Shown here: positions 1 through 64,000 of the stretch, in pieces
Numbering within the stretch: position 1 is the first letter of the stretch
How the letters are laid out: every line of letters starts with the position of its first letter
Assembly: GCF_900104925.1 (NCBI RefSeq)
Contig: NZ_LT629735.1
Location: 2,016,291-2,080,290, forward strand
DNA from: Opitutus sp. GAS368
Lineage (GTDB): Bacteria > Verrucomicrobiota > Verrucomicrobiia > Opitutales > Opitutaceae
Direction: 5' to 3'
DNA: 64,000 nucleotides
The notes under the pieces: model-generated
The model's input: the letters and a program-made list of their open reading frames with translations, nothing else
The model's database searches: none
What the model was told of the DNA's origin: nothing
Program-made: the position numbers and the translations under genes

Positions 1-551
1 TAAGTGAGGTTCAGGCCATATTTCCCAAACCAAGCCGAGTTGCTGCGGCTGTAGGTGAACGTCAGCACGTTGCCGAGGCTGTCTAGGCGGATGGTGCGCA
101 CCACCCAGGTCACGGTGAAGTTGACCTCGCGAATGTTGGTGACCGGGTCCGGGTTTGTCACTGTGCGAGCCATCGAGAATGAAACCGTGGAGCCGGCCGT
201 ATTGTTGTCACCCAGGGCCGCGCGGGCCTGATCAAATTGGCTGTCGATGATTACGGCAGTGCTGGCCGTCGGCAGGTTACTAATGCCGGTGATGCCATTG
301 GTTGTGGTCCAAGGAGCGAATCTCAACTTCTCAATCTCGTGATTGATCATCTGCGACGCCAGGTTTTGGCGCCGGGCGTGATTCAGCATGTTCGAACTAA
401 GAGCCATTGCGTCGATCATGCCGATGAAGCCCACCACCAGGATCAACGAGGCCATCATCACCTCGACGAGGGTGAACCCGCCTGCGCCAAGGCTTCGGCG
501 CGGCAAGGGCGACGGGGCGATCGGGTGAACCTGCTGGCGGGGTGGAAACAT
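1..551 (-). CDS. Type IV prepilin-like protein (PilV-like), 3' end cut by window edge
   Basis: The reverse-strand frame opens at an ATG at 551 and stays open for 183 codons to the window edge, so the C-terminus is missing or the stop lies just outside. After a basic leader comes GGFTLVEVMMASLILVVGF, a prepilin peptidase site (cleavage after Gly, Phe at +1, Glu at +5) continuous with the hydrophobic N-terminal helix of type IV pilins and pseudopilins. The following segment, SSNMLNHARRQNLASQMIN, fits a PilV/GspI-like minor pilin. The product would be an inner-membrane prepilin assembled into a pilus or pseudopilus. The leader is unusually long (about 26 residues), and its SLGAGG part is encoded by DNA resembling the 'cttcgcc...ggcgaagg' palindromes seen elsewhere in this window, so it may be repeat-derived. 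The family is secure; the role is inferred. Confidence 0.8.
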   Translation of the reverse strand, partial: MFPPRQQVHPIAPSPLPRRSLGAGGFTLVEVMMASLILVVGFIGMIDAMALSSNMLNHARRQNLASQMINHEIEKLRFAPWTTTNGITGISNLPTASTAVIIDSQFDQARAALGDNNTAGSTVSFSMARTVTNPDPVTNIREVNFTVTWVVRTIRLDSLGNVLTFTYSRSNSAWFGKYGLNLT

Positions 552-754
552 GGCGGGTGGGAACCTAGGGTGTAACACCCAAGAGCGGGGTGCCAAGTGC
601 GCTTTCAGCGAGCATACAGAAACCTGAAACTTGAAACCTGAGACCTGAGGATTTCACACGAATAACGCCAAGAGAGCCTTAGCTGACTTTGCTTCCTTGG
701 CGTAAAATCATCGCTGCCTGAATTCCGTGCCAAGGGCGGCATTGAGGCGGATCC

Positions 755-935
755 TTACTTCATCCTTCGAGGGCGTGTCGTTCTTCCTTCTTAGTTCTGC
801 CTTACTTCCGCCTTACATTGGCCACACTTCCGTCGATCATCCTTCGGGCATACTTCGTGTATCCTTCGAATATCCATGGGCTATCTTTGCGCTATCCTTG
901 GGGGTGCCTTCGGGGAATCTTCGGAGAAGAAGGCT
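755..935. repeat. Degenerate direct repeats of an atccttcg core
   Basis: At least six close copies of the 8-mer atccttcg and many near variants (acttccg, atcttcg, atccttgg) follow one another at irregular 10-20 nt steps. The tract is pyrimidine-rich on the + strand. No coding explanation is apparent. Confidence 0.5.
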
Positions 936-985
936 GAAACTTGAGACCTGACCGGAGCGTTACGCGGAGATGGCGAAGAAAGCCT
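926..985 (-). repeat. Intergenic copy of the repeat also found inside the DTW gene
   Basis: Read on the reverse strand, this stretch carries 'cttcgccatct', a 'ccgt/ccggtcaggtctca' block and 'gtttc' in the same order and spacing as 6465-6515 inside the DTW-domain gene. A shorter relative with 'gaaacctgagacctgag' is at 602-658. Confidence 0.6.
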
Positions 986-1139
986 GGGGGTAGCTAGTCA
1001 ATCAGCCAAGTCCAGGCCCCGGCTCCGACTCGTCTCTTGCCACCTGGTTCCATCATTTTTGAAAACACACCTTAGAGTTTCAGAAAAGATTTCACACCAA
1101 GGAAGCAAAGCCAGCCAAGATGGGCTCAGGTAGTTCGAG

Positions 1140-1213
1140 GTGGAGCGGGTTGACCTCAACACGCTGGTTTGCGAGCGAACATGCTGAAGCGCGTTGGGGT
1201 CAACGCGCTCCAC
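1140..1213. repeat. Palindromic repeat, hairpin family W, copy 1
   Basis: Arms GTGGAGCGGGTTGACC and GGTCAACGCGCTCCAC form a long imperfect stem. A second copy with the same inner sequence (aacacgctggttt, gagcgaacat) is at 23283-23356. Both copies precede the 125-bp ATACCAA element. Confidence 0.75.
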
Positions 1214-1327
1214 CTTTTTTGCGCGGCGACGGACGATTGAAATGGACTGCACCTGCATGGTTCCGACTCGGACGGAGCCTTTGCTAGTGGGTCAGCTTGG
1301 TTGCTTCGCTGATGTAGATCGGGCCTT

Positions 1328-1452
1328 ATACCAAACACCCAAAGCTTTTACACGAAGACCGCAAAGAACGCAGAGATATTTCCCATCGCAGGATCTGCTT
1401 CGCGGTCTTGGCGACCTTGGTGTAGAGTGTAGTAGCTTGAGGCGATTGGTAT
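1328..1452. repeat. 125-bp MITE-like element, copy 1
   Basis: The element begins ATACCAA and ends TTGGTAT, a perfect 7-bp terminal inverted repeat, with an internal inverted match (acgaagaccgc / gcggtcttgg). The same 125 bp recurs at 23410-23534 with only four substitutions and no indel. There is no coding capacity, so any movement would be in trans. No target duplication is obvious. Confidence 0.75.
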
Positions 1453-1486
1453 TATGCCCGACAGCTTGCGTAGAATGTCGGGCATA
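1453..1486. repeat. Hairpin abutting the 125-bp element
   Basis: Arms TATGCCCGACA and TGTCGGGCATA are perfectly complementary around a 12-nt loop. It starts at the base after the 125-bp element and is absent from the second copy of that element. Confidence 0.65.
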
Positions 1487-1580
1487 AAGAGCCCGACCTA
1501 CATCAAACCGACCCACTCCGAGCCTTTGCTCTCTTTGCGTTCTTCGTGTGAAAAGGCTGGCTCGTAGGCGCGCATCAGGG

Positions 1581-1790
1581 TCAGGACTTCGGCGGATTGC
1601 GGGCAAGGATTGCGTCGATCTGGGCCTGCGAATATTTTTTCCCGGCCGACATGGCCCGATTGATGCGAGCCAGTTGCCGTTGCCGGGCGGTCGAATTGCG
1701 CCGGGTCACATACGAAACGTATTTCCCCACGGACCGGCGCTCACCGGGACTCAGCTTCTTGATCCTATTTTGCAGCTCAGTTACGCTCAC
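1581..1790 (-). CDS. Small basic hypothetical protein, antitoxin-like
   Basis: The 69-residue reading from GTG at 1790 (VSVTELQNRIKKLSPGERR...) is basic and helical, with a C-terminal segment AGKKYSQAQIDAILARNP. Short proteins of this pattern ('xxELxxxIxxLSxxER') are common as orphan antitoxin-like or DNA-associated proteins. An upstream ATG at 1841 would add 17 residues, but that stretch is part of a 'ccatcagtgtcatccgtggtc' intergenic repeat, so I prefer the GTG. No toxin partner is adjacent. Codon use is less biased than in neighbouring genes. Function is unknown and gene status is only moderately supported. Confidence 0.45.
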   Translation of the reverse strand: MSVTELQNRIKKLSPGERRSVGKYVSYVTRRNSTARQRQLARINRAMSAGKKYSQAQIDAILARNPPKS

Positions 1791-2023
1791 GTCGGCAAAG
1801 TGGCCCACCCTGGGCGAGAAATCAAGCCTGTGGCCATCCATCCGTGACCATCAGTGTCATCCGTGGTCAAAAACTTCCGCAGGTTTGGGTTTTAGCTACG
1901 AATGAGCGGCTTGTCCCGACACACCCCACCCTGACGGGCACCCCTCTCCAGAGGGGATTTCGCGGTAGTGTGATTGATTCCCCTCTATCACGTGGGGTGG
2001 CGCGTCGCTTGGAGCGTTCTTAC

Positions 2024-2998
2024 TTAGTAACTGCGGGTGACGATTGCACCGGATTGATCACGGAAAACGAGGAGCTGCGCGGCGGCGTCCAGGCGCGCGA
2101 AGGTGATGCCGAGCGACCGGTTGACGACATCCCCTTCATAGACCAGGCGGTTGTTGAGCAACATGCGGGCGAGTTTGCTCTGGGTGACGCCGCTGACGTT
2201 GAGGTTCACCGCCCAGAAGAAAAACGCGGCGCTGGCCCGGGGAGTCCCGGCAGGCGAGGCGTGCGCGATGGTGATATTGCCGGCCAGTTGGATCTGCTCG
2301 GGCGTGTCGGGAGCGCTCCCCTTCGCTGAAGCTTCCGCCTTCGCCGAGGCTTCAGCGGACAAGACGGAGGGTGAAGCTTTCGCCTCAGCGGGTGGTGGTG
2401 CCGGCGGGCCGGAGTCGGTCGCGGCGTTTTTTTCCGCGAGGGCGAGCAGGGTGGCGCGGGAAACGGCCTGGCTGTCGGTCGTTTCCGTGGCGGCGACGCC
2501 GGCTTTCTTGTCGGGCGCGGCCGGACTGGCGAACGGATCGGTGACGGGCGCGAACGCGCCGCCGCTTTTGGCGCCCTTGGCCTTGGCCTCTTCCTCGGCC
2601 ACGAGATTGTCAACCAAGCCGGCGCGGGCGTTGTTGGCCTTCACGACATCGTCGGTCTTGCCGAGGGCCTGGGCGGGGATGGCCAGGATCTGGTTGACGA
2701 AATTGATGGGCGTGGGGCCGCCGCTGCCGTCCTTGGGGCCCTTGGTCGCCCATGCACGGGCCTTCGGGTTCAGCGCCATGAGGGCGAAGTAGCCCATGCC
2801 CAGCACGACGGTGAACCCGAAGAGCAGCTTGATCAGGCCGCCCAGGTTTTTGATGAGCGTCGGGGACGGCACCCAGGACTTCTGCGCCGGCAGCGCGTAT
2901 TCGATGCCTCCTTTCGCCAAGGCTACAGGGGGTGAGGCTTTCGCCTCAGCGGCGGGCGGCGGGGCGGGCGGGGTGGCGGGTTTGGATTCGTCGCTCAT
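2024..2998 (-). CDS. Single-pass membrane protein, possible pilus/type II secretion accessory protein
   Basis: This 324-residue protein has a Pro/Ala-rich cytoplasmic N-terminus, one membrane helix near residues 52-75 (LIKLLFGFTVVLGMGYFALM), a long Ala/Lys/Pro linker and a folded C-terminal part ending NNRLVYEGDVVNRSLGITFARLD. That ending resembles the 'xNxxLVxxGDxV' unit of periplasmic pilus/secretion accessory proteins (GspB/PilP type). The assignment is weak but fits the prepilin genes on both sides. Two segments sharing the string AEAKASP (near residues 17-30 and 206-222) are encoded by related 'gctttcgcctcagcgg' DNA repeats, so part of the linker looks repeat-derived. It runs leftward and is separated from gntK by a family A palindrome. 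Confidence 0.65.
   Translation of the reverse strand: MSDESKPATPPAPPPAAEAKASPPVALAKGGIEYALPAQKSWVPSPTLIKNLGGLIKLLFGFTVVLGMGYFALMALNPKARAWATKGPKDGSGGPTPINFVNQILAIPAQALGKTDDVVKANNARAGLVDNLVAEEEAKAKGAKSGGAFAPVTDPFASPAAPDKKAGVAATETTDSQAVSRATLLALAEKNAATDSGPPAPPPAEAKASPSVLSAEASAKAEASAKGSAPDTPEQIQLAGNITIAHASPAGTPRASAAFFFWAVNLNVSGVTQSKLARMLLNNRLVYEGDVVNRSLGITFARLDAAAQLLVFRDQSGAIVTRSY
2317..2395. repeat. Palindromic repeat inside the 2024-2998 gene, copy 1
   Basis: The stretch contains 'gaagcttccgccttcgcc', 'gaggcttcagcggacaag' and 'gaagctttcgcctcagcg', self-complementary motifs also seen at 2905-2960 and nested at about 52380-52412. It encodes the AEASAKAEASAK segment. Confidence 0.55.
2905..2960. 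repeat. Palindromic repeat inside the 2024-2998 gene, copy 2
   Basis: It shares 'gctttcgcctcagcgg' with the copy at 2317-2395 and has 'cctttcgccaaggctaca'. It encodes part of the N-terminal AEAKASPPVALAKGG segment. Confidence 0.55.
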
Positions 2999-3093
2999 GT
3001 GCCGGGTGTCAGGACATAAAATTCACCGTTCATTGTCCAATGTTCATTGTTCAGCGTTCAATGGGCGGACGGGCGGCGGTTTGATTTGAAATT

Positions 3094-3172
3094 GTAGGGC
3101 GGGATCACCGTATCCCGCCTTGAACGTGATATCCTGTTCGAACGAAGGCGGGATACGGTGATCCCGCCCTAC
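3094..3172. repeat. Palindromic repeat family A, copy 1
   Basis: Two arms starting GTAGGGCGGGATCACC form a 28-bp stem. On the reverse strand its outer GTAG provides the TAG stop of gluconokinase (3169-3171). Related copies are at 7397-7475 and 44535-44613. Confidence 0.85.
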
Positions 3173-3663
3173 AGGACGAGGGTCCGCCGGATCTCCGCGA
3201 TGATTTTTTCGGGCGGCAGGCGGGTGTCGAGCGTGAGGGCGTCCGCCGGCACCTCGAGCGCCTCGAACTGGCTCTGCACCATGTCGGCCTTCATGTAGTG
3301 GCCCCGGCGCCGGCCGACGCGGGCGAGACTGGTTTCGAGGTCGCAGGCGAGGTAGACGAGCGTGACGCCCGGGGCGCCGTCCATCAGCACGCGGCGGTAT
3401 TGGTCCTTCAGGCCGGAGCAGGTGAACACCGCGCTGCGGCGGTCGGCCAGGCAGTCGTCCATGGCGGCGCGGATTGACGCAAGCCAGGGCGCGCGGTCGT
3501 AGTCATCGAGCGGAATGCCGCGGCCCATCTTGTCCTTGTTCGCGGCGCTGTGGAAATCGTCGGCCTCGTGGTAGGGCCAGCCGAGCTGGGCGGCGAGGCG
3601 CCGCCCGATGGTGGTCTTGCCCGAACCCGCGACGCCCATGAGGAGGAGGATTCTGGCAGACAT
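3169..3663 (-). CDS. gntK: Gluconokinase
   Basis: The 164-residue P-loop kinase starts MSARILLLMGVAGSGKTT, with the Walker A motif GVAGSGKT at residues 10-17, then the family motifs WPYHEADDFH (substrate and Mg site), GIPLDDYDRAPWL and CSGLKDQYRR. It phosphorylates D-gluconate to 6-phosphogluconate in the cytoplasm. The length matches GntK/IdnK. I start at 3663, where homology begins; an upstream in-frame ATG would add a non-homologous proline-rich leader. The stop codon lies inside a palindromic repeat. With Eda encoded 11 kb away, gluconate could feed the Entner-Doudoroff pathway. Family assignment is firm. Confidence 0.93.
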   Translation of the reverse strand: MSARILLLMGVAGSGKTTIGRRLAAQLGWPYHEADDFHSAANKDKMGRGIPLDDYDRAPWLASIRAAMDDCLADRRSAVFTCSGLKDQYRRVLMDGAPGVTLVYLACDLETSLARVGRRRGHYMKADMVQSQFEALEVPADALTLDTRLPPEKIIAEIRRTLVL

Positions 3664-3807
3664 TGATCTTACAGGAGGAAACGGAGTAAACAGAGGTTGG
3701 CTGGTTGGATTCTGAATCAACGCTGGTTTGGATCAGAAAGATTCATCGGACCGCATCCGCCCGAACCAACTTTTCTCGGTGCCCTCTGTTGGCTCCTGTG
3801 CAAATCC

Positions 3808-4617
3808 TCAGGGGTTGTGCCGTTTGTAGGTGACGCCGAAGAACACCAGCGTGTCCGCGTCCTTGAGCGTGATCGCGGCGGGATCGCTGGTGATCAGGGC
3901 CGGCCGGTTGTCCACCAGCGCGCCCCGGGCGGTCTTGGTCGTGGGTTGCGTGACCGCCTGGTTCTGACCGAACCGGGCGAGACGCAGGGTGCCGTCCGGG
4001 TCGATGATCAGGCGGCGGTCGCCTTCCTGGGAGCCGGTGCGGTATTCCCCGGCCACCTTGCCCAGCAGGGCGGCCGATTCGTCCGGCACCATGAGGGTGT
4101 AAGCGGGCGCCGGGCTGCGGGGCGGACGCAAGAGGAGCCACGCCGCCGTGCCGTTGCACCCGACGATGATGGCCGCCATCACGGCGATCTTCAGCCACCG
4201 CGGGATCCGGCCGGTGTCCTCGGGCGCGGCGCTGGCCGCGATGCTGGCGGCCGAGGGGCGCTCCACGCGGGGTTCGGGGGCCTTGGCGACCTCCGTGGTG
4301 CCGGTGATCGTGGTGAGAATGTAGGCGACCGAGTGCTCCTCGCCCCGGAGGGCGGCCTCGTAGCCCACAAAGCACAGCCGGCGGTAACGCGTGCGGACGA
4401 CAAAGATTTCCCGGTCCGTCTTGATCCGGATCTCCGGCGTGGAGGGCTCGTAGATGGTCAGGCGCGACGACACCTCGCCGAGCGCATAGAGCATTTCACG
4501 CAGCTGGGGGAGCGACACCGCGGACAGCTGCTCGTCGGGATAGGCCAGGCCGGCCGCCACCGCGCCGGGGGCGAGATGGTGCAGGGTCACGCTGTAGGTG
4601 GGGCTGGCGAGGGCCAT
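3808..4617 (-). CDS. Hypothetical membrane protein following a prepilin gene
   Basis: This 269-residue protein has a roughly 110-residue N-terminal domain (MALASPTYSVTLHHLAP...), a spacer, one membrane helix near residues 142-165 (LKIAVMAAIIVGCNGTAAWLLL) and a C-terminal domain of about 100 residues ending FFGVTYKRHNP. I recognise no named family. Its ATG shares one base with the TGA of the upstream prepilin gene (TGATG), so the two are translationally coupled and probably act together in a pilus or pseudopilus assembly. The N-terminus could be cytoplasmic and the C-terminus periplasmic. A function beyond that would be a guess. Confidence 0.7.
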   Translation of the reverse strand: MALASPTYSVTLHHLAPGAVAAGLAYPDEQLSAVSLPQLREMLYALGEVSSRLTIYEPSTPEIRIKTDREIFVVRTRYRRLCFVGYEAALRGEEHSVAYILTTITGTTEVAKAPEPRVERPSAASIAASAAPEDTGRIPRWLKIAVMAAIIVGCNGTAAWLLLRPPRSPAPAYTLMVPDESAALLGKVAGEYRTGSQEGDRRLIIDPDGTLRLARFGQNQAVTQPTTKTARGALVDNRPALITSDPAAITLKDADTLVFFGVTYKRHNP

Positions 4618-5165
4618 CAGGGTTCGAGAATGTAGATCGGACCACCGTCGCCATTGAGCCGGAAGCTCCCCGTGGTGAGATCGCCATCATCGATTTCGCG
4701 GTCGATTTCCTCCAGCAGGTCCATGTCGAACAGGATCGGGCTGGCGGCGCTGCTGTTGATGGAGATGGCGGCGGTCCAGCGCCCGCCGGGGCTGGTGCCG
4801 CCCGGCTCCACCTGATTGTTTTCCCATTGGAACTGGCCGCCCATGGGCGTGACCTGCAGCCAAGACGCGGACTTGAGCTCGGCCTCGGTCATGCCGGCCG
4901 GGACGACGCCGACGGCGGCCGTGGGAGGCCAGGAACCGGTCTCGTGGGCATGGGCCTGGAACACGGCGGCAAACACCCGGAAATTGTTCACCACCGCGGC
5001 CGCACGGGCCTTCCGCTGGATGCGGGTGTAGGTGGGGGTCACGGCGAGCATGATCATGCTGATGATGGTCACCACGACCATCAGCTCCACCAGGCCCACG
5101 CCGGCGGTCGACCGGGGAATATCCCGCCGGCCCAGCCGGCGGCTGGAATTGGAGCACACTCGCAT
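4617..5165 (-). CDS. Type IV prepilin-like protein
   Basis: After a basic leader (MRVCSNSSRRLGRRDIPR) comes TAGVGLVELMVVVTIISMIM, the prepilin peptidase site and N-terminal methylation helix with the conserved Glu five residues after the cleavage glycine. The globular part begins YTRIQRKARAAAVVNNFRVF and has a WPP motif typical of GspG/PilA-like pseudopilins in this group. The total is 182 residues from the ATG at 5165; an alternative ATG at 5201 adds 12. Val rather than Phe follows the cleavage Gly. It overlaps the next gene by one base, which argues for a two-gene operon. It is likely exported and assembled in the inner membrane. Confidence 0.83.
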   Translation of the reverse strand: MRVCSNSSRRLGRRDIPRSTAGVGLVELMVVVTIISMIMLAVTPTYTRIQRKARAAAVVNNFRVFAAVFQAHAHETGSWPPTAAVGVVPAGMTEAELKSASWLQVTPMGGQFQWENNQVEPGGTSPGGRWTAAISINSSAASPILFDMDLLEEIDREIDDGDLTTGSFRLNGDGGPIYILEP

Positions 5166-5475
5166 TGCCGGTATTTCGGCGGAGCGCGGGCCACTAGGCA
5201 AGGGGGAATCGGCATTTCACCCTAGGCGGGCCGGGAGGCGGCTGGGGGAGACAGAGGGCGGACGACGGAAGACGGAGGACGGGAGGCGGAAGGCAGGAAC
5301 AGGACCGACATGTAGGAGCCTGCCGGCAGGCGATTCAAGGCCTCCGCCATCGGAAAGCGCCCCGAGTCGCTTGTAAACAAGCTCCTACAACGGGAAATGA
5401 TCCGACCAAAAAGATTGAGGAAGCCGGGTGCTACTGCCTGTCTGTCCTCTGTAATCCGTCCTCCGTCCTCTGCCT
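5166..5475. other. Repeat-rich spacer between divergent genes
   Basis: The spacer holds 'gacggaggac' family V motifs (5245-5290 and 5450-5475) on either side of an imperfect family C palindrome (5311-5391). No gene is seen. The promoters of the prepilin pair and of the ECF-like gene must lie here, but I cannot point to convincing boxes. Confidence 0.55.
5311..5391. repeat. Palindromic repeat family C, divergent copy
   Basis: Arms begin TGTAGGAGCCTGCCGG and end aaacaagctcctaca. The ends match the perfect copies at 8161-8217 and 36691-36767, while the centre has diverged. Confidence 0.65.
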
Positions 5476-6027
5476 ATGTCGACCGCCGTCCGCAAACTGC
5501 TCCTCCCCAAGACCGCCGGCTGGCGCGAAACCGCCGTGCTGGTCGTCGTGGCTTGGTTGGTTCCGTTCCTGGTCCACCTCGTCCCGTGGGCCGGGCCGCG
5601 GGTGCTCGGGGTCTACTTGCTGCCGGTTTTCTGGACGACGTTTGTGGCCGGGTATTTTTATGGGGCCTTGCCGGGGCTCGCGGTCGGGCTGGTCACCCCG
5701 CTGGTGAACCTCGCGCTGACGGGTCTGCCGGCGCTGCCGATGGTCGGCAGCATGAGCCTGGAGGTCGGATTCTTTGCGGTGGGAGCCGCGCTGCTGGCCG
5801 GCCGCTGGCCGGGCTTTTGGTTCTCCGCGCCGCTGGCGTGGATCGCCGCCAAGGCCCTGGCGATCGGCGTGTTGTTGTTCCTGCCGGCCGCCGGTCCGGC
5901 CGACAATCCGCTGGTCCACCTGGCGCGTTCCGCGGAAAACGGCCTCGCCGGTCTCGGCGTGCTGGCCGTCATCAATGGGCTGCTCGTGGTGTTTTACCCG
6001 CAGACAGATACAGGCGAGCGGGCGTGA
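5476..6027 (+). CDS. ECF-type transporter S-component-like membrane protein
   Basis: The 183-residue product is almost entirely hydrophobic, with about five or six helices. Between them lie GYFYGALPGLAVGLVTPLVNLALTG and PMVGSMSLEVGFFAVGAALLAGRWPG, the pattern of the substrate-binding S-component of energy-coupling-factor vitamin/cofactor transporters. S-components bind the substrate and dock with a shared EcfAAT module, which is not encoded here, so this would be a group II (module-sharing) S-component. The substrate cannot be told from sequence. Its start is just 3' of a family V motif. Confidence 0.65.
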   Translation: MSTAVRKLLLPKTAGWRETAVLVVVAWLVPFLVHLVPWAGPRVLGVYLLPVFWTTFVAGYFYGALPGLAVGLVTPLVNLALTGLPALPMVGSMSLEVGFFAVGAALLAGRWPGFWFSAPLAWIAAKALAIGVLLFLPAAGPADNPLVHLARSAENGLAGLGVLAVINGLLVVFYPQTDTGERA

Positions 6028-6156
6028 TCCGGAAAATGACAAAGGCCAAATGCGGAGCGGGCCAAGTCTGATGGAAACCGAAAAAGGCCAAAGTCGCCGG
6101 CCGGCAGGGCGGATTTATTTGGCGTTTGGTCCCTTGGCCTTTGGGATTTCCAGCCA

Positions 6157-6933
6157 ATGAGAGTGATGTGTTATCGTTGTTTCTGGCCCCAGTCCCTGTG
6201 CTGGTGCGCGTCGCTGCGGCCGATGCCGACGCGCACGCGCTTCGTGTTCCTGATGCACCCGAAGGAATTCAAGGAGGAGAAGGCCGGCACCGGCCGGCTG
6301 ACGCACCTCTGCCTGCCCAACAGCGAGCTGCGCATGGGCAAGGGCTTCGACGGCGACGAGACGGTGCAGGCGCTGATCGCCGATCCGAAGAATTTTCCCG
6401 TGCTGCTCTATCCGGGGCGCGAGGCGCTCAATCTAAGCACCGCAGATGAGCCTCTGGTCTCAGGTTTGCTTCGCCATCTACGCCCGGAGGGCTCCGTCAG
6501 GTCTCAGGTTTCCGAGCGTCAGCTCACCGTCTTCCTCCTCGACGCCACGTGGGGTGGCGCGCGGAAGATGCTGCGGGCCAGCCCGAGCCTGCAGCGGCTG
6601 CCGCGCATCATGTTCACGCCGTCGGCCCCGAGCCGTTATGTCATCAAGCAGCAGCCGGCGGAAGGCTGCCTGTCCACGCTCGAGGCGGTGCACGAGCTGC
6701 TCGGGGTGCTGGAACGGACGGGGCTCGACCGTTACCCGGAGCCGGCGCAGCTGCTGGGGGTTTTCCAGCGCATGCAGGATTTCCAGATCAAGTGCGCGGC
6801 CGACCCGAACCGCGGCGGCTACCGGCGGCGGCCCTACAGCGCCCCCGGCGAGCGCACGCTGAGCCCCGCGTGGTCGCGCCGGTTGGGCTACCTGCGGGCG
6901 CCGCTGGTGCCGGGGAATGGGGGAGCGGAGTGA
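6157..6933 (+). CDS. DTW-domain protein, probable tRNA-uridine aminocarboxypropyltransferase
   Basis: The 258-residue protein opens with a zinc-type CYRC...CWC cluster (Cys 5, 8, 15, 17) and carries the signature LLDATWGGARKML (DATW at 129-132) and PSRYVIKQQP. DTW-domain enzymes (TapT/TuaA) transfer the 3-amino-3-carboxypropyl group of SAM to uridine in tRNA (acp3U). Between LNL (residue 93) and RQLTVFLLDATW lies a segment of about 27 residues that appears non-homologous to the family. Its DNA (6436-6515) matches an intergenic repeat at 926-985 in reverse orientation, an apparent in-frame insertion that kept the frame open. Whether the enzyme stays active is unknown. Confidence 0.85.
   Translation: MRVMCYRCFWPQSLCWCASLRPMPTRTRFVFLMHPKEFKEEKAGTGRLTHLCLPNSELRMGKGFDGDETVQALIADPKNFPVLLYPGREALNLSTADEPLVSGLLRHLRPEGSVRSQVSERQLTVFLLDATWGGARKMLRASPSLQRLPRIMFTPSAPSRYVIKQQPAEGCLSTLEAVHELLGVLERTGLDRYPEPAQLLGVFQRMQDFQIKCAADPNRGGYRRRPYSAPGERTLSPAWSRRLGYLRAPLVPGNGGAE
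6436..6515 (+). repeat. Repeat inserted in frame in the DTW gene
   Basis: The tract contains 'ggtctcaggtttgcttcgcc', 'atctacgcccgg' and 'ccgtcaggtctcaggttt'. The same blocks in the same order are found on the other strand of the noncoding segment 926-985. The interrupted protein segment is about 27 codons. Confidence 0.6.
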
Positions 6934-6983
6934 AGCCACGGGCCTTTCCTTGGGGCGGATTCAGGGCCGCCAAACATTTTTTT

Positions 6984-7093
6984 GCCGCAAAAAGGCGCAA
7001 AAACGCATTGAGAGTGCAGTCGTGAATCCACCGCGCGCCTATAGGCGCCTTGAGAGCTTCATTTGCCACCGGGTATTTGTGCCTTTTTGTGGC
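6984..7093. repeat. Inverted repeat upstream of DUF1294 gene
   Basis: GCCGCAAAAAGGCGCAAA (6984-7001) pairs with TTTGTGCCTTTTTGTGGC (7076-7093), 16 of 18 positions. It ends about 10 bases before the ribosome binding site of the next gene. Confidence 0.65.
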
Positions 7094-7115
7094 TATACCA
7101 TCAGGAGGATTGGGT

Positions 7116-7400
7116 ATGAGTGAAGCCGAGGTGCGGCAGATTCTCAGTGGTTGGATTATCGCGGCCAGCGCGTGGACGTTCGTCCTGTTCGGCTTCGACA
7201 AGTGGCGGGCGCGGCGCGGCGGCGGACGCGTGGCGGAGGCGTCGCTGTTCTGGGCGAGTGCGCTCGGTGGCTGGCCGGGCGGCCTGCTCGGCATCCTGGT
7301 TTTCCGGCACAAATCGGCGAAGGGGTCCTTCCAGCTGAAATTCGCGGCGGCGTTCTTTATCTGGGCGGCGCTGGTCTACGCAGCGGTGCGGTTGATGTAG
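7116..7400 (+). CDS. DUF1294 family small membrane protein
   Basis: The 94-residue protein has the DUF1294 hallmarks: FVLFGFDKWRARRGGGRVAE, then LGGWPGGLLGILVFRHKSAKGSFQ and a final membrane helix. It is an inner-membrane protein of unknown function, sometimes fused to cold-shock domains in other bacteria. The start at 7116 is supported by a strong AGGAGGA at 7103-7109; longer readings run into the upstream inverted repeat. The TAG stop is formed by the first bases of a family A palindrome. Confidence 0.88.
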   Translation: MSEAEVRQILSGWIIAASAWTFVLFGFDKWRARRGGGRVAEASLFWASALGGWPGGLLGILVFRHKSAKGSFQLKFAAAFFIWAALVYAAVRLM

Positions 7401-7475
7401 GGTGGGATCGCCGTATCCCGCCGCGAGGGCGACACCACTTTCGGAAGAAGGCGGGATACGGCGATCCCGCCCTAC
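7397..7475. repeat. Palindromic repeat family A, copy 2
   Basis: GTAGGGTGGGATCGCC pairs with GGCGATCCCGCCCTAC. It lies between convergent genes, includes the stop of DUF1294, and could act as a bidirectional terminator. Confidence 0.8.
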
Positions 7476-7489
7476 ACAACAAAACCCTC

Positions 7490-7822
7490 TCACCCGATGG
7501 CGAGCAGCTCGACGTCGAAGACGAGGGTGGCGTTCGGCGGGATGGCGCCGGGGTAGCCGCCGGCACCGTAGCCGAGGTGGGGCGGAATCGTGAGCTTCAC
7601 CTTGTCGCCGAGCTTCATCTGCGCGACTCCGAGATCCCAGCCACCGATGACCTGGCCTTCGCCCAGCACGAATTGAAACGGTTCGTCGCGGTCGACGGAG
7701 CTGTCGAATTTTTCGCCGCTCGTGAGCCAGCCGGTGTAATGCACGGTGACCAGCTCGCCCTTTTTTGGCGAACGGCCGGCGCCGGTGGCGAGGTGCTCGA
7801 CCTTAAGGGTGGGTGTGCTCAT
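7490..7822 (-). CDS. FKBP-type peptidyl-prolyl cis-trans isomerase
   Basis: The 110-residue single-domain FKBP shows [18 protein letters not shown] near the N-terminus, [19 protein letters not shown] in the middle, and [25 protein letters not shown] at the end, which are the active-site and core motifs. There is no signal peptide, so it is a cytoplasmic proline isomerase/folding helper. The length matches FkpB/FKBP12-type proteins. Neighbours are unrelated housekeeping genes on the same strand. Confidence 0.95.
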
Positions 7823-7850
7823 GGGGGGCAGAGTTGAAAGAGGTTTGGTT

Positions 7851-7900
7851 GGAGGGTCGGTCTCCCGACCGACCGCGGCCGGTCAGGAGACCGGCCCTCC
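7851..7900. repeat. Palindromic repeat family E
   Basis: GGAGGGTCGGTCTCCCGACC pairs with GGTCAGGAGACCGGCCCTCC with two mismatches. It lies between the FKBP and S4 genes. Confidence 0.65.
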
Positions 7901-7906
7901 AGTATA

Positions 7907-8140
7907 TCAGGCAAGGGCGACCACGAGCGTCTTGCCGTCATAGGTGACCTGGTCGCCGGCGAGCAGCTTCTTGCGCTTCTGGGTTTCGACCGTGCCGTTG
8001 AGCGTCACCAGGCCCTGGCTGATCACCTGCTTGGCCTCGCCGCCGGTCCCGGTCAGTCCGCCGAACTTGAGGAACTGGCAGAGCTCGATCGGGACGGCGC
8101 GGACGATGACGGGTTGGGGAATGGGAGAGCGCGGAGGCAT
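7907..8140 (-). CDS. Small S4-domain RNA-binding protein (YbcJ-like)
   Basis: The 77-residue protein is a single S4 domain: IELCQFLKFGGLTGTGGEAKQVISQGLVTLNG, followed by KRKKLLAGDQVTYDG. This matches the stand-alone YbcJ/RlbA S4 family, thought to bind RNA or ribosomes in the cytoplasm. The start at 8140 follows the first ATG; the first dozen proline-rich residues could be dispensable. Its specific RNA target is unknown. Confidence 0.9.
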   Translation of the reverse strand: MPPRSPIPQPVIVRAVPIELCQFLKFGGLTGTGGEAKQVISQGLVTLNGTVETQKRKKLLAGDQVTYDGKTLVVALA

Positions 8141-8160
8141 GGGAGGGAGAGCTGTAAGGT

Positions 8161-8217
8161 GTAGGAGCCTGCTTGCAGGCGATAGATTTCCGGAATCGCC
8201 TGCAAGCAGGCTCCTAC
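8161..8217. repeat. Palindromic repeat family C, perfect copy
   Basis: Arms GTAGGAGCCTGCTTGCAGG... and its exact complement form a 23-bp perfect stem around an 11-nt loop. A second perfect-armed copy is at 36691-36767. Confidence 0.85.
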
Positions 8218-8227
8218 AAGAAAGGCA

Positions 8228-9076
8228 TTATTGCGTGTCCGGCGCCACCAGGTGGATGCTGTCGGGCTCGATACGGATGAGCCGGTCCTTGTAGAGGGCG
8301 CCGATGGCCTGCTTGAAGGCCTTCTTGCTCACGCCGAAGGCATCGCGGATTTCCTCGGGCAGGCTGCCGTCGTGAAAGGGCAGGCGGCCGCCGGCGGCGC
8401 GGAGTTTTTCCAGGACCTGCTCCGCCACCGTGGCGACGCGGCGGTAGCCGGCGCGGCCGAGCGCGAGGTCCACCTTGCCGTCGGGCCGGACGTTGCGCAC
8501 GTAGCCCTCGACGACCGCGCCGACCTTGAGCGGCGCGGCGAGGTCGGTGTGGTAGACGAGACCGCGGTGGGCGTGGTTGATGATGAGGTTGTAGCCCAGC
8601 GGACTCTTGCTGGCGACGAGCAGGTGGACGGATTCGCCCTCGTGGTAGGGCGGGGGCGTGAGGTCGAGCCGGCGGTTGAGCCGGGCGCTGGCAATGAGCC
8701 GGTCGGTCTTGTCGTCGAGCACGACCTGCACGACGACCCAGTCACCGGGATTGAGCGGACCATCCTGCTCGCGGGCGGGCAGGAGCAGGTCCTTGCCGAG
8801 GCCCCAGTCGAGGAAGACGCCGATGCGCGGGTTGACGCCGACGACCTTGAGACAGGCGAACTCGTCGACGACGGCGTAGGGCCGTTCGGTGGTGGCGACG
8901 AGACGGTCCTCGGAGTCGCGGTAGACGAACACCTCGAGCTTTCCACCCGGCACGGCGCCCGCCGGGATGTAGCGGGCGGGCAACAGGATCTCGCCGTGCG
9001 CCCCGCCGTCCAGATACAGGCCGGGCGACGCGGCGCGGACAATGGGGAGGAGGTTGCGTTTGCCGAGTTGGGCCAT
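8228..9076 (-). CDS. cvfB: CvfB-like S1-domain RNA-binding protein
   Basis: The 282-residue protein begins MAQLGKRNLLPIV and has tandem OB-fold S1-like modules (GEILLPARYIP, GVFLDWGLGKDLLLP, GLVYHTDL...VVEGYVRNVRPDGKVDLALG) and a C-terminal winged helix (LPEEIRDAFGVSKKAFKQAIGALYK), the architecture of CvfB/YitL. Such proteins bind RNA in the cytoplasm and influence gene expression; CvfB was named for virulence regulation in Staphylococcus. Full length, with no defect visible. Confidence 0.92.
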   Translation of the reverse strand: MAQLGKRNLLPIVRAASPGLYLDGGAHGEILLPARYIPAGAVPGGKLEVFVYRDSEDRLVATTERPYAVVDEFACLKVVGVNPRIGVFLDWGLGKDLLLPAREQDGPLNPGDWVVVQVVLDDKTDRLIASARLNRRLDLTPPPYHEGESVHLLVASKSPLGYNLIINHAHRGLVYHTDLAAPLKVGAVVEGYVRNVRPDGKVDLALGRAGYRRVATVAEQVLEKLRAAGGRLPFHDGSLPEEIRDAFGVSKKAFKQAIGALYKDRLIRIEPDSIHLVAPDTQ

Positions 9077-9176
9077 GGGTGGGACGGAGGACGGAAAAGT
9101 GTGATGCGTGGGTTATTCAGCAGACGGCACGTGACAGGCCAAGGCAATGGGAATGAGCGGGCGAAGCCAGTGATCT

Positions 9177-9242
9177 GTAAGGTCGTCGCTTGCGACGACC
9201 TTGGGATGGCGGGCACGAGGTCGTCGCAAGCGACGACCCTAC
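9177..9242. repeat. Palindromic repeat family B, copy 1
   Basis: AGGTCGTCGCTTGCGACGAC arms form a 25-bp stem in the divergent spacer between cvfB and the HEFGH-motif gene. Other copies are at 14670-14727, 28101-28156 and 43582-43648. Confidence 0.8.
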
Positions 9243-9344
9243 AAAGAGGAAGGCGAGGCGGGGTCCCGTAAATTTGTGGCCGAAGGCCCACCCCGGCCGC
9301 CGTCGGCTGGACACACGGACCTCCGACTGTCAGCATCTGTGCCC

Positions 9345-10523
9345 ATGAACGAGGCCGAACTCGCGGAATGCCACACGGCGCTGGGCGTAGCGGCCGGGGT
9401 GACGCTGGAGGAACTCGAGCGCGTGTTCATGAAAAAGAACTTCGCGCTGATCAAGGGCAAGGCCGGCGCGGCGGACGAACCGAACCCCGCGCTCGATGCG
9501 CAGCGGTCGGCCCTGCGCACCGCCTACGAAAAGCTGGCGGGGCACCTGCGCGAGAAGCAGCGGCAGGCCGAGGCGGCCGCGCCGCGCAAGCGGCCGACGC
9601 TGACGGACCCGCCCATCGCGGCCAAGGCGCTGCGGACGCGCCCGCCGATGACACCGCTCACCGCGTCCCCGCTGGGGCCCAAGACCCTGATCACGCCACC
9701 GGTCGTGACGCCGCGCGACCCGGCCGACGACGAGTTCATCCTGTTCCGCTTCGACAACTGGAAGATCAACGTGCTCGTGCCGCCGCTGCTGCTCGCCTTC
9801 GTGCTGCTGGTGAATGTCAGCCCGCTCGGCTTTTTCCTGCAAGGCTTCCACGTGTGGATGCACGAGTTCGGCCACGCGACAGCGGCGTGGCTGTGCGGCT
9901 TCCGCGCGACGCCGCTGCCGTTCGGCTGGACGCCGGTAGAGCCGGTCTATTCGCCGTTTGTCTACTGGGGGCTGCTGCTGATGTTCGTGATCCTGTTCCT
10001 GGCGGGCTGGACGGAGCGCAAGGCCTGGGCCATGGTCGCGGCGATCGCGCTGGCCGGCGTGCAATACTACATGACGTGGCGGATGCCGCCGCTCACGCAG
10101 GAATTCTGGTGGAGCGCGTTTGGCGGCGTCGGCGGGGAGTTCTACCTCAGCACGCTGTTCATGATGTTCTTCTGGGTGCAGCTGCCGGAAAAATTCAAGT
10201 GGGGCGCCTGCCGCTATGTCTTCTTCTTCATCGGCGCCACGGCGTTTCTCAACATCTGGCTGCGGTGGCGCGACATCTACCATGGCGTGGAGGAGATCCC
10301 GTTCGGCTCGATGATCAACGGCGAGGACGACCAGGGCGGCGACATGAACAAGCTGATGGACGGCTTTGGGTGGAAGAAATTCACCATCCGGCGCAACTAC
10401 CTGCTCCTGGGCTACGGGTGCTGGGCCGCGCTGGGCCTCATGTGGGCGATCTTCGCGCTGGGGTTGAACAAGGTCGCGGACCGCGTGGCCGGCCGGTTCA
10501 GCAAGACGGAGGAAGCCTTGTAG
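9345..10523 (+). CDS. Membrane protein with J-like N-terminus and HEFGH (M50-like) motif
   Basis: This 392-residue protein starts with a helical segment (residues 8-70: CHTALGV...LEELERVFMKKNFALIKGK...) that looks like a degenerate DnaJ-type domain. A Pro-rich linker follows, then several membrane helices. In the first helix pair is FHVWMHEFGHATAAWLCG, an HExxH zinc motif at residues 173-177, as in site-2 (M50) intramembrane proteases. I see no clear second M50 motif (an NxxPxxxxDG type), so proteolysis is not assured. The start at 9345 matches the onset of the conserved-looking sequence. The TAG stop comes from a family D palindrome. Confidence 0.7.
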   Translation: MNEAELAECHTALGVAAGVTLEELERVFMKKNFALIKGKAGAADEPNPALDAQRSALRTAYEKLAGHLREKQRQAEAAAPRKRPTLTDPPIAAKALRTRPPMTPLTASPLGPKTLITPPVVTPRDPADDEFILFRFDNWKINVLVPPLLLAFVLLVNVSPLGFFLQGFHVWMHEFGHATAAWLCGFRATPLPFGWTPVEPVYSPFVYWGLLLMFVILFLAGWTERKAWAMVAAIALAGVQYYMTWRMPPLTQEFWWSAFGGVGGEFYLSTLFMMFFWVQLPEKFKWGACRYVFFFIGATAFLNIWLRWRDIYHGVEEIPFGSMINGEDDQGGDMNKLMDGFGWKKFTIRRNYLLLGYGCWAALGLMWAIFALGLNKVADRVAGRFSKTEEAL

Positions 10524-10577
10524 CGGCGGTCTATGACCGCCGAGGGACCTTCGACGGCGGTCATAGACCGCCGCTAC
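10520..10577. repeat. Palindromic repeat family D
   Basis: GTAGCGGCGGTCTATGACC and its complement form a perfect 23-bp stem. Its first bases provide the TAG stop of the upstream gene. Confidence 0.85.
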
Positions 10578-10584
10578 AGGGAAT

Positions 10585-10674
10585 TCAGCGCACGAGCAGC
10601 GGGATGAGCAGCAGGACGGCGAGCAGCAGAACGCCGGCGATCAGACGGCAGCGGTATTTCTTCAGGAGGTTCAT
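10585..10674 (-). CDS. Possible 29-residue single-helix membrane protein
   Basis: From ATG at 10674 the reading is a basic start (MNLLKKYRCR) followed by one uninterrupted hydrophobic helix and a final Arg. There is an AGGA-like purine run eight bases upstream only in weak form. It could be a small membrane protein or a chance reading in the spacer 3' of the acyltransferase. No homolog is recognised. Confidence 0.3.
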   Translation of the reverse strand: MNLLKKYRCRLIAGVLLLAVLLLIPLLVR

Positions 10675-10751
10675 GGCGCGCAGTCTACCCGCGAACGCCC
10701 GCGTCCCGTTAATCGATAAATCCGATGCGCCCCATTGATTGGCGCGGGCCC

Positions 10752-11915
10752 TCAATCCGCGGTGCCCGGCGCGTCGCGCCCACCGGAAGTCGCCGCACCT
10801 TTCCCGCCGGTCGCCCAGCGGTGCCCGGCGGCGATGGCCGGGGCTTCCATCCATCGCCACGCGGCCCAGGCCAGGAGCCAGGTGACCGCGACGGAAGCGG
10901 CGCTGGTCAGCAAGCCGGCGTTGGTGTCGGCGCGCGGGGCCGCCTGGTGCAGCCATTCGTGGCAAATCCAGACCAGGGGCATATGAAAGAGATACAGGAA
11001 GTAACTATACCTGCCCGCCGCCACCAGCCAGCTTCCGCCCAACCACGAGGACGGCCAGGTGCCCCGGCCGAGCAGCCCGGCCAGCGCCGCGACCGCCACG
11101 CTCACAAAGGTATAATACACCGGCTGCATTGCGTGGGTGAACGAGCCGAAGCCACCCAGGGCATACAGCACGAACAGGGCTCCACCCGCGCCGGCGATTC
11201 CAGCCCAGGCGGCCGCCCGCCGTCGCGACCACGCTCCGGCCGGGAGCAGGGCGACCAGGCCGCCAAGGGCAAAGCTGTCCATGCGGGCCACGGCCAGCAC
11301 CATCATGGAGGCCTCGGGGTTGGCGAGATAGGCGGCCATCCAAAAGCGAATGACCACCGCCCCGAGGGCGAGCAGGGCCAGGCCCGGGCGCAAAAGACGG
11401 GGCGGGCACAGGGCAACGAACAGGGCGATGAAGACGTAGTATTGCACCTCGACGGCCAGCGACCAGGTGGGGCGCAGCCACTCGTTGCCGAGATAGCCCG
11501 ATCCGGTCATGAAGAAATTCTGCACCAGCATGAAGTGGCTCGCCCAAGGCACCTGGTCGTTGAACACGATGCCCGCGCGGTCCGCCGGCCAGACCGCCGC
11601 GGCGACCGGCAGGCTCAACAGCAGCAGGGCGTAGGCCGGAAGGATGCGCGCCGCCCGCTTCACGAGGAAGTGCCGCCAGTAGCCGGGCCGCCCGCGGGCC
11701 TGCACGAGCTGGGATGTGATCAGGTAGCCGGAAAGCACAAAGAAGATCACCACGCCCAGCCAGCCGAAGGACAGGAGGGGCCCGAGCCCCGGCACGGCCT
11801 CGATGGCGGGATGCACCGGCGGGCATCCGAACAAATGGTAGCCGATCACCCACAGGATCGCCACGCCGCGCAAACCGTCCAGGGCGCGGTTGCGGTTTGG
11901 CGGATTGCCCAGCAT
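10752..11915 (-). CDS. Acyltransferase family 3 (OafA/NodX-type) membrane protein
   Basis: The 387-residue protein begins MLGNPPNRNRALDGLRGVAILWVIGYHLFG, the characteristic acyltransferase-3 start with 'RxLDGLRG' and the catalytic-type His in GYHLFG. It continues GWLGVVIFFVLSGYLIT, then about ten membrane helices. Such enzymes O-acylate (often acetylate) surface polysaccharides or other carbohydrates at the cytoplasmic membrane. I start at 11915, where family similarity begins; upstream frame extends into palindromes and the IS end. No glycan-synthesis genes are adjacent, so the substrate is unknown. Confidence 0.88.
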   Translation of the reverse strand: MLGNPPNRNRALDGLRGVAILWVIGYHLFGCPPVHPAIEAVPGLGPLLSFGWLGVVIFFVLSGYLITSQLVQARGRPGYWRHFLVKRAARILPAYALLLLSLPVAAAVWPADRAGIVFNDQVPWASHFMLVQNFFMTGSGYLGNEWLRPTWSLAVEVQYYVFIALFVALCPPRLLRPGLALLALGAVVIRFWMAAYLANPEASMMVLAVARMDSFALGGLVALLPAGAWSRRRAAAWAGIAGAGGALFVLYALGGFGSFTHAMQPVYYTFVSVAVAALAGLLGRGTWPSSWLGGSWLVAAGRYSYFLYLFHMPLVWICHEWLHQAAPRADTNAGLLTSAASVAVTWLLAWAAWRWMEAPAIAAGHRWATGGKGAATSGGRDAPGTAD

Positions 11916-12166
11916 GGCGCTGTGCTTACTCCAACAATCCCGGACTGGCGAGTCTCGGGATAGGGGCCGAGTTCCGCCCGCACTACGATTTGGCGGGTTT
12001 CGCCTTCTAGGTGGCGCAGGCCCGCGGGTAGTCAGGGGACCGATCCTCCAGTGGAGCCGGGTAGGAGGGGCTTTATGCCCCGACTCGAACGCGCTGAAAC
12101 AGGCGTGTCGGGGCATAAAGCCCCTCCCACCTTTCAATCGGCGGAACGGCCCGCAGGGAGGCGGAG
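11916..12166. other. Spacer with palindrome upstream of the acyltransferase
   Basis: It contains the family F palindrome and otherwise nothing recognisable. It should carry the acyltransferase promoter. The IS481 element begins at its right edge. Confidence 0.5.
12061..12130. repeat. Palindromic repeat family F
   Basis: GTAGGAGGGGCTTTATGCCC pairs with GGGCATAAAGCCCCTCCCAC. The same 'aggggc...gcccct' idea recurs near 46856-46880. Confidence 0.75.
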
Positions 12167-13518
12167 TGACAGACATCGAGGACAGTTGAGGTGACAGACA
12201 TCGGAGACAGTTAGATCGGATCAGATCTTGATCGATCGGGGTGGGCGCGGGAGGGGCTGCGCCCCTCCCGCTTTGGATTGCAGGGGTTGACGCCAACGGG
12301 CGTGCCGGAGTCCGGCCGGATCGTGGGCGTGGAGGTGGCCGAGCAGATGGGGTCCGAAATAGACGGCGAGGACATCAGGGCGGACCAGGCGGGCGCCGAG
12401 TTCCTCCGCGATGAAGGCCTTGCCGATGAGCCGCTGGCGTTTGCGCCAGCGGTAGCGCCCCTTGGCGTCGAGGCGCACGCGCAGCCAGGTTTTCGGATAG
12501 GTCCAGCGAGGGACAGTGGCCGGCAGAACGCGCCGGCTGGCGCGGTAGAGTTCCGCCGGCGTGCGCAGTCCGCGTGCCTCATGGGGGCGGAGCTGGTTGT
12601 AATGGTGGCGCCAGCGCCCGAAGCGGCGCTGCTGGGCCGGCGGGTGGGCTGAAACCGGGGTGGCGGCGAACCGCTTCAGCACGCCATGCATCTGCTCGTG
12701 CGCCGCGTTATCCTGCGGGCAGCGGGGACGGCCATACTCCATCCGGATGCCCAGTTTGACCCAACCCGCGCTCAGGCGGGTCCAGCCGCGCGGGCCCCCG
12801 GCGCCAAACGGGGCCCCATTGTCCGTGCGGAGGGCCTTGGGCAGGCCGTAACGGCGGAACAACCTGCGCATCACCCGAGCGACCTCCGCTTCGCCGGGCT
12901 TGGACACATGCTGCACACACAGCACATAGCGACTCGCCACATCGCGCACGGTGAGGGCATGAACCTTCCGGCCGTCGGCGGTGCGGAACTGGCCCTTGAA
13001 GTCGAGCGACCAGACATCGTTCGCACAACGCCCCGCCAGGCGTCCGCGCAGGCGCAGGATCGGTCCCGGTCTGGCGCGCCGGGTTTGCCGGCGCACCAGG
13101 CCGTGCGTCTGCAGCCAACGCGACAGCGTGCGCACGCACGGCAACTGCGAGCGGGGATACTCGCGGTGCAGCTTCCACCACAGCTTCTTCGGCCCGAAGC
13201 TCCGCTCCTGCAGGCGGGCCACGCGCAAACGTGCCTCCCAGCGCTCGCGCAGCCGGACGGCCGCCTGGGGCGTCCGGGCGCGCTCGGTGAGCGCCCGGCC
13301 TCCCCCGGCCCGAAACCGTTCCCACCAACGGTATCCGCAACTCCGGCTGATACCATGCAACCGACACAATGATGTGATACTGCGGCCGGAACCCGGCCGC
13401 TTGATCCACTCATCGATAAACCGACGCCGTGCTTGTTCCGTGACCGATGTCTTCCAGGGCATAGTGCCCCGAGAGTGTCACCGATGTCTGTCCTTCAAAG
13501 TGTCCTCGATGTCTGTCA
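12167..13518. mobile_element. Complete IS481-family insertion sequence
   Basis: The element is bounded by TGACAGACATCGAGGACA (12167-12184) and its exact inverse (13501-13518). Each end carries a second sub-terminal copy (12191 onward, 13476-13493) with the variant core 'gacagacatcgg'. It is about 1352 bp with one transposase gene. It sits between the acyltransferase promoter region and the 3' end of kdgK, so it interrupts no recognised gene. I could not identify a clear target-site duplication. Confidence 0.85.
12221..13462 (-). CDS. IS481-family transposase
   Basis: The 413-residue protein has an N-terminal helix-turn-helix (ITSLCRLHGISRSCGYRWWERF) and an rve integrase core with the acidic residues in WSLDFKGQF (Asp 154), RTDNGAPFG (Asp 214) and PQDNAAHEQMHG (Glu 256), followed by HYNQLRPHEARGLRTPAELY. 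It is intact and ends inside the left terminal repeat region, so the element may still be mobile. Family identity is secure from the motif set and the tgacagacatc ends. Confidence 0.93.
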   Translation of the reverse strand: MPWKTSVTEQARRRFIDEWIKRPGSGRSITSLCRLHGISRSCGYRWWERFRAGGGRALTERARTPQAAVRLRERWEARLRVARLQERSFGPKKLWWKLHREYPRSQLPCVRTLSRWLQTHGLVRRQTRRARPGPILRLRGRLAGRCANDVWSLDFKGQFRTADGRKVHALTVRDVASRYVLCVQHVSKPGEAEVARVMRRLFRRYGLPKALRTDNGAPFGAGGPRGWTRLSAGWVKLGIRMEYGRPRCPQDNAAHEQMHGVLKRFAATPVSAHPPAQQRRFGRWRHHYNQLRPHEARGLRTPAELYRASRRVLPATVPRWTYPKTWLRVRLDAKGRYRWRKRQRLIGKAFIAEELGARLVRPDVLAVYFGPHLLGHLHAHDPAGLRHARWRQPLQSKAGGAQPLPRPPRSIKI

Positions 13519-13545
13519 CCGAGCCGGACGCGGGCCCTCCACCAA

Positions 13546-14640
13546 TCACCGCACGACGCGGGCGCCGCCGCCGGAAATCTGCTTCTCGACCTCCTTGCGC
13601 GTGGCCATCGAGGTATCACCGGGGGTGGTCGAGGCGAGCGCACCGTGAGCGGCGCCGTAGTCGACGGCCTTCTGAGGGTCGTTGAACTCCATGAAGCCGA
13701 ACTGCACGCCGGAGGCGAACGAGTCGCCGCCGCCGACGCGATCGAGGATCTCGAGGCCCGGATACGGGCGGCTTTCGTGAAACCTGCCGTCGTGCCAGAG
13801 GATGGCGCTCCAGTCGTTCTTCGTGGCGGTGATGACGTGGCGCAGCGTGGTCGCGGCGACCTTGAAGTTTTTGAACTCCTGCACGGCGGTCTCGATCATG
13901 GCTTTGAAGGCGCCGGTCTCGATGTGCTTGAGATCCTCGGCGCCCTGGACGGCGAAACCGAGCGAGGCGGTGAAGTCCTCCTCGTTGCCGATCATCACGT
14001 CGACATACCGGGCGATCTCGCGGTTGACCTCCTGGGCCTTCTTGAGGCCGCCGATGGTCTTCCAGAGCGAGGGACGGTAGTTGAGGTCGTAGGAGACGAT
14101 GGTGCCGTGCTTGTGGGCGGCCTTGACGGCCTCGACGGTCAGTTCCGCGGTGGAGGCGGAGAGGGCGGCGAAGATGCCGCCGGTGTGGAACCAGCGGACG
14201 CCGAGCTTGCCGAAGATATGATCCCAGTCGATGTCGCCGGGCTTGAGCTGCGAGGCGGCGGTGTTGCCGCGGTCGGGGTTGCCGACGGCGCCACGCACGC
14301 CGAAGCCGCGCTCGGTGAAGTTGAGGCCGTTGCGGACGGTGCGGCCGATGCCATCGTCCTCGCGCCACTTGATGAAGTCGGTGGCGACGCCGCCCTGCAT
14401 GATGAAGTCCTCGACGAGGTGGCCGACCTCGTTGTCGACGAAGGCGGTGACGACGGCGGTCTTCAGGCCGAAGCATTTGCGGAGACCGCGGGAGGTGTTG
14501 TATTCGCCGCCGCCCTCCCAGACCTTGAACTCGCGGGCGGTGCGGATGCGGCCCTCGCCGGGGTCGAGGCGGAGCATGACCTCGCCGAGCGAGATCTGGT
14601 CGTAGGTGCAGGCGGAAGCGGGTTTGATTTGGAGGCTCAT
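13546..14640 (-). CDS. kdgK: 2-keto-3-deoxygluconate kinase (PfkB family)
   Basis: The 364-residue PfkB/ribokinase-fold kinase has the substrate-side motif LGEVMLRLDPGEGRI near the N-terminus and the ATP/anion-hole signature LDRVGGGDSFASG near the C-terminus, with Asp as catalytic base. It phosphorylates 2-keto-3-deoxygluconate to KDPG in the cytoplasm, the last step before Eda. Context (eda, iclR, kduI/kduD) settles the specificity among PfkB kinases. It is last in the leftward operon, and its 3' end lies 27 bases from the IS end, which did not truncate a recognisable motif. Confidence 0.9.
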   Translation of the reverse strand: MSLQIKPASACTYDQISLGEVMLRLDPGEGRIRTAREFKVWEGGGEYNTSRGLRKCFGLKTAVVTAFVDNEVGHLVEDFIMQGGVATDFIKWREDDGIGRTVRNGLNFTERGFGVRGAVGNPDRGNTAASQLKPGDIDWDHIFGKLGVRWFHTGGIFAALSASTAELTVEAVKAAHKHGTIVSYDLNYRPSLWKTIGGLKKAQEVNREIARYVDVMIGNEEDFTASLGFAVQGAEDLKHIETGAFKAMIETAVQEFKNFKVAATTLRHVITATKNDWSAILWHDGRFHESRPYPGLEILDRVGGGDSFASGVQFGFMEFNDPQKAVDYGAAHGALASTTPGDTSMATRKEVEKQISGGGARVVR

Positions 14641-14669
14641 GGAATGGAAGGAGAGGGATTGTTTGGTTT

Positions 14670-14727
14670 GTAGGGTCGCTGCTTGCGGCGACCTCGCGGA
14701 TCAGGTCGGCGCAAGCGCCGACCCTAC
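14670..14727. repeat. Palindromic repeat family B, copy 2
   Basis: GTAGGGTCGCTGCTTGCGGC and the AGGTCGGCGCAAGCGCCGAC arm form a stem between eda and kdgK, inside the operon. Confidence 0.75.
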
Positions 14728-14735
14728 AAGAAAGG

Positions 14736-15377
14736 TCAGGCTTTGGCGGCGTTTGCGGCGGCGACGAACTGTTTGGCGCGGGCGGTGATGGCGGCCCAGT
14801 CGCCGGACTTCAGCGCGGCGGGCGCGACGAGCGCGGAACCGGCCGCAGTGGCGAAGGCGCCGGCCTTGAGGAAGTCACCGACGGTCTCGGGCGTGACGCC
14901 ACCGGTCGGGAGGAACTCCATCTTGGGGAACGGCGCCTTGAGGGACTTGATGTAGGCGGGGCCGAAGAACTCGGCGGGGAAGATCTTGATGACATCGGCG
15001 CCGGCGTCCCAGGCGTTGCAGGCCTCGGTCGGCGTCAGCGCGCCGGAGAGGATCGCCACGCCGGCCTCCTTGCAGGCCTTGATGACCTCGGGGCGGACGG
15101 CGGGAGTGACGATGAACTTCGCGCCGGCGGCGATGCCGCGCTTCGCGGTCTCGGCGTCGAGGACGGTGCCGAGACCGAGGAGGACGTTGGGCAGCTCCTT
15201 GGCGACCTGGGCGCAGCACTCGATGGCATTGGGCGTGGTCATCGTGAGCTCGATGCAGCTGAGGCCGCCGGCGGCCAGGGCGCGGGCGCAGTCGAGCAGG
15301 CTGGCCGAGCTGTCGGCGCGGATGAGCGCGATGACCTTCTCGGACTTGATGCGGTTCAGGACGTCGGATTTGGACAT
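14736..15377 (-). CDS. eda: 2-dehydro-3-deoxy-phosphogluconate (KDPG) aldolase
   Basis: The 213-residue class I aldolase has the catalytic Glu in CIELTMTTPNA, the Schiff-base Lys in GAKFIVTPAV and the phosphate-site motif VIKIFPAEFFGP, then FLPTGGVTPE. It splits KDPG into pyruvate and glyceraldehyde-3-phosphate. Length and motifs match Eda. It lies between the larA-like gene and kdgK, and hexuronate, gluconate and pectin routes all converge here. Regulation is likely by the IclR protein at the head of the operon. Confidence 0.95.
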   Translation of the reverse strand: MSKSDVLNRIKSEKVIALIRADSSASLLDCARALAAGGLSCIELTMTTPNAIECCAQVAKELPNVLLGLGTVLDAETAKRGIAAGAKFIVTPAVRPEVIKACKEAGVAILSGALTPTEACNAWDAGADVIKIFPAEFFGPAYIKSLKAPFPKMEFLPTGGVTPETVGDFLKAGAFATAAGSALVAPAALKSGDWAAITARAKQFVAAANAAKA

Positions 15378-15381
15378 GGAA

Positions 15382-15420
15382 AAAGCGGAGGACAGAGGAC
15401 GGAGAACAGAAGACAGGGGT
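15382..15420. repeat. Family V repeat (gaggacagaggacggaga type)
   Basis: The short purine-rich repeat 'gcggaggacagaggacgg' and 'agaacagaagacaggg' lies between eda and the larA-like gene. Relatives are at 5245-5290, 31978-32063 and, inside a gene, 63341-63380. Confidence 0.6.
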
Positions 15421-15465
15421 TAAATCTAAGTGGAAACAGCGCGGCTGAGGCAAGCCGGGGGTGGT

Positions 15466-16767
15466 TTAAGACGCACCGCCGCCGGCCCAAGCCGGTTTTT
15501 CGCGCAGATGGTAGAGGCGCTCGCCGGCCTTGGGTTCGAGGAAGATGCCCTCGGCCTCGCGGTTCGCAAAATCCTCCTTCCGGATGGTCCGCCAGTCGCG
15601 GTAGCCGAGGTTGATCTTCCGGCAGGTGGCCTCGGAGATGCCGGTGGCGAGGGTCACGCGGACGCGGGGCGTCTCGATGCCGGTCTTTTCGTCGTAGGTG
15701 CCGATGCCGTGGACGTGGGTGGAGTGGGCGAGGGTGCCCCAGGGCTCGTGCTTGAACCGGTCCCACTGCTTCAGGAAATACTGCACGCAGTGGTAGCCGA
15801 TGCGTTCGATCATCGGACCATGGACGACGGACACCTCATGGAGGTGCGGGGCGTAGATGATGAGCTCGCCGCCGTCGGCAACGATCGGCTCGAGCTTATA
15901 CATGCACTTCCCGCCAACCCAGAGCTCGTCATACATCGCCGGCGCGCAGGAGAGCACGGAGTGGAACGGCCGGTCCTTGTAAGTGATGTGGAGTTCGCGC
16001 GAAAGTTCGCTGGCGTCGTCCCACGCCACCTCGGGCGTGCCCGCGAAAAGGCCGGCGAGCTCGCCCTGGCCGTGGACGACCAGGCAGAAGCAGAGCTTGG
16101 GCACAGTGACCATCGCGCCGGCGCGGTCCACGACCTGGCGGACGGGCGTCCACTTGTTGCCGATGATCATCGGATTGGTCACGACGGCGCCGAGCCAGTG
16201 GAAGAAATTCAGGATGCCGGGGCCGGCCACACCGGGGAAAAGGTATTTGTTGCCGCCGGAAAAGCCGACGACCTCGTGCGGGAAGACCGGGCCGACGATA
16301 ATGAGCTGGTCGTAATCGAAGAGCCGCTTGTTGATGTGCACCGGCACGTCCATCGCGAACCGGCCGCCGGAAAGCGCGCGGATCTCGTCGGCCGGGATCT
16401 GGCCGAGGTCGCGGAGCGCCGCGGGATTGTCCCACTCGTGGTTGATGAACTCGACAGCCTGGTAGGTGGAGGTGCGTTCATCCGCCGTGATGCCGACGCG
16501 CTGGTTGATGGCGTCAGCCGGCATCGCGGGATGCGTGCCGAGGGCGATCATGACGTCGAATTTCTTTGCGACCCCGCCGATCTGCGCGAAGAGCGCTTGG
16601 AACATCAGGCCGACGGGCGCCGTGCGCGTGCCGTCGGGAATGATGAGCAGCACGCGGCGGTCGCGGTAATCGGCGGCGGGGCAGGCCGCGGCCACCAAGG
16701 CGCGGACCTGCGCCGGGTCGAGGGACTGGTGGGCGGCGGCGAGCAGCCGGTGCGGGGCCTGGGCCAT
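15466..16767 (-). CDS. LarA-family nickel-pincer racemase/epimerase, probable sugar-acid epimerase
   Basis: The 433-residue protein has IIPDGTRTAP (residues 42-51), ALGTHP (His 79), GPVFPHEVVGFSGGNKYLFPG (His 164, Lys 174) and NFFHWLGAVV (His 190). These correspond to the substrate Arg, catalytic histidines and the lysine that anchors the nickel-pincer cofactor in lactate racemase LarA. The family now includes racemases/epimerases of several 2-hydroxy acids. Placed between an IclR regulator and eda/kdgK, this one more likely epimerises C2 of a sugar acid than racemises lactate; that is inference. LarB/C/E maturation genes are not in the window, so they would have to be elsewhere. The start at 16767 leaves 19 bases to iclR. 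Confidence 0.85.
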   Translation of the reverse strand: MAQAPHRLLAAAHQSLDPAQVRALVAAACPAADYRDRRVLLIIPDGTRTAPVGLMFQALFAQIGGVAKKFDVMIALGTHPAMPADAINQRVGITADERTSTYQAVEFINHEWDNPAALRDLGQIPADEIRALSGGRFAMDVPVHINKRLFDYDQLIIVGPVFPHEVVGFSGGNKYLFPGVAGPGILNFFHWLGAVVTNPMIIGNKWTPVRQVVDRAGAMVTVPKLCFCLVVHGQGELAGLFAGTPEVAWDDASELSRELHITYKDRPFHSVLSCAPAMYDELWVGGKCMYKLEPIVADGGELIIYAPHLHEVSVVHGPMIERIGYHCVQYFLKQWDRFKHEPWGTLAHSTHVHGIGTYDEKTGIETPRVRVTLATGISEATCRKINLGYRDWRTIRKEDFANREAEGIFLEPKAGERLYHLREKPAWAGGGAS

Positions 16768-16786
16768 GGGAAACTCCCGCGCCGGA

Positions 16787-17590
16787 TCAGCCGCGCGGCG
16801 CACTGTAGCCGAGGAGACGGGACAACTCGCTCGCGGCGGCTTGCACCTTGCCCGCCATCTCGGGGATGCGGTCCTTGGTGAAGCGCACGGTCGAGGCCGT
16901 GATGCCGATGGCGGCGGCCAGGGTGCCGTCGGAGGCATAGACAGGGGCGGCGAGGCAGCGGATGCCCGGAGCGAATTCCTCGTCGTCGACGCTGTAGCCG
17001 CGTTTGCGCGTGAGTTCGATCTCCCGCTTGATTTCCCCGAGGGTGGTGAGGGTGTGGGGCGTGCGTTTGGCAGGGCGCGCGGCGCCTTTGCCATAAAACT
17101 CGGCCAGGCGCGGGTAATGAAGGAAGGCCAGCAGGGTCTTGCCCGTGGAGGAGCAATGCAGTTCGGCGAGGAAGCCCGGGCGCGAGGCGGCGCGCAGCGG
17201 ATGGGGGCTGTCCTGCACGGCCACGATCAGTGCGCGGTCGTCACAGGAGATCGCGAGGTGGGCGGTCTCGTCGGTCTGGCCCGTGAGCTTCTCGAGGACC
17301 GGGATGGCGGTGGTGCGGATCTCGGTGCCGGCGAGGGATGCGTTGCCGAGCTGGATGAGCACCGGCCCCAATTCATAGAGCGTGCCGTTCTTACGGACCA
17401 GCCCCTCGAGGTGCAGCGTGGTCATGATGCGCAAGGTGGTGGTCGTGGGGATGTCCAGCGTCCGGCCGAGGTCGGCAATCTTGAAGCCGTCGGGGCGGCT
17501 GCCGAGCAGCTTGAGGATCCGGCAGGCATTGCGCAGATTCGGGATGACGTAGCGTTCCTGACTGGAGGCGGGGAGGACGGGGGCAGGCAT
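16787..17590 (-). CDS. IclR-family transcriptional regulator (KdgR-like)
   Basis: The 267-residue regulator has an N-terminal winged helix (CRILKLLGSRPDGFKIADLGRTLDIP...TLRIMTTL) and a C-terminal IclR effector domain (HLAISCDDRALIVAVQDS, HCSSTGKTLLAF, FAPGIRCLAAPVY, GITASTVRF). It is the first gene of the leftward block and is divergent from kduI, the usual arrangement for a local KdgR-type repressor/activator responding to KDG or related acids. The effector is inferred from context. Operators are expected at 17591-17824. Confidence 0.9.
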   Translation of the reverse strand: MPAPVLPASSQERYVIPNLRNACRILKLLGSRPDGFKIADLGRTLDIPTTTTLRIMTTLHLEGLVRKNGTLYELGPVLIQLGNASLAGTEIRTTAIPVLEKLTGQTDETAHLAISCDDRALIVAVQDSPHPLRAASRPGFLAELHCSSTGKTLLAFLHYPRLAEFYGKGAARPAKRTPHTLTTLGEIKREIELTRKRGYSVDDEEFAPGIRCLAAPVYASDGTLAAAIGITASTVRFTKDRIPEMAGKVQAAASELSRLLGYSAPRG

Positions 17591-17824
17591 GGGGTGCGGG
17601 CGGGGGCCGAAGGGCCAGCCTTGGCGGGGAGCGGCCGGGCTAAATAAAAACGGCGGCGAAAAATATTGTTGCCACCCAACGTGGATGTTCAGATATGGAT
17701 TGCAAGTTCATTAGTGAATATCCCGCCCTTGGCCAACCCCACCTGCCCCCGGGCAGCCTTATCTGGATAAGCAACGATTCCCTCGCCGGAGGCGTTGCCT
17801 CCGTTCAGCCCCGGAATCCTTTCC
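17591..17824. promoter_or_regulatory. Divergent control region iclR / kduI
   Basis: This 234-bp spacer is visibly more AT-rich in its middle (17640-17720) than the flanking genes. It includes 'ttcattagtgaatat', with TTCA/TGAA half-sites, and 'aacgtggatgttcagatatgg'. Both transcription units should start here, and an IclR-type palindromic operator is plausible, but I cannot fix the site or the -35/-10 boxes. Confidence 0.5.
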
Positions 17825-18655
17825 ATGCACATTCACGAAACCAGCAACCCGCGCACCGCCGTCACCCTGACGACCGAGCAACTCCGCGCGGAGTTTCTCG
17901 TGCCCGGCCTTTTTTCTCCCGGCGCGGCGAACTTCCGCTACTGGGAGACGGACCGCACGATCATGGGCGGCATCACGCCCGGCGCCACCGCCGTGCCGCT
18001 GCCGAATCCCCCGGAGGTGCGCAGCGCCTTCTTTCTCGAGCGCCGCGAAGCCGGCGTGATCAACCTCGGCGGCGCCGGCACCGTCACCGTGGACGGCACC
18101 GTGCATGCCCTGGAGCCGCTCGACGCGCTCTACCTCGGCCGCGGGACCAAGGCCGTCACGTTCGCCTCGCACTCGGCCGACACGCCGGCGCGGTTCTATT
18201 TCCTGTCCTACCCGGCCCACGCCGTCTACCCGGGGCGGCACATCCCGATCAAGGAGGCCAAGGGCGACCGGCTCGGCGCCCGCGAGACCGCCAACGAGCG
18301 CACGCTCTTCAAGCTCATCCATCCCGCCGCGTTTCCCACCTGCCAGCTCGTGATGGGCTTCACCCGCATGGAGCCGGGCAGCGTCTGGAACACCATGCCG
18401 CCGCACACGCACCTGCGCCGTTCCGAGGTTTACTGCTACTTCCATGTCGCGCCGACCGCCGCAGTCTTCCACTTCATGGGCGAGCCGGCGGCCACCCGTC
18501 ACCTGGTGGTGCATGATCTCGAGGCCGTCCTTTCGCCGCCGTGGTCCATCCATAGCGGCGTCGGCACCGCGGCCTACGCCTTCGTCTGGGGCATGGGCGG
18601 CGAGAACCAGGAGTTCGCCGACATGGATCCCGCGCCGGTCGCGCAGCTGCGATGA
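17825..18655 (+). CDS. kduI: 5-keto-4-deoxyuronate isomerase
   Basis: The 276-residue cupin isomerase has FSPGAANFRYWETDRTIMGGITPG near the N-terminus, FFLERREAGVINLGGAGTV and the zinc-site region WNTMPPHTHLRRSEVYCYF, with the typical ending WGMGGENQEFADMD. It converts 4-deoxy-L-threo-5-hexosulose uronate, released from unsaturated galacturonides, to 3-deoxy-D-glycero-2,5-hexodiulosonate. I start at ATG 17825; a TTG ten codons upstream is less likely. It is first in the rightward uronate operon. Confidence 0.96.
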   Translation: MHIHETSNPRTAVTLTTEQLRAEFLVPGLFSPGAANFRYWETDRTIMGGITPGATAVPLPNPPEVRSAFFLERREAGVINLGGAGTVTVDGTVHALEPLDALYLGRGTKAVTFASHSADTPARFYFLSYPAHAVYPGRHIPIKEAKGDRLGARETANERTLFKLIHPAAFPTCQLVMGFTRMEPGSVWNTMPPHTHLRRSEVYCYFHVAPTAAVFHFMGEPAATRHLVVHDLEAVLSPPWSIHSGVGTAAYAFVWGMGGENQEFADMDPAPVAQLR

Positions 18656-18672
18656 ACGTTTCCACCCAATTG

Positions 18673-18725
18673 GTAGGGGCGTCCCTCGGGGACGCCCGCG
18701 GGCGCCATCAAGCGGCGCCCCTGCC
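18673..18725. repeat. Palindromic repeat family G, intergenic copy
   Basis: GTAGGGGCGTCCCTCGGGG at one end and gcggcgcccctgcc at the other. Its reverse complement matches the two copies inside uxaE (25503-25553, 26160-26210) over nearly all positions. It lies between kduI and kduD. Confidence 0.8.
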
Positions 18726-18727
18726 CT

Positions 18728-19495
18728 ATGTCTAGCATCCTCGACAGTTTTCGCCTCGACGGAAAGGTCGCCATCGTCACCGGCGCCTCGCGCGGCCTCG
18801 GCGCCGCCATGGCCCGGGCCCTGGCCGAGGCCGGCGCGGACCTCGTGCTCGTCGCCCGCGGCGACATGGCCGCCCTGCAGAAATCCATCGCCGCCACCGG
18901 CCGTCGCAGCGTGGTCGTGGCGGCCGATGTCGGCACGCCCGCCGCCGCCGCGAAGATCGTGGCCGCGGCCTACGAGGTGTTCGGCCGCGCCGACATCCTC
19001 GTCAACAATGCCGGCATCATCCGCCGCGCCAACCTCCTTGAGTTCACCGAGACCGACTGGACCGACGTGCTCAACGTCAACCTCACCGGCGCCTTCCGCC
19101 TCAGCCAGCGCTTTGCCGCCGAGCTGGTCGCGCGCAAGTCGCCGGGCAAGATCATCAACATCGCGTCGATGCTCTCCTTCCAGGGCGGCATCCGCGTGGT
19201 CTCCTACACCGCGGCCAAGAGCGCGCTGGCCGGTGTCACCCGCGCCATGGCCAACGAGCTCGCGCCGTCGGGCATCAACGTCAACGCCATCGCGCCGGGC
19301 TACATGGCGACCGACAACACCGAGCAGCTCCGCGCCGACGCCGCGCGCAACCAGTCGATCCTCGATCGCATTCCCGCCGGCCGCTGGGGCACCCCGGCCG
19401 ACCTGGCGGGCGCCGTAATCTTCCTTGCCGCCCCGGCGTCTGACTACATGCACGGCCACATCCTCGCGGTCGACGGTGGCTGGCTCGTGCGCTGA
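18728..19495 (+). CDS. kduD: 2-dehydro-3-deoxy-D-gluconate (2-deoxygluconate) 3-/5-dehydrogenase
   Basis: The 255-residue short-chain dehydrogenase has a TGASRGLG nucleotide-binding loop, NNAGIIRRANLLEF, the Ser/Tyr/Lys catalytic set (IASMLSFQGG..., SYTAAKSAL) and the ending ILAVDGGWLVR. NNAGIIRR and ANLLEFTETDW are typical of KduD. It reduces the KduI product to 2-keto-3-deoxygluconate with NAD(P)H. It follows kduI with only a palindrome between, and supplies KdgK. Confidence 0.94.
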   Translation: MSSILDSFRLDGKVAIVTGASRGLGAAMARALAEAGADLVLVARGDMAALQKSIAATGRRSVVVAADVGTPAAAAKIVAAAYEVFGRADILVNNAGIIRRANLLEFTETDWTDVLNVNLTGAFRLSQRFAAELVARKSPGKIINIASMLSFQGGIRVVSYTAAKSALAGVTRAMANELAPSGINVNAIAPGYMATDNTEQLRADAARNQSILDRIPAGRWGTPADLAGAVIFLAAPASDYMHGHILAVDGGWLVR

Positions 19496-19508
19496 ACCCC
19501 GCTGCTTC

Positions 19509-20720
19509 ATGAAATCCCTGCGTTTGCTTCCGCTGTTCCTCGCGTCGGTGCTCGCCGCCGTCGCCGCCGACAAGGTGACCGTCACCGTGTCCCACGACTA
19601 CGCCGGGGCGCGCCCCGCCGAGACCATCACGATCCCGTGGTCCGACATCAACCAGGCCCTGCCCGGCGCGATGCTGCAGCATATCGCGGTCAGGGACGCC
19701 AAGGGCGGCATGCTGCCCTACCAGGTCACCAATGTCGCGCCCGAGGCCAGGGACCCGAAGGGGCAGGGCATCGCCTATGGCGAGCTGATCTTCCAGCACG
19801 ACTTCGCCGCCGGCGAGAAATCCGCCACCTTCACGATCGAGAAGACCGAGGCCGTCGCGCCGGTTTTCCCGAGCAAGGTTTTTGCCCGTTATGTGCCGGA
19901 ACGCCTTGATGACTTCGCGTGGGAGAACGACAGGATCGCCCATCGCACCTACGGCCCGGCGCTGGCCGAGGCCCGCCCCGCCGGCGCCAACAAGGAGGTG
20001 CTGGTCAGCAGCGGCCTCGACGTCTGGTGCAAGCGCGTCAACTACCTGATCGTCGACCGCTGGTATAACAAGGGCCACGACCACTACCACCACGACGAGG
20101 GCGAGGGCATGGACATGTATCAGACCGGCGCCTCCCGCGGCTGCGGCGGCACCGGGATCTGGGACGGCCGGCAGCTTTACGTCAGCCGCAATTACAAGAC
20201 CTGGAAGGTCATCGCCAACGGCCCCATCCGCGCGATCTTCGAGCTGGGTTACGAGACCTGGAGCGCCGGCGGCTCCACCGTGTCGGAAGTAAAGCGGTTC
20301 ACGATCGACGCCGGCCAGAACCTGGACCGCATCGACAGCACTTTCACCGCGGAGGTCGGGCCGAAGAATCTCACGATCGGCATCGGCCTGAACAAGGACA
20401 GCGGCGACAAGGGGCAGGACACCGTGGCGACGGTCAGCCAGAACCAGGCCGAAGGCTGGCTCAGCCAGTGGGAGGTCGAGAAGACCAACGGCGCGATCGG
20501 CGAAGGCATCATCGTGCCCGCGGACGTCGCGGGTTTCGCCGAGGATTCCGCCAACCGGCTGGTGCTGGCCAAGGCGGTTTCCGGCCAGCCGCTCCGCTAT
20601 TACGTCGGTGCCGGCTGGTCCAAGGCCGGCGAGTTCACCACCAAGGAGGCGTGGGAAGCCTACGTCGCCGCCTTCGCCGCCCGGCTCAGGGCCCCCCTCA
20701 AGGTCACGCTGATCCCATGA
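19509..20720 (+). CDS. DUF4861 secreted protein of the pectin locus
   Basis: The 403-residue product starts with a Sec signal (MKSLRLLPLFLASVLAAVAA). It then has a beta-rich DUF4861-type body with DIWDV-like features here read as WYNKGHDHYHHDEGEGMD, GCGGTGIWDG and YVSRNYKTWKVIANGPIRAIFEL. DUF4861 proteins occur in pectin/alginate degradation loci. Their biochemical role is not settled, but the length, export signal and conserved polar motifs suggest a periplasmic carbohydrate-active protein. Its TGA overlaps the ATG of the GH105 gene (ATGA), so the two are coupled. Confidence 0.85.
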   Translation: MKSLRLLPLFLASVLAAVAADKVTVTVSHDYAGARPAETITIPWSDINQALPGAMLQHIAVRDAKGGMLPYQVTNVAPEARDPKGQGIAYGELIFQHDFAAGEKSATFTIEKTEAVAPVFPSKVFARYVPERLDDFAWENDRIAHRTYGPALAEARPAGANKEVLVSSGLDVWCKRVNYLIVDRWYNKGHDHYHHDEGEGMDMYQTGASRGCGGTGIWDGRQLYVSRNYKTWKVIANGPIRAIFELGYETWSAGGSTVSEVKRFTIDAGQNLDRIDSTFTAEVGPKNLTIGIGLNKDSGDKGQDTVATVSQNQAEGWLSQWEVEKTNGAIGEGIIVPADVAGFAEDSANRLVLAKAVSGQPLRYYVGAGWSKAGEFTTKEAWEAYVAAFAARLRAPLKVTLIP

Positions 20721-21832
20721 GATTGCGCCGCCTTCTCCTCTCCGCGCTCGTCCTGTTGGCCGGTTGGACCCGGGCCGTGGCGGCGGACGACAGCACCGTG
20801 CTGGCGCTGATGGAGCGCGTCGCCGACTGGCAGCTCGCCCATCCCCGGCCGGACAAGGGGGAGGACAAGGCGGACGGCTGGATCAACGGCGCGTTCTACA
20901 CCGGCGTGATGGCCCTTGCGCGCGACTCGGCCAGCCCGCGTTTCCACGACGCGATGATGAAAATGGCCGAGGGCAACCAATGGAAGCCGGCCGCCCGCGT
21001 TTATCACGCCGACGACCAGGTCGTCACGCAGACCTACCTCGATCTTTACCTGCAGCACCGCGATCCGCGCATGCTGGCGCCGACCCGGGAGCGGTTTGAT
21101 TACATCCTCGCGCACCCGAAGGACGACAATCTCGACTTCGACGGGGCGAAGAATCCCGACCGGCTCGACCACTGGTCATGGTGCGATTCCCTCTTCATGG
21201 CGCCGCCCGCGTGGGCGCGGCTGTGGAAGGCGACGGGCAACGCCGCCTACCTCGACTTCGCCGTGACCAAGTGGTGGGTCACCTCGGATTATCTCTACGA
21301 CCAGGAGGAGCACCTCTATTTCCGCGACAGCGGCTATTTCGGCAAACGTGAGAAGAACGGGCGCAAGGTCTTCTGGAGCCGCGGCAACGGCTGGGTGCTG
21401 GCCGGCCTGGCGCGCATGCTCGAGCTGCTGCCGGCGGACCACCCCGCGCGGCCGCGCTTTGAGCGGCAGTTCCGCGAGATGGCGGACAAGGTCGTGACCC
21501 TGCAGCAGGCCGACGGCTTCTGGCGCTCCAGCCTGCTGGATCCGGCGAGCTATCCCTCGCCCGAGACCAGCGGCACGGGTTTCTACTGCTACGCCTTCGC
21601 CTGGGGCATCAACCACGGGCTGCTTGACCGCGCGAAGTTCGAGACTCCGGTGCGCCGCGCCTGGGCGGCTCTGGCCGGCTGCGTCAACGCCGACGGCAAG
21701 CTCACCCATGTGCAGCCGGTCGGCGCCACCCCGGTCACCTTTGATCCCCAGTGGAACGAGCCCTTCGGCACCGGCGCCTTCCTGCTCGCGGGCAGCGAGG
21801 TTCGCCGCCTCCCGCACCCCTTGATGCCATGA
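20717..21832 (+). CDS. Unsaturated rhamnogalacturonyl/glucuronyl hydrolase (GH105)
   Basis: The 371-residue protein has a Sec signal (MRLRRLLLSALVLLAGWTRAVAA) and an (alpha/alpha)6 barrel of the YteR/YesR type. Motifs include WINGAFYTGVMAL, DHWSWCDSLFMAPPAWARL (with the catalytic-type Asp), FWSRGNGWVLAGLARML and ETSGTGFYCYAFAWGIN. GH105 removes the unsaturated 4,5-uronic acid from the non-reducing end of pectin-derived oligosaccharides, whose product rearranges to the KduI substrate. It is likely periplasmic. It overlaps the DUF4861 gene by four bases. Confidence 0.92.
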   Translation: MRLRRLLLSALVLLAGWTRAVAADDSTVLALMERVADWQLAHPRPDKGEDKADGWINGAFYTGVMALARDSASPRFHDAMMKMAEGNQWKPAARVYHADDQVVTQTYLDLYLQHRDPRMLAPTRERFDYILAHPKDDNLDFDGAKNPDRLDHWSWCDSLFMAPPAWARLWKATGNAAYLDFAVTKWWVTSDYLYDQEEHLYFRDSGYFGKREKNGRKVFWSRGNGWVLAGLARMLELLPADHPARPRFERQFREMADKVVTLQQADGFWRSSLLDPASYPSPETSGTGFYCYAFAWGINHGLLDRAKFETPVRRAWAALAGCVNADGKLTHVQPVGATPVTFDPQWNEPFGTGAFLLAGSEVRRLPHPLMP

Positions 21833-21969
21833 AGGCCCCGTTCCAGTTTCTGGCGCGCGCCACGGCCGTCGCCGGCGTGCTGCCGGCCTCCGCCGCGCAC
21901 AATCCCTCATGCCCAAGGTCGGCGGCGCCACGCCGCCCGAGTGGGCCCCTGCCCCCCGTGAAACCATGA
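21829..21969 (+). CDS. Short signal-peptide-like reading, possible gene remnant
   Basis: An ATG overlapping the GH105 stop (ATGA) opens 46 codons beginning MKAPFQFLARATAVAGVLPASAAHNPS, which looks like a Sec signal followed by a proline/arginine tail that overlaps the MFS start. It may be a real small exported protein or the 5' remnant of a lost secreted pectinase gene; the tail does not look folded. Low confidence. Confidence 0.25.
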   Translation: MKAPFQFLARATAVAGVLPASAAHNPSCPRSAAPRRPSGPLPPVKP

Positions 21970-23261
21970 GCCAATCTGCCCCCGCTCCCGCCACCAATTA
22001 CCGCTGGGTCGTCTGCGCCCTCCTGTTCTTCGCCACGACCATCAACTACATCGACCGGCAGATCCTCGCGCTGATCAAGCCGATCCTCGACGAGCAGCTG
22101 CACTGGACCAACGAGCAGTTCGGCATGGTCAACGGCGCCTTCCAGGGCGCCTATGCGCTGGGCCTGCTGGTCTTCGGGTGGTTCGTGGACCGCTTCGGCA
22201 CGAAGATCGGCTATGCCGTTTCCATCGCCGCCTGGAGTGTCGCGGCCATCGGCCATGCGCTGGTCTACAGCATCAGCGGCTTCCTGTTCGCCCGGGTGGC
22301 GCTCGGCCTCGGCGAGGGCGGCAACTTCCCCTCGGCCATCAAGGCCGTCGCCCTCTGGTTCCCCAAGCGCGAGCGCGCCACCGCCACCGCCATCTTCAAC
22401 TCCGGCACGAATGTCGGCGCCATCATCGCCCCGCTCATCGTGCCCGCCGTCGCCCTCTCGCTGGGCTGGCACTGGGCCTTCATCTGTGCGGGCCTGGCCG
22501 GCTTCCTCTGGCTCTTCCTCTGGTTCCCGTTCTACAACGTGCCCGAGAAGATCAAGGCGGCCAACGCCGCCGAACTCGATCACATCGCCAGCGACCGCGA
22601 CGACACCAGCCGCGACGGCGAGAAGGTCTCCTGGCTCAGCCTGCTCGGCTACCGGCAGACCTGGGCGTTCGTCCTCGCCAAGGGCCTGACCGACCCGGTG
22701 TGGTGGTTCTTCCTCACGTGGCTGCCCGACTTTTTCAAGCAGACGCGCCATCTCGACATCAAGACGAGCGGCCCGATGCTTGCGACCATCTACGGCGTGG
22801 CGACGGTGCTCAGCATCGGCGCGGGCGTCGTGGTCGGCCGGCTGGTGAAATCCGGCTGGACGGTCACCCGCGCGCGCAAGACGGCCATGTTCACCTCCGC
22901 CCTTTGCGTGGTGCCGATCATCCTCGTGAAGGACGTCGGTGACTGGACGGCCGTGCTGCTCATCGGTCTGGCCTGCGCCGCCCACCAGGCCTGGTCGGCC
23001 AACCTCTTCACGACGGCCTCCGACATGTTTCCCAAGCGCGCCGTCGCCTCGGTCGTCGGCCTCGGCGGCATGGCGGGTTCGGGGCTGGGCATCTTCTTCC
23101 CGGTGCTCGCGGGCCGGCTGCTCGACACTTTCAAGGCGCAGGACAACGTCTCGGCCGGCTATGCCCTGCTCTTCTCGATTTGTGCGGGCGCCTACATCGC
23201 GACCTTCATCCTGCAGCATCTGCTCGCTCCCAAGTTCGAGATGGTGGAGCTCAAGGCCTGA
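21966..23261 (+). CDS. MFS hexuronate transporter (ExuT-like, ACS family)
   Basis: The 431-residue, 12-helix transporter begins with YRWVVCALLFFATTINYIDRQILALIKP, the anion:cation symporter signature of ExuT-type carriers. It has FGWFVDRFGTKIGY (the MFS A motif), GLGEGGNFPSAIKAVALWFPKRERATATAIFNSGTNVGA and VWWFFLTWLPDFF. It should import galacturonate/glucuronate by proton symport. I start at 21966, next to the conserved sequence; an ATG at 21909 is also in frame. Confidence 0.9.
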   Translation: MSQSAPAPATNYRWVVCALLFFATTINYIDRQILALIKPILDEQLHWTNEQFGMVNGAFQGAYALGLLVFGWFVDRFGTKIGYAVSIAAWSVAAIGHALVYSISGFLFARVALGLGEGGNFPSAIKAVALWFPKRERATATAIFNSGTNVGAIIAPLIVPAVALSLGWHWAFICAGLAGFLWLFLWFPFYNVPEKIKAANAAELDHIASDRDDTSRDGEKVSWLSLLGYRQTWAFVLAKGLTDPVWWFFLTWLPDFFKQTRHLDIKTSGPMLATIYGVATVLSIGAGVVVGRLVKSGWTVTRARKTAMFTSALCVVPIILVKDVGDWTAVLLIGLACAAHQAWSANLFTTASDMFPKRAVASVVGLGGMAGSGLGIFFPVLAGRLLDTFKAQDNVSAGYALLFSICAGAYIATFILQHLLAPKFEMVELKA

Positions 23262-23282
23262 GCCGGGATCATGCTATCGGTG

Positions 23283-23356
23283 GTGGAGCGGGTTGACCCC
23301 AACACGCTGGTTTGGGAGCGAACATCCTGAAGTGCGCTGGGTCAGCGCGCTCCACC
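23283..23356. repeat. Palindromic repeat, hairpin family W, copy 2
   Basis: GTGGAGCGGGTTGACCCC and the 'gtcagcgcgctccac' arm enclose 'aacacgctggttt...gagcgaacat' exactly as in the copy at 1140-1213. Confidence 0.75.
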
Positions 23357-23409
23357 TTGCCCAGGGCCGCTGGCGAATGGAGTGAACTTCAACTGCATGA
23401 GTCCGGCTG

Positions 23410-23534
23410 ATACCAAACGCCCAAAGCTTTTACACGAAGGCCGCAAAGAACGCAGAGATATTTCCCCTCGCAGGATCTGCTTCGCGGTCTTGGCGACCCT
23501 GGTGTAGAGTGTAGTAGCTTGAGGCGATTGGTAT
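23410..23534. repeat. 125-bp MITE-like element, copy 2
   Basis: Same length and orientation as 1328-1452, with ATACCAA/TTGGTAT ends and four substitutions. The surrounding DNA is different apart from a family W hairpin upstream in both places. Confidence 0.75.
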
Positions 23535-23775
23535 GAGATGTTCCCCCGCCATGGGTGGATCGGCCTGAAGCAGATCAAGGGTTCGCCGCCGGCACGGCCG
23601 GGGCCGCGGCGGATTTTGACGCGTTCCAGGTCGACCCCGTGACGAAATGAGACTTTTCCCGCGCCAGCCGGTGTCGGGGCTTGCCGTGAGGGAGGGAAGA
23701 TAATTCCATGATCACCCGCTTGTTTCATAAGTGAACAAGGCTCCGCCCCGGCGGCGCCTGAACCCTTTATCCGCG

Positions 23776-24564
23776 ATGAATAATCCTGATTATCTCAATC
23801 AACTGTTCGGACTAACTGGCAAGGTGGCCGTCGTCATCGGCGGCACCGGCGAACTCTGCGGCGCGATGGCCGAGGGCCTGGCCGGCGTCGGCGCCGAGGT
23901 CGTCCTCGTCGGCCGCAGCCTCGAGAAGGCCGAGGCGCGCCTCAAGAAGATCGCCGCCGCGGGCGGCAAGGCCTGGTTCCATGCCGCCGAGGCCACCAGC
24001 AAGGCGGAGGTCGAGGGCTTGCGCGACGCCGTGCTCAGGCGCAGCGGCCGCATCGACATCGTGATCAACGGCGCGGGCATCAATTCCGCCACGCCGTTCT
24101 TCGACATCACCGAGGAGGAGTTCGACCGCATCGTGCGCGTGAACCTCAAGGGCGTGTTTCTCGGCTGCCAGGTTTTCGGCCGCTACCTCGTCGAGCGGGG
24201 ACAGGGCGGCTCCATCATCAACCTCGGCTCGATGTCGGGCGTCGTGCCGCTGTCGCGCGTGTTCACCTACTCGGCGACCAAGGGCGCCGTGCACAATCTC
24301 TCGCTCAACCTCGCCCGCGAATGGGCGCCGCACAGGGTGCGGGTCAACGTCCTCGTCCCGGGTTTCTTCCCGGCCGAGCAGAACCAGAAGGTCCTCACGC
24401 CCGACCGCGTCGCCAGCATCATGGGCCATACGCCGATGAAGCGCTTCGGCGAAGCCCGCGAACTCATCGGGGCCACCCTGCTGCTCGCGAGCGACGGCGC
24501 GGGTTCGTTCATCACCGGCGAGGAGCTGATCGTCGACGGCGGCTACCACGCGATGACGATCTGA
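23776..24564 (+). CDS. SDR family D-mannonate oxidoreductase (fructuronate reductase) candidate
   Basis: The 262-residue short-chain dehydrogenase has [58 protein letters not shown] and the ending [18 protein letters not shown]. The atypical GGTGELCG loop and [11 protein letters not shown]...[12 protein letters not shown] are typical of the SDR mannonate oxidoreductases found in uronate loci of non-enteric bacteria. With UxaC and UxaE next to it, reduction of D-fructuronate to D-mannonate is the likely role. Mannonate dehydratase (UxuA), the next enzyme, is not in the window. Confidence 0.82.
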
Positions 24565-24570
24565 ATTTTC

Positions 24571-24651
24571 AACCACGAATGGACACGAAGAGACACGAAT
24601 TAAGGCAAAGGCCGGTTCTCCATTCGTGTGAATTCGTGCCCATTCGTGGTT
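24571..24651. repeat. Palindromic repeat family X, copy 1
   Basis: AACCACGAATGGACACGAAG pairs with ttcgtgcccattcgtggtt. A second copy precedes uxaC at 26570-26647. Both fill the spacer between uronate genes. Confidence 0.75.
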
Positions 24652-24671
24652 AACCGTTTATTCTCCGCCCC

Positions 24672-26561
24672 GTGTCCGCCATCAACCAGTTCCTCCTGAA
24701 GAACGGTCTGCGCATCGCGGAGAATCCCTGCGTCAGCCCCGACTTCTGCCTCGACTGGCCGGCGCTGTCGGCCGACGTCAAGGCCGGCAAGGTCACCGAG
24801 TACAGGAAGAGCCGCTTCGCCACCCAGGCCGGCGAGTTCACCCTCGTCGAGAACGCCGCGGGCGACTGTGCCTGGAAGCTCCACGGCGCCGCCTCGCCGC
24901 TGGCCGACGGGGTCGCCCATGCGGGCGCGACCTTCTTCCCGGCCTCGTGGGCCAACCTGCTCAAGCTGAAGAACCTGATCCAGGAGCACGACGCGGCCTC
25001 GACCATCTTCCCGACCGGCGCGGCCAGGCTCGGCCGCAGCACCCTCGGCGTCGGCGCGCGTTTCACCACGCTGCACTGGCCGGCCGTCGAGTGGGCGATG
25101 AGCGCCCTCGAGGTCGGCCTGACGGCGAACCAGAACTCCATCCCGCGCGAGCTCGTCTACGACGTGGACGCCATGCTCGGCCACCGCCTCGACACCGTGC
25201 CGTTCCCCTTCATCGGCACCAACGTGCCCGAAGGCCACCAGGGCCAGAGCGTCGAGGGCATGAGCCACGGCTGCGTGCTCTCCAAGGTCAAGACCGGCTT
25301 CCACCACCGGAAAATCGCCTGGTCGTTCAACGCCGACCACCAGCCGATCGGCGGCAAGTTCGACGTCCGCGAGGACGCGCTGGTCAAGGGCTGCCTGCTC
25401 GCCAGCTACATCACCTTCGATCTTTCGCCCGAGCTCGCGCGCAACCAGCCGGCGAGGCTCGCCGACCTCCCGGCCGGTGTCGTCACGAAGGTGAGGGATC
25501 GGGTAGGGGCGGCGCTTGACGCCGCCCGCGGGCGTCCGCCAGGGACGCCCCTATCGGAAGCGGATTTCATCAAGCTGCTCTGTTCGGTCTGGCCTTCACT
25601 GCAGAAGATGAAGCGTCGCGATGAGAAATACGCCGCCGCCCGCGCCGCCGCGTTCACCACTGACGTGGGCCGCAAGTATCTCCGCGAGCTCTCCATCGAC
25701 GAGCTGCCCGGCCTGACCACCCCCGGGACGACCGCCATCATGCTCGCGCTTTGCGAGGTGCTCGGCATGCCGGTCAACTTCGTGGCCCCGGCTTTCGGGT
25801 TCCAGAAGAACACGCCTTACCCGGACAACGCCGCCCTCCAGCAGCTCATCGAGGCCCAGTGGAGCGTGTGCCAGCAGTTCGGCGTCAGCATCGGCTTCCA
25901 CTCGGGTTCCGGCAAGTCGGCCGAGAACTACCGGGTCATGGGCCAGGTCACGGGCAGTGCGCTCGAGATCAAGACCAGCGGCCGCTATACCTACGAGATG
26001 GGCGTCGCGATTTCGCAGTCGAAGAACCCGGCCGACGCCGCCCTCTGGCGCGACTGGTATAAGTTCACCGTCGACATGTCCGTCGCCGGCGCGTTCAGCA
26101 CCGACGCCACCGAGCAGAGGCTGGCCCGCATCTTCATCACGACCTCGCTTGAAAATCATGCAGGGGCGGCGCTTGACGGCGCCCGCGGGCGCGCGCAAGG
26201 CGCGCCCCGACAGGACGTTTTCGCGTCGCCCGCCGCCTGTCGCGCCGCGCTCGAGGCGCTGCCGCCCTCGGCCGAGCACATGATCTTCTTCGAATACAAC
26301 TTCCTCTACGTGCTCGCCGCCGGCGGCAAGCCGGAGAAGTCCGCCCTCGGCGACCACACGCCGGCCGGTTACCGGCAGCGCGCCCGCTTCTACGCCGTCA
26401 GCGCCGAGACGCGCCTGCGGTTCGCGCAGCGCATCGCCGCCTACCTCATCTTCCTCGCCGAGAACACCGGCCTCGCGACCAAGGAACGCTGCGCCGCCAC
26501 CAGCAAGCTGCTGGCCAGCTACACCACGCTCGACGCCATGCTCGGCGACATCAGCCGTTGA
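24672..26561 (+). CDS. uxaE: Tagaturonate/fructuronate epimerase with two in-frame repeat insertions
   Basis: The 629-residue protein (GTG start at 24672) resembles the UxaE tagaturonate epimerase family: GRSTLGVGARFTTLHWP, FIGTNVPEGHQGQSVEGMSHGCVLS, WSFNADHQPIGGKFD, IGFHSGSGKSAENYRVMG and SGRYTYEMGVA. UxaE interconverts D-tagaturonate and D-fructuronate, which lets galacturonate use the glucuronate branch. Two stretches, residues 278-294 (GAALDAARGRPPG core) and 497-513 (GAALDGARGRAQG core), are each encoded by a 51-bp copy of the family G palindrome, exactly 17 codons, starting on a codon boundary and in the same frame. The gene is otherwise uninterrupted, so the insertions are probably tolerated in surface loops. 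Confidence 0.85.
   Translation: MSAINQFLLKNGLRIAENPCVSPDFCLDWPALSADVKAGKVTEYRKSRFATQAGEFTLVENAAGDCAWKLHGAASPLADGVAHAGATFFPASWANLLKLKNLIQEHDAASTIFPTGAARLGRSTLGVGARFTTLHWPAVEWAMSALEVGLTANQNSIPRELVYDVDAMLGHRLDTVPFPFIGTNVPEGHQGQSVEGMSHGCVLSKVKTGFHHRKIAWSFNADHQPIGGKFDVREDALVKGCLLASYITFDLSPELARNQPARLADLPAGVVTKVRDRVGAALDAARGRPPGTPLSEADFIKLLCSVWPSLQKMKRRDEKYAAARAAAFTTDVGRKYLRELSIDELPGLTTPGTTAIMLALCEVLGMPVNFVAPAFGFQKNTPYPDNAALQQLIEAQWSVCQQFGVSIGFHSGSGKSAENYRVMGQVTGSALEIKTSGRYTYEMGVAISQSKNPADAALWRDWYKFTVDMSVAGAFSTDATEQRLARIFITTSLENHAGAALDGARGRAQGAPRQDVFASPAACRAALEALPPSAEHMIFFEYNFLYVLAAGGKPEKSALGDHTPAGYRQRARFYAVSAETRLRFAQRIAAYLIFLAENTGLATKERCAATSKLLASYTTLDAMLGDISR
25503..25553 (+). repeat. Family G palindrome inserted in frame in uxaE, copy 1
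   Basis: 51 bp beginning GTAGGGGCGGCGCTTGACGC and ending gggacgcccctа-type arm (cgccccta). It is the reverse complement of the intergenic element at 18673-18725 with few changes, and adds 17 codons. Confidence 0.8.
26160..26210 (+). repeat. Family G palindrome inserted in frame in uxaE, copy 2
   Basis: 51 bp beginning GCAGGGGCGGCGCTTGACGG and ending cgcgccccga. Same length, frame and encoded core (GAALDGARGR) as copy 1, 657 bp downstream. Confidence 0.78.
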
Positions 26562-26569
26562 GAACCTGA

Positions 26570-26647
26570 AACCACGAATGGACACCAATGGACACGAATC
26601 AGGGAGGATTGTTTTTCATTCGTGTCTCTTCGTGTCCATTCGTGGTT
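26570..26647. repeat. Palindromic repeat family X, copy 2
   Basis: AACCACGAATGGACACCAAT pairs with ttcgtgtccattcgtggtt; it lies between uxaE and uxaC. Confidence 0.75.
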
Positions 26648-26661
26648 AATTCCTTTTTCCC

Positions 26662-28083
26662 ATGAACCGCTCCTTCATTCACGACGACTTCCTGCTGCAG
26701 ACCGACGCCGCCCGCGATTTGTATCACAACTTCGCCAAGGCCGAGCCGATCTTCGACTACCACTGCCACCTGCCGCCGGCACTCATCGCCGACAACCACC
26801 GGTTCGCCGACCTGTCCGAGATCTGGCTCGGCGGCGACCATTACAAGTGGCGCGCCATGCGGGCCAACGGCGTGGCGGAACGCGTCTGCACCGGCGACGC
26901 CTCGCCGCGCGAGAAGTTCGACGCCTGGTGCGCGGCCGTGCCGAACACCCTCGGCAACCCGCTCTACCACTGGTCGCACCTCGAGCTGAAGCGCTACTTC
27001 GGCATCGACGACATCATCAGCCCGAAGTCGGCCGACCGCATCTGGCAGCGCGCCAACGAGAAACTGGCCGGCATGCGCGTCCACGACATCCTCGCGGCCA
27101 ACAAGGTCGCCGTCATCTGCACGACCGACGATCCGGCCGACCGGCTCGCCGACCACGCCCGTATCGCCCGGCTCGGGATCAAGACGAAGGTCTATCCGAC
27201 GTTCCGCCCCGACAATGCGCTGCGAGTGGATCAGCCGGAGTTTTTCAAATCATGGGTGGAGAAGCTGGCGGCCGCTGCGGATGTATACGTCGTGAATTTC
27301 AACGATTTCTTATCAGCACTGAAGCGACGGCATGATACCTTTCACGATGCGGGATGCCGGCTATCCGATCATGGTTTGATTTCGCTGCCCTCAACGACAT
27401 GCACACCGGAAGAGGCGGAGAAGATTTTTGAGGCAGCTCGTGCCGGCCGGCCGGCGTCGACCGAAGAACGGGCGAAATTCGTCGTTTATCTGATGCTCGA
27501 GTTTGGCCGATGGGATGCCAGGCGCGGTTGGACCAAGCAGCTCCACCTCGGTGCGCTGCGCAGCGCCAACACGCGTTTGCTCAAGCAGCTCGGTCCCGAC
27601 ACCGGGTTTGATTCGATCGGTGATTACCCGCAGGCCCACGGCCTGAGCCGCTACCTCGATGCGCTCGACTCGACCAACGAGCTGCCGCGCACCGTGCTCT
27701 ACAACCTGAACCCGGCCGACAACTACGTCTTTGCGGCGATGGCCGGCAGCTTCCAGGACGGTTCCGTTGCCGGCAAGGTGCAGTTTGGTTCCGGTTGGTG
27801 GTTCCTCGACCAGAAGGAGGCGATGGAATGGCAGATGAACGCGCTCGCCAACCTCGGCCTGCTCAGCCGCTTCGTCGGCATGCTCACGGACTCGCGCAGT
27901 TTCCTCAGCTACACGCGCCACGAGTATTTCCGCCGCGTGCTGTGCAACATGCTGGGCGGCCAGATCGAGCGCGGCGAGCTCCCGGCGGACCGGGAGCACG
28001 TCGGCGGCATGGTCAAAAACATCTGCTTCGCCAACGCCCGCGCCTACTTCCGCCTCGGGCTCGATCCCGCTTACGCGAGCTGA
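26662..28083 (+). CDS. uxaC: Glucuronate/galacturonate isomerase
   Basis: The 473-residue UxaC starts FIHDDFLLQTDAARDLYHNF and has the metal-site motif IFDYHCHLPP, DHYKWRAMRANG, GWTKQLHLGALRSANTR, RTVLYNLNPADNYVFA and LTDSRSFLSYTRHEYFRR. It isomerises D-glucuronate to D-fructuronate and D-galacturonate to D-tagaturonate in the cytoplasm. The stretch 27220-27520 uses many A/T-ending codons (cat, gat, ttt, tca, gga) while both flanks are almost purely G/C-ending, so part of the gene may have come by recombination. The reading frame is intact throughout. Confidence 0.96.
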   Translation: MNRSFIHDDFLLQTDAARDLYHNFAKAEPIFDYHCHLPPALIADNHRFADLSEIWLGGDHYKWRAMRANGVAERVCTGDASPREKFDAWCAAVPNTLGNPLYHWSHLELKRYFGIDDIISPKSADRIWQRANEKLAGMRVHDILAANKVAVICTTDDPADRLADHARIARLGIKTKVYPTFRPDNALRVDQPEFFKSWVEKLAAAADVYVVNFNDFLSALKRRHDTFHDAGCRLSDHGLISLPSTTCTPEEAEKIFEAARAGRPASTEERAKFVVYLMLEFGRWDARRGWTKQLHLGALRSANTRLLKQLGPDTGFDSIGDYPQAHGLSRYLDALDSTNELPRTVLYNLNPADNYVFAAMAGSFQDGSVAGKVQFGSGWWFLDQKEAMEWQMNALANLGLLSRFVGMLTDSRSFLSYTRHEYFRRVLCNMLGGQIERGELPADREHVGGMVKNICFANARAYFRLGLDPAYAS

Positions 28084-28100
28084 GCGGTCGCGAGCGCCAA

Positions 28101-28156
28101 GAGGTCGCCGCTTGCGGCGACCTCGCGCATTAGGTCGGCGCAAGCGCCGACCCTAC
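28101..28156. repeat. Palindromic repeat family B, copy 3
   Basis: 'gaggtcgccgcttgcggcga' and AGGTCGGCGCAAGCGCCGAC arms lie between convergent uxaC and phhA. On the reverse strand the outer GTAG gives the TAG stop of phhA. Confidence 0.75.
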
Positions 28157-28953
28157 AGCAGCCGGTGGGCCCTCGCCCAGCGGACAAACTCCGCCTCGAG
28201 CTGGTCGAAGGACTCGATGACGAACAGCGTGTCCTGGAAGTGCCAGATGTCGTAGGGCTGCGCTGCGAGCGTCTCGGGCCGGTAGGGCACCTTCTTCACC
28301 TTGGCGGTGAGGCTGTGCTGCGTCTCGCCGGAGGAGGAGATGATGCCGTTGCCGTAGATGCGCGGACCGGCGGCGTTCTGGATCAGGCCGAACTCGACGG
28401 TGAACCAGTAGATGCGCGTCAGGCCCTCCTCGACGGCGGGGTCCTGGCACGCCAGCGCGGCCTGGCCGATCTTCTGGTAGAAGTTGGCGAAGCGCGGGTG
28501 CATGATCATCGGCGTGTGGCCGAAGATGTCGTGGAAGCAATCGGGCGCCGGCGTGTAATCGAGCTCGGAGCGGGCGCGGATGTAATCGGTGCAGGGGAAG
28601 ATGCGGCGCGCGAGGTAGGAGAAGAAATCGTGCGCGTCCAGCAAACCGGGCGTGCGGGCGATCTGCCAGTTGGTCGCGGCCTGCAGCTTGCGCGACACAT
28701 CGGCGAGAGACGGGATGCGGTCCTGCTCCAGCTTGAGCGCGGCGAGCCCCGTGAGGAACGCGTCGGCGGCGCGGCCGGGCAGGAGCGTCTCCATGCGGGC
28801 GTAGAGCGTGCGCCAGACGTCCTGCTCGTCGGCGGTGTAGGCCGGATACTTGCATTCCGGGCCGACGGGCAGCGGCGCCGTCAGCTTGTGGGGGATGCAC
28901 CGCGGGTCGTCCGCACCGGTGCCGGCCGGAGTTGGGGCGGGAGTATTCTGCAT
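28153..28953 (-). CDS. phhA: Phenylalanine-4-hydroxylase
   Basis: The 266-residue protein matches the catalytic domain of bacterial phenylalanine hydroxylase, with the iron ligands in PDCFHDIFGHTPMIMHP (His 141, His 146) and IYWFTVEFGLI (Glu 187) and the pterin-site motifs around them. It converts phenylalanine to tyrosine using tetrahydropterin and O2, feeding the tyrosine pathway encoded nearby. The start at 28953 fits bacterial PhhA length; the upstream extension is unrelated sequence. The stop is in a family B repeat. Confidence 0.95.
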   Translation of the reverse strand: MQNTPAPTPAGTGADDPRCIPHKLTAPLPVGPECKYPAYTADEQDVWRTLYARMETLLPGRAADAFLTGLAALKLEQDRIPSLADVSRKLQAATNWQIARTPGLLDAHDFFSYLARRIFPCTDYIRARSELDYTPAPDCFHDIFGHTPMIMHPRFANFYQKIGQAALACQDPAVEEGLTRIYWFTVEFGLIQNAAGPRIYGNGIISSSGETQHSLTAKVKKVPYRPETLAAQPYDIWHFQDTLFVIESFDQLEAEFVRWARAHRLL

Positions 28954-29030
28954 GCCGGCAATGTGCCCGATTCCGCCGCGGAATCCACGGCAAAGCCTCC
29001 AATTAGGCTGAAAGGAGTAGCGGGCGGGAC

Positions 29031-30011
29031 CTAGGCGCCGCCCCAGGGCGGGATGGTCTCGCCGGGCTTCGGCGGCGGCCCGGGCGGGACGATCGGCCGG
29101 GGCTTGCGGCGGTCGGTGCCGTCCCACTTGGGCGGGGTGGCCACCAGCGTCTCGGCCAGGTGCAGCGGCAGCCGGGCGATGACGGACAGCAGGGGCAGGG
29201 TCGCGAACAGCGCGAGCGCGGAGGTGTTGGGGGTCAGCCCGCCGAATGCGGCGGCCGAGAGCGCCATGACGAGGATGGCGGCCCAGACGAGCGCGCTGGC
29301 GAGGCCGGGCCAGGCGAGCAACTTCAGCCAGGTGCGGGCGGGCCGGCGGGAACGCCAGAGCGGCATCGCGGTGAGCGCCAGCACGGTGCCGAACAGCACC
29401 ACGCCGGCCCCGCCGCCGTCCAGGATGGTGCCCGCCGTGAACAGGAAGGCGTCGGGCAGGCCGAAGATCTTGGTCACAAAGAGGCCGAGCTTCACGTTGG
29501 CGTTGGGCGCGGAGAACAGGTCGTCGCGGTCGTAGAGGCTGGAGAAACGCCCCGCCTCGATCTGCCGGTAACGTTGCAGGAAGGCCGTCGTGCGCAGCTC
29601 GTAGCGCGCCGGGTTGGCGGCCCGGAGCCGGGCGCCGCGCGGCACCTGCGGCACGCCGTCGAACACGCCGGTCACCTCGGGATAGGCGCGGCGCAGGGCC
29701 TCCCGCGCGGCGGTGACGTTGAAGGGCGTGCCGAGGCTGAGCGGAGTCCAGCCGTATTCGCTCTCGCGCAGCCGGCTGGCGAAGGTGCGGGCCAGGGCGA
29801 GGGGGTGCTGGTCGAGCGCCACGCCGGACAGCCGGTAGTTGAAATTGGTCCAGCCCGCCTCGAAGGCCGGCGACGCGGCGGTGAGGCCCCAGATCACGGC
29901 CCCGCCGGCGACCAGCAGGACGAGGCCGAGCTTGAGCGCCCGCGCCAGCTCCCGGCGGAGCCAGGGGGCGAATTTCTCGTTGGAAATGCCTGTCGACTTG
30001 ATCGAACGCAT
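29031..30011 (-). CDS. Hypothetical membrane protein
   Basis: This 326-residue protein has an N-terminal membrane helix (residues 26-50), a polar region of about 130 residues (RYRQIEAGRFSSLYDRDDLFSAPNANVKLG) and three further helices between about 190 and 285, then a proline-rich cytoplasmic tail (PIVPPGPPPKPGETIPPWGG). I do not recognise the family. The long region between helices 1 and 2 probably faces the periplasm. It is upstream of phhA on the same strand but separated by 77 bases; no functional link can be drawn. Confidence 0.6.
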   Translation of the reverse strand: MRSIKSTGISNEKFAPWLRRELARALKLGLVLLVAGGAVIWGLTAASPAFEAGWTNFNYRLSGVALDQHPLALARTFASRLRESEYGWTPLSLGTPFNVTAAREALRRAYPEVTGVFDGVPQVPRGARLRAANPARYELRTTAFLQRYRQIEAGRFSSLYDRDDLFSAPNANVKLGLFVTKIFGLPDAFLFTAGTILDGGGAGVVLFGTVLALTAMPLWRSRRPARTWLKLLAWPGLASALVWAAILVMALSAAAFGGLTPNTSALALFATLPLLSVIARLPLHLAETLVATPPKWDGTDRRKPRPIVPPGPPPKPGETIPPWGGA

Positions 30012-30069
30012 GCGGGTGTGGGGGAGAGCAAGACAGGCCCGGGGCCGGATGTCACGCCCGGGCGTTGCT

Positions 30070-30125
30070 GTGGATGGAGCCCGCGCTCCGCGTGGGCTTG
30101 ACCTGCGCGGAGCGCAGGTTCCACC
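30070..30125. repeat. Palindromic repeat family I, copy 1
   Basis: Sequence of the 'tggagcccgcgctccgcg' and 'cgcggagcgcaggttccacc' type forms nested hairpins just 3' of the LuxR-type gene. A related 'aggtggagcgcggcctccgg' copy is at 36821-36894. Confidence 0.55.
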
Positions 30126-30719
30126 TTACCGGTTGAGCAGGGCGGCGACGCGGGTGCGGCCGCGCACGCTGAGCTTGGCGAAGATGGCGGCGAGCTGGGT
30201 TTTGATGGTGAGGGGGCTGCGGTGCAGCTCGGCGGCGATCTCGGCGGTGCGCAGGCCCTCGCGCACGCGCATGGCCACCTCGCGTTCGCGCTCGGTCAGC
30301 CGGGCGAGCAGGGCCACGGCGCCCGGGGAGAGCGGGCGGTCGCGATCGCCCCGCGGGCGGCGGTAGTCGAGCTGGATGTGAAACGCCGGGGCGGCCTCGC
30401 CCGATGCGGGGTGGAGCTTGATGCGGGCGTGCAGCCCGCGGGTGTTGTCGCTCACGACCTTGGTCGGCGCGGGGCTGGTCTCGGCCGAGAGTTCGCGGCA
30501 GGCCTCGGTCAGCGCCTCGGGCACCTGGAAGGCGTTGCGGGCGCGCAACGCGGCGGCGTGGCGTTCGCCGTGGTTCCACACGGCGCAGGCCCGCGCCGCC
30601 TCGCCGTTGAACCAGAGCGGGCGGCCGCCGGCGTCGAGCAGGAGCAGGCCGACCGGCACGTCCTCGAGCATGGCGAGCACGTGGTCCAGGAGGGGCAGGT
30701 GGGCAGGGGGTGGCGGCAT
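30126..30719 (-). CDS. PAS-LuxR transcriptional regulator, candidate regulator of hppD
   Basis: The 197-residue protein has an N-terminal PAS-like fold (VLAMLEDVPVGLLLLDAGGRPLWFNGEAARAC) and a C-terminal LuxR/GerE helix-turn-helix (LTEREREVAMRVREGLRTAEIAAELHRSPLTIKTQLAAIFAKL). There is no receiver domain. It is divergent from hppD across 141 bases that contain a 14-bp inverted repeat, so it is the obvious candidate to control the tyrosine operon, perhaps sensing a small ligand through the PAS domain. Start chosen at 30719, the first ATG before the PAS domain. Confidence 0.8.
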   Translation of the reverse strand: MPPPPAHLPLLDHVLAMLEDVPVGLLLLDAGGRPLWFNGEAARACAVWNHGERHAAALRARNAFQVPEALTEACRELSAETSPAPTKVVSDNTRGLHARIKLHPASGEAAPAFHIQLDYRRPRGDRDRPLSPGAVALLARLTEREREVAMRVREGLRTAEIAAELHRSPLTIKTQLAAIFAKLSVRGRTRVAALLNR

Positions 30720-30733
30720 GGGGATAGGCTGAA

Positions 30734-30780
30734 CGGAGTAAATGGCCGTCGGGTCCGCGGGCGCAAGGCCGTTTACTCCG
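30734..30780. promoter_or_regulatory. Inverted repeat in the luxR/hppD divergent spacer
   Basis: CGGAGTAAATGGCC (30734-30747) and GGCCGTTTACTCCG (30767-30780) are complementary at 13 of 14 positions. Position suggests an operator; its 'ggagtaaa' core also occurs near 3676, so a dispersed palindrome is the alternative. Confidence 0.45.
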
Positions 30781-30860
30781 TCCGGCGTATGGCCGCGGGG
30801 AGGGCAAGGGGGTAGAGTGGGGCCGGGCGCAGGCGTTTCCGCCGGCCCCACCCTCCCCGC

Positions 30861-31976
30861 ATGAGCCGCACCTTTTTTGAAAAACCCGTCGAGCGCAAAA
30901 CCGGCGTGAACCCGCTCGGCCTGCGCGGCTTCGACCATATCGAGTTCTACGTCGACAACGCCGACCAGTGGCGCGACTTCTTCGTCCAGAAATACGGCAT
31001 GTCGCCGCGCGCCTACGGCGACAGCTCCACCGGCCTCGCCGGCCGCCGGGCGCACGTCGTCGGCCAGGGCCGCGTCAACTTCGTCGTCAGCGAGCCGCAG
31101 GGCGCCGGCCCCGAGGCGGACTTTCTCCGGCAGCACCTCGAAAAGCACGGCTGCGGCGTGCGCGACGTGGCCTTCAAGGTAAAGGACGCCTCGCACGCCT
31201 TCACCGAGGCCCAGCGCCGCGGGGCGAACGCCGTGCGCGCGCTCTACGCGGACACCAACATCGTCCACGCCGCCATCGCCGCCTACGGCGACACGATCCA
31301 CAGCTTCGTCGAGCGGCGCGGCCACGGCGAGTTCATGCCGGGTTTCGTCAACGTCGCCGGCGGCATCGACGACCGCGAGATCAACTTCGCCATGATCGAC
31401 CACGTCGTGGCCAACGTCGAGCGGATGGACGAGTGGGTGACCTACTACGAGCAGGTGTTCGGCTTCGACCTGTTCATGCACTTCGACATCAACACCGGCC
31501 GGTCCGCGCTGATGTCCAAGGTCGTCAGCTCGACCGACGGCTGGGTGAAGCTGCCGATCAACGAGCCCTCGTCCGCCAACTCGCAGATCCAGGAATTCCT
31601 CGACCAATACAACGGCGCCGGCGTCCAGCACATCGCCCTGCTCACGCCCGACATCACCGCGACCATCGAGGAGATGCGCAAGATGGGCCAGGAGTTCCTG
31701 GACGTGCCGGACAGCTATTATGACGGCACCTTCGACGAGCGCGTCGGCAAGATCCAGGAGGACAAGACGGCGCTCAAGCAGCTCAAGATCCTCGTCGACC
31801 GCGACAACGAGGAGGGCTATCTGCTCCAGCTTTTCACCAAGTGCGTCTTCGCGCGGCCGACGCTCTTCTTCGAGGTCATCCAGCGGCGCGGCCGCTCGAT
31901 CGGCTTCGGCGAGGGCAACTTCCGCGCCCTGTTCGAGGCCATCGAGCGCGAGCAGGCGAAGCGCGGGTCCCTGTGA
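30861..31976 (+). CDS. hppD: 4-hydroxyphenylpyruvate dioxygenase
   Basis: The 371-residue protein has two vicinal-oxygen-chelate halves. The iron ligands are His 181 (MIDHVVANV), His 257 (GVQHIALLT) and Glu 338 (LFFEVIQRRG), and the C-terminal FGEGNFRALFEAIEREQ is typical. It converts 4-hydroxyphenylpyruvate to homogentisate with O2 and CO2 release, the second step of tyrosine breakdown. It heads the rightward operon hppD-hmgA-flavin reductase-thiolase-SCOT. Length is normal. Confidence 0.96.
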   Translation: MSRTFFEKPVERKTGVNPLGLRGFDHIEFYVDNADQWRDFFVQKYGMSPRAYGDSSTGLAGRRAHVVGQGRVNFVVSEPQGAGPEADFLRQHLEKHGCGVRDVAFKVKDASHAFTEAQRRGANAVRALYADTNIVHAAIAAYGDTIHSFVERRGHGEFMPGFVNVAGGIDDREINFAMIDHVVANVERMDEWVTYYEQVFGFDLFMHFDINTGRSALMSKVVSSTDGWVKLPINEPSSANSQIQEFLDQYNGAGVQHIALLTPDITATIEEMRKMGQEFLDVPDSYYDGTFDERVGKIQEDKTALKQLKILVDRDNEEGYLLQLFTKCVFARPTLFFEVIQRRGRSIGFGEGNFRALFEAIEREQAKRGSL

Positions 31977-31977
31977 A

Positions 31978-32063
31978 TCAGAGGACGGAAAACAGAGGAC
32001 AGAGAACAAAACCCGCTCTGGCCAACGGTTCGGTCCTCTGTAATCTGTCCTCCGTCCCCCGCT
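31978..32063. repeat. Palindromic repeat family V between hppD and hmgA
   Basis: 'cagaggacggaaaacagagg' at the left pairs with 'cctctgtaatctgtcctccg' at the right. Same family as 5245-5475, 15382-15420 and 63341-63380. Confidence 0.7.
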
Positions 32064-32069
32064 AATCCC

Positions 32070-33254
32070 ATGCCCCAATACCACCAGCTCGGCGCGCTGC
32101 CCCGGAAACATCATATCAAGTTTCCGCGCGAGACGGCGGCGAGCTACAAGGGCGAGGGCCTGCATTACGAGCATGTCGTCACGACCGAGGGCTTCGACCG
32201 GGCCTACAGCATCCTCTATCACCTGAAGCCGCCGACCCGCGTGAAGAGCGTCGAGCTGTTCAAGGAGTTCGCCCTCAAGCCCGGCGCACCCACGCCGCTG
32301 CGGCATCATCACCTCAAGTCCGCCGCAATGGCGCGGGCCGGCGATCCCTATACCGGCCGGGTGCCGCTGATGTTCAACGCCGACATCGGCGCCTACCGCT
32401 GCCGCCCGGCGACGGCGATGGCGGCGGGCTATGACTTCTACCGCAACGGCCAGAGCGACGACGTGATCTTCGTCTGGGCCGGCGGCGGCTGGCTCGAGTC
32501 GCAATACGGCCGGCTCCGCTACCGGCAGGACGACTACGTCGTCATCCCGCGCGGCACCATCTACCGGCTCGTGCCCGACGACATCGCGAAGGAGGACTAC
32601 CTCATCATCGAATCCACGCACCCTGTCCGCATTCCGGAGCGCTACCTGCACAAGGAGGGCCAGATCCGCATGGGCGCGCCCTACAGCGAGCGCGACTTCC
32701 ATGGCCCGACCGAGAACCTGACCGTGGACAAGGAAGGCGACTTCGCCGTGCTGACGAAGGACCGCACGCGCTTCACGCGCAATATCATGGCCGGCCACCC
32801 GCACGACGTCGTGGGCTGGGACGGTTACCTCTACCCGTTCACGTTCAACGCGAATGATTTTGAGCCGCTCACGGGCACCGTCCACCTGCCGCCGCCGGTG
32901 CACCAGACCTTCGAGATGCACGGCTTCGTCATGTGCACCTTCGCGCCGCGCTACCTCGACCACCACCCCGAGGCCATCAAGGTGCCGTGGGCGCACGACA
33001 ACACCGAGGCCGACGAGGTGCTCTTCTACGTGCGCGGCAACTTCGGCTCGCGCAAGGGCATCGAGTCCGGCTCGTTCACGCTGCACCCGCAGGGCATCCC
33101 ACACGGCCCGCACCCGGGCACGACGCTCAAGAGCTTCGAGCACACCCGCACCGACGAGCTCGCCGTGATGTTCGACACGCAGTACCCGCTCGAGCTGACG
33201 GCCGAGGCGCTAGCGATGGACGATCCGAACTACCCGCTGTCGTGGCTGGGCTGA
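32070..33254 (+). CDS. hmgA: Homogentisate 1,2-dioxygenase
   Basis: The 394-residue cupin dioxygenase has PRGTIYRLVPDD, IIESTHPVRIPERYLHKEGQ and, toward the end, ARYLDHHPEAIKVPWAHDNTEADEVLFYVRGNF and TLHPQGIPHGPHPG, the iron-binding His/Glu region of the HmgA/HGD family. It opens homogentisate to maleylacetoacetate. It lies between hppD and a flavin reductase-like gene. The next two pathway enzymes, maleylacetoacetate isomerase and fumarylacetoacetase, are not in this window. Confidence 0.94.
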   Translation: MPQYHQLGALPRKHHIKFPRETAASYKGEGLHYEHVVTTEGFDRAYSILYHLKPPTRVKSVELFKEFALKPGAPTPLRHHHLKSAAMARAGDPYTGRVPLMFNADIGAYRCRPATAMAAGYDFYRNGQSDDVIFVWAGGGWLESQYGRLRYRQDDYVVIPRGTIYRLVPDDIAKEDYLIIESTHPVRIPERYLHKEGQIRMGAPYSERDFHGPTENLTVDKEGDFAVLTKDRTRFTRNIMAGHPHDVVGWDGYLYPFTFNANDFEPLTGTVHLPPPVHQTFEMHGFVMCTFAPRYLDHHPEAIKVPWAHDNTEADEVLFYVRGNFGSRKGIESGSFTLHPQGIPHGPHPGTTLKSFEHTRTDELAVMFDTQYPLELTAEALAMDDPNYPLSWLG

Positions 33255-33255
33255 A

Positions 33256-33336
33256 TTTTACACCAAGGTCGCAAAGAACGCCAAGATTCTGAAACCACGT
33301 TTGTCTTCTTCGCTCTCTTTGCGTTCTTTGTGTAAA
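33256..33336. repeat. Palindromic repeat family Y, copy 1
   Basis: 'ttttacaccaaggtcgcaaa' with 'gaacgc' at the left and 'gcgttctttgtgtaaa' at the right. The right arm reaches the start region of the flavin reductase-like gene. Confidence 0.7.
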
Positions 33337-33338
33337 CA

Positions 33339-33944
33339 ATGATTGTTGATTTCCAAAAGCTCCCGCCGCGCGAGTCCTACCCGTGGCTGATCAACGCGAT
33401 CAACCCGCGGCCTATCGCCTGGGTCTCCACCATCTCCGCCGCCGGCAAGACCAACCTCGCGCCGTTCTCGTTCTTCCAGGGCATCTGCGCCAGCCCGCCG
33501 ACCCTGATGTTCAGCGGCGCCAACGACCGCACCGGCAAGAAAAAGGACAGCGTCGTCAACGTCGAGCAGGTGCCGGAGTTCGTCGTCAACATCGTGCCCT
33601 ACGAGCTGCGCGACATCATGAACCTCACGTCGGCACCGCTGCCGCACGGCGAGAGCGAATTCGAGAAGTTCCACATCGCCACCGCGCCGTCGACGCTGGT
33701 CAAGCCGCCGCGCGTGGCCGCGTCGCCCGTCTCGTTCGAGTGCAAGTTGGACCGCATCGTCCGCATCGGCGAGGGCCCGCTGGCGGGCAATGTCGTGTTC
33801 GGCACCATCCTCTGCGCGCACGTTGACGAATCGGTGGTGACCAACGGCGCGCTCGACCCGCAGAAGCTCGACACCATCGGCCGCATGGGCGGCGACTACT
33901 ACACCCGCACCACCGAGCTGTTCACCATCAAAAGACCCGGATAA
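33339..33944 (+). CDS. Flavin reductase-like (FMN-binding split-barrel) protein
   Basis: The 201-residue protein has the flavin reductase-like pattern: INPRPIAWVSTISAAGKTNLAPFSFFQGICASPPTL near the N-terminus and FECKLDRIVRIGEGPLAGNVVFG later. Such proteins bind FMN and reduce flavins or act in poorly defined roles. Members of this subgroup recur beside homogentisate genes in several phyla, but their role there is not known to me. It has no partner monooxygenase in the window. Cytoplasmic. Confidence 0.85.
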   Translation: MIVDFQKLPPRESYPWLINAINPRPIAWVSTISAAGKTNLAPFSFFQGICASPPTLMFSGANDRTGKKKDSVVNVEQVPEFVVNIVPYELRDIMNLTSAPLPHGESEFEKFHIATAPSTLVKPPRVAASPVSFECKLDRIVRIGEGPLAGNVVFGTILCAHVDESVVTNGALDPQKLDTIGRMGGDYYTRTTELFTIKRPG

Positions 33945-34016
33945 TTTTCACACAAAGAACGCAAAGGGCACAAAGTTCATGGTCCCCTTCGCTATCTTTG
34001 CGTTCTTGGTGTAAAC
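33945..34016. repeat. Palindromic repeat family Y, copy 2
   Basis: 'ttttcacacaaagaacgcaa' and 'tttgcgttcttggtgtaaa' arms lie between the flavin reductase-like and thiolase genes. Confidence 0.7.
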
Positions 34017-34026
34017 CTCCTGTCCC

Positions 34027-35205
34027 ATGACTGATATTGTAATTCTCTCCGCCACCCGCACACCGCTCGGCGCCTTTCAGGGCGCTCTCTTCTCCGTTCC
34101 CGCCGCCCGACTTGGCGCGGCCGCCATCAAGGGCGCGGTCGCCCAGGCCGGCGTCAATCCCCACGACATCACCGACTGCCTCATGGGCAACGTGCTCCAG
34201 GCCGGCCAGGGCCAGGCTCCGGCACGGCAGGCGGCCATCTACGCCGGGCTGCCGACGTCGGTTCGCTGCGTCACCGTGCACAAGGTCTGCGGTTCCGGGA
34301 TGCAAACCGTCATGGGGGCCTCGCACTTCCTCGCCGGCGGCATGGGCCACATCGCGGTCGCCGGCGGCATGGAGAACATGTCGCTCGCGCCCTACCTGCT
34401 CCCGAAAGCCCGCGACGGCTACCGCATCGGTCACCAGCAGGTGATCGACTCGATGATCTCGGACGGCCTGTGGGACCCGTATAACAACCTTCACATGGGC
34501 AACTGCGCGGAGCAGTGTGCGACGAAATACAAGTTCACCCGCGAGGCGCAGGACGCCTACGCCATCGAAAGTTTCAAGCGCGCCAACGCCGCGCAGAAGG
34601 ACGGCAAGTTCGCGGCCGAGATCACCCCGGTCGAGATCACCGACGCCAAGGGCAATGTCACCAAGGTCGAGCACGACGAGGGCCCGGCCAAGGTGAAGTA
34701 TGACAAGATCCCCTCGCTCAAGCCGTCGTTCCAGAAGGACGGCACGATCACGCCGGCCAACGCGTCGAGCATCAACGACGGTGCCGCCGCCCTGGTGCTG
34801 ACCACCGCACAGACCGCGCTGAAGCGCAGCCTGAAACCCATCGCGCGCCTCGCCGGCTTCGGCAGTCACGCACAGGATCCGGTTTGGTTCACGACCGCGC
34901 CGGTGCAGGCCGCGCAAAGCGCCCTCGACGCGGCCGGCTGGACCGCGGACATGGTCGACCTCTGGGAAGTGAATGAAGCCTTTGCCGTCGTGCCGATGGC
35001 CTTCGCGCAGGAGCTGCACATCCCGGCCGCCAAGCTCAACGTCCGCGGCGGCGCCATCTCGCTCGGCCACCCCATCGGCTGCTCCGGCGCCCGCATTATT
35101 GTGACACTCATCGCCGCCCTCAAGGAACGCGAACTCAAGCGCGGCGTTGCCGCCATCTGCATCGGCGGCGGCGAAGGCCTGGCCGTGTGTGTGGAACTTC
35201 TATGA
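34027..35205 (+). CDS. Acetyl-CoA C-acetyltransferase (thiolase)
   Basis: The 392-residue type II thiolase has the acyl-accepting Cys 88 in VHKVCGSGMQ, NEAFAVVPMAF, GGAISLGHPIGCSGAR (catalytic His) and the second Cys in AAICIGGGEGLAV. Next to SCOT, it should cleave acetoacetyl-CoA to two acetyl-CoA, completing tyrosine degradation; biosynthetic condensation is possible as the reaction is reversible. Full length. Confidence 0.94.
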   Translation: MTDIVILSATRTPLGAFQGALFSVPAARLGAAAIKGAVAQAGVNPHDITDCLMGNVLQAGQGQAPARQAAIYAGLPTSVRCVTVHKVCGSGMQTVMGASHFLAGGMGHIAVAGGMENMSLAPYLLPKARDGYRIGHQQVIDSMISDGLWDPYNNLHMGNCAEQCATKYKFTREAQDAYAIESFKRANAAQKDGKFAAEITPVEITDAKGNVTKVEHDEGPAKVKYDKIPSLKPSFQKDGTITPANASSINDGAAALVLTTAQTALKRSLKPIARLAGFGSHAQDPVWFTTAPVQAAQSALDAAGWTADMVDLWEVNEAFAVVPMAFAQELHIPAAKLNVRGGAISLGHPIGCSGARIIVTLIAALKERELKRGVAAICIGGGEGLAVCVELL

Positions 35206-35210
35206 ATCTA

Positions 35211-35303
35211 GTCACAGAGAACACGGAGTTTGCACAGAGGTCACCGAGTTCCTTTTGAACCTCAGTGCACTCCGTGAGTCCTCTGTGAACTCAGTGTCCT
35301 TGC
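35211..35303. repeat. Palindromic repeat family Z
   Basis: 'gtcacagagaacacggagtt' and 'cacagaggtcaccgag' at the left; 'ctcagtgcactccgtgagtc' and 'ctctgtgaactcagtg' at the right. It fills the thiolase-SCOT spacer. Confidence 0.65.
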
Positions 35304-35312
35304 TTTGATCCC

Positions 35313-36662
35313 ATGAGCAAAGTCTACCCCAATGCCCCGGCCGCCCTTGCGGGCCTGTTGCACGACAATATGACCGTCGCCGCGGGCGGGTTCGGGCTGT
35401 GTGGGATCCCGGAGAACCTGATCGCCGCGCTGCGCGACAGCGGTGTGAAGGGTCTGACCATCGTCGGGAACAACGCCGGCGTGGACGGCTTCGGCATGGG
35501 TATCCTCCTCACGACGCGACAGGTGAAGAAGGTGATGGCTTCCTACGTGGGCGAGAACAAGGAGTTCGAGCGCCAGGTGCTGGCCGGTGAACTCGAACTC
35601 GAGCTCATCCCGCAGGGCACGCTGGCCGAGCGGTTGCGCGCGGGCGGCGCCGGCATCCCGGGCTTCTACACGCGCACGGCCTTCGGCACGAAGCTGGCGG
35701 AAGGGAAGGAGACCAAGGTTTTCGACGGCAAGGAGTATGTCCTCGAGCCGGGCATCAAGGCCGGGGTCTCGCTGGTGAAAGCGTGGAAGGGTGACAAGTC
35801 GGGCAATCTCGTCTTCCGGAAAACCGCGCGGAACTTCAACCCGATGATCGCCACCTGCGGCACGGTCTGCGTCGCCGAGGTCGAGCAGCTCGTCGAGGTG
35901 GGGGAGCTGGCGCCCGACGACATCCACACGCCGGGCATTTACGTCGACCGCATCATCCAGGGCGCGGCCTACGAGAAGCGCATCGAGTTCCGCACCGTGC
36001 AGGGCAGCGCCGCGTCAAAGAAAGAGACGCCCATCCGGGAATTGATGGCGAAGCGCGCCGCTCTGGAATTGCGTGACGGCTATTACGTAAACCTCGGCAT
36101 CGGCATCCCAACGCTCGTGGCGAACTTCATCCCGAAGGGCATGAACGTGACGCTGCAGTCCGAGAACGGCCTGCTCGGCATCGGGCCGTTCCCGGCCGAC
36201 GACCAGGTGGACGCCGATCTGATCAACGCCGGCAAGCAGACGATCTCGACGATCCCCGGCTCGGCGTTCTTCTCGAGCTCCGACTCGTTCGCCATGATCC
36301 GCGGCGGGCACATCGACCTGTCGATCCTCGGCGCGCTCGAGGTGGCCGACAACGGCGACATCGCGAACTGGATGGTGCCGGGCAAGATGGTGAAGGGCCC
36401 CGGCGGCGCGATGGATCTCGTCGCCGGCGTGAAGCGCGTCGTGGCCGTGATGGAGCACACCGCGAAGGACGGCAGCCCGAAGATTCTCAAGGCCTGCTCG
36501 CTGCCCATCACCGGCAAGGGCGTCGTCAGTCTCATCATCACCGATCTCTGCGTGTTCGAGGTGAAGCCGGGCGGCGGTCTCGTGCTGATCGAGCTGCACC
36601 CGGGTGTGACGCTCGATGAGGTGAAAGCCAGGACGGGCGCGTCGTTTGCCGCAAAGCTCTAG
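35313..36662 (+). CDS. Fused 3-oxoacid (succinyl-CoA:acetoacetate) CoA-transferase
   Basis: The 449-residue protein joins both subunits. Residues 1-230 are subunit A ([42 protein letters not shown]). From about 240 it is subunit B ([17 protein letters not shown]), with the catalytic Glu 284 in [11 protein letters not shown]. It activates acetoacetate, the product of fumarylacetoacetate cleavage, using succinyl-CoA. Many bacteria encode the two halves separately, so the fused form here resembles mitochondrial SCOT. It is last in the tyrosine operon. Confidence 0.95.
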
Positions 36663-36690
36663 GTGGTGTCAGACAAGTTCGGTTCATATT

Positions 36691-36767
36691 GTAGGAGCCT
36701 GCTTGCAGGCGATTCAGGCGTGAGGATTGGTTCCGCGGATTAAAATCGCCTGCAAGCAGGCTCCTAC
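36691..36767. repeat. Palindromic repeat family C, copy 2
   Basis: The 23-base arms are identical to those at 8161-8217, with a longer, different loop of 31 nt. Conserved arms with unconserved loops suggest selection or recent spread acting on the stem. Confidence 0.85.
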
Positions 36768-36820
36768 ATTCGGGAATTGGTCCCTTGAGATTATGCAGCG
36801 AACTTATCTGACGGGGCGCT

Positions 36821-36894
36821 AGGTGGAGCGCGGCCTCCGGACGCGCTTGCAGGATCTTCGCCAAGCCAACCCGTCCGGAGGCCGGGTTCCACCT
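36821..36894. repeat. Palindromic repeat family I, copy 2
   Basis: AGGTGGAGCGCGGCCTCCGG and CCGGAGGCCGGGTTCCACCT arms, about 25-bp imperfect stem. Confidence 0.65.
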
Positions 36895-37005
36895 TGATCC
36901 GTCCCCGCTACGACGGATTAGGCGGCGGCTTCTACTAACGGAAAACAGATTATTATTTAACACCTCGACAGAGCCGGGCTTGGGCATGAACTGAAAGACC
37001 ACCCC

Positions 37006-37545
37006 ATGCCCCCGCAGGACGCCGAACAAGCCCGTTGGTTCGCCGAGGAAGTGCAGCCGCACGAATCCTCGCTGCGGGCCTACCTGCGCAACCGCTTCCC
37101 CGGCCACCCGGATATCGACGATCTCGTCCAGGAGACCTACGCGCGGCTGCTGCAGGCCCGGGAGGCGCACCCGGTGCACGCCCCGCGCTCGTTCCTGTTC
37201 GCCACGGCGCGCAACGCCGCCCTCGATTTCTTCCGCCGCCGGCAGGTGGTCGCAATCGACGGCCTAGCTGAAATCGACCTCCTGCCCGTCTTGGAAGATA
37301 GGCCCGGTGTGGCCGAAACCGTCTGCCATGACCAGGAACTCCAATTGCTCGCCGCCGCGATCCAGGCGCTGCCCGCCCGCTGCCGGCAGGTGATGACCCT
37401 GCGCAAGATCTATGGCCTTACCCACCGCGACATCGCGCAGCAGCTCGAGATCTCCGAGCACACCGTCAACGCCCAGCTCGCCATCGGCGTCCTGCGGCTG
37501 CGGACCTACCTGCGCGCCCACGGCGTGACCGGGACCCACGACTGA
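37006..37545 (+). CDS. ECF-type RNA polymerase sigma factor (FecI-like)
   Basis: The 179-residue protein has sigma region 2 (SLRAYLRNRFPGHPDIDDLVQETYARLL...RSFLFATARNAALDFFRRR) and region 4 (ALPARCRQVMTLRKIYGLTHRDIAQQLEISEHTVNAQL). It lacks region 3, as in the extracytoplasmic-function group. It is followed immediately by a FecR-type gene (1-base overlap) and a TonB receptor with an STN signalling domain, the classic surface-signalling trio, so it should activate that receptor gene when ligand is sensed. Confidence 0.92.
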   Translation: MPPQDAEQARWFAEEVQPHESSLRAYLRNRFPGHPDIDDLVQETYARLLQAREAHPVHAPRSFLFATARNAALDFFRRRQVVAIDGLAEIDLLPVLEDRPGVAETVCHDQELQLLAAAIQALPARCRQVMTLRKIYGLTHRDIAQQLEISEHTVNAQLAIGVLRLRTYLRAHGVTGTHD

Positions 37546-38591
37546 TGAATTCCAGCTCCTCCACTCCGCCCCTGAAGGGCCCCGAGGCCGACGCCATCGA
37601 GGCCACTGCCGCCGTCTGGCTCGGCCGGCGCGACCGCGGAATGAGCGAGGCCGAGACCGCCACGTTCATCCGCTGGCTGCAGCAGGACGCCCGCCATGCC
37701 GAGGTGTTCGCCGAACTGGACGACACGTGGAAAAGTTTCAACCGGCTCCGCGTGGCCCGGCCGGCCGGGATGGGACGGCCCGACGCCGACCTGCTCGCGC
37801 CGCGCCGCCGGCGTCATCGCGTCCTGTGGGCCTGCGCGGCCCTGACCGCGGCCGCCGCCGTCGTGTTTCTCGCGCTGGCGTGGCCGCGCGTGCCGGGGGC
37901 GAACCTGCACCGGAACGTCGTCACCGCCGTCGGGGCGTTCCAGAAGATGGATCTGCCCGACGGCTCCGTCGTGCAGCTGAACACCGACAGCGCGATCGAC
38001 GTCCAGTATACCGCCGGCGAGCGGCGCGTGCGGCTCGTGCGCGGCGAAGCTCATTTCGCCGTCGCGAAGAATCCCGACCGCCCCTTCATCGTCAGCGCCG
38101 GCCAGGTGGCCGTGCGCGCGGTGGGCACGGCCTTCAACGTCCGCTTGCGTTCCTCCGCCGTCGAGGTGCTCGTCACCGAGGGCAAGGTGCAGGTGAACGA
38201 CAGCGTGCAGGGCGGCTCGCTGCTCATGGCGCGCGCCGAGGAGCCGACCCCGCTGCTCGTGGCGGGCGAGCGCGCCACCATTCCCCTGCAGGCCGTCACC
38301 GGCCGCGCGGCCGCCGCCGTGGCGCCGGTCGCGCCGGCGGAGGTCGAGCGGGCGCTCGCCTGGCAGGAGCGCCGGCTCGAATTCGAGGATGTGCCGCTGG
38401 CCGAGGTCGTGGCGGAATTCAACCGCTACAACACCCATCAGCTCGTGATCGACGATCCCCGGCTCGAGACACGGCGCTTCGGCGGGACCTTCCGGGCCGA
38501 CGGTTACCCGGCGTTCGTGCGCCTGCTGGAGACGACCTTCGGCGTCACCGCCGAGCGCAGCGAGGACCGGACGATGCTCCGGCTCAAGTGA
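37545..38591 (+). CDS. FecR-type transmembrane anti-sigma/sensor protein
   Basis: The 348-residue protein has an N-terminal DUF4880-like cytoplasmic part (AAVWLGRRDRGMSEAETATFIRWLQQDARHAEVFAELDDTW), one membrane helix near residues 87-107 and a periplasmic FecR domain (FQKMDLPDGSVVQLNTDSAIDVQY, RLVRGEAHFAVA, VRAVGTAFNVRL). It ends in a short STN-like module (LEFEDVPLAEVVAEFNRYN). It relays the receptor state to the sigma factor. The ATG shares one base with the sigma stop. Confidence 0.9.
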   Translation: MNSSSSTPPLKGPEADAIEATAAVWLGRRDRGMSEAETATFIRWLQQDARHAEVFAELDDTWKSFNRLRVARPAGMGRPDADLLAPRRRRHRVLWACAALTAAAAVVFLALAWPRVPGANLHRNVVTAVGAFQKMDLPDGSVVQLNTDSAIDVQYTAGERRVRLVRGEAHFAVAKNPDRPFIVSAGQVAVRAVGTAFNVRLRSSAVEVLVTEGKVQVNDSVQGGSLLMARAEEPTPLLVAGERATIPLQAVTGRAAAAVAPVAPAEVERALAWQERRLEFEDVPLAEVVAEFNRYNTHQLVIDDPRLETRRFGGTFRADGYPAFVRLLETTFGVTAERSEDRTMLRLK

Positions 38592-38699
38592 CCGCTCCCG
38601 GCTCCGGCCGGGAAATATTTTTAGATGTTTTCGTGATCCAGACCGTCTTCCTCATTGCCGGCGGATTACCCCGTCAAACGATCCCCGGTCTTTCACCCC

Positions 38700-41600
38700 A
38701 TGACCAAGCACCTTACGTCCTGCCGGCCCGCGGGCCGGCGTTCCCCCCGTATTTTCCAGGCGGTGTTCACCGTCCTGTTGGCCCTCGCGCTGTCGGCCGG
38801 GCTCGGCGCCGCCGAGCCGGTCCGCAAGGACTACGATCTCCCCGCGGCGGCCGCGGCCGCCGCGCTCAAGCAGTTCTCCGCGCAGTCCGGCGAACAGCTC
38901 TTGTTTTCCGCCGACGCGGTCGCCGGCGTGACGACCCAGCCCGTCAAGGGACGGTTCACCGCCCGCGAGGCGCTCGACCGTCTGGTCGCCGGCACCAACC
39001 TGATCGTGCAGCAGGACGAGCGCACCGGCGCGCTGGCCGTGACCCGCAAGGCCCCGGCTGAAAACAAGCCGGCCCCCGCCCCGAAGGCCGCCGCCAAGGG
39101 CGAGGACAGCCCCGTCCTGCTCGAGAAGTTCGTCGTCACCGGCTCGAACATCCACCGGCTCGACCAGGAAAGAGTCCTGCCCCTCACCGTCATCACCCCG
39201 GCGGACATGGCGATCCGCGACGCGTCGCAGCCGTCGGATTTGCTGCAGGCGTTGCCCATGGTCACGGGGTTGCCCGGAAACGAGACGGCGTTTGCCACCC
39301 AGAATGCACGCGGGGACAATGCCTCGGTGTCGTTGCGCGGCCTGGTTTCAGGCAATACGCTGATTCTGCTCAATGGGCGCCGGCTCGTGCCGCACCCGAT
39401 CAGTCAAAGCGAAGGCACGGTGATCGCCCTTTCCACCAACGTAAATCAATTGCCCAACCGCGGCCTGGCCAGCGTGGAGGTGCTGCGCGACGGGGCCTCG
39501 TCAATTTACGGAACCGACGCGGTTGCCGGCGTGGTGAACTACATCACCCAGACCCGTTTTACCGGAACCGAGCTGGCGTTGCATTACGGGGAAACCAGTT
39601 ACCACGACGGCAAGGAGGTGCGCGCCACGCTCACCCATGGGCTCGATTTCGCCAACAACAAGGGACACTTCCTGATCATTGCCGACTTCTATGACCGGCA
39701 GGCGATCTACCAGCGCGACCGGCCTTTCGATCCGACGGGAGACCTCACCGGGGTGGCCCCGGCCCCGTGGAATGTCCCGACCGACACCACCTTTAATTTT
39801 CGCTCAACCTCGAGCGCCTACGGCAGCTACCTGACGGGCATGGTCACCGCCACCGACCAATACGGGACCGTCACGACTTTCTCGCGCATTGTGCCCAATG
39901 CCCTTCAGGCCACGCTCATGAACCCGACTTCGGGGCTGTTTGCCATCGTCCCGGTGACCGGCAGCCAGCCGGTGATCGCGAAAGCCACTCCGACCCGCGC
40001 CGCCAGCGGGCCGGGCTTCGACTACTTTTGGAACAGCAATGTCTACCGGGTGATCCAGCCGCAATCCACGCGAGGCAACATCTTCACGGGCACCACCTAT
40101 GAGCTCAACGACCGGATCACCGCCTTTGCGGACCTGAGCCTGTATCGGGCCCATTCTTATACCTATCGCGAGCCCGATACCTATTCGGCGAGCTCGGATG
40201 GATTCCTCATTGTCCCGACGACGAATCCCTACAATCCGTTTGGCACGCGATTCTGGGATCCCGCCGGCGCGCCCAATGCCGACGGCACACCGCGGCTTAC
40301 GGGCACGCCCCTGGCCGTGTCCATCACCAACAAGCGGTTCGAAGACCTCGCCACCCGCCTGGACACCGTGACCGACTCGGTCTATCGCGGCTTGGTCGGA
40401 CTGCGGGGCAAGGTGGCGGATTCCTGGAATTGGGAATCGGCCGCGCTCTGGTCGGAAGGCCGCGCCACCGAATATGAGGCGGGATCCACGCGGCGGAGCC
40501 TGCTCAAGGCGGCGATCAACCAAACCGATCCGACCCTGGCGTTCAATCCGTTCGAAAAGACCTTCGCCGTCCAAAACGGCACCATCGCCGTCACCGGCGA
40601 AGCGCAAAACCCGGAGAGCGTGATCGCCACGTTTCGCGCGCCTTACATCCGCAGCGGAACCACCAAACTGGGCAGCGGGGACTTCAAGGCTTCCGGGGAG
40701 ATCTATCCCATCTGGGGCGGCAACATCATCAGTGGCGCGTTCGGCGGCGAATTTCGCTACGAGTCGTATGACGACGTTCGCCCTCCGTTTGTCGGCCTGA
40801 GTCCGGCCGGCTCGGGCCTGAATCCCACCCTGGGGGACTTTGTCTCCGCCTCGTCGCGACCGGATACGCACGGGCAACGGCACGTCGCGGCCGCCTATGC
40901 CGAGTCGGTGATACCCCTGCTGAACAGCGAGCATGCCTTGCCTCTGGTCCACGCACTGGAATTGACGGCCTCGGCCAGATTCGAGCGGTATTCGGATTTT
41001 GGTTCCACGGTTAAGCCAAAATATGGACTCAATTGGAAACCGGCACCGTGGATGATGGTCCGGGCCTCATACAACGAGGGCTTCCATGCCCCCAATCTCG
41101 CCGAATTGTTCACCGGCAGCCAGATCAGCAAAAACCTCGGCGCCAAGGACACCTACCGCGCAAATGTCACGCAACTTGCGACGGATTCCTCAACCACCCT
41201 TAACGTCATCTCGTCCGGCAATAGCAGCCTCAGGCCGGAGAAGTCGGTGGGCAAATCCGGCGGCATCGTCATCGATGTGCCGCGGATCACCGGGCTCTCG
41301 CTCTCGGTCGACTACTGGGAGATCCGGCAAAAGGACGTGATCGCCTCCGGGGGCGGGATCCCCGATGATACCGCGGCCCTCCTCAACGCCACGCAGGCGG
41401 CGCTGGCGGCCGGGCAGAATATCAACTCGATTGACCTGGGCTCCGGAACCCTCAACTACAAAGGCGACGCCTCCGTCGTGCGCCTTCCGGTCACCCAGGC
41501 GGACAAGGATCTTTTCGCGGCCTACAACGCCACTCAGCCGCCCGGCAACCAGCGGGCCGTGGTCGGGGCCATCAACTACACCCTGGCCAGTTATTTCAAC

Positions 41601-42188
41601 AAGGCGGAGCAGTTCGTGAACGGCTTCGATTTCGATCTCAACTATCGGCTGCCAAGGATGGCGCTCGGCAATTTCACGTTCGATACGGCCTGGACGCTGC
41701 TAAACTCCTTTTATTCATACAATGCCGCGGGCGCTCCCCGCACCGAATTGCGGGACAGCAACGGGGTGGCCGTGGGTGGCGCAACGCCGCGCTGGCGTGG
41801 AACCGTGACGCTCAGATGGCAACACCGGCACTGGGGAGCAGGCGTGGGCATGTATTATACGGGCAGCTTCACCGATGTTGCGGCGACGACCTCCCAGACC
41901 ACTTATGATTCACTGGGCGATCCCGGCTATATCCGCCCGGTGTTTTCCAATGGCGCTTACAGTTATCGTTATGTCGTGCACGATTCAGAATCGTATAACG
42001 TAAACCTGAGCTATCACTTCACCTCGAAAAACCGGTGGCTGAACGATACGGAATTTCGCCTCGGCATTAACAACGTGCTCAACACCAAGCCGCCGCTGAG
42101 CGCCAATTCGATCGGCTATGATCCCACGGTCTACAATGTCATGGCCCGGGGCCGCACCTTTTCGTTTCAAATTACGAAAAAGCTCTAG
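38700..42188 (+). CDS. STN-domain TonB-dependent outer-membrane receptor
   Basis: From ATG 38700 this is 1162 residues: a signal peptide (to about residue 38), an STN signalling domain (KDYDLPAAAAAAALKQFSAQSGEQLLFSADAV...), a Pro/Ala spacer, a plug (EKFVVTGSNIHRLDQERVLPLTVITP; SVEVLRDGASSIYGTDAVAGVVNYIT) and a large beta-barrel ending FSFQITKKL. It takes up an unknown substrate; large SusC-like receptors of this kind in the phylum often handle carbohydrates or metal chelates. Third-position base use drops from about 39160 onward, so barrel and plug may have a different history from the STN part. Regulated by the adjacent sigma/FecR pair. Confidence 0.9.
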   Translation: MTKHLTSCRPAGRRSPRIFQAVFTVLLALALSAGLGAAEPVRKDYDLPAAAAAAALKQFSAQSGEQLLFSADAVAGVTTQPVKGRFTAREALDRLVAGTNLIVQQDERTGALAVTRKAPAENKPAPAPKAAAKGEDSPVLLEKFVVTGSNIHRLDQERVLPLTVITPADMAIRDASQPSDLLQALPMVTGLPGNETAFATQNARGDNASVSLRGLVSGNTLILLNGRRLVPHPISQSEGTVIALSTNVNQLPNRGLASVEVLRDGASSIYGTDAVAGVVNYITQTRFTGTELALHYGETSYHDGKEVRATLTHGLDFANNKGHFLIIADFYDRQAIYQRDRPFDPTGDLTGVAPAPWNVPTDTTFNFRSTSSAYGSYLTGMVTATDQYGTVTTFSRIVPNALQATLMNPTSGLFAIVPVTGSQPVIAKATPTRAASGPGFDYFWNSNVYRVIQPQSTRGNIFTGTTYELNDRITAFADLSLYRAHSYTYREPDTYSASSDGFLIVPTTNPYNPFGTRFWDPAGAPNADGTPRLTGTPLAVSITNKRFEDLATRLDTVTDSVYRGLVGLRGKVADSWNWESAALWSEGRATEYEAGSTRRSLLKAAINQTDPTLAFNPFEKTFAVQNGTIAVTGEAQNPESVIATFRAPYIRSGTTKLGSGDFKASGEIYPIWGGNIISGAFGGEFRYESYDDVRPPFVGLSPAGSGLNPTLGDFVSASSRPDTHGQRHVAAAYAESVIPLLNSEHALPLVHALELTASARFERYSDFGSTVKPKYGLNWKPAPWMMVRASYNEGFHAPNLAELFTGSQISKNLGAKDTYRANVTQLATDSSTTLNVISSGNSSLRPEKSVGKSGGIVIDVPRITGLSLSVDYWEIRQKDVIASGGGIPDDTAALLNATQAALAAGQNINSIDLGSGTLNYKGDASVVRLPVTQADKDLFAAYNATQPPGNQRAVVGAINYTLASYFNKAEQFVNGFDFDLNYRLPRMALGNFTFDTAWTLLNSFYSYNAAGAPRTELRDSNGVAVGGATPRWRGTVTLRWQHRHWGAGVGMYYTGSFTDVAATTSQTTYDSLGDPGYIRPVFSNGAYSYRYVVHDSESYNVNLSYHFTSKNRWLNDTEFRLGINNVLNTKPPLSANSIGYDPTVYNVMARGRTFSFQITKKL

Positions 42189-42319
42189 GGCCTCGTCAGA
42201 AACTGTGGTCGCCGTGACCATAAAGTCCGCGCCCGGGCTTCTTTCCTAATGCGCGTTCAGGTGCCGTTCAGTCTCGATTCAGGCGACCCGGGCCTAATGC
42301 TCGGTTTCACCCCGGCCCC

Positions 42320-43585
42320 ATGAAACGCTTTCTTCCCAACCTCTACGTCCAGGTCCTCCTGGCGATCCTCGCCGGCGTGCTGCTCGGCTGGCAGAATCCG
42401 GCGCTCGGCGCCCAGCTCAAGCCGCTGGGCGACGCGTTCATCAAGCTCATCCGGATGCTGATCGGCCCGATCATCTTCACGACCGTGGTCGGGGGGATCG
42501 CCGGCATGAACGACATGAAGAAGGTCGGGCGGGTGGGGCTGAAGGCGCTCATCTACTTCGAGGTCATCACGACCGTGGCGCTCGTCATCGGCCTCATCGT
42601 GGTCAACTGGATGCAGCCCGGCGCCGGCATCAACGCCGATCCCGCCACCCTCGACGCCAAGGCCGTCGCGACCTACACGACCGCGGCCAGCCACCTCAGC
42701 TGGGTCGACTGGCTGTTGCACATCATCCCGGACACCTTTGTCAGCGCCTTCGCGGAGGGGGACCTGCTCCAGGTGCTGTTGATCGCCGTGTTGTCCGGTT
42801 TCGCGCTGGCAAAACTGGGCGAGCGCGGCCGGCCGGTGCTCGACCTGCTGCACCAGGTTTCACACGTGTTCTTCGGCATCGTGGGATTCGTCACAAAGGT
42901 GGCACCCGTCGCCGCCTTCGGCGCCATGGCCTTCACCGTCGGCAAATACGGCCTCGGGTCGCTGCTCTCGCTCGGGAAGCTGATGCTGTGCGTCTATCTC
43001 ACCTGCGGGCTCTTCGTCTTTGTCGTCCTCGGGCTCGTCGCCCGGGTGCACGGCTTCAGCCTCTGGCGCCTGCTGGTCTGGATCAAGGAGGAGATCCTGA
43101 TCGTGCTCGGTACCTCGTCCTCGGAAAGCGTGCTGCCGCGCATGATGCTGCGCATGGAAGAAATCGGCTGCGCCCGGCCGATCGTCGGCATCGTCCTGCC
43201 GGCCGGCTACTCCTTCAATCTCGACGGCACCTGCATCTACCTGACGATGGCCGCGATGTTCGTGGCGCAGGCGACCAACACGTCGCTGACCCTGGCGCAG
43301 GAGCTCGGCATCCTCGCCGTCCTGCTGATCACGTCCAAGGGTGCGGCGGGCGTCACGGGCAGCGGCTTCGTCACGCTGGCCGCGACCCTGGGGGTGGTGG
43401 GCCACATTCCCGTCGCGGGCATCGCGCTGCTCCTCGGCGTCGACCGCTTCATGTCCGAGGCGCGGGCGCTCACCAACCTCTGCGGCAACGCCGTGGCCAT
43501 GGTCGTCGTGGCCATGTGGGAGGGGGAGTTCGACCGGACGAAGGGTGCGCGGATTTTGCGCCGACCGCCGTCATCTGCTTTGTAG
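42320..43585 (+). CDS. Dicarboxylate/amino-acid:cation symporter (DAACS family)
   Basis: The 421-residue transporter begins [20 protein letters not shown] and carries the family motifs [40 protein letters not shown] (serine-rich loop) and [24 protein letters not shown], then GFVTLAATL. It imports C4-dicarboxylates or glutamate/aspartate with H+ or Na+. The last residues (RRPPSSAL) and the TAG stop run into a family B palindrome, so the native C-terminus may have been replaced by repeat DNA. Confidence 0.93.
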
Positions 43586-43648
43586 GGTCGTCGCTTGCGA
43601 CGACCTCGCCTGGAAATAGCCCAAGGTCGTCGCAAGCGACGACCCTAC
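43582..43648. repeat. Palindromic repeat family B, copy 4
   Basis: GTAGGGTCGTCGCTTGCGAC and its complement form a perfect 25-bp stem. It contains the stop of the symporter and lies 21 bases before the hydrolase start. Confidence 0.85.
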
Positions 43649-43669
43649 ACCGAAAGATCCGCTTACCCC

Positions 43670-44530
43670 ATGAAACTGTTCACCATCCTCCTCGGTTTCG
43701 CTTTCGCCTCCACCCTCTCCGCCGCGGCCATGCCGGCCGGCGCCGGAATCCAGGACATCGCCACCACCGGCGGCGTCATCAAGGTCTTCACCTACCGGCC
43801 GTCGCTCTACCAGGACGGGCCGCTCGTGCTCGTGTTCCACGGCATCAGCCGCAACGCCGAGGACTACCGCAATTTCGCCATCGCCGTCGCCGAGCGCTTC
43901 AAGGTCCTCGTGGCCGCGCCGCTGTTCGACAAGGCACGTTTTCCGGCCGACGCCTACATCCGCGGCGGCCTGCTCAACCAGGACGGCACGCTGCGGCCGC
44001 GCGAGTCGTGGACCTATGCGCTCGTGCCGCAGCTGATCGCGGCGCTGCGGACGGGGGAGGGAAAACCCACCTTGCCCTATTATCTGCTCGGCCACTCGGC
44101 CGGCGGCCAGTTCCTCGAGCGGTTCGCGGCTTTCTATCCGACCGAGGCGAAGCGCATCGTCGCCGGCAATCCCGGCAGCCACCTGTTCCCGCGGCGCGAC
44201 CGGGACTTCGGCTACGGTTTCGGCCAACTCCCGGCGGAGATCGGCGACGATGCGGCGCTGCAGCGCTACCTCGCCGCCCCGCTCACGCTCTATCTCGGCA
44301 CCGGCGACATCCTGACCAACACGGACAACCTCGACCGGTCGCCCGAGGCGGAGCGACAGGGCGCGTTCCGGCTGGCCCGCGGCCGCGCCTGCTTTGAGTT
44401 TGCACAGAAGCTGGCCGCCGAGCGCGGCTGGACGTTCAACTGGCGCAAAGTGGAGACGCCCGGCATCGGCCACGACGGCGGCGGCATGTTCGCCGCGCCC
44501 GAGATGGCGGAGGCGCTGCTGGGACACTGA
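43670..44530 (+). CDS. Secreted alpha/beta hydrolase
   Basis: The 286-residue protein has a Sec signal (MKLFTILLGFAFASTLSAAAMP). Its alpha/beta-hydrolase fold shows LVLVFHGISRNAEDYRNF (oxyanion region), YYLLGHSAGGQFLERFAAF (nucleophile Ser in GHSAGG) and GIGHDGGGMF with the catalytic His. Similar proteins include polyhydroxyalkanoate-depolymerase-like and feruloyl-esterase-like enzymes, but the substrate cannot be called. Start chosen at 43670 at the signal peptide. Confidence 0.85.
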   Translation: MKLFTILLGFAFASTLSAAAMPAGAGIQDIATTGGVIKVFTYRPSLYQDGPLVLVFHGISRNAEDYRNFAIAVAERFKVLVAAPLFDKARFPADAYIRGGLLNQDGTLRPRESWTYALVPQLIAALRTGEGKPTLPYYLLGHSAGGQFLERFAAFYPTEAKRIVAGNPGSHLFPRRDRDFGYGFGQLPAEIGDDAALQRYLAAPLTLYLGTGDILTNTDNLDRSPEAERQGAFRLARGRACFEFAQKLAAERGWTFNWRKVETPGIGHDGGGMFAAPEMAEALLGH

Positions 44531-44534
44531 CAAT

Positions 44535-44613
44535 GTAGGGCGGGATCACCGTATCCCGCCTCGGGTGTGCCATGGTCTTCGAACAAAGGCGGGATGCGGT
44601 GATCCCGCCCTAC
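44535..44613. repeat. Palindromic repeat family A, copy 3
   Basis: GTAGGGCGGGATCACCGTAT and the matching arm with one change (gatgcgg) form a stem between the hydrolase and pepO. Confidence 0.82.
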
Positions 44614-44699
44614 AGATGCGGCTGGTCGTGAAAAATCCGGCCTCCGCCACTGCTCCGTTGCCAAAGCGGGGTTTTCCGCCCTAGCGTGCGGGTTCCCCT

Positions 44700-46736
44700 A
44701 TGAAACATCCCCGCCTCCTCCTCGCCGCCCTCGGCCTTGCCACCGTGGCATCCCTCGTGGCCGCCGATCCCGCCAAACCCGTCGCGCCGCGCTTCAGCCC
44801 CGGCAACATGGATCCGACCGTCGACCCCCGCAAGGACTTCGCCCACTTCGCGTGGGGCGCCTGGGCGAAGGCCAACCCGATTCCCGCCGACAAGTCCCGC
44901 TGGGGCGCTTTCAACGAGCTCGACCAATACAACCAGACCGCGCTGAAGGGCATCCTTGAGAGCGCCGCCGCCAAGTCGCATGAACCCGGTTCGATCGAAC
45001 AGAAGGTCGGTGATTTCTACGCCTCGGCCATGGACACCGCGGCCATCGATGCCGCCGGGCTCAAGCCCATCGCCACCGACCTCGCGCAGGTCGCGGCCAT
45101 CGCCTCGCCGGCCGACCTGGCCCGGACCGTGGCGGACCTGCACAACCAGCAGGTCGCCGTCCTGTTCAACCTGGGTGTGGCGCCCGACGAGAAGAACAGC
45201 GTGTTGAACGTGTTGCAGGCCAACCAGGGCGGCCTGAGCCTCCCGAGCAAGGAATACTACTTCGCCCCGCAGTATGAAAAGCAGCGCACGGGCTTTGTAG
45301 CGCACGTCGCCAAGATGTTCGAGCTGGCCGGCGACGCGCCGGCGACCGCCGCCGGCGGCGCCCAGACCGTGTTCGAGGTGGAAAAGTCCCTCGCCAACAA
45401 TGCGCGCACCCCGATCGAGCTGCGTGATTCGCTCGCCAACTACAACAAGATGGCCACCGCCGACCTCGTGGCCAAGGTGCCGGCGTTCCCCTTCGCCACC
45501 TACCTGGCGGAGCGCGGCATCGGCGGCCCGGCCGCCGCCGGGATCATCGTCGGCCAGCCGAAGTTCTTCGAGGGCCTGCAGGAGCAGCTGGCCGCCCGCC
45601 CGCTCGGCGACTGGAAGACCTACCTGCGCTACCGCATCCTCCGCGCCGACGCCCCCTTCCTCGCCGGGCCGTTCGAGAACGAGCGGTTCCGCTTCTACGG
45701 CACCGAGCTGCAGGGCACGCCCGCCCAGGAGCCCCGCTGGCAGCGTGCGGCCCGCACGGTGGACGGCGAGATCGGCGAGGCGCTCGGCCAGTTGTATGTC
45801 GCGCAATACTATCCGCCGGAGGCCAAGGCCCGGATGGAAGTGATGATCCACAACATCGTCGCCGTCATGCGCGACCGCCTCGGCCAGCTCGAGTGGATGA
45901 CGCCGGCGACGCGCCAGAAGGCGCTCGCGAAGTTCGACCGCTTCTACGCCAAGGTCGGCCACCCCGAGAAGTGGCGCGACTACTCGACGGTCAAGATCGT
46001 GCACGGCGACTATTTCGCGAACATCCGCGCCGCGAACCAGTTCGAGGACAAGCGCAACCTCGCGAAGCTGGGCACGAAGGTGGACAAGACCGAGTGGTTC
46101 ATGTCGCCCCCGACGGTCAACGCCTACTTCGACCCGACGGCCAACAACATCAACTTTCCCGCCGGCATCCTCCAGCCGCCGTTCTTCGACTTCACGCTCG
46201 ACGACGCCGTCAACTACGGCGGCATCGGCGCGGTCATCGGCCACGAGATCACGCACGGCTTCGACGACCAGGGCCGCCACTATGACGGCGACGGCAACCT
46301 GAGCGAGTGGTGGACCGATGCCGACGCCAAGGAGTTCCAGGCCCGCGCCCAGAAGGTCATCGACCAATTCGACGGCTACGAGGTGCTGCCCGGCGTGCAC
46401 GTGAAGGGCGCGCTGACCCTCGGTGAGAACATCGCCGACCTCGGCGGCGTCACGCTCGCCTACGAGGCGCTCGAGCGCTCGCTCGTCGGCAAGGAGCGCA
46501 AGCTGATCGACGGGTTCACCCCGGAGCAGCGGTTCTTCCTCGCCTGGGCGCAGGTCTGGCGCACGAACATCCGCGACGCCGAGCAGGCGCGCCGCGTCAA
46601 CATCGACCCGCACGCCCCCGGCTGGTGCCGCGCCATCGGGCCGCTGGTGAACTTCCAGCCCTTCTACGACGCCTTCAACATCAAGGAAGGCGACCCGATG
46701 TGGGTCCCGCCCGAGAAGCGCGCCAAGATCTGGTGA
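44700..46736 (+). CDS. pepO: M13-family metalloendopeptidase (PepO/neprilysin-like)
   Basis: The 678-residue protein has a signal peptide (MKHPRLLLAALGLATVASLVAA). The family-specific start of the mature enzyme follows (DPTVDPRKDFAHFAWGAWAKANPIPADKS). The zinc site is HEITHGFDDQGR with the third ligand Glu in ENIADLGGVTLAYEA, and the C-terminal NIDPHAPGWCRAIGPLVNF and a final Trp are as in neprilysins. It is a zinc peptidase acting on small peptides in the periplasm or at the surface. Full length. Confidence 0.95.
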   Translation: MKHPRLLLAALGLATVASLVAADPAKPVAPRFSPGNMDPTVDPRKDFAHFAWGAWAKANPIPADKSRWGAFNELDQYNQTALKGILESAAAKSHEPGSIEQKVGDFYASAMDTAAIDAAGLKPIATDLAQVAAIASPADLARTVADLHNQQVAVLFNLGVAPDEKNSVLNVLQANQGGLSLPSKEYYFAPQYEKQRTGFVAHVAKMFELAGDAPATAAGGAQTVFEVEKSLANNARTPIELRDSLANYNKMATADLVAKVPAFPFATYLAERGIGGPAAAGIIVGQPKFFEGLQEQLAARPLGDWKTYLRYRILRADAPFLAGPFENERFRFYGTELQGTPAQEPRWQRAARTVDGEIGEALGQLYVAQYYPPEAKARMEVMIHNIVAVMRDRLGQLEWMTPATRQKALAKFDRFYAKVGHPEKWRDYSTVKIVHGDYFANIRAANQFEDKRNLAKLGTKVDKTEWFMSPPTVNAYFDPTANNINFPAGILQPPFFDFTLDDAVNYGGIGAVIGHEITHGFDDQGRHYDGDGNLSEWWTDADAKEFQARAQKVIDQFDGYEVLPGVHVKGALTLGENIADLGGVTLAYEALERSLVGKERKLIDGFTPEQRFFLAWAQVWRTNIRDAEQARRVNIDPHAPGWCRAIGPLVNFQPFYDAFNIKEGDPMWVPPEKRAKIW

Positions 46737-46755
46737 GGTTGGTTTAACCACTGAT

Positions 46756-46779
46756 GGGTTCCGCCAATGGGCGGAACCC
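46756..46779. repeat. Hairpin 3' of pepO
   Basis: GGGTTCCGCC-aatg-GGCGGAACCC is a perfect 10-bp stem with a 4-nt loop, without a T-run. Confidence 0.6.
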
Positions 46780-46820
46780 ACGTTTACCCCTTCGCCTGAT
46801 CGGCTCCGGGATAAATTCAA

Positions 46821-46849
46821 GGGCCCGCTAATCGCGGGCTCTTTTTTTT
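46821..46849 (+). terminator. Rho-independent terminator of pepO
   Basis: gggcccgc-taat-cgcgggctc followed by eight or more T: a GC-rich stem with a 3' U-run. It is the cleanest intrinsic terminator in the window. Confidence 0.8.
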
Positions 46850-47024
46850 GTGCAGGAGGGGCATTACGCCCCGCTGCCTGCGATCAGCAGGCCCCAAAAC
46901 CAATTCGCGGCGACGATCAGGCGCCGCACACCTTGTAGGATTCATCCTTGATGAATCCCGTTAGTGGTTAAACGGGGTCTTTTTATTTGCCGTCGTCCCG
47001 GCACGCGGCGAGCTTGCCGGGCGC

Positions 47025-48002
47025 ATGAGCAAGACGATCTGGACCAACCACGGCTTCCGCCCCGAGGCCCTCGACCTGTTCAAGCAGGAACTCGCGGCCG
47101 GCGGACACCGGCTCGTCCATTCCCCGAAATCCTCGGCCTCGGTGCTGGCCGCAGGAGCGTCGGACCCGACGATGGCGGAAGCCGACGTCGCCTTCGGCCA
47201 GCCGGATGTCGCCGACACCATGCGGCTGGCGAAGCTGCGCTACGTGGCGCTGACCACCGCCGGCTACACGCGCTACGACACGCCGGAATTCCGCGCGGCC
47301 ATGACCAGCCGCGGCACGCTGGTGACCAGTTCCTCGCAGGTGTTCGCCGACCCGTGCGCCCAGCAGATGCTCGCCGCCATGCTCGCGCTCGCCCGCAACC
47401 TGCCGGCGCAGCTGCGCAACCAGGACGGCCCGCGCGAGTGGCGGTACCTGGAGGACCGCTTCACCGCCACCGTGCTCACCGGCCAGAGCGTGCTGCTCCT
47501 CGGCTTCGGCGCCATCGGCCGGCGCCTGGCCGACCTGCTCGCGCCGTTCGGCGGCCAGGTGACGGCTTACCGCCGCACGCCGCGCGGCGACGAGGGCGTC
47601 AAAATTGTGACCGATGCCGGCCTGTCCGCCGCGCTCGCGGCGGCCGACCACGTCGTGAACCTGCTGCCGGACTCACCGGCGACAAAGCTGCTCATGAACG
47701 CGGCGCGTTTCGCCGCCATGAAGCACGGGGCGCGCTTCTACAACGTCGGTCGCGGCACCACGGTGGACCAGGACGCGCTCATCGCCGCGCTCAAATCCGG
47801 CCAGGTCGGCGCGGCCTACCTCGACGTGATGGAGCCCGAGCCGCTGCCCCCGGCACATCCGCTATGGTCGGCGCCGAACTGTTTCATCACCTGCCATCTC
47901 GGCGGCGGCACCGGCGACCAGGACGTGAAGCTCGTCCGTCAGTTCCTGGAAAACCTCCGCCGTTTTGAGAAAAACGAACTGCTGATCGACCAGATTATTT
48001 GA
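47025..48002 (+). CDS. D-isomer-specific 2-hydroxyacid dehydrogenase family protein
   Basis: The 325-residue protein has the NAD-binding motif VLLLGFGAIGRRLADLL, then NLLPDSPATKLLMNAARFAAMKHGARFYNVGRGTTVDQDALIAAL and the substrate/catalytic end SAPNCFITCHLGGG. The substrate-side histidine of DHs lies in TCHLGGG. It reduces a 2-oxoacid to the D-2-hydroxyacid or the reverse. The substrate is unknown and no pathway genes are adjacent. Confidence 0.88.
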   Translation: MSKTIWTNHGFRPEALDLFKQELAAGGHRLVHSPKSSASVLAAGASDPTMAEADVAFGQPDVADTMRLAKLRYVALTTAGYTRYDTPEFRAAMTSRGTLVTSSSQVFADPCAQQMLAAMLALARNLPAQLRNQDGPREWRYLEDRFTATVLTGQSVLLLGFGAIGRRLADLLAPFGGQVTAYRRTPRGDEGVKIVTDAGLSAALAAADHVVNLLPDSPATKLLMNAARFAAMKHGARFYNVGRGTTVDQDALIAALKSGQVGAAYLDVMEPEPLPPAHPLWSAPNCFITCHLGGGTGDQDVKLVRQFLENLRRFEKNELLIDQII

Positions 48003-48015
48003 GGAGAGAACATAT

Positions 48016-49335
48016 ATGAATAGCACTCGTTGGGATGAGACTTGGCATAGGCTTAGAGATTGGACGAATGGACAGACTCCCTCCGAAAGACTTTCGGCTC
48101 AGATATTATTACACGAAGGATTTACCTCCTTAGAGCCAAGCCATCCACTTGGTGGACCCGATGGCGGGAAAGATGCAGTGTGCCTCAAGGACGGAAATCG
48201 TTGGATTATGGCTGTCTACTTCCCGCGAGGTCAGGGTCAGTTCACTGCAATTCAGAAGAAATTTTCTGCCGATGTCGCGAGTGCAAATGCACACAGCCCA
48301 TGCGGAATTGCTTTTGTCACCAATCAAGAACTCACCTTGGGTGAAAGAAAGTCTCTCATCGAATCTGCAAACCCTCTCGTAGTCGGACTCTACCACCTTG
48401 AGCGTATAACGGCCATTTTGGACAGTCCGCCAATGGGTGATGTCAGGAAGCAATTTCTCGGTATTGAATCTGAGGAACGTCCAGAAATTTCGCTTGGTGG
48501 GCAAGGTGGGCTAGCGCCCGGAGCTGGTGGTGGTGGCGGGGGTGCATTGGGCACAGGGTCCAAAGGCGGAGATGGAGGGCCAGGTGGGAAAATAATAATT
48601 CAGGGAAGTTCCGGGCTAGCGCCGGGTGCCGGAGGAGGTGGTGGGGGGATAGTCGGAGATAATAAAAAAGCAGGGGCAGGCGGAGGCGGAGGTGATCAGG
48701 TGCATCTTACTATAGAGCCTGAAGAGTTTGACGAACTTCGGCGTGCAGGTTTTGAACGGGCCGAAATTCGCGTTGGGAAAGGAGGGCGCGATGGAGGACC
48801 TGGTGAAGATTCCATTGTGAATTTTGTTACGGCCGATGGCAGGATATTGAAGTCAATTGTTGCCAGGGGAGGTCAACCCGGTGGGGCCGGCGCGCAGGAG
48901 ATATCAAGTCGGGTGGCCACAAAATCAGACATTGAGTCTGGTCTGCGTGTTACGACGTTGACGCTTGCTGACTGTGTGCACCTCAAGAACGGTTTACATT
49001 ATCTTCTAGGAGCAGGTTGGGATAACTATGGATTTCCCACCATTCCGTTCATGGCTAACTGGCCGTTGGCGTGCTCCATCGATACTGGTTCAATTGAGCC
49101 AGGCTCATCCCTATCTTTGAGTGTTCTAGTTAAAGATCCAACGGGGTTTCAGGTGGTAGAAAAACCTTTCACAGTGATTTGCACTAAGGGACCTGTATCT
49201 AGGCCTAATCATGTTATCCCTCTTTCTTTTACTGGGTCTCAAGCCGGTGTTTGGTCTATAGAAGTTGTTTCGGGTGAAATCGCCTTGGGAAAGCTCTCGA
49301 TTGAAATCAAGGGCCCCAAGTCGGATTCGGATTGA
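48016..49335 (+). CDS. AT-rich acquired gene: nuclease-like N-terminus, glycine-rich middle, beta-sandwich C-terminus
   Basis: The 439-residue protein has three parts. Residues 20-150 (LLHEGFTSLEPSHPLGGPDGGKD, WIMAVYFPRGQ, YHLERITAILDSPPM..VRKQFLGIE) look like a PD-(D/E)xK-type or nuclease-like sensor domain found in several defence-associated proteins. Residues 156-227 are almost all Gly/Ala/Pro with two APGAGGGGGG blocks. Residues 310-432 form a probable Ig-like beta-sandwich (ADCVHLKNGLHYLLGAG...), perhaps DUF6941-related. Codons end in A/T far more often than in all neighbours, so it was probably acquired recently. 'gaggag' overlaps the previous stop and gives a strong ribosome binding site, so it may ride on its neighbour's transcript. 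The activity is unproven; a role in phage defence is only a hypothesis. Confidence 0.6.
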   Translation: MNSTRWDETWHRLRDWTNGQTPSERLSAQILLHEGFTSLEPSHPLGGPDGGKDAVCLKDGNRWIMAVYFPRGQGQFTAIQKKFSADVASANAHSPCGIAFVTNQELTLGERKSLIESANPLVVGLYHLERITAILDSPPMGDVRKQFLGIESEERPEISLGGQGGLAPGAGGGGGGALGTGSKGGDGGPGGKIIIQGSSGLAPGAGGGGGGIVGDNKKAGAGGGGGDQVHLTIEPEEFDELRRAGFERAEIRVGKGGRDGGPGEDSIVNFVTADGRILKSIVARGGQPGGAGAQEISSRVATKSDIESGLRVTTLTLADCVHLKNGLHYLLGAGWDNYGFPTIPFMANWPLACSIDTGSIEPGSSLSLSVLVKDPTGFQVVEKPFTVICTKGPVSRPNHVIPLSFTGSQAGVWSIEVVSGEIALGKLSIEIKGPKSDSD

Positions 49336-49365
49336 TGCGGAGCACTGAGATGCCCGGGGATCGCA

Positions 49366-50649
49366 TCACTGCTTATAGACCGTGCCGGCCTTCATGACGA
49401 AGGTGACGTTCGTCATGAGCTTGATGTCGGCGAGCGGGTCGCCCGGGACGGCGACGAGGTCGGCGAACTTGCCGGCCTCGACCGTGCCGAGGTCCTTGTC
49501 CACGCCGAGCAGCTTCGACGCCTCGAGCGTGGAGGTCTTGATGGCGTCCATCGGCTTCATCCCGGCGTTGACCATGTAGATGAATTCCTTGGCGTTCTCG
49601 CCGTGCGGGGCGACGCCCTGGTCGGTGCCGAAGGCGATCTTCACGCCGGCCTGGTAGGCGCGCTGGAAGGTGGCCGTCATCGCCGGGCCGACGAGCATCG
49701 CCTTGGCCGCCACACTGGGCGGGAGGAAGCCTGGGACCTTGGCCTTCTCCATCACGTAGTTGCCCGCGCTGAGCGTGGGGACGTAGTAGGTGCCGTGTTC
49801 CTTCATGAGGGCGACGATCTCGTCGGTCATGAACGTGCCGTGTTCGATCGAGTCCACGCCGGCGAGGATAGCGCGTTTCATGCCCTCGGAGCCGTGGGCA
49901 TGGACCGCCACCTTCAGGCCGTATTCGTGCGCCGTCTCGACGACGGCCTTGACCTCCTCGCTGGTCATCTGCGCGCCCTGCGCGCTGTCGCCGAGGCTGA
50001 GCACGCCGCCGGTCGTCATGATCTTGATCAGGTCGGCGCCGTGCTTGACGTGGTTGCGCACCGCGGCGCGCGCGCCGTCGGCCCCGTTGAAGATCTCCGG
50101 CTCGGGAAACAGGTTGATGACCTGGTCGCTGTAACCGTTGGTGCCGTCGGCATGGCTGCCGGTCGTCCCGATGGCCGGGCCGGCCGTGTAGACACGCGGG
50201 CCGTCGACCCAGCCGGCGGCGATGGCCTTGCGCAGCGCGCGGGTGGAGTAGTTGTTGTCGCCGAGGTTGCGCACGGTGGTGAAGCCGGCGAGCAGGGTCT
50301 TTTTCGCGTAGAAGGCGGCGCGCAGGGCATAGTCGCCCGGGTTGAGATAAAAGCCCTCGGTGTAGGTGGTGGGCGATTGCTGGCCGTCGAGGTGGACGTG
50401 CATGTCCATCAGGCCGGGCATGACGGTGGCGTTCTTCAGATCGATGAGGGTGTCGCCCGCGGCCGGCGCAGTGTAGCCGTCGGCAATGCCGGTGATGCGG
50501 TCGCCGTCGACGGTGATGGTCACGGCCTTGCGGGCGGTGTCGGCGCGGCCGTCGATGAGCGAGCCGGCGTGGATGAGGGTCTTGGCGGGGGCGAGGGCGG
50601 CCGCGAACAGGGCGGCAGCCGTGATGATGAGGCGGCAGGGGAGGCGCAT
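49366..50649 (-). CDS. Secreted amidohydrolase (imidazolonepropionase/prolidase-like)
   Basis: The 427-residue protein has a signal peptide (MRLPCRLIITAAALFAAALA). Its amidohydrolase barrel shows the HVH metal motif in MPGLMDMHVHLDG, the bridging Lys in ADLIKIMTTGG, His in VAVHAHG and SIEHGTF and the catalytic Asp in FGTDQGV. The family includes Xaa-Pro dipeptidases and related amide hydrolases acting in the periplasm. Start at 50649 fits the signal peptide. It is transcribed away from the RiPP cluster, from the same 279-bp spacer. Confidence 0.9.
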   Translation of the reverse strand: MRLPCRLIITAAALFAAALAPAKTLIHAGSLIDGRADTARKAVTITVDGDRITGIADGYTAPAAGDTLIDLKNATVMPGLMDMHVHLDGQQSPTTYTEGFYLNPGDYALRAAFYAKKTLLAGFTTVRNLGDNNYSTRALRKAIAAGWVDGPRVYTAGPAIGTTGSHADGTNGYSDQVINLFPEPEIFNGADGARAAVRNHVKHGADLIKIMTTGGVLSLGDSAQGAQMTSEEVKAVVETAHEYGLKVAVHAHGSEGMKRAILAGVDSIEHGTFMTDEIVALMKEHGTYYVPTLSAGNYVMEKAKVPGFLPPSVAAKAMLVGPAMTATFQRAYQAGVKIAFGTDQGVAPHGENAKEFIYMVNAGMKPMDAIKTSTLEASKLLGVDKDLGTVEAGKFADLVAVPGDPLADIKLMTNVTFVMKAGTVYKQ

Positions 50650-50928
50650 GGAGCCTTTTTGAAGGGGCGTTTTGACCCGCGCAACCGCCAAGTCACCGCA
50701 ACGTAACGCCATTGGCCGATATTGGCTGGCGCCCGCCGGGTTCAGTGGGCTAGTTTCGCGGGTGCATCCAATCCCCCGGCCCGGCCGTATTTTTGCTGGA
50801 ATAACCCCGCTTCCCGGCCGCTCTCACCCGCCACCAGTTTATCCCCACTTTTGACTTTCAGTCCATGCCCCCGGCCCGTTGCCGCGTGGTGTCGGAATGA
50901 AGAAACAGAACCCAAAATCCAGCATCAC
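50650..50928. promoter_or_regulatory. Divergent spacer amidohydrolase / RiPP precursor
   Basis: Both genes must be transcribed from here. A TTGACT hexamer at 50851-50856 lacks a convincing -10 box at the right distance, and I see no obvious metal-regulator palindrome. No gene is seen. Confidence 0.4.
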
Positions 50929-51288
50929 ATGAACAAATCCTACAAAACGATCATCACGGCCGCGGCCATCGCGGGACTTTACATGGGCGGCCTCGCCGCC
51001 AAGTCCTACGCGGGCGACGCCGGTTCGACGGCCCCGGCCGGCGAAAAAGCCAAGGACAGCTGCAAGGGCAAGGACAGCTGTAAAGGCAAGGACAGCTGTA
51101 AAGGCAAGGACGGCTGCAAGGGCAAGGACGGTTGCAAGGCCCATGACTGCAAGGGCAAGAACGACTGCAAGGGCAAGGGTGGCTGCAAGACCGCCGACCA
51201 CTCCTGCAAGGGCAAGAACGACTGCAAGGGCAAGGGCGGTTGCAAGGCCGAGACGGGGGACAAGAAGGACGAGCCCAAGAAGGGCTGA
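50929..51288 (+). CDS. Cys-Lys repeat RiPP precursor (bufferin-like)
   Basis: The 119-residue protein has a Sec signal (MNKSYKTIITAAAIAGLYMG...KSYA, cleavage likely after Ala 28), a short acidic/Ala linker and a repeat region with eleven Cys at residues 45, 51, 57, 63, 69, 74, 80, 86, 93, 99 and 105. Every Cys is followed by Lys, and the unit is CKGKD[SG]. It ends in a charged tail (GDKKDEPKKG). It is followed by DUF692, DUF2063 and DoxX genes, the arrangement of bufferin-type clusters in which the MNIO converts precursor Cys to thiooxazole-type heterocycles and the exported peptide binds copper. Unlike classical bufferin precursors it is not a DUF2282 protein but a low-complexity CKGK repeat. 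Modification and metal are inferred. Confidence 0.85.
   Translation: MNKSYKTIITAAAIAGLYMGGLAAKSYAGDAGSTAPAGEKAKDSCKGKDSCKGKDSCKGKDGCKGKDGCKAHDCKGKNDCKGKGGCKTADHSCKGKNDCKGKGGCKAETGDKKDEPKKG
51054..51138 (+). repeat. 18-bp tandem repeats in the precursor gene
   Basis: Five near-identical 18-bp units of the form gacagctgcaagggcaag encode the first CKGKDS hexads. Tandem structure suggests that the precursor can gain or lose units by slippage. Confidence 0.85.
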
Positions 51289-51313
51289 GGGTCCGCTAGT
51301 TGACCTTTCCACG

Positions 51314-51341
51314 GGGAGGCCGGGCGTCCGCCCGGTCTCCC
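51314..51341 (+). terminator. Terminator/attenuator hairpin between precursor and MNIO genes
   Basis: GGGAGGCCGGGCG (51314-51326) pairs with CGCCCGGTCTCCC (51329-51341) through 13 positions with one G-U, followed by ttcttgtct. It lies 76 bases before the MNIO start, where partial termination would keep precursor mRNA in excess over enzyme mRNA. Confidence 0.6.
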
Positions 51342-51416
51342 TTCTTGTCTCCGCCCTCTTCCGGGTGTTGGCTGCCGGGTGACGGGGCCGCGCCCTCCGT
51401 CCGAACGTTCCGCATC

Positions 51417-52301
51417 ATGCCCGCCAACAAATTCAACGGCTACACCGACTACGGCATCGGCATCGGCCTGCGCATCCCGCACTACGACCACATCCTGAGC
51501 CGCAAGCCCACGGTCGACTGGTTCGAGATCATCTCCGAAAACTTCATGGTCGACGGCGGCCGGCCGCTCGAGGTGCTCGAGCAGATCCTGGCCCAATACC
51601 GCGTCGTCCAGCACGGCGTCGCCATGTATTTCGGCGCCGCCGACGGCCCGAACAGGGATTACCTCCGCCGCCTCAAGGCGCTCACGACGCGCACGAAGAC
51701 CCCCTGGCTTTCCGACCACCTCTGCTGGGGCAGCGTCGACGGCACCTATTCGCACGACCTGCTGCCCATGCCCTACACCCACGCCGCGGCGAAGCAGACC
51801 GCGGCCAACATCCGCCGGGTGCGCGACTACCTCGAGCTCCCGATCGCGGTCGAGAATGTCAGCTCCTACACCGAGTTCCACGTCTCCGAGATGACCGAGT
51901 GGGAGTTCCTCGCCGAGGTCGTCGAGCTGGCCGACTGCGGAATCCTGCTCGACGTGAACAATATCTACGTCTCGGCCAAGAACCACGGCTTCGACCCCTA
52001 CGCCTACCTCAACGAGATCCCGCACCACCGCGTCGCGCAGATGCACATCGCCGGGCACACCAAGTTCGAGAAATACATCCTCGATACGCACGACCACCCG
52101 GTGCTCGACCCGGTCTGGAAGCTCTACGCCCACGCCACGAAGCTCTGCGGCGTCACCGCCACGCTGCTCGAGTGGGACGACAAGATCCCCTCGTTTGACG
52201 AGGTCCACGACGAGGCCCTGAAGGCCCATGAATACATCGCGCAGGCCCGGGCCGCGAAAATCCCCGCCCCGCGTGAAACGGTTCGCTCCCGCCCGCGTTG
52301 A
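51417..52301 (+). CDS. DUF692 multinuclear non-heme iron oxygenase (MNIO, BufB-like)
   Basis: The 294-residue TIM-barrel enzyme begins GYTDYGIGIGLRIPHYDHILSRKPTVDWFEIISENF. It has the metal-site residues in VVQHGVAMYFG (His), WLSDHLCWG (Asp-His), IAVENVSSY (Glu), GILLDVNNIYVS (Asp/Asn), QMHIAGHTKFE (His), DTHDHPVLDP (Asp-His) and TLLEWDDKIPS (Glu). DUF692/MNIO enzymes carry two or three irons and oxidise Cys (or other residues) of ribosomal peptides, as in MbnB, TglH and BufB. The start at 51417 is the first Met before the conserved region. The precursor upstream and the DUF2063 gene downstream make peptide modification the expected role. Confidence 0.93.
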   Translation: MPANKFNGYTDYGIGIGLRIPHYDHILSRKPTVDWFEIISENFMVDGGRPLEVLEQILAQYRVVQHGVAMYFGAADGPNRDYLRRLKALTTRTKTPWLSDHLCWGSVDGTYSHDLLPMPYTHAAAKQTAANIRRVRDYLELPIAVENVSSYTEFHVSEMTEWEFLAEVVELADCGILLDVNNIYVSAKNHGFDPYAYLNEIPHHRVAQMHIAGHTKFEKYILDTHDHPVLDPVWKLYAHATKLCGVTATLLEWDDKIPSFDEVHDEALKAHEYIAQARAAKIPAPRETVRSRPR

Positions 52302-52312
52302 AGGCTTCACCC

Positions 52313-52426
52313 TGTCATTCTGAACGCAGTGAAGAATCCAGCAGGACGACCGCCGGCGCATGTTATTTTGGATTCTTCGCTTCAGCCTTCGCCAAGCCTA
52401 CGGCTGACAAGGGCGCTCAGAATGAC
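52313..52426. repeat. Nested palindromic repeat between MNIO and partner genes
   Basis: Outer arms TGTCATTCTGAACGCAGTG and cgctcagaatgacg belong to the widespread 'gtcattctgagc...gaagaatcc' element. Inside the right half is a second repeat, 'ttcagccttcgccaagccta', of the family seen at 2317-2395. It ends 11 bases before the next start codon. Confidence 0.75.
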
Positions 52427-52437
52427 GGTTTCAAAGA

Positions 52438-53376
52438 ATGCCCGCTAAATTAAAACGCTTCGCTCCGGCGAAAGTCCATTCCACTACCGACCTCGCCGAC
52501 CTCCAGCGCGCCATGTGGCGCGTCATCTCGCGGCCGCTGACGGCGGACAACCAGATGCAACAACGCTGGACCGACGGCCGGCCGACGAGCGCCGTGGCCG
52601 CGCAGATCGCCAAGCCCAACGACCGGCTGACCTCCTTCGAGCGGCTCGAGATCTACAACCGCATGTATTGGTTCCGGATTCTCGACAGCCTCTATGACGA
52701 CTGCCCGGGCCTGCGCGCGGTGCTGGGCGACAAGAAGTTCATCACTCTCGCCGAGGCCTATCTCGTAAAATACCCGTCCGCCTCCTTCACGTTGCGCAAC
52801 CTGCCCAGCCGGCTGGCGCACTTCATCAAGGCGGAGCCGCGCTACACCCGGCCCCACACCGCGCTGTGCCACGACCTCGCCCGCTTCGAGTGGGCGCGCG
52901 TCGTCGTCTTCGACACCGCCTCGCAGCCGGTCTTCACGGTCAACGACCTGCTCGACGTGCCGGCGGCCAGGCAGGGTAGGCTGAAGCTCGCGCTGCAGCC
53001 CTACCTGCAGCTGCTGCAGCTGGACCACCCGGTGGACGATTTCCTCCTCGCGATCAAGCGCGAGGCCGAGCTGTTGCGCGGCGACGCCAGCAACGCCCCG
53101 TCGGCGCGGCGGAAATTGCGCAAAAACAAGGCCGCCCTGCCGGCGCGCGCCCTCACCCACGTGGCCGTGCACCGGTTGAACGGGCAGATCTACTTCAAAA
53201 AGCTCGAGCCGGCGGCCTACCGCATCCTCACCGCCCTGCGCCGGGGAAAAACGCTCGAGCAGGCGCTCGCCACGGGCATCCCCCGGACGAAGCAAGCCCG
53301 CGCCGACTGGGCCCCGCGGGTCCAGGGCTGGTTCCGCAGCTGGATGGAGCTCCGCTGGCTGTGCCGCCGGGAATAA
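52438..53376 (+). CDS. DUF2063 partner protein of the MNIO (BufC-like)
   Basis: The 312-residue protein has the DUF2063 N-terminal helical domain (LADLQRAMWRVISRPLTADNQMQQRWTDGR, FERLEIYNRMYWFRILDSLYDDCPGLRAVLGDKKFITLAEAYLVKYP). A C-terminal winged-helix-like part (YRILTALRRGKTLEQAL) probably recognises the peptide. In known systems such partners bind the leader and the MNIO and are needed for modification. Family membership is clear; details are inferred from bufferin/methanobactin-type clusters. Confidence 0.9.
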   Translation: MPAKLKRFAPAKVHSTTDLADLQRAMWRVISRPLTADNQMQQRWTDGRPTSAVAAQIAKPNDRLTSFERLEIYNRMYWFRILDSLYDDCPGLRAVLGDKKFITLAEAYLVKYPSASFTLRNLPSRLAHFIKAEPRYTRPHTALCHDLARFEWARVVVFDTASQPVFTVNDLLDVPAARQGRLKLALQPYLQLLQLDHPVDDFLLAIKREAELLRGDASNAPSARRKLRKNKAALPARALTHVAVHRLNGQIYFKKLEPAAYRILTALRRGKTLEQALATGIPRTKQARADWAPRVQGWFRSWMELRWLCRRE

Positions 53377-53395
53377 CAGACCGGCATCCAGTTTC

Positions 53396-53470
53396 TGTCA
53401 TTCTGAGCAAAGCGAAGAATCCATTTCCGTGCACTCGCCCTGATGGATCCTTCGCTTCGCTCAGGATGAC
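53396..53470. repeat. gtcattctgagc-type palindrome between partner and DoxX genes
   Basis: TGTCATTCTGAGCAAAGCG and ttcgcttcgctcaggatgac arms, a simple copy of the element that is nested at 52313-52426. Confidence 0.75.
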
Positions 53471-53521
53471 CCGAGAACGAATACGATGGAATAACCGCCG
53501 GATCTTAACCTCCCACCAACC

Positions 53522-53980
53522 ATGCAACTCCGCTCCCTGCTCGCCAAGTTCGATGGCCTCGCTGCGTTCCTCCAATCGCCGCTGCTGCTGGTCATCCGCC
53601 TCTATTGGGGCATCTCCTTCGCCCAGACCGGCTGGGGCAAGCTCATGAACCTGGATCGGACCACCGAATTCTTCACCAGCCTCCACCTGCCGATGCCGCG
53701 CCTCAACGCCATCGCGGCCGGTTCGACCGAGTGCTTCGGCGGGGTGCTGCTGGCCCTCGGGCTGTTCGCGCGGCCCGCGGCGGTGCCGCTGACCTTCTGC
53801 ATGATCGTGGCCTACGCCACCGCGGACAAGGAGGCCCTGCTGGGGATCTTCAGCGCCCCGGACAAATTCCTCGGCGCCGACCCGTTCCTGTTCCTCTTCG
53901 CCGCGCTCCTCGTGCTCGCGTTCGGCCCGGGCAAGCTGTCGCTCGACGCGCTGCTCGCCCGCAAGACTGCGGCCAAATAG
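53522..53980 (+). CDS. DoxX-family membrane protein of the RiPP cluster
   Basis: The 152-residue, four-helix DoxX protein has RLYWGISFAQTGWGKLMNLDRTTEFF, GSTECFGGVLLALGLFARPAAVPLTFCMIVAYATAD and FLFLFAALLVLAFGPGKLSLDALL. DoxX proteins accompany many DUF692/DUF2063 clusters, where a redox or membrane role is suspected but not established. It is the last gene of the rightward cluster; the next gene is convergent. Confidence 0.9.
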   Translation: MQLRSLLAKFDGLAAFLQSPLLLVIRLYWGISFAQTGWGKLMNLDRTTEFFTSLHLPMPRLNAIAAGSTECFGGVLLALGLFARPAAVPLTFCMIVAYATADKEALLGIFSAPDKFLGADPFLFLFAALLVLAFGPGKLSLDALLARKTAAK

Positions 53981-53989
53981 GCCGCCGCC

Positions 53990-54970
53990 TCAGCCCTTCG
54001 GCGGCGGGTTGAAGAGGTCCTCGTAGGCGAAAAGCGTGGCCCCGATCATCAGAGGGAGCGTCACCAACACGCCGATGAACAGCCCGATGAGGCCGAGCAG
54101 CGTGAGAATGGCGCCGAAAAATACCGTGATGAACACCCGGAACCATTGCCGGGTGACGACCCGGCGGCTGACCTCCATGGCGGTCCACGGACCCAGCCCC
54201 TTGTCGATCACCAGCACGAAGGTGAAGACCCAGGCGATGCTGATGTAGAGCAGGGGGATGATGCCCAGAAACACGAAGCTGAACGAAAGGCCCGTGAAGT
54301 CGGGTCGGGCATGGCCGCCGGCCAGCGCCGCCTTCACGAAGACGAGGAAGACCGGGCCGAAAAACGGCATCAGCACGGTGATGATCAACACCGCCGACAG
54401 CAGGCTGGCCAGCATCAGGGGCACGAACGCCCGGCTGAATCCGGCGAAGGCGTCGCCGATCTCCCGGGGCTCGCTGCGGATTTTGCCCAGGTAGTAGTAA
54501 TACAGACCGCCATAGAACACCCCGTTGAGGAACAGGCCCGCGAACATGCCCAGCAGCGGGATGAAACCGATGACCATTTGGATCAGCATGATCATCAGCG
54601 TCACGCCCACGAGCGGAAGGAAGTTGGACTTCCAAAGCTCGAAGCTGCGGCCAAGGCAGTCAAACGGGTCGATGAGCCGGGCGCGGGCCGAGTAGGCCGC
54701 CGCGATTTCCCCGATGGTGCCGGTCGGCGGCGTGGCGACGGAGTCGGCCGCACTGCCGGGCGCCTGGGTCGGAACGACTGCGGCCGGGGGCGTCGCGGCG
54801 CCGGGCGCGGGAGCGAACTCGGCAAAGTCCCCGAGGGTCTTCCACTCGGATTCGCCGTCGCGCCGGGCCTTGGTCAGCAGGTTGGCCCGGCCGCCGTTGA
54901 TCCACTCGTGGATTTTGGCCGTCGCCACCGGCCCGTATTCCTTTCCGTCCGCCCCGAGAATGGTGAACAT
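53990..54970 (-). CDS. GYF-domain membrane protein
   Basis: The 326-residue protein starts with a GYF_2/DUF4339 domain (MFTILGADGKEYGPVATAKIHEWINGGRANLLTKARRDGESEWKTL). A Pro/Ala linker and about six membrane helices follow (DPFDCLGRSFELWKSNFLPLVGVTLMIML...; AMEVSRRVVTRQWFRVFITVFFGAILTLLG), as in DUF975/glycerophosphodiester-phosphodiesterase-like membrane domains. Such fusions are common in Verrucomicrobia/Planctomycetes; function unknown. Convergent with the RiPP cluster with nine bases between. Confidence 0.8.
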   Translation of the reverse strand: MFTILGADGKEYGPVATAKIHEWINGGRANLLTKARRDGESEWKTLGDFAEFAPAPGAATPPAAVVPTQAPGSAADSVATPPTGTIGEIAAAYSARARLIDPFDCLGRSFELWKSNFLPLVGVTLMIMLIQMVIGFIPLLGMFAGLFLNGVFYGGLYYYYLGKIRSEPREIGDAFAGFSRAFVPLMLASLLSAVLIITVLMPFFGPVFLVFVKAALAGGHARPDFTGLSFSFVFLGIIPLLYISIAWVFTFVLVIDKGLGPWTAMEVSRRVVTRQWFRVFITVFFGAILTLLGLIGLFIGVLVTLPLMIGATLFAYEDLFNPPPKG

Positions 54971-55046
54971 AGTGGCCGCAGTCTGGCCGCGTACGGGGCG
55001 AGGTCAACGTCGCTATCCGCCTTCGCGCGCGGGATGCCCTGTTTGG

Positions 55047-55118
55047 GTAGGGCGGGTCGTCCCGACGAGCCGCGCCACCGGCTGGCAAGCCGCGGCTCAT
55101 CCGGAGGACTCGCCCTAC
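55047..55118. repeat. Palindromic repeat family H
   Basis: GTAGGGCGGGTCGTCCCGAC and ccggaggactcgccctac arms with an inner 'gagccgcg/cgcggctc' stem, upstream of the GYF gene and 3' of rsgA. Confidence 0.7.
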
Positions 55119-55124
55119 CGGCCC

Positions 55125-56207
55125 TCATTCCTCGCCGGATTTCTCGCGGACGCGCTGGCGGAGGCTCTTGGTGAGTTTCTTGTGGTGGGACTTGTGCTGC
55201 TGCTGGGCGGCGCGGTCGACGCGCCGGACCTCATGGGCGGTGGCCCGGCCCAGGCGCAGGTAGCTCTGCCAGCGGGCCGGGTCGAGGGTGCCGTCGGCCA
55301 GCGCCGCCTGCACGGCGCAGCCGGGCTCGACCGTGTGGGTGCAGTCGCGGAACCGGCATCGCGCCGTGAGCGCGGCCACGTCGCCAAAGGCGGCATCGAC
55401 GCCCGCCGCGGCGTCCCACGGCTGGAGTTCGCGCATGCCGGGCGTGTCGATCACGATGAAACCGTCCGACGCGACGAGCAGCTCGCGCTGGGTGGTCGTG
55501 TGCCGGCCTTTGCCGTCGACGTCGCGCACATCCCCGGTGTCCTGCAAATTTTCGCCGACAAGCCGGTTGATCAGGGTGGACTTGCCGACGCCGGACGAGC
55601 CGAGCAGGGCGACAGTGGCGCCGGGCGTGAGGTAGGGCGCGAGGGCTTTCAGTCCGCGGCGCGTCTTGGCGCTGACGACGAACACCGGCACGTCCGGGGC
55701 CACCGTGGCGATCTCGGCGGGCACGGCCGTCGCTTCATCCTCGGCGAGATCGGCCTTGTTGAGCAAAATCACGGGCCGGGCGCCGCTCGCCCACGCGGCG
55801 GCGAGGTAGCGCTCCAGGCGGTGCAGGTGGTAGTTGCCGTCGAGCGCGCTGACGAGGAACACCGTGTCGACGTTGGCGGCGACGACCTGTTCGATCTCCT
55901 CCAGGCCGGCGGCCTGGCGGGAGAACTTTGTGCGGCGCGGCAGCACGGCGTGGATGTGGACGCGGGTTTCCTCACCCTCCTGCGGCGTCACGGCCACCCA
56001 GTCGCCGATGGCGGGAAAGTCGGCCTGGGCCCGGGCCGTGTTGATGAATTTGCCCGAGCAGGCGCCGAGCTTGGCGCCGAACTCGCCCGTGACCTCGTAG
56101 TAGCCCTTGAGTTCGAGGGTCACGCGCCCGGGCAGGCAACCCTCGGCCGCGTGGGGCGCGAAGGCCCGGGCGAAGTGGTCGTTCCAACCGAGGGCGGCGA
56201 GCGTCAT
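55125..56207 (-). CDS. rsgA: Ribosome small-subunit-dependent GTPase A
   Basis: The 360-residue protein has an OB-fold N-terminus and a circularly permuted GTPase: LLNKADLAED (G4), VFVVSAKTRRG (G5), LLGSSGVGKSTLINRLVG (G1, 203-211), DTPGMREL (G3). A C-terminal zinc region (CRFRDCTHTVEPGC) follows. RsgA matures the 30S subunit. It overlaps yhbY by four bases (ATGA), which fixes the start at 56207 in a tight rsuA-yhbY-rsgA operon for ribosome/RNA work. Confidence 0.95.
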   Translation of the reverse strand: MTLAALGWNDHFARAFAPHAAEGCLPGRVTLELKGYYEVTGEFGAKLGACSGKFINTARAQADFPAIGDWVAVTPQEGEETRVHIHAVLPRRTKFSRQAAGLEEIEQVVAANVDTVFLVSALDGNYHLHRLERYLAAAWASGARPVILLNKADLAEDEATAVPAEIATVAPDVPVFVVSAKTRRGLKALAPYLTPGATVALLGSSGVGKSTLINRLVGENLQDTGDVRDVDGKGRHTTTQRELLVASDGFIVIDTPGMRELQPWDAAAGVDAAFGDVAALTARCRFRDCTHTVEPGCAVQAALADGTLDPARWQSYLRLGRATAHEVRRVDRAAQQQHKSHHKKLTKSLRQRVREKSGEE

Positions 56208-56509
56208 GCCGGGAGCAGCTTGGAGCCTTCCGGGCCGGGGCGCCAGAACAGAGCCGTGCGCCCGACCGAGCCGACGCAGAGGCACGGCGTGTCCGCGGCC
56301 ATTTTTTCACACAGGAGGGCGCGTTCGTCGCGATCCGCCACCTCGAAGCGCACCTTCACCAGCTCGCGGGTGTCGAGCTGGCGGTTGAGCTCGGTGAAGA
56401 GCGCGGGCGTCGGGCCCTGCCGGCCGATCCGGAGCGAGTCGCTGAGCTGCTGGCCGAGGCCGCGCAGCTGGGTTTTCTGGGCGCCGGTGAGAAGGGGGAG
56501 TTCATTCAT
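56204..56509 (-). CDS. yhbY: YhbY-type CRM-domain RNA-binding protein
   Basis: The 101-residue protein is a single CRM domain: LLTGAQKTQLRGLGQQLSDSLRIGRQGPTPALFTELNRQLDTRELVKVRF, with the conserved GRQG-like GxxG turn. YhbY associates with pre-50S particles. It overlaps rsuA upstream and rsgA downstream by four bases each. Confidence 0.92.
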   Translation of the reverse strand: MNELPLLTGAQKTQLRGLGQQLSDSLRIGRQGPTPALFTELNRQLDTRELVKVRFEVADRDERALLCEKMAADTPCLCVGSVGRTALFWRPGPEGSKLLPA

Positions 56510-57201
56510 GGTGGAAAGGTGTCCAGGGGCAGCTCGCGCCACTGGCCGGGCGCGAGGTCGCCGAGTTCGAGGGGGCCGAAGCGGGCGCGGTGCAAGGCCA
56601 TCACCTCCGCGCCCTGGCTGGCAAGCATTCGCCGCACCTGGTGATAGCGGCCCTCGGTCAGCGTCAGCTCGGCCTCGCGCGGCGAAATGATTTTAAGCTC
56701 CGCCGGCGCACACGGGGCCTTTTCGTTCTTCAGTTGCAGCGTGCCGCCGGCAAAGAGCGTGACCAGCGCCGGCGTCAGGTCGGCGTTCACGGTGGCGCGG
56801 TAGACCTTCGGCACCTTGTGCTTGGGCGACGTCAGCCGGTGGACGAGCGCGCTCTGGTCGGTGAGCAGCAGGAGGCCGCTGGTGTCCTTGTCGAGCCGGC
56901 CGATGCTGGTGACCTGCGGGTTGCGCGCGCGCCAGCGCGGGGGCAGCAGCGAGTAGACATTCGGGCCCTCGCGTTCGTCGTGCGAGCAGACGAGGCCGAC
57001 AGGTTTGTGCACCAGGAGCAACAGGCCGGCGGGGTGGTCGAGCGGTTCGCCGTCCACGCGCACATCGGCCGGGTCGGCCTTGGCGCCGAAATCATCGGTG
57101 GCCCGGCCGCGCACGGTCACCCGGCCGGCCTGGATCCAGGCGCGCGCCTCCCGGCGGGAACAGTAACCGAGATTGGCGAGGAGCTGGTCGAGCCGGCGCA
57201 T
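56506..57201 (-). CDS. rsuA: 16S rRNA pseudouridine synthase (RsuA family)
   Basis: The 231-residue protein has an N-terminal S4 domain (RRLDQLLANLGYCSRREARAWIQAGRVTV) and the pseudouridine synthase core with the catalytic Asp in GRLDKDTSGLLLLT, plus EGRYHQVRRMLASQG. It modifies 16S rRNA (U516 in E. coli). First gene of the three-gene ribosome operon; divergent from tonB with 38 bases between starts. Confidence 0.93.
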   Translation of the reverse strand: MRRLDQLLANLGYCSRREARAWIQAGRVTVRGRATDDFGAKADPADVRVDGEPLDHPAGLLLLVHKPVGLVCSHDEREGPNVYSLLPPRWRARNPQVTSIGRLDKDTSGLLLLTDQSALVHRLTSPKHKVPKVYRATVNADLTPALVTLFAGGTLQLKNEKAPCAPAELKIISPREAELTLTEGRYHQVRRMLASQGAEVMALHRARFGPLELGDLAPGQWRELPLDTFPP

Positions 57202-57239
57202 GGGGTCTTCATGCGGGACGCGCCGGGGCAGGTCAATAA

Positions 57240-58103
57240 ATGCCCAGTATCCGACAATCCATGCAGGGCCAGCCGGCCAATAAAGCGTTTAATGGTAATG
57301 TGCATACGACGGTCTACCCCCATCACGCATTCAAGACCGAGAGCTGGCACCCTGCACCCGCATCGGCTGTCCGTAAACTGGCGCCAGCCACCAGCCGGGT
57401 GGGTGACTGGCATTATGCCGGGCTGCCCAAGGCGCCGCGGATCCCGTGGTTTGCCGCGCTGCTTTCCGCCGGGTTGCACGCCCTGCTGCTGTGGGGCGGC
57501 GGCGCCCGGCCCGTCCACCGACCGGTGGCGGTGGCGCAGGACCAGTCGATCATCCAGCTGGTGATGCCGCCGCTCGATGAGGATAAGGAGCCGCCGGTCG
57601 AGGAACTCGAGAACCAGATGGACCAGGATCCGAGAGTGCAGGTGCCGCGGCTCGCCGACGTGCCCACCACCGTGGAGTTGTCGTCGGTCTTTGTGCAGCC
57701 CCTGGAGCTGAGTGTCCCGCTGCAAACCGATCTTAATACCGCGCAGCTCACCAGTATACCGCTGAAGATCGCCCCGGCGGGACAAAGACCCTCCGGGCTC
57801 AAGGACATTTTCGATATTTCGCAGCTCGACCACGTGCCGGAACCGATCGTGCAACCCGCCCCGGAATTTCCCTACAGCCTGAAAAAGGATGTCGAGGAGG
57901 CCCAGGTGGTCGTGGACTTCGTCGTCGATACCCATGGCGAGACCCGCGACATCCACGTGCTTTCTTCCACGCATCCGGGGTTTGAGCGGACCTCGGTCGA
58001 TGGCGTGGCCAAGTGGCGCTTCCGGCCAGGCCTCAAGGCGGGCCGCAAGGTCAACACCCGGATGAGGGTGCCGATCCGGTATACCGTGCATGGCACGGAC
58101 TGA
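57240..58103 (+). CDS. TonB family energy-transducing protein
   Basis: The 287-residue protein has a long cytoplasmic N-terminus, one membrane helix at about 69-86 (IPWFAALLSAGLHALLLWG), a Pro/acidic periplasmic linker (MPPLDEDKEPPVEELENQM) and a C-terminal TonB domain (PEFPYSLKKDVEEAQVVVDFVVDTHGETRDIHVLSSTHPGFERTSVDGVAKWRFRPG). It would energise outer-membrane receptors such as those encoded at 38.7 and 58.3 kb. The start could also be ATG 57261. ExbB/ExbD are not in the window. Confidence 0.88.
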   Translation: MPSIRQSMQGQPANKAFNGNVHTTVYPHHAFKTESWHPAPASAVRKLAPATSRVGDWHYAGLPKAPRIPWFAALLSAGLHALLLWGGGARPVHRPVAVAQDQSIIQLVMPPLDEDKEPPVEELENQMDQDPRVQVPRLADVPTTVELSSVFVQPLELSVPLQTDLNTAQLTSIPLKIAPAGQRPSGLKDIFDISQLDHVPEPIVQPAPEFPYSLKKDVEEAQVVVDFVVDTHGETRDIHVLSSTHPGFERTSVDGVAKWRFRPGLKAGRKVNTRMRVPIRYTVHGTD

Positions 58104-58229
58104 GGGCGCGGCCGGCTTACACCCGGCTGCACGGATTCGATTTCAATCCCGACGGCCCCGGCGGCCAGTTGGCGGACCACGCCATCGGGAAGATTCCCGG
58201 CCCAGGCCCTCCGCTGAGAACCCGGGAGA

Positions 58230-58253
58230 CTTGTAACCTAATGGGTTACAAAG
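58230..58253. repeat. Palindrome TTGTAACC...GGTTACAA at the receptor 3' end
   Basis: TTGTAACC-taatg-GGTTACAA, a perfect 8-bp stem, nine bases beyond the receptor stop. A similar ttgtaacctatcaggtt sequence lies inside the receptor gene (59828-59872). Confidence 0.6.
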
Positions 58254-58261
58254 GTCGCCTG

Positions 58262-60352
58262 CTACCAGGCGGAGCGGAAGCCGGCGAGGGCGAGGCGCGG
58301 GGTGCCGGTGTTGACGATGCCGTCGGTGCTGCGCCCGGTCTCGACGCGCGCGTTGCCGAGGTTCTCGATGGTGAGAAACACCTCGCCGCGGCCGAGGGAG
58401 CAACTGGCGCCCAGGTCGGCGATGACCGCCGTGCCGAGGATAAGCAGGTTCTCGTCGTCCTCGAACTGCCGGCCGATGACGCGGACGCGCGGCGTGAGCG
58501 TGAGCCGGCCGGTCCGCCACGACGCGCCGAGCGTGGCGCCATGACGGGGCACCTGGGCCAGGCGCTTGCCGACAAGGGCCGGGGCCAGCGTGGCGCGCCG
58601 GACCAGCGCATCGTCGTAGAGATAGGCGACGTCGAACGAGAGCGCCGGAGTGGGACGCCATCCGGCCGTGAGCTCGAGCCCGCGGACGCGCAAGCGGTCG
58701 AGGTTGAGCCGCTCGCGGCCCGTGCCGCCCGCCGGGATGAAGCCCACGATGGGGAAAGTGCCCGGCCCGTGGGCGATGGTCACGTTGCCGACGGCGTCGT
58801 GCAGCTCGTTCCAGAAAAGCGCGGATCCGAGTGTGAGCGTGCCGTGGGTGTAATCGGCCCCGAGTTCCGTGCTCGTCACGCGCTCGGTCTGCAGGTCGGC
58901 GTTGGCCTCGGTGATCACATTGCCGGCGCGGAACGGCCGGTAGAGCTCGTTCAGGGTCGGCCGGCGGAAGGCCTGCTGGGCCGCGGCGCGGACGCGCCAG
59001 GCCGGGGCCGGGGTCCAGACCAGCCCGGCGCTCGGGCTGAACTCCAGTCCGTCGCGGTCCGCGTAATGGTCGTCGCGCAACACGGCGCCCGTGGCGCGGT
59101 CGGTCTCGCGGCGGTGGCCGTCGGCCTCACGCCAGTCGTCGAGCCGGGCGCCGAGCGTAAGGTGCCAGTCGGGAGCGAGGGCGCGTTCGTGGAGGGCGAA
59201 CAGCCCGGCGAATTCCTGCGTGCCGCCGGCGACGCGCTGGCGGGTGAAGTCGCCGGCGCTGAAGGTGAAATTTTCCCGGGTCTCGCCGCGCACGCGGCGG
59301 AAGTCGACCCCGGCGCTGGTGCGGGCATCGCCGGAATGCGTCCAGCTCCCGGTCCACGCGGCCCCGAGCGCGCTGGCGGGCACCGCGAACTGGTCGCTGG
59401 CCGGCGTCTCGGCCGTGCGCGTGGCGTTCACGGAGCTAAACGTGCTGCTGAACGTCTGGTCCTGCGCGTAGGCGAGGGCGGTCCACGAGAAATTCTTGTC
59501 CGGCCGGGCCGTGAGCGCGACCGAGCCCAGGTTCTCGCGGGAGGAATTCTGCTGGTAGGGCGTGCCATTGCCGCGGGCCTCGGCGAACGTGCGGCCGGTG
59601 ACCGTGAGCGTCGCGTTCTCCCCAACCGGCTGGGTCCAGCGGGCGGCCATCCAATGGTGCCGGCTCCAGGCCGCGATGTCCACCGGGCCGCGGTTCTCCG
59701 CTGCGACCAGGTTGAAGCCGTCGGTCGCGAAATCACGGCCGCTGAGCTCCAGCGTGCCCGGGCCGGCGGACTGGCTTAGCGCGAGCTCGACGCTGCGGGT
59801 CGAGAAATCGCCCGCGGTGGCGGCCAGCCGCCCGCCAGAGGCGGCGGGCGCTTTGTAACCTATCAGGTTGCTTGGTTTTTTTTCGGTCAGCAGCTGCACG
59901 ACGCCGCCGAGCGCGGCGTTGCCCCACGCGGTGGCGCCGCCGCCGCGGACGAGCTCCGCGCCGGCCAGCGATTCGCGCGGCACCTTGCTCCAGATGACCC
60001 AGCCGCCGAAGGGATCGTTGAGCGGCACGCCGTCCAGCAGCACAAGCGACCGGCTGGCGCCGCTGGGTCCGAGCCCGCGCAACGACACGCCCTGCGCGGT
60101 CGGGTTGGCGGTCAGGCTGTCACTGCGCCGGAAAAGGCTGAAACCCGGCACGCTCCGCAGCGCACCGTCGAGCGTCACGGCGGGCGTGGCGCGCAGCGTG
60201 TCGCCGCCGAGGATCGCCAGTGAGAACGGCACCGCCGCCGCCGGCTGGGCGGCGCGCGCGGCCGTGACGGCGACGGGATCGAGCGTGACGGTCTGCGCGC
60301 GGAGCGCCGGCGTCAGAAGGAGGACGGCGAGGTAGCGTGCGGCGGGCTTCAC
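58262..60352 (-). CDS. TonB-dependent receptor coupled to a PQQ-dehydrogenase gene
   Basis: The 696-residue receptor (GTG start at 60352 overlapping the upstream TGA as GTGA) has a short signal (VKPAARYLAVLLLTPALRAQ), a plug (LDPVAVTAARAAQ..., GVSLRGLGPSGASRSLVLLDGVPLNDPFGGWVIWSKVPRE, AELVRGGGATAWGNAALGGVVQL) and a 22-strand-type barrel ending in a terminal aromatic residue. Size and plug are BtuB/YncD-like. Translational coupling to a PQQ-dependent dehydrogenase suggests uptake of PQQ (as PqqU/YncD does) or of the dehydrogenase substrate. Residues about 160-176 (SNLIGYKAPAASGG) are encoded by palindrome-like DNA. Confidence 0.88.
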   Translation of the reverse strand: MKPAARYLAVLLLTPALRAQTVTLDPVAVTAARAAQPAAAVPFSLAILGGDTLRATPAVTLDGALRSVPGFSLFRRSDSLTANPTAQGVSLRGLGPSGASRSLVLLDGVPLNDPFGGWVIWSKVPRESLAGAELVRGGGATAWGNAALGGVVQLLTEKKPSNLIGYKAPAASGGRLAATAGDFSTRSVELALSQSAGPGTLELSGRDFATDGFNLVAAENRGPVDIAAWSRHHWMAARWTQPVGENATLTVTGRTFAEARGNGTPYQQNSSRENLGSVALTARPDKNFSWTALAYAQDQTFSSTFSSVNATRTAETPASDQFAVPASALGAAWTGSWTHSGDARTSAGVDFRRVRGETRENFTFSAGDFTRQRVAGGTQEFAGLFALHERALAPDWHLTLGARLDDWREADGHRRETDRATGAVLRDDHYADRDGLEFSPSAGLVWTPAPAWRVRAAAQQAFRRPTLNELYRPFRAGNVITEANADLQTERVTSTELGADYTHGTLTLGSALFWNELHDAVGNVTIAHGPGTFPIVGFIPAGGTGRERLNLDRLRVRGLELTAGWRPTPALSFDVAYLYDDALVRRATLAPALVGKRLAQVPRHGATLGASWRTGRLTLTPRVRVIGRQFEDDENLLILGTAVIADLGASCSLGRGEVFLTIENLGNARVETGRSTDGIVNTGTPRLALAGFRSAW
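59828..59872 (-). repeat. Palindromic repeat inside the receptor gene
   Basis: cccgcc-agag-ggcggg plus ctttgtaacctatcaggtt. It resembles the tail palindrome at 58230-58253 and keeps the frame open, so it may be another in-gene repeat. Confidence 0.45.
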
Positions 60353-62052
60353 CGGGGCGAACGCCCGGCCTTCACCTGTTCGCGGGTGACGGCCGGGGCG
60401 CCGCCGCCGAAGGCCTGGCGGAGGTAGGTGGCGAGATCGGCGGCCTGGGCGTCGTTGAGCGCGGCATCGAAGCCCGGCATGACGTTGGAGTATTTCGGGC
60501 GGTCGGCCGGCAGCACGGCCGCAGGACCGAGCAGGATGGAACGGATGAGCGTGGCGGCGCCGCCGCGCACGACGGCGCTGTCGCGCAGCGAGGGCTGGAG
60601 ATTCGGGACACCTGAGCCGTCGGGCATGTGGCAGCTGGCGCAAAGCATCAGGTAGGTATCCCGGCCCTTGGTGTTCACCGCGACGGCCGGGGTGGCCGGC
60701 GTCGCGGCGGCCGGCTGGGCTGCGGCCACGGCGGCCACGGGCGCGGTATCGCCGGTGTAAAAGATGCGCCAGATGCGGCCTTTCTCCGTGTCGCCGACAT
60801 AGAGCGAGCCGTCGGGACCGACGGCGACGCCGCAGGGACGGAAGCGGGCGTCGCGGGTGGAGGTGAAGTTCGTGCTGCCGGCGAAACCGTCGGCAAAGAT
60901 CTCGTAATCACCGGTGGGCCGGCCGGCGGCATCGAACGGGATGAAGCAGACGTTGTAGCCGCGCTGGGGGAGGGGCGCGCGGTTCCATGAGCCGTGGAAG
61001 GCGAGGAAAATGCCGCCGCGATACTTCGCGGGGAACTGCGCGCCGTCATAGTAGGCCATCTGCAGCGGAGCCCAGTGGGCGGGAAAGGCGATGAGCGGGT
61101 CGGGATACCGGCCGGCTTCGGCGCGCTTCCGGCCGTCGCCGCCGAACTCGGGCGAGACCATGCGGGCCTTCTGCAACCCGTCGTAATAGGTGTAGGGCCA
61201 GCCGATGTTGAGGCCCTCCTTCAGCTGGTGGAATTCCTCGGCCGGCAGCTCGGCGCCGTCCGCGATGGAATAGTGCTCGGGGTCGACGTCGTGCAGGTTG
61301 TCGCGACCGTTCATCGCGAAGAAGGCGGAGTGCGCGACCGGGTTCCACGCGACGGCGACGACGTGGCGGTGGCCGGTGGAGTAGTGGTAGCCGTCGGACT
61401 GGTGCTGGCCCGGCTTGGCGGGGTCGAAGCGCCAGAAGCCGCCGTGGATCTTCAGAAAGTCGGTGGCATCGGAGCCCTTGGCGCCGAAACGACGGTCGTT
61501 GGCCCCGCCGTAGGAGTTGGAGGGCGAGCCGGTCTCGACGAAGAGCGCGCCGGCGTCGTCGAAGAAAAAGGCCTTCGACTCGTGCTGCCGCTGGTTGGGC
61601 AGGTCGACAATGAGGTGCTCGGGCGCGGCGGAGGGCACCAGCTCGCCCGGCGTGTATTTGTAGCGGTAAACGTCCTTGTCGGTGGAGTGGTAGAGCCAGC
61701 CGTCGTGGAACATGATGCCGGAGCCGCCGCCCCCGCCGAACTCCTTCACGACGTCGGCGCGGCCGTCACCGTTGGTGTCGCGCAGCGCGAGGATGGGGCC
61801 CTGCTTGGTCTTGGCGTAAACGTCGCCGTTGGGTGCGACGGCGAGGAAGCGCAGGGCGCCGACATCTTTGCCGACGACGAGGTTGTCGGCGAACACCACG
61901 GCACGGAAGCCGGGGGGCAGCGTGATGCCGCCGTTGTCGGGGTCGGGCGCGGGCAGGGCGCCCGTCTTCGCCGGCGTTTCGGCGCGGCAAGGTGCGATGG
62001 CCAGAAGGAGCAGGGCGAGGCCGGTGAGCAAAAGCAGGGGCGGTTTTCTCAT
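60349..62052 (-). CDS. Secreted PQQ-dependent sugar dehydrogenase with C-terminal cytochrome c
   Basis: The 567-residue protein has a signal peptide (MRKPPLLLLTGLALLLLAIAPCRA). A six-bladed propeller of the sorbosone/soluble glucose dehydrogenase family follows (LPPGFRAVVFADNLVVGKDVGALRFLAVAPNGDVYAK; GGGGSGIMFHDGWLYHSTD; GLNIGWPYTYYDGL; GPDGSLYVGDTEKGRIWRI). Last comes a cytochrome c module with CASCH heme attachment and a Met ligand candidate in VMPGFDAALND. It oxidises a sugar or aldehyde in the periplasm and passes electrons directly through its own heme. PQQ binding is inferred from the family. Its stop overlaps the receptor start. Confidence 0.88.
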   Translation of the reverse strand: MRKPPLLLLTGLALLLLAIAPCRAETPAKTGALPAPDPDNGGITLPPGFRAVVFADNLVVGKDVGALRFLAVAPNGDVYAKTKQGPILALRDTNGDGRADVVKEFGGGGGSGIMFHDGWLYHSTDKDVYRYKYTPGELVPSAAPEHLIVDLPNQRQHESKAFFFDDAGALFVETGSPSNSYGGANDRRFGAKGSDATDFLKIHGGFWRFDPAKPGQHQSDGYHYSTGHRHVVAVAWNPVAHSAFFAMNGRDNLHDVDPEHYSIADGAELPAEEFHQLKEGLNIGWPYTYYDGLQKARMVSPEFGGDGRKRAEAGRYPDPLIAFPAHWAPLQMAYYDGAQFPAKYRGGIFLAFHGSWNRAPLPQRGYNVCFIPFDAAGRPTGDYEIFADGFAGSTNFTSTRDARFRPCGVAVGPDGSLYVGDTEKGRIWRIFYTGDTAPVAAVAAAQPAAATPATPAVAVNTKGRDTYLMLCASCHMPDGSGVPNLQPSLRDSAVVRGGAATLIRSILLGPAAVLPADRPKYSNVMPGFDAALNDAQAADLATYLRQAFGGGAPAVTREQVKAGRSPR

Positions 62053-62212
62053 GGGAGCAAAAGGGTTGGCCGGAACGGGGCGAAAAGCAAAACGCGAAGT
62101 GTCATATCGTGTGATGGGCCGGCGCGCCGGAGGGCTGCGCTTATGACCGGCGCAGGGGCGGGAATTTAGGACTGGCGTCGGGGCGGGGGATGCGGGATGC
62201 CTTGCGGCTCAT

Positions 62213-63745
62213 ATGGCCAACTGGGAATACAAAGTCATCAGCAGCGGCAAAGGCGGATTCGCCTCCCCGGCGCTGATGGAAAAATTTATCAACGATCTGG
62301 GGCAGGAACAGTGGGAGATCATCAATTTCCACACCGCGCCCGACAACGCGCTGGCCTTCACCGGCCTCGCCCGCCGCCCCGTGCAGCGCGACTGGACCCT
62401 GGAGGACGCCGCCGCGACGGCGGCCCGCGCCGAGACCGACAAGCTGCGCGCGGAGTTCGAGGCCAAGTTCAAGGCCGTCACCACCGGCGCCACCGCGCCC
62501 GCCACCGAGGAGAAGCCCGTCGACTTCATTGAGGAAAAGGCCGCCCCGGAGGATGGCTTCCGCCGTCCGGTCGACACCTCGCGCGACGACGATCCCGACG
62601 CCCCGGAGGACGAGTGGCACAAGCTCACCGCCGAGGACGAGCTGCCGTCGTTCTTCGACGCGCTCAAGCCCCACATGCGCCGCAACCAGCGCGGGGCCGG
62701 CATGTCCGTCGGCGTGGACTACCTCGCCAAGAAGTGGAAGCTCGAGGAGACCGACATCAAGACCGCGCTCGTGGAGTGCGGCCTGCAGATCCCCGCCGAC
62801 GAGAACGCCAAGCCCGTCTACGTCGAATACGACGGCGACCTTTACTGGGTGAACATCAACCGCCGCGGCGAGACCTGGATCAACACACGCGAGAAGCCCG
62901 AGCCGGTGTTCCGCATCGTGCAGGGCAAGCGCCTGGCCGACGACGAGGTGCCCGCGGAGATGGCGGCCACCCCCGCTCCCGCCCCGCCGGAACCGCGGCG
63001 GGAAGACCGACGCGACGAGCGCCGCGAGGAACGCCAGCGGCAGCCGCAGCAACCGGCGCAGCCGCCCCGCGAAGACGCCGGCGCGCCCAGGACTTTGCTC
63101 GCCAAGATCCGCGGCATGATGCGCCGCAACCGGCGCGGCCACGGCTGGTCCGGCAGCTTCCCTTATCTTACCAAGGCCCTGAAGCTGGACGAGGCCCAGC
63201 TGCTTGAGCAGCTGGCGGCGTTCGGCCTGCGCCTCGAGGGCGGCGCCGAACCCGTCGTCGCGCACGAAAACGGCTTTGCCTACTGGCTGAACAAGAATCA
63301 GCGCGGCGAGATCTGGATCAACGCCGAGGAAGGCGCCGGCAGCGGAGAACAGAAGACTAAAGACAGGGGACAGGACGCCGAGACGCGGCCGGAGGGCGAA
63401 CGCGCCCACGAGAGTCCCCGGGCGGACGTCGTGGAGACCAAGTCCCTGCCGCCGGAAAACATTCTCACCGCCGTCCGCCTGCTCATGGCGCCGAAGAAGC
63501 GCGGCGAGGGCGTGACCGCCCCGATCGGCGAATTGGCGGCGAAACTGGAGAAGTCCGACGAGCAGGTCATGGCCATGCTGGCCTCCACCGGGCTACAGCT
63601 GCCCGAATCGCCGAAGGCCAAGCCGACGTTCGCCGAGCACGGCGGGGAGATCTACTGGCTCAACGCGAACGCCAAGGGTCAGGTGTGGCTCAACGCCAAG
63701 CAGTCCGCCGCCAAGAAGTCCAAGGCGAAGAAGTCCGGGGACTGA
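62213..63745 (+). CDS. Hypothetical protein with three tandem winged-helix-like repeats
   Basis: The 510-residue protein starts with a DUF4177-like segment (MANWEYKVISS...LGQEQWEIINF). It then has three related modules of about 75 residues near 150-230, 300-375 and 420-500. Each has a basic RNxRG start, a helical LAKKWKLEETDIKTAL-type part, and an aromatic end (DLYWVNINRRGETWIN; FAYWLNKNQRGEIWIN; EIYWLNANAKGQVWLN). The modules look like small nucleic-acid- or protein-binding domains; no function is known to me. The linker after repeat 2 (SGEQKTKDRGQD) is encoded by DNA matching the family V repeat, an in-frame insertion. It ends in a Lys-rich tail (KKSKAKKSGD). Confidence 0.75.
   Translation: MANWEYKVISSGKGGFASPALMEKFINDLGQEQWEIINFHTAPDNALAFTGLARRPVQRDWTLEDAAATAARAETDKLRAEFEAKFKAVTTGATAPATEEKPVDFIEEKAAPEDGFRRPVDTSRDDDPDAPEDEWHKLTAEDELPSFFDALKPHMRRNQRGAGMSVGVDYLAKKWKLEETDIKTALVECGLQIPADENAKPVYVEYDGDLYWVNINRRGETWINTREKPEPVFRIVQGKRLADDEVPAEMAATPAPAPPEPRREDRRDERREERQRQPQQPAQPPREDAGAPRTLLAKIRGMMRRNRRGHGWSGSFPYLTKALKLDEAQLLEQLAAFGLRLEGGAEPVVAHENGFAYWLNKNQRGEIWINAEEGAGSGEQKTKDRGQDAETRPEGERAHESPRADVVETKSLPPENILTAVRLLMAPKKRGEGVTAPIGELAAKLEKSDEQVMAMLASTGLQLPESPKAKPTFAEHGGEIYWLNANAKGQVWLNAKQSAAKKSKAKKSGD
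63341..63380 (+). repeat. Family V repeat inside the 62213-63745 gene
   Basis: 'gcagcggagaacagaagact' and 'aaagacaggggacagg' correspond to the 'cggagaacagaagacagggg' of 15382-15420 with a small indel. It encodes the GEQKTKDRGQ linker. Confidence 0.65.
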
Positions 63746-63751
63746 CCGGCG

Positions 63752-64000
63752 TCAGGGCCGGTCAGCCGGCGCAAAGGGCGCGTGGGTGGCGGGATGGAAG
63801 CGCGCCAACGCGGCCAGCTGGTCGGCGATGAGCCGGTCGGAGCGGCCGCGGGGCATCTTGCTCAGGCTGGCGGTCCGGCCCGATTGCCGCGCCCATTGCT
63901 CAAACACCCCGGGCATGACGAGCCGCACCTGGGGCGAGTCGATCGTGCGCTCGTTGCGCCGGGCGGCGTAGTCGTGGTTGCGCGTGGCCAGCTCGGCGTC
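63752..64000 (-). CDS. GH3-like (acyl-adenylate/auxin-response type) protein, C-terminal fragment
   Basis: The last 82 residues of a leftward gene are visible, starting DAELATRNHDYAARRNER and ending in HPATHAPFAPADRP then TGA at 63752-63754. The pattern 'LxxxNxDYxxxR...VFEQWARQSGRTASLSKMPRGRSDR' matches the C-terminal end of bacterial GH3 auxin-responsive-promoter family proteins, which adenylate acids and conjugate amino acids in plants; bacterial roles are unclear. The 5' part lies outside the window. Confidence 0.65.
   Translation of the reverse strand, partial: DAELATRNHDYAARRNERTIDSPQVRLVMPGVFEQWARQSGRTASLSKMPRGRSDRLIADQLAALARFHPATHAPFAPADRP

Follow-up and report, generated by a model that had tools for sequence, protein, structure and literature searches.

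A probable Cys-Lys captophorin operon with a hexad-enlarged precursor and a putative ECF sigma regulon in Opitutus sp. GAS368

A probable captophorin-type gene cluster in Opitutus sp. GAS368

We analyzed a 64,000-nucleotide stretch of the Opitutus sp. GAS368 genome (contig NZ_LT629735.1, positions 2,016,291 to 2,080,290; hereafter the window). The joint best explanation of our observations, which we consider likely, is that the window carries a Cys-Lys captophorin operon of the bufferin-2-like type, whose substrate has been enlarged by hexad repeats and which is probably driven by an ECF sigma factor together with doxX, MsrA and MsrB. The observations that carry it are the gene content, the core and hexads of the precursor, the specificity residue of the enzyme, the fold of the partner, a common promoter-like dyad and a conserved Cys pair in an anti-sigma factor. 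As had been stated in the initial annotation, the precursor, MNIO (DUF692), DUF2063 and DoxX genes share one strand, and Pfam matches were obtained for the latter three:

50798..50827, + strand: ECF-type promoter-like dyad GGAATA-N17-CTCTCAC, with its start 131 nt before the precursor ATG
50929..51288, + strand: putative captophorin precursor (bufferin-2-like, Cys-Lys group), 119 aa, 11 Cys (NF050166 BufA2, 48.6 bits, cut-off 60)
50929..51012, + strand: signal-peptide-like N-terminus of about 28 aa (by eye) with a conserved AGLxxG motif
51061..51147, + strand: hexad array, Cys 45-69, four CKGKD[SG] units and a final CKAHD (from Cys positions)
51148..51243, + strand: six-Cys core, Cys 74-105, spacing 6,6,7,6,6
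51417..52301, + strand: MNIO (BufB-type maturase), EWDD at residues 252-255 (PF05114, 350.7 bits)
52438..53376, + strand: MNIO partner, PME-type 1, DUF2063 plus RRE-like C-terminal part (PF09836, 48.3 bits)
53488..53516, + strand: second promoter-like dyad GGAATA-N16-CTCCCAC, 5 nt before the doxX ATG (whole-genome pattern search)
53522..53980, + strand: DoxX family membrane protein (PF07681, 81.2 bits)

The DoxX protein scored 64.9 bits on NF050144 (HvfX), below the cut-off of 80. A terminator-like hairpin lies between the precursor and MNIO genes (51313-51342); five such hairpins were present in the scanned stretch versus 3.1 expected from shuffles.

Each of the eleven Cys of the precursor (residues 45, 51, 57, 63, 69, 74, 80, 86, 93, 99 and 105) is followed by Lys, and eight of the ten spacings equal six (6,6,6,6,5,6,6,7,6,6), in agreement with the initial annotation. 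Its description of the protein as a CKGKD[SG] repeat held for the first part and failed for residues 74-105, which form a different, conserved six-Cys core. As judged from Cys spacing, the precursor is composed of five CKGKD[SG]-type hexads followed by this core (6-6-7-6-6), and an 18-bp tandem repeat (10.9 copies, 74% matches) spans 51051-51247. The AlphaFold model of the precursor has a pLDDT of 47. Sec export is predicted from inspection of the N-terminus and from its conservation, the AGLxxG motif being present in 90 of 92 precursors with a start and in none of 13 other signal peptides, a small control set chosen heuristically. The proposal of a bufferin-like, exported, multi-Cys substrate of the MNIO and its partner, not of the DUF2282 type, is supported at the sequence level.

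The MNIO exceeded the cut-off of NF050167 (BufB; 341.3 bits versus 310) and has Asp directly after the catalytic Asp, at the specificity site where Asp is reported for the Cys-Lys captophorin group and Phe for the Lys-Cys group (PMC13097082). Phe is also present at this site in 3bww, and Asn and Gly in two DUF2282-linked MNIOs compared. Asp was found in 95 of 100 related loci, in all 27 loci with core-plus-extra or no-core precursors, and in 3/3 plasmid BufA2 loci. The model of the partner (pLDDT 92.9) matched TglI (8hi7_A, E 7.1e-6) and NGO1945 (3dee, E 1.1e-5) in a fold search and, weakly, the RRE protein TbiB1 (E 0.7 and above); a sequence search of the partner against PDB gave no match. 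Where at least 1200 nt follow the MNIO, the partner gene was always present (93/93 loci); where at least 2400 nt follow, DoxX was present in 57 of 69. Preliminary evidence reported in PMC12452194 places the signal peptide of Buf1 within the recognition sequence.

Class assignment of the precursor

By the features published for it, the cluster appears to fit the Cys-Lys captophorin group (bufferin-2-like), with Cys modification and copper binding as predicted properties: the precursor has multiple Cys-Lys motifs (11/11 Cys), an MNIO gene and a PME1 partner with DUF2063 and RRE (fold matches to TglI and NGO1945) are present, and Asp occupies the site of FonB Phe250 in the MNIO. The suggestion that the precursor may represent a distinct class was not borne out, because such a Cys-Lys group has been published before (PMC13097082) and the protein is related to BufA2 (E 6.8e-13). 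Its unusual feature is the added hexad array, the Cys-Lys motif itself being already known. The window cluster differs from the published group in that its MNIO is verrucomicrobial, most MNIOs described in that paper being from Pseudomonadota, and in that a hexad array precedes the core.

With 48.6 bits, the precursor missed the BufA2 equivalog cut-off and is therefore related to that equivalog without belonging to it. Three core-only relatives also fell below 60 bits (36.1, 36.1 and 44.5), and three Pseudomonadota BufA2 proteins reached 97.6-104.4 bits; of the no-core precursors, L007 scored 22.1 bits, and L066 and L020 did not match the model. The precursor resembles bufferin-2/BufA2 (NF050166; Buf_6/12Cys of PMC12452194) in the 6,6,7,6 start of its core spacing and its CKG[KQ] motifs, but it has 11 Cys rather than the 6 or 12 conserved Cys given for Buf2 in that source, and each of them precedes Lys, whereas Pseudomonadota BufA2 carry non-CK Cys. 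The last core spacing is 6 in the window versus 13 in the three Pseudomonadota BufA2 compared (6,6,7,6,13). Unlike the EGKCG captophorins (fontiphorin, oxazolin and Microbulbifer MmrA), the window has Cys-Lys instead of Lys-Cys and an MNIO with Asp instead of Phe, and EGKCG repeats (oxazolin, Lys-Cys type) are absent from the precursor sequence. The five NCBIfam families among its listed matches include none of this type. Variation of repeat number behind a conserved leader is common to both, MmrA having five to eight Cys (PMC12538549).

A DUF2282-type precursor was rejected, as DUF2282 (Buf1) was not among the Pfam matches with E up to 0.1, where only a weak DUF7640 match appeared. A low-complexity artefact was also rejected, the reading frame, signal peptide and core being conserved across phyla, and NCBIfam matches to collagen-like adhesin and wall-binding families, far below cut-off, were taken as compositional.

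Related loci and turnover of hexads

The named loci are the best 80 of at least 564 relatives, so near relatives are over-represented; a family search gave 44 MNIO places, 30 of which, besides that of the window, were taken as loci. All MNIOs used are at least 70.6% identical to that of the window. A CK-containing, Cys-rich precursor lies upstream of the MNIO in 109 of 111 related loci (a sample including the best 80 of at least 564 relatives), an association that exceeds chance. Two loci in which no CK-type precursor was found (L016 and L123) were dropped, and nine rows were merged with others that have the identical MNIO across 262 residues, leaving 100 loci. Precursor states were set by Cys spacing after trimming of leading Cys at a spacing of 14 or more (L015, L091 and L099 by hand); the precursors of L071, L080, L091 and L122 are cut at a contig end or lack a start, and that of L011 has an early start.

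The linkage of CKGK proteins to DUF692 genes was also upheld from the precursor side: 39 of the 40 places matching the BufA2 model, which come from 31 of 150 genomes counting that of Opitutus, lie at most 368 bases from an MNIO match, and the remaining one is 92 bases from a contig end. When places were scored singly in this genome-wide search, none of the 150 genomes reached the cut-off, and the Caulobacter control had no match (Buf2 in Caulobacter is mentioned in PMC12452194); the window precursor obtained 31.2 and 24.7 bits versus 48.6 as a whole. The BufA2 verdict therefore rests on whole-protein scores.

The core spacing alone was observed in 60 of 100 distinct loci, and this form precedes related MNIO genes in both Verrucomicrobiota and Acidobacteriota. 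Six or more Cys without intact core spacing occurred in 11 loci, comprising seven CK repeat arrays (L007, L020, L064, L066, L069, L074 and L077) and four irregular or near-core precursors. Across the related loci, substrates have 3 to 11 Cys, 0 to 3 strict three-Cys modules and 0 to 9 hexad matches. On a quick-search tree without bootstrap, hexads appear to have been added to, or to have replaced, the core several times in the Opitutaceae-like lineage, with signal peptide and enzyme conserved.

A common promoter-like dyad and a candidate sigma/anti-sigma regulon

Upstream sequence of at least 150 nt was available for 96 of 100 loci. Among these, the dyad GGAATA-N13..18-nTC precedes the precursor in 49 of 65 verrucomicrobial or own-family loci (window included; 16 without a match) versus 0/29 acidobacterial loci; the unplaced locus L072 is counted as dyad-less, though it has a dyad at 2141-2166, the start of its precursor having been placed too far upstream. 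The pattern GGAATA N14-17 CTC was found in 42 of the 96, compared with none for its reverse complement and a mean of 0.24 for mononucleotide shuffles. A sigma-70 promoter was rejected, none being found. The Opitutus genome has 12 dyad sites versus 0 for the pattern read backwards; besides the precursor and doxX, the genes behind these sites include an ECF sigma/anti-sigma operon and those for exported MsrA and MsrB. Counting this genome, it stands before MsrA in six genomes and before MsrB in five, and the doxX dyad recurs at the equal place in G093, G113, G037 and G004; eight of 20 chosen sites in relatives are not before MsrA, MsrB or doxX.

Of the 40 distinct sigma/anti-sigma pairs, 31 have the dyad before the sigma gene itself, 30 of them at a distance of 31-40 nt, and we infer that this ECF sigma factor pairs with the dyad. 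Its anti-sigma factor has one apparent membrane segment followed by C-X13-C...H (Cys168 and Cys182 in 40/40, His191 in 39/40) and no NrsF match in Pfam. The pair lies about 0.96 Mb from the cluster in the own genome, inside the cluster in six of 40 other MNIO genomes of the family sample, and near it in nine of the 80 named loci (best 80 of at least 564), three of these being the same contigs as inside-cluster cases. Two MNIO genomes, G113 and G094, have no anti-sigma match; despite this, G113 has the dyad before precursor, doxX, MsrA and MsrB. Of 109 genomes without a full MNIO match, 52 have an anti-sigma match at any score and 33 at 100 bits.

An ECF sigma factor controls an MNIO-DUF2063-DoxX cluster in Haemophilus (RpoE2/HrsE), Neisseria (SigE/MseR) and Caulobacter (SigF/NrsF), and the regulon adds MsrAB in the first two and a YedY-type protein in the third (PMC7907618, PMC2893595 and PMC3511200). 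By analogy, the window regulon would follow the same logic with different parts, namely a Cys-Lys precursor, a GGAATA/CTC dyad and an anti-sigma factor without NrsF match.

Proposed mechanism and alternative explanations

In the proposed mechanism, the precursor would be made in the cytoplasm, where the DUF2063/RRE partner would hold its signal peptide and the MNIO would oxidise the Cys of CK dipeptides, most likely to 5-thiooxazoles with loss of four H each, chemistry and extent both being presumed. The modified peptide would leave by Sec export and buffer periplasmic copper, presumably by binding it. In this lineage, the gain of hexad repeats, in frame and ahead of the older six-Cys core, would have enlarged the substrate and raised the possible ligand sites from 6 to 11, with the reading motif of the enzyme unchanged. 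The ECF sigma factor probably drives transcription of the precursor gene along with that of doxX and of the genes for exported MsrA and MsrB, and the membrane anti-sigma factor may sense periplasmic copper or oxidant via its Cys pair and His.

That the precursor is an unmodified Cys-rich metal-binding protein standing by chance ahead of the operon seems highly improbable: the hairpin between precursor and MNIO genes would suit such a protein, but the upstream position of CK-containing precursors in 109 of 111 related loci (including the best 80 of at least 564 relatives) and the MNIO adjoining 39 of 40 BufA2-model places speak against it. We also think it unlikely that only the six-Cys core is modified and that the hexads are free thiols, serving as a linker or as an unmodified metallothionein-like or oxidant sink. 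Hexads come and go around a common core, which stands alone in 60 of 100 loci, and the dyad common to MsrA and MsrB suggests oxidant stress; however, every window hexad retains its CK dipeptide, and the 11 loci without intact core spacing, seven of them CK repeat arrays, retain the specificity Asp in their MNIO and also, wherever this could be assessed, the partner gene. An MNIO without substrate would be lost. A product handling another metal or an oxidant (gold, chromium or hypochlorite) instead of copper is similarly doubtful. Related sigma regulons answer chromium and cadmium in Caulobacter (PMC3511200) and hypochlorite in Haemophilus (PMC7907618), and the dyad common to exported MsrA and MsrB agrees with such a role, but characterised captophorins generally bind copper (PMC13097082).

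Going further than the hexad-enlarged, sigma-driven captophorin operon, we put forward, with belief and doubt in about equal measure, that in Opitutaceae-like Verrucomicrobiota buffering capacity evolves as CK hexads and three-Cys modules are gained and lost. The MNIO would read any CK in an array, so that the core can be lost to give a homopolymeric copper ligand. An ECF sigma/anti-sigma system, with C-X13-C...H as its periplasmic sensor, would control the operon and couple copper buffering to periplasmic methionine repair. In our searches of the open-licence PubMed Central literature, we found neither such a system nor a paper joining these two processes in this phylum.

Implications

The related loci form a natural substrate series for one enzyme type, which suits the study of multi-site MNIO processing as well as the question of whether Cys number sets copper capacity. 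The common dyad leads to a regulator that can be tested, and it suggests that a single stress response in this phylum may comprise copper buffering along with periplasmic methionine repair. If the further-reaching reading of hexad turnover under a sigma/anti-sigma system is true, all three groups of captophorin precursors would be served by one regulon logic, with parts exchanged.

Gene cluster and precursor

The cluster comprises four genes on one strand, all of which were found where the initial annotation had placed them.

50929-51288, +, precursor with 11 Cys
51417-52301, +, MNIO (DUF692), passing the BufB cut-off
52438-53376, +, DUF2063 protein (the partner)
53522-53980, +, DoxX

The precursor, initially read as a multi-site MNIO substrate of a perhaps distinct class, carries five hexads (CKGKD[SG]-type units, Cys 45-69) followed by an intact core of six Cys spaced 6,6,7,6,6 (Cys 74-105), and Lys indeed follows 11 of its 11 Cys. 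It scored 48.6 bits (E 6.8e-13) against the NCBIfam BufA2 (bufferin-2) model, below the cut-off of 60, and its predicted structure (pLDDT 47) was little informative. Across the strain's own genome (4.15 Mb, single contig, one MNIO match), the hexad pattern with at most two mismatches is confined to the precursor gene. The nearest relative of the MNIO among the best 80 of at least 564 is 92% identical and belongs to an Oleiharenicola MAG.

A GC-rich hairpin of 13 pairs with a weak T tail lies between the precursor and MNIO genes (51313-51342) and could lower enzyme expression relative to the precursor. Imperfect palindromes resembling one another (GAAGAATCC ... GGATTCTTCGC and others), recognized by eye at 52316-52430 and 53398-53470, flank the DUF2063 gene and are possibly REP-like elements.

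Precursor forms among related loci

The proposed association of CKGK-type proteins with DUF692 genes was borne out: the BufA2 model matched 40 places, spread over 31 of the 150 genomes searched (the own genome counted), and 39 of these places have an MNIO match no more than 368 bases away, the remaining one being 92 bases from its contig end. We then considered 111 related MNIO loci (the window, 30 others of the family sample and 80 named contigs, the best 80 of at least 564 relatives), 109 of which have a Cys-rich precursor with Cys-Lys (CK) motifs upstream of MNIO. Merging rows with identical MNIO left 100 loci. The core is the sole Cys set in 60 and is accompanied by extra Cys in 16, window included; at least six Cys without core spacing occur in 11, four Cys spaced 6,14,6 in eight, and other forms with at most five Cys in five. 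Seven of the 11 coreless loci are CK repeat arrays (L007, L020, L064, L066, L069, L074 and L077), L121 is near-core (6,6,9,6,6), and L002, L008 and L072 are irregular. The smallest form seen, with one three-Cys module (CAGKNTCKGKGGC, CKGKNTCKGKGGC), occurs in L090 and L112. The divergent MNIO of L016 (49% identity) is preceded, at 724-1437, by a protein of 237 aa that begins with a twin-arginine-like leader, has no Pfam match and contains CAGGNSCANLGGC, which resembles one three-Cys module of the core.

Three Pseudomonadota precursors exceed the BufA2 cut-off (97.6-104.4 bits); their Cys are spaced 6,6,7,6,13, with Lys after three of six. By whole-protein scoring, ten relatives' precursors reached 44.5 bits at most, and arrays and short forms (L066, L020, L114 and L112) had no BufA2 match at E < 0.001. 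Because the first four spacings are shared whereas the ends differ, the verrucomicrobial and acidobacterial precursor looks, from its sequence, like a sister form of BufA2.

A tree of 100 MNIO rows, built by quick search, places the window in a 10-row set (SH-aLRT 99) whose precursors are five core-plus-extra forms and five arrays. The no-core state requires six changes, three of them forced by well-supported branches, and the core-plus-extra state eight, four of them forced. The closest of the relatives listed, L062, also has 11 Cys, but in three strict three-Cys modules with zero hexad matches, and one genus spans core alone (L021), hexads plus core (L019) and a coreless array (L020). Precursor architecture evolves faster than the MNIO enzyme. 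In EGKCG precursors, too, repeat number varies behind a conserved leader, with five to eight Cys reported in Microbulbifer (PMC12538549).

In eight acidobacterial loci (L101, L109, L114, L124, L129, L132, L136 and L138), core Cys 3 and Cys 4 are both gone, giving the spacing 6,14,6. Their joint loss is one change on the tree and, since they were lost as a pair, hints that they function together.

Of the 92 precursors for which a start is available, 90 keep the signal-peptide motif [ASTG]G[LIMFV]xxG, which occurs in none of 13 other signal peptides of the same loci, a control picked heuristically. Preliminary evidence has been reported that recognition of Buf1 involves its signal peptide (PMC12452194), and the conservation of the motif in Cys-Lys precursors fits such a role.

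MNIO and partner proteins

At the specificity site, the window MNIO reads EWDD and 3bww ERDF. Asp occupies this site in 95 of the 100 merged loci, among them every one of the 27 whose precursors are core-plus-extra or no-core; in the other five (Ala in three, Asn in one, Ser in one), the precursor is core-only. Three BufA2 loci also have Asp, and two DUF2282-linked MNIOs have Asn and Gly. Wherever 1200 nt or more follow the MNIO gene (93 loci), a partner gene is present, and of the 69 loci in which 2400 nt or more follow, 57 have DoxX. The predicted partner structure (pLDDT 92.9) matches TglI (8hi7_A, E 7.1e-6) and NGO1945 (3dee, E 1.1e-5), and only weakly the RRE protein TbiB1 (E ≥0.7).

A promoter-like dyad and an ECF sigma factor

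The promoter-like dyad GGAATA-N-CTC sits upstream of the window precursor. The form GGAATA-N13..18-nTC was counted in 49 of the 65 loci that are verrucomicrobial or from the own family, and in 0/29 acidobacterial, 0/1 planctomycete and 0/1 unplaced loci; the unplaced locus (L072) had a dyad on re-inspection, though counted as without. GGAATA N14-17 CTC was found in 42 of 96 loci; the reverse strand gave 0, and mononucleotide shuffles averaged 0.24.

In the whole own genome, GGAATAN{14,17}CTCNNAY has 12 sites, and the pattern read backwards none. Sites precede the precursor, doxX, exported MsrA, exported MsrB and an NDH-2-like gene, and one stands 6 nt upstream of an ECF sigma gene whose downstream neighbour is a membrane anti-sigma-like gene; the remaining sites are in or before apparently unrelated genes. 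Eight relatives have 3 to 15 sites each (backwards control, 0 to 2). Among 20 chosen sites (19 in genomes G093, G113, G037 and G004 of the family sample, one in G003), 12 precede MsrA (all five genomes; Pfam PMSR), MsrB (G093, G113, G037 and G004; Pfam SelR) or doxX (G093, G113 and G037), and eight precede none of these; doxX of G004 is also preceded by a site. The NDH-2-like gene of the own genome (L188; assigned by eye), with the dyad 7 nt upstream, and a G113 gene for a GCSSCPP-containing protein (L265), with the dyad 4 nt upstream, are possible further regulon members.

The sigma/anti-sigma pair lies about 0.96 Mb from the cluster in the own genome. In G004, G034, G024, G066, G058 and G049 it is inside the cluster (precursor-MNIO-partner-DoxX-sigma-anti-sigma), and in L126, L121, L088 and L125 upstream of the precursor; both genes occur in nine of the 80 named loci (best 80 of at least 564 relatives), of which L079, L080 and L072 appear to duplicate the G034, G066 and G058 contigs. 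Of 40 distinct pairs, 31 have the dyad ahead of sigma, 30 of them at 31-40 nt before the match start. Besides the own genome, 40 genomes contain a full MNIO match, and 38 of them have an anti-sigma match, versus 52 of the 109 that lack a full MNIO match; at 100 bits the figures are 37/40 versus 33/109 (nominal Fisher p ~4e-12, the genomes not being independent). The MNIO genomes G113 and G094 have no anti-sigma match; G113 has dyad sites nonetheless. Cys168 and Cys182 are shared by all 40 distinct sequences of the anti-sigma and His191 by 39; all three residues lie past the apparent membrane segment as judged by eye.

Comparison with known regulons

Such regulon logic is already known from Haemophilus RpoE2/HrsE, Neisseria SigE/MseR and Caulobacter SigF/NrsF (YedY, named below, is the methionine sulfoxide reductase MsrP). 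In published work, the Haemophilus system governs msrAB and a DoxX-COG3220-DUF2063 cluster under hypochlorite (PMC7907618), the Neisseria system governs MsrA/MsrB and its own operon, DoxX-like gene included (PMC2893595), and the Caulobacter system governs a YedY-type protein together with a pair of DUF2282-DUF692-DUF2063 operons, of which one includes DoxX, msrA homologues being unchanged there (PMC3511200). An Asticcacaulis plasmid has a BufA2-MNIO operon followed by sigma and NrsF genes, with a DUF2282 operon also adjacent. If their precursors are counted as Buf2, the sigma-linked loci are, like this plasmid locus, exceptions to the published Buf2 pattern. On the Sphingobium and Asticcacaulis plasmids (L280 and L281), BufA2 and DUF2282 precursors adjoin, with sigma and DUF1109/NrsF genes.

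We infer that the hexad Cys are modified, that copper is bound, that a signal such as copper or oxidant is sensed and that the sigma factor pairs with the dyad. The window cluster is a captophorin of the Cys-Lys, bufferin-2-like group with a hexad-expanded precursor, ordinary in kind and unusual in form, and it probably has a lineage-specific ECF control circuit.
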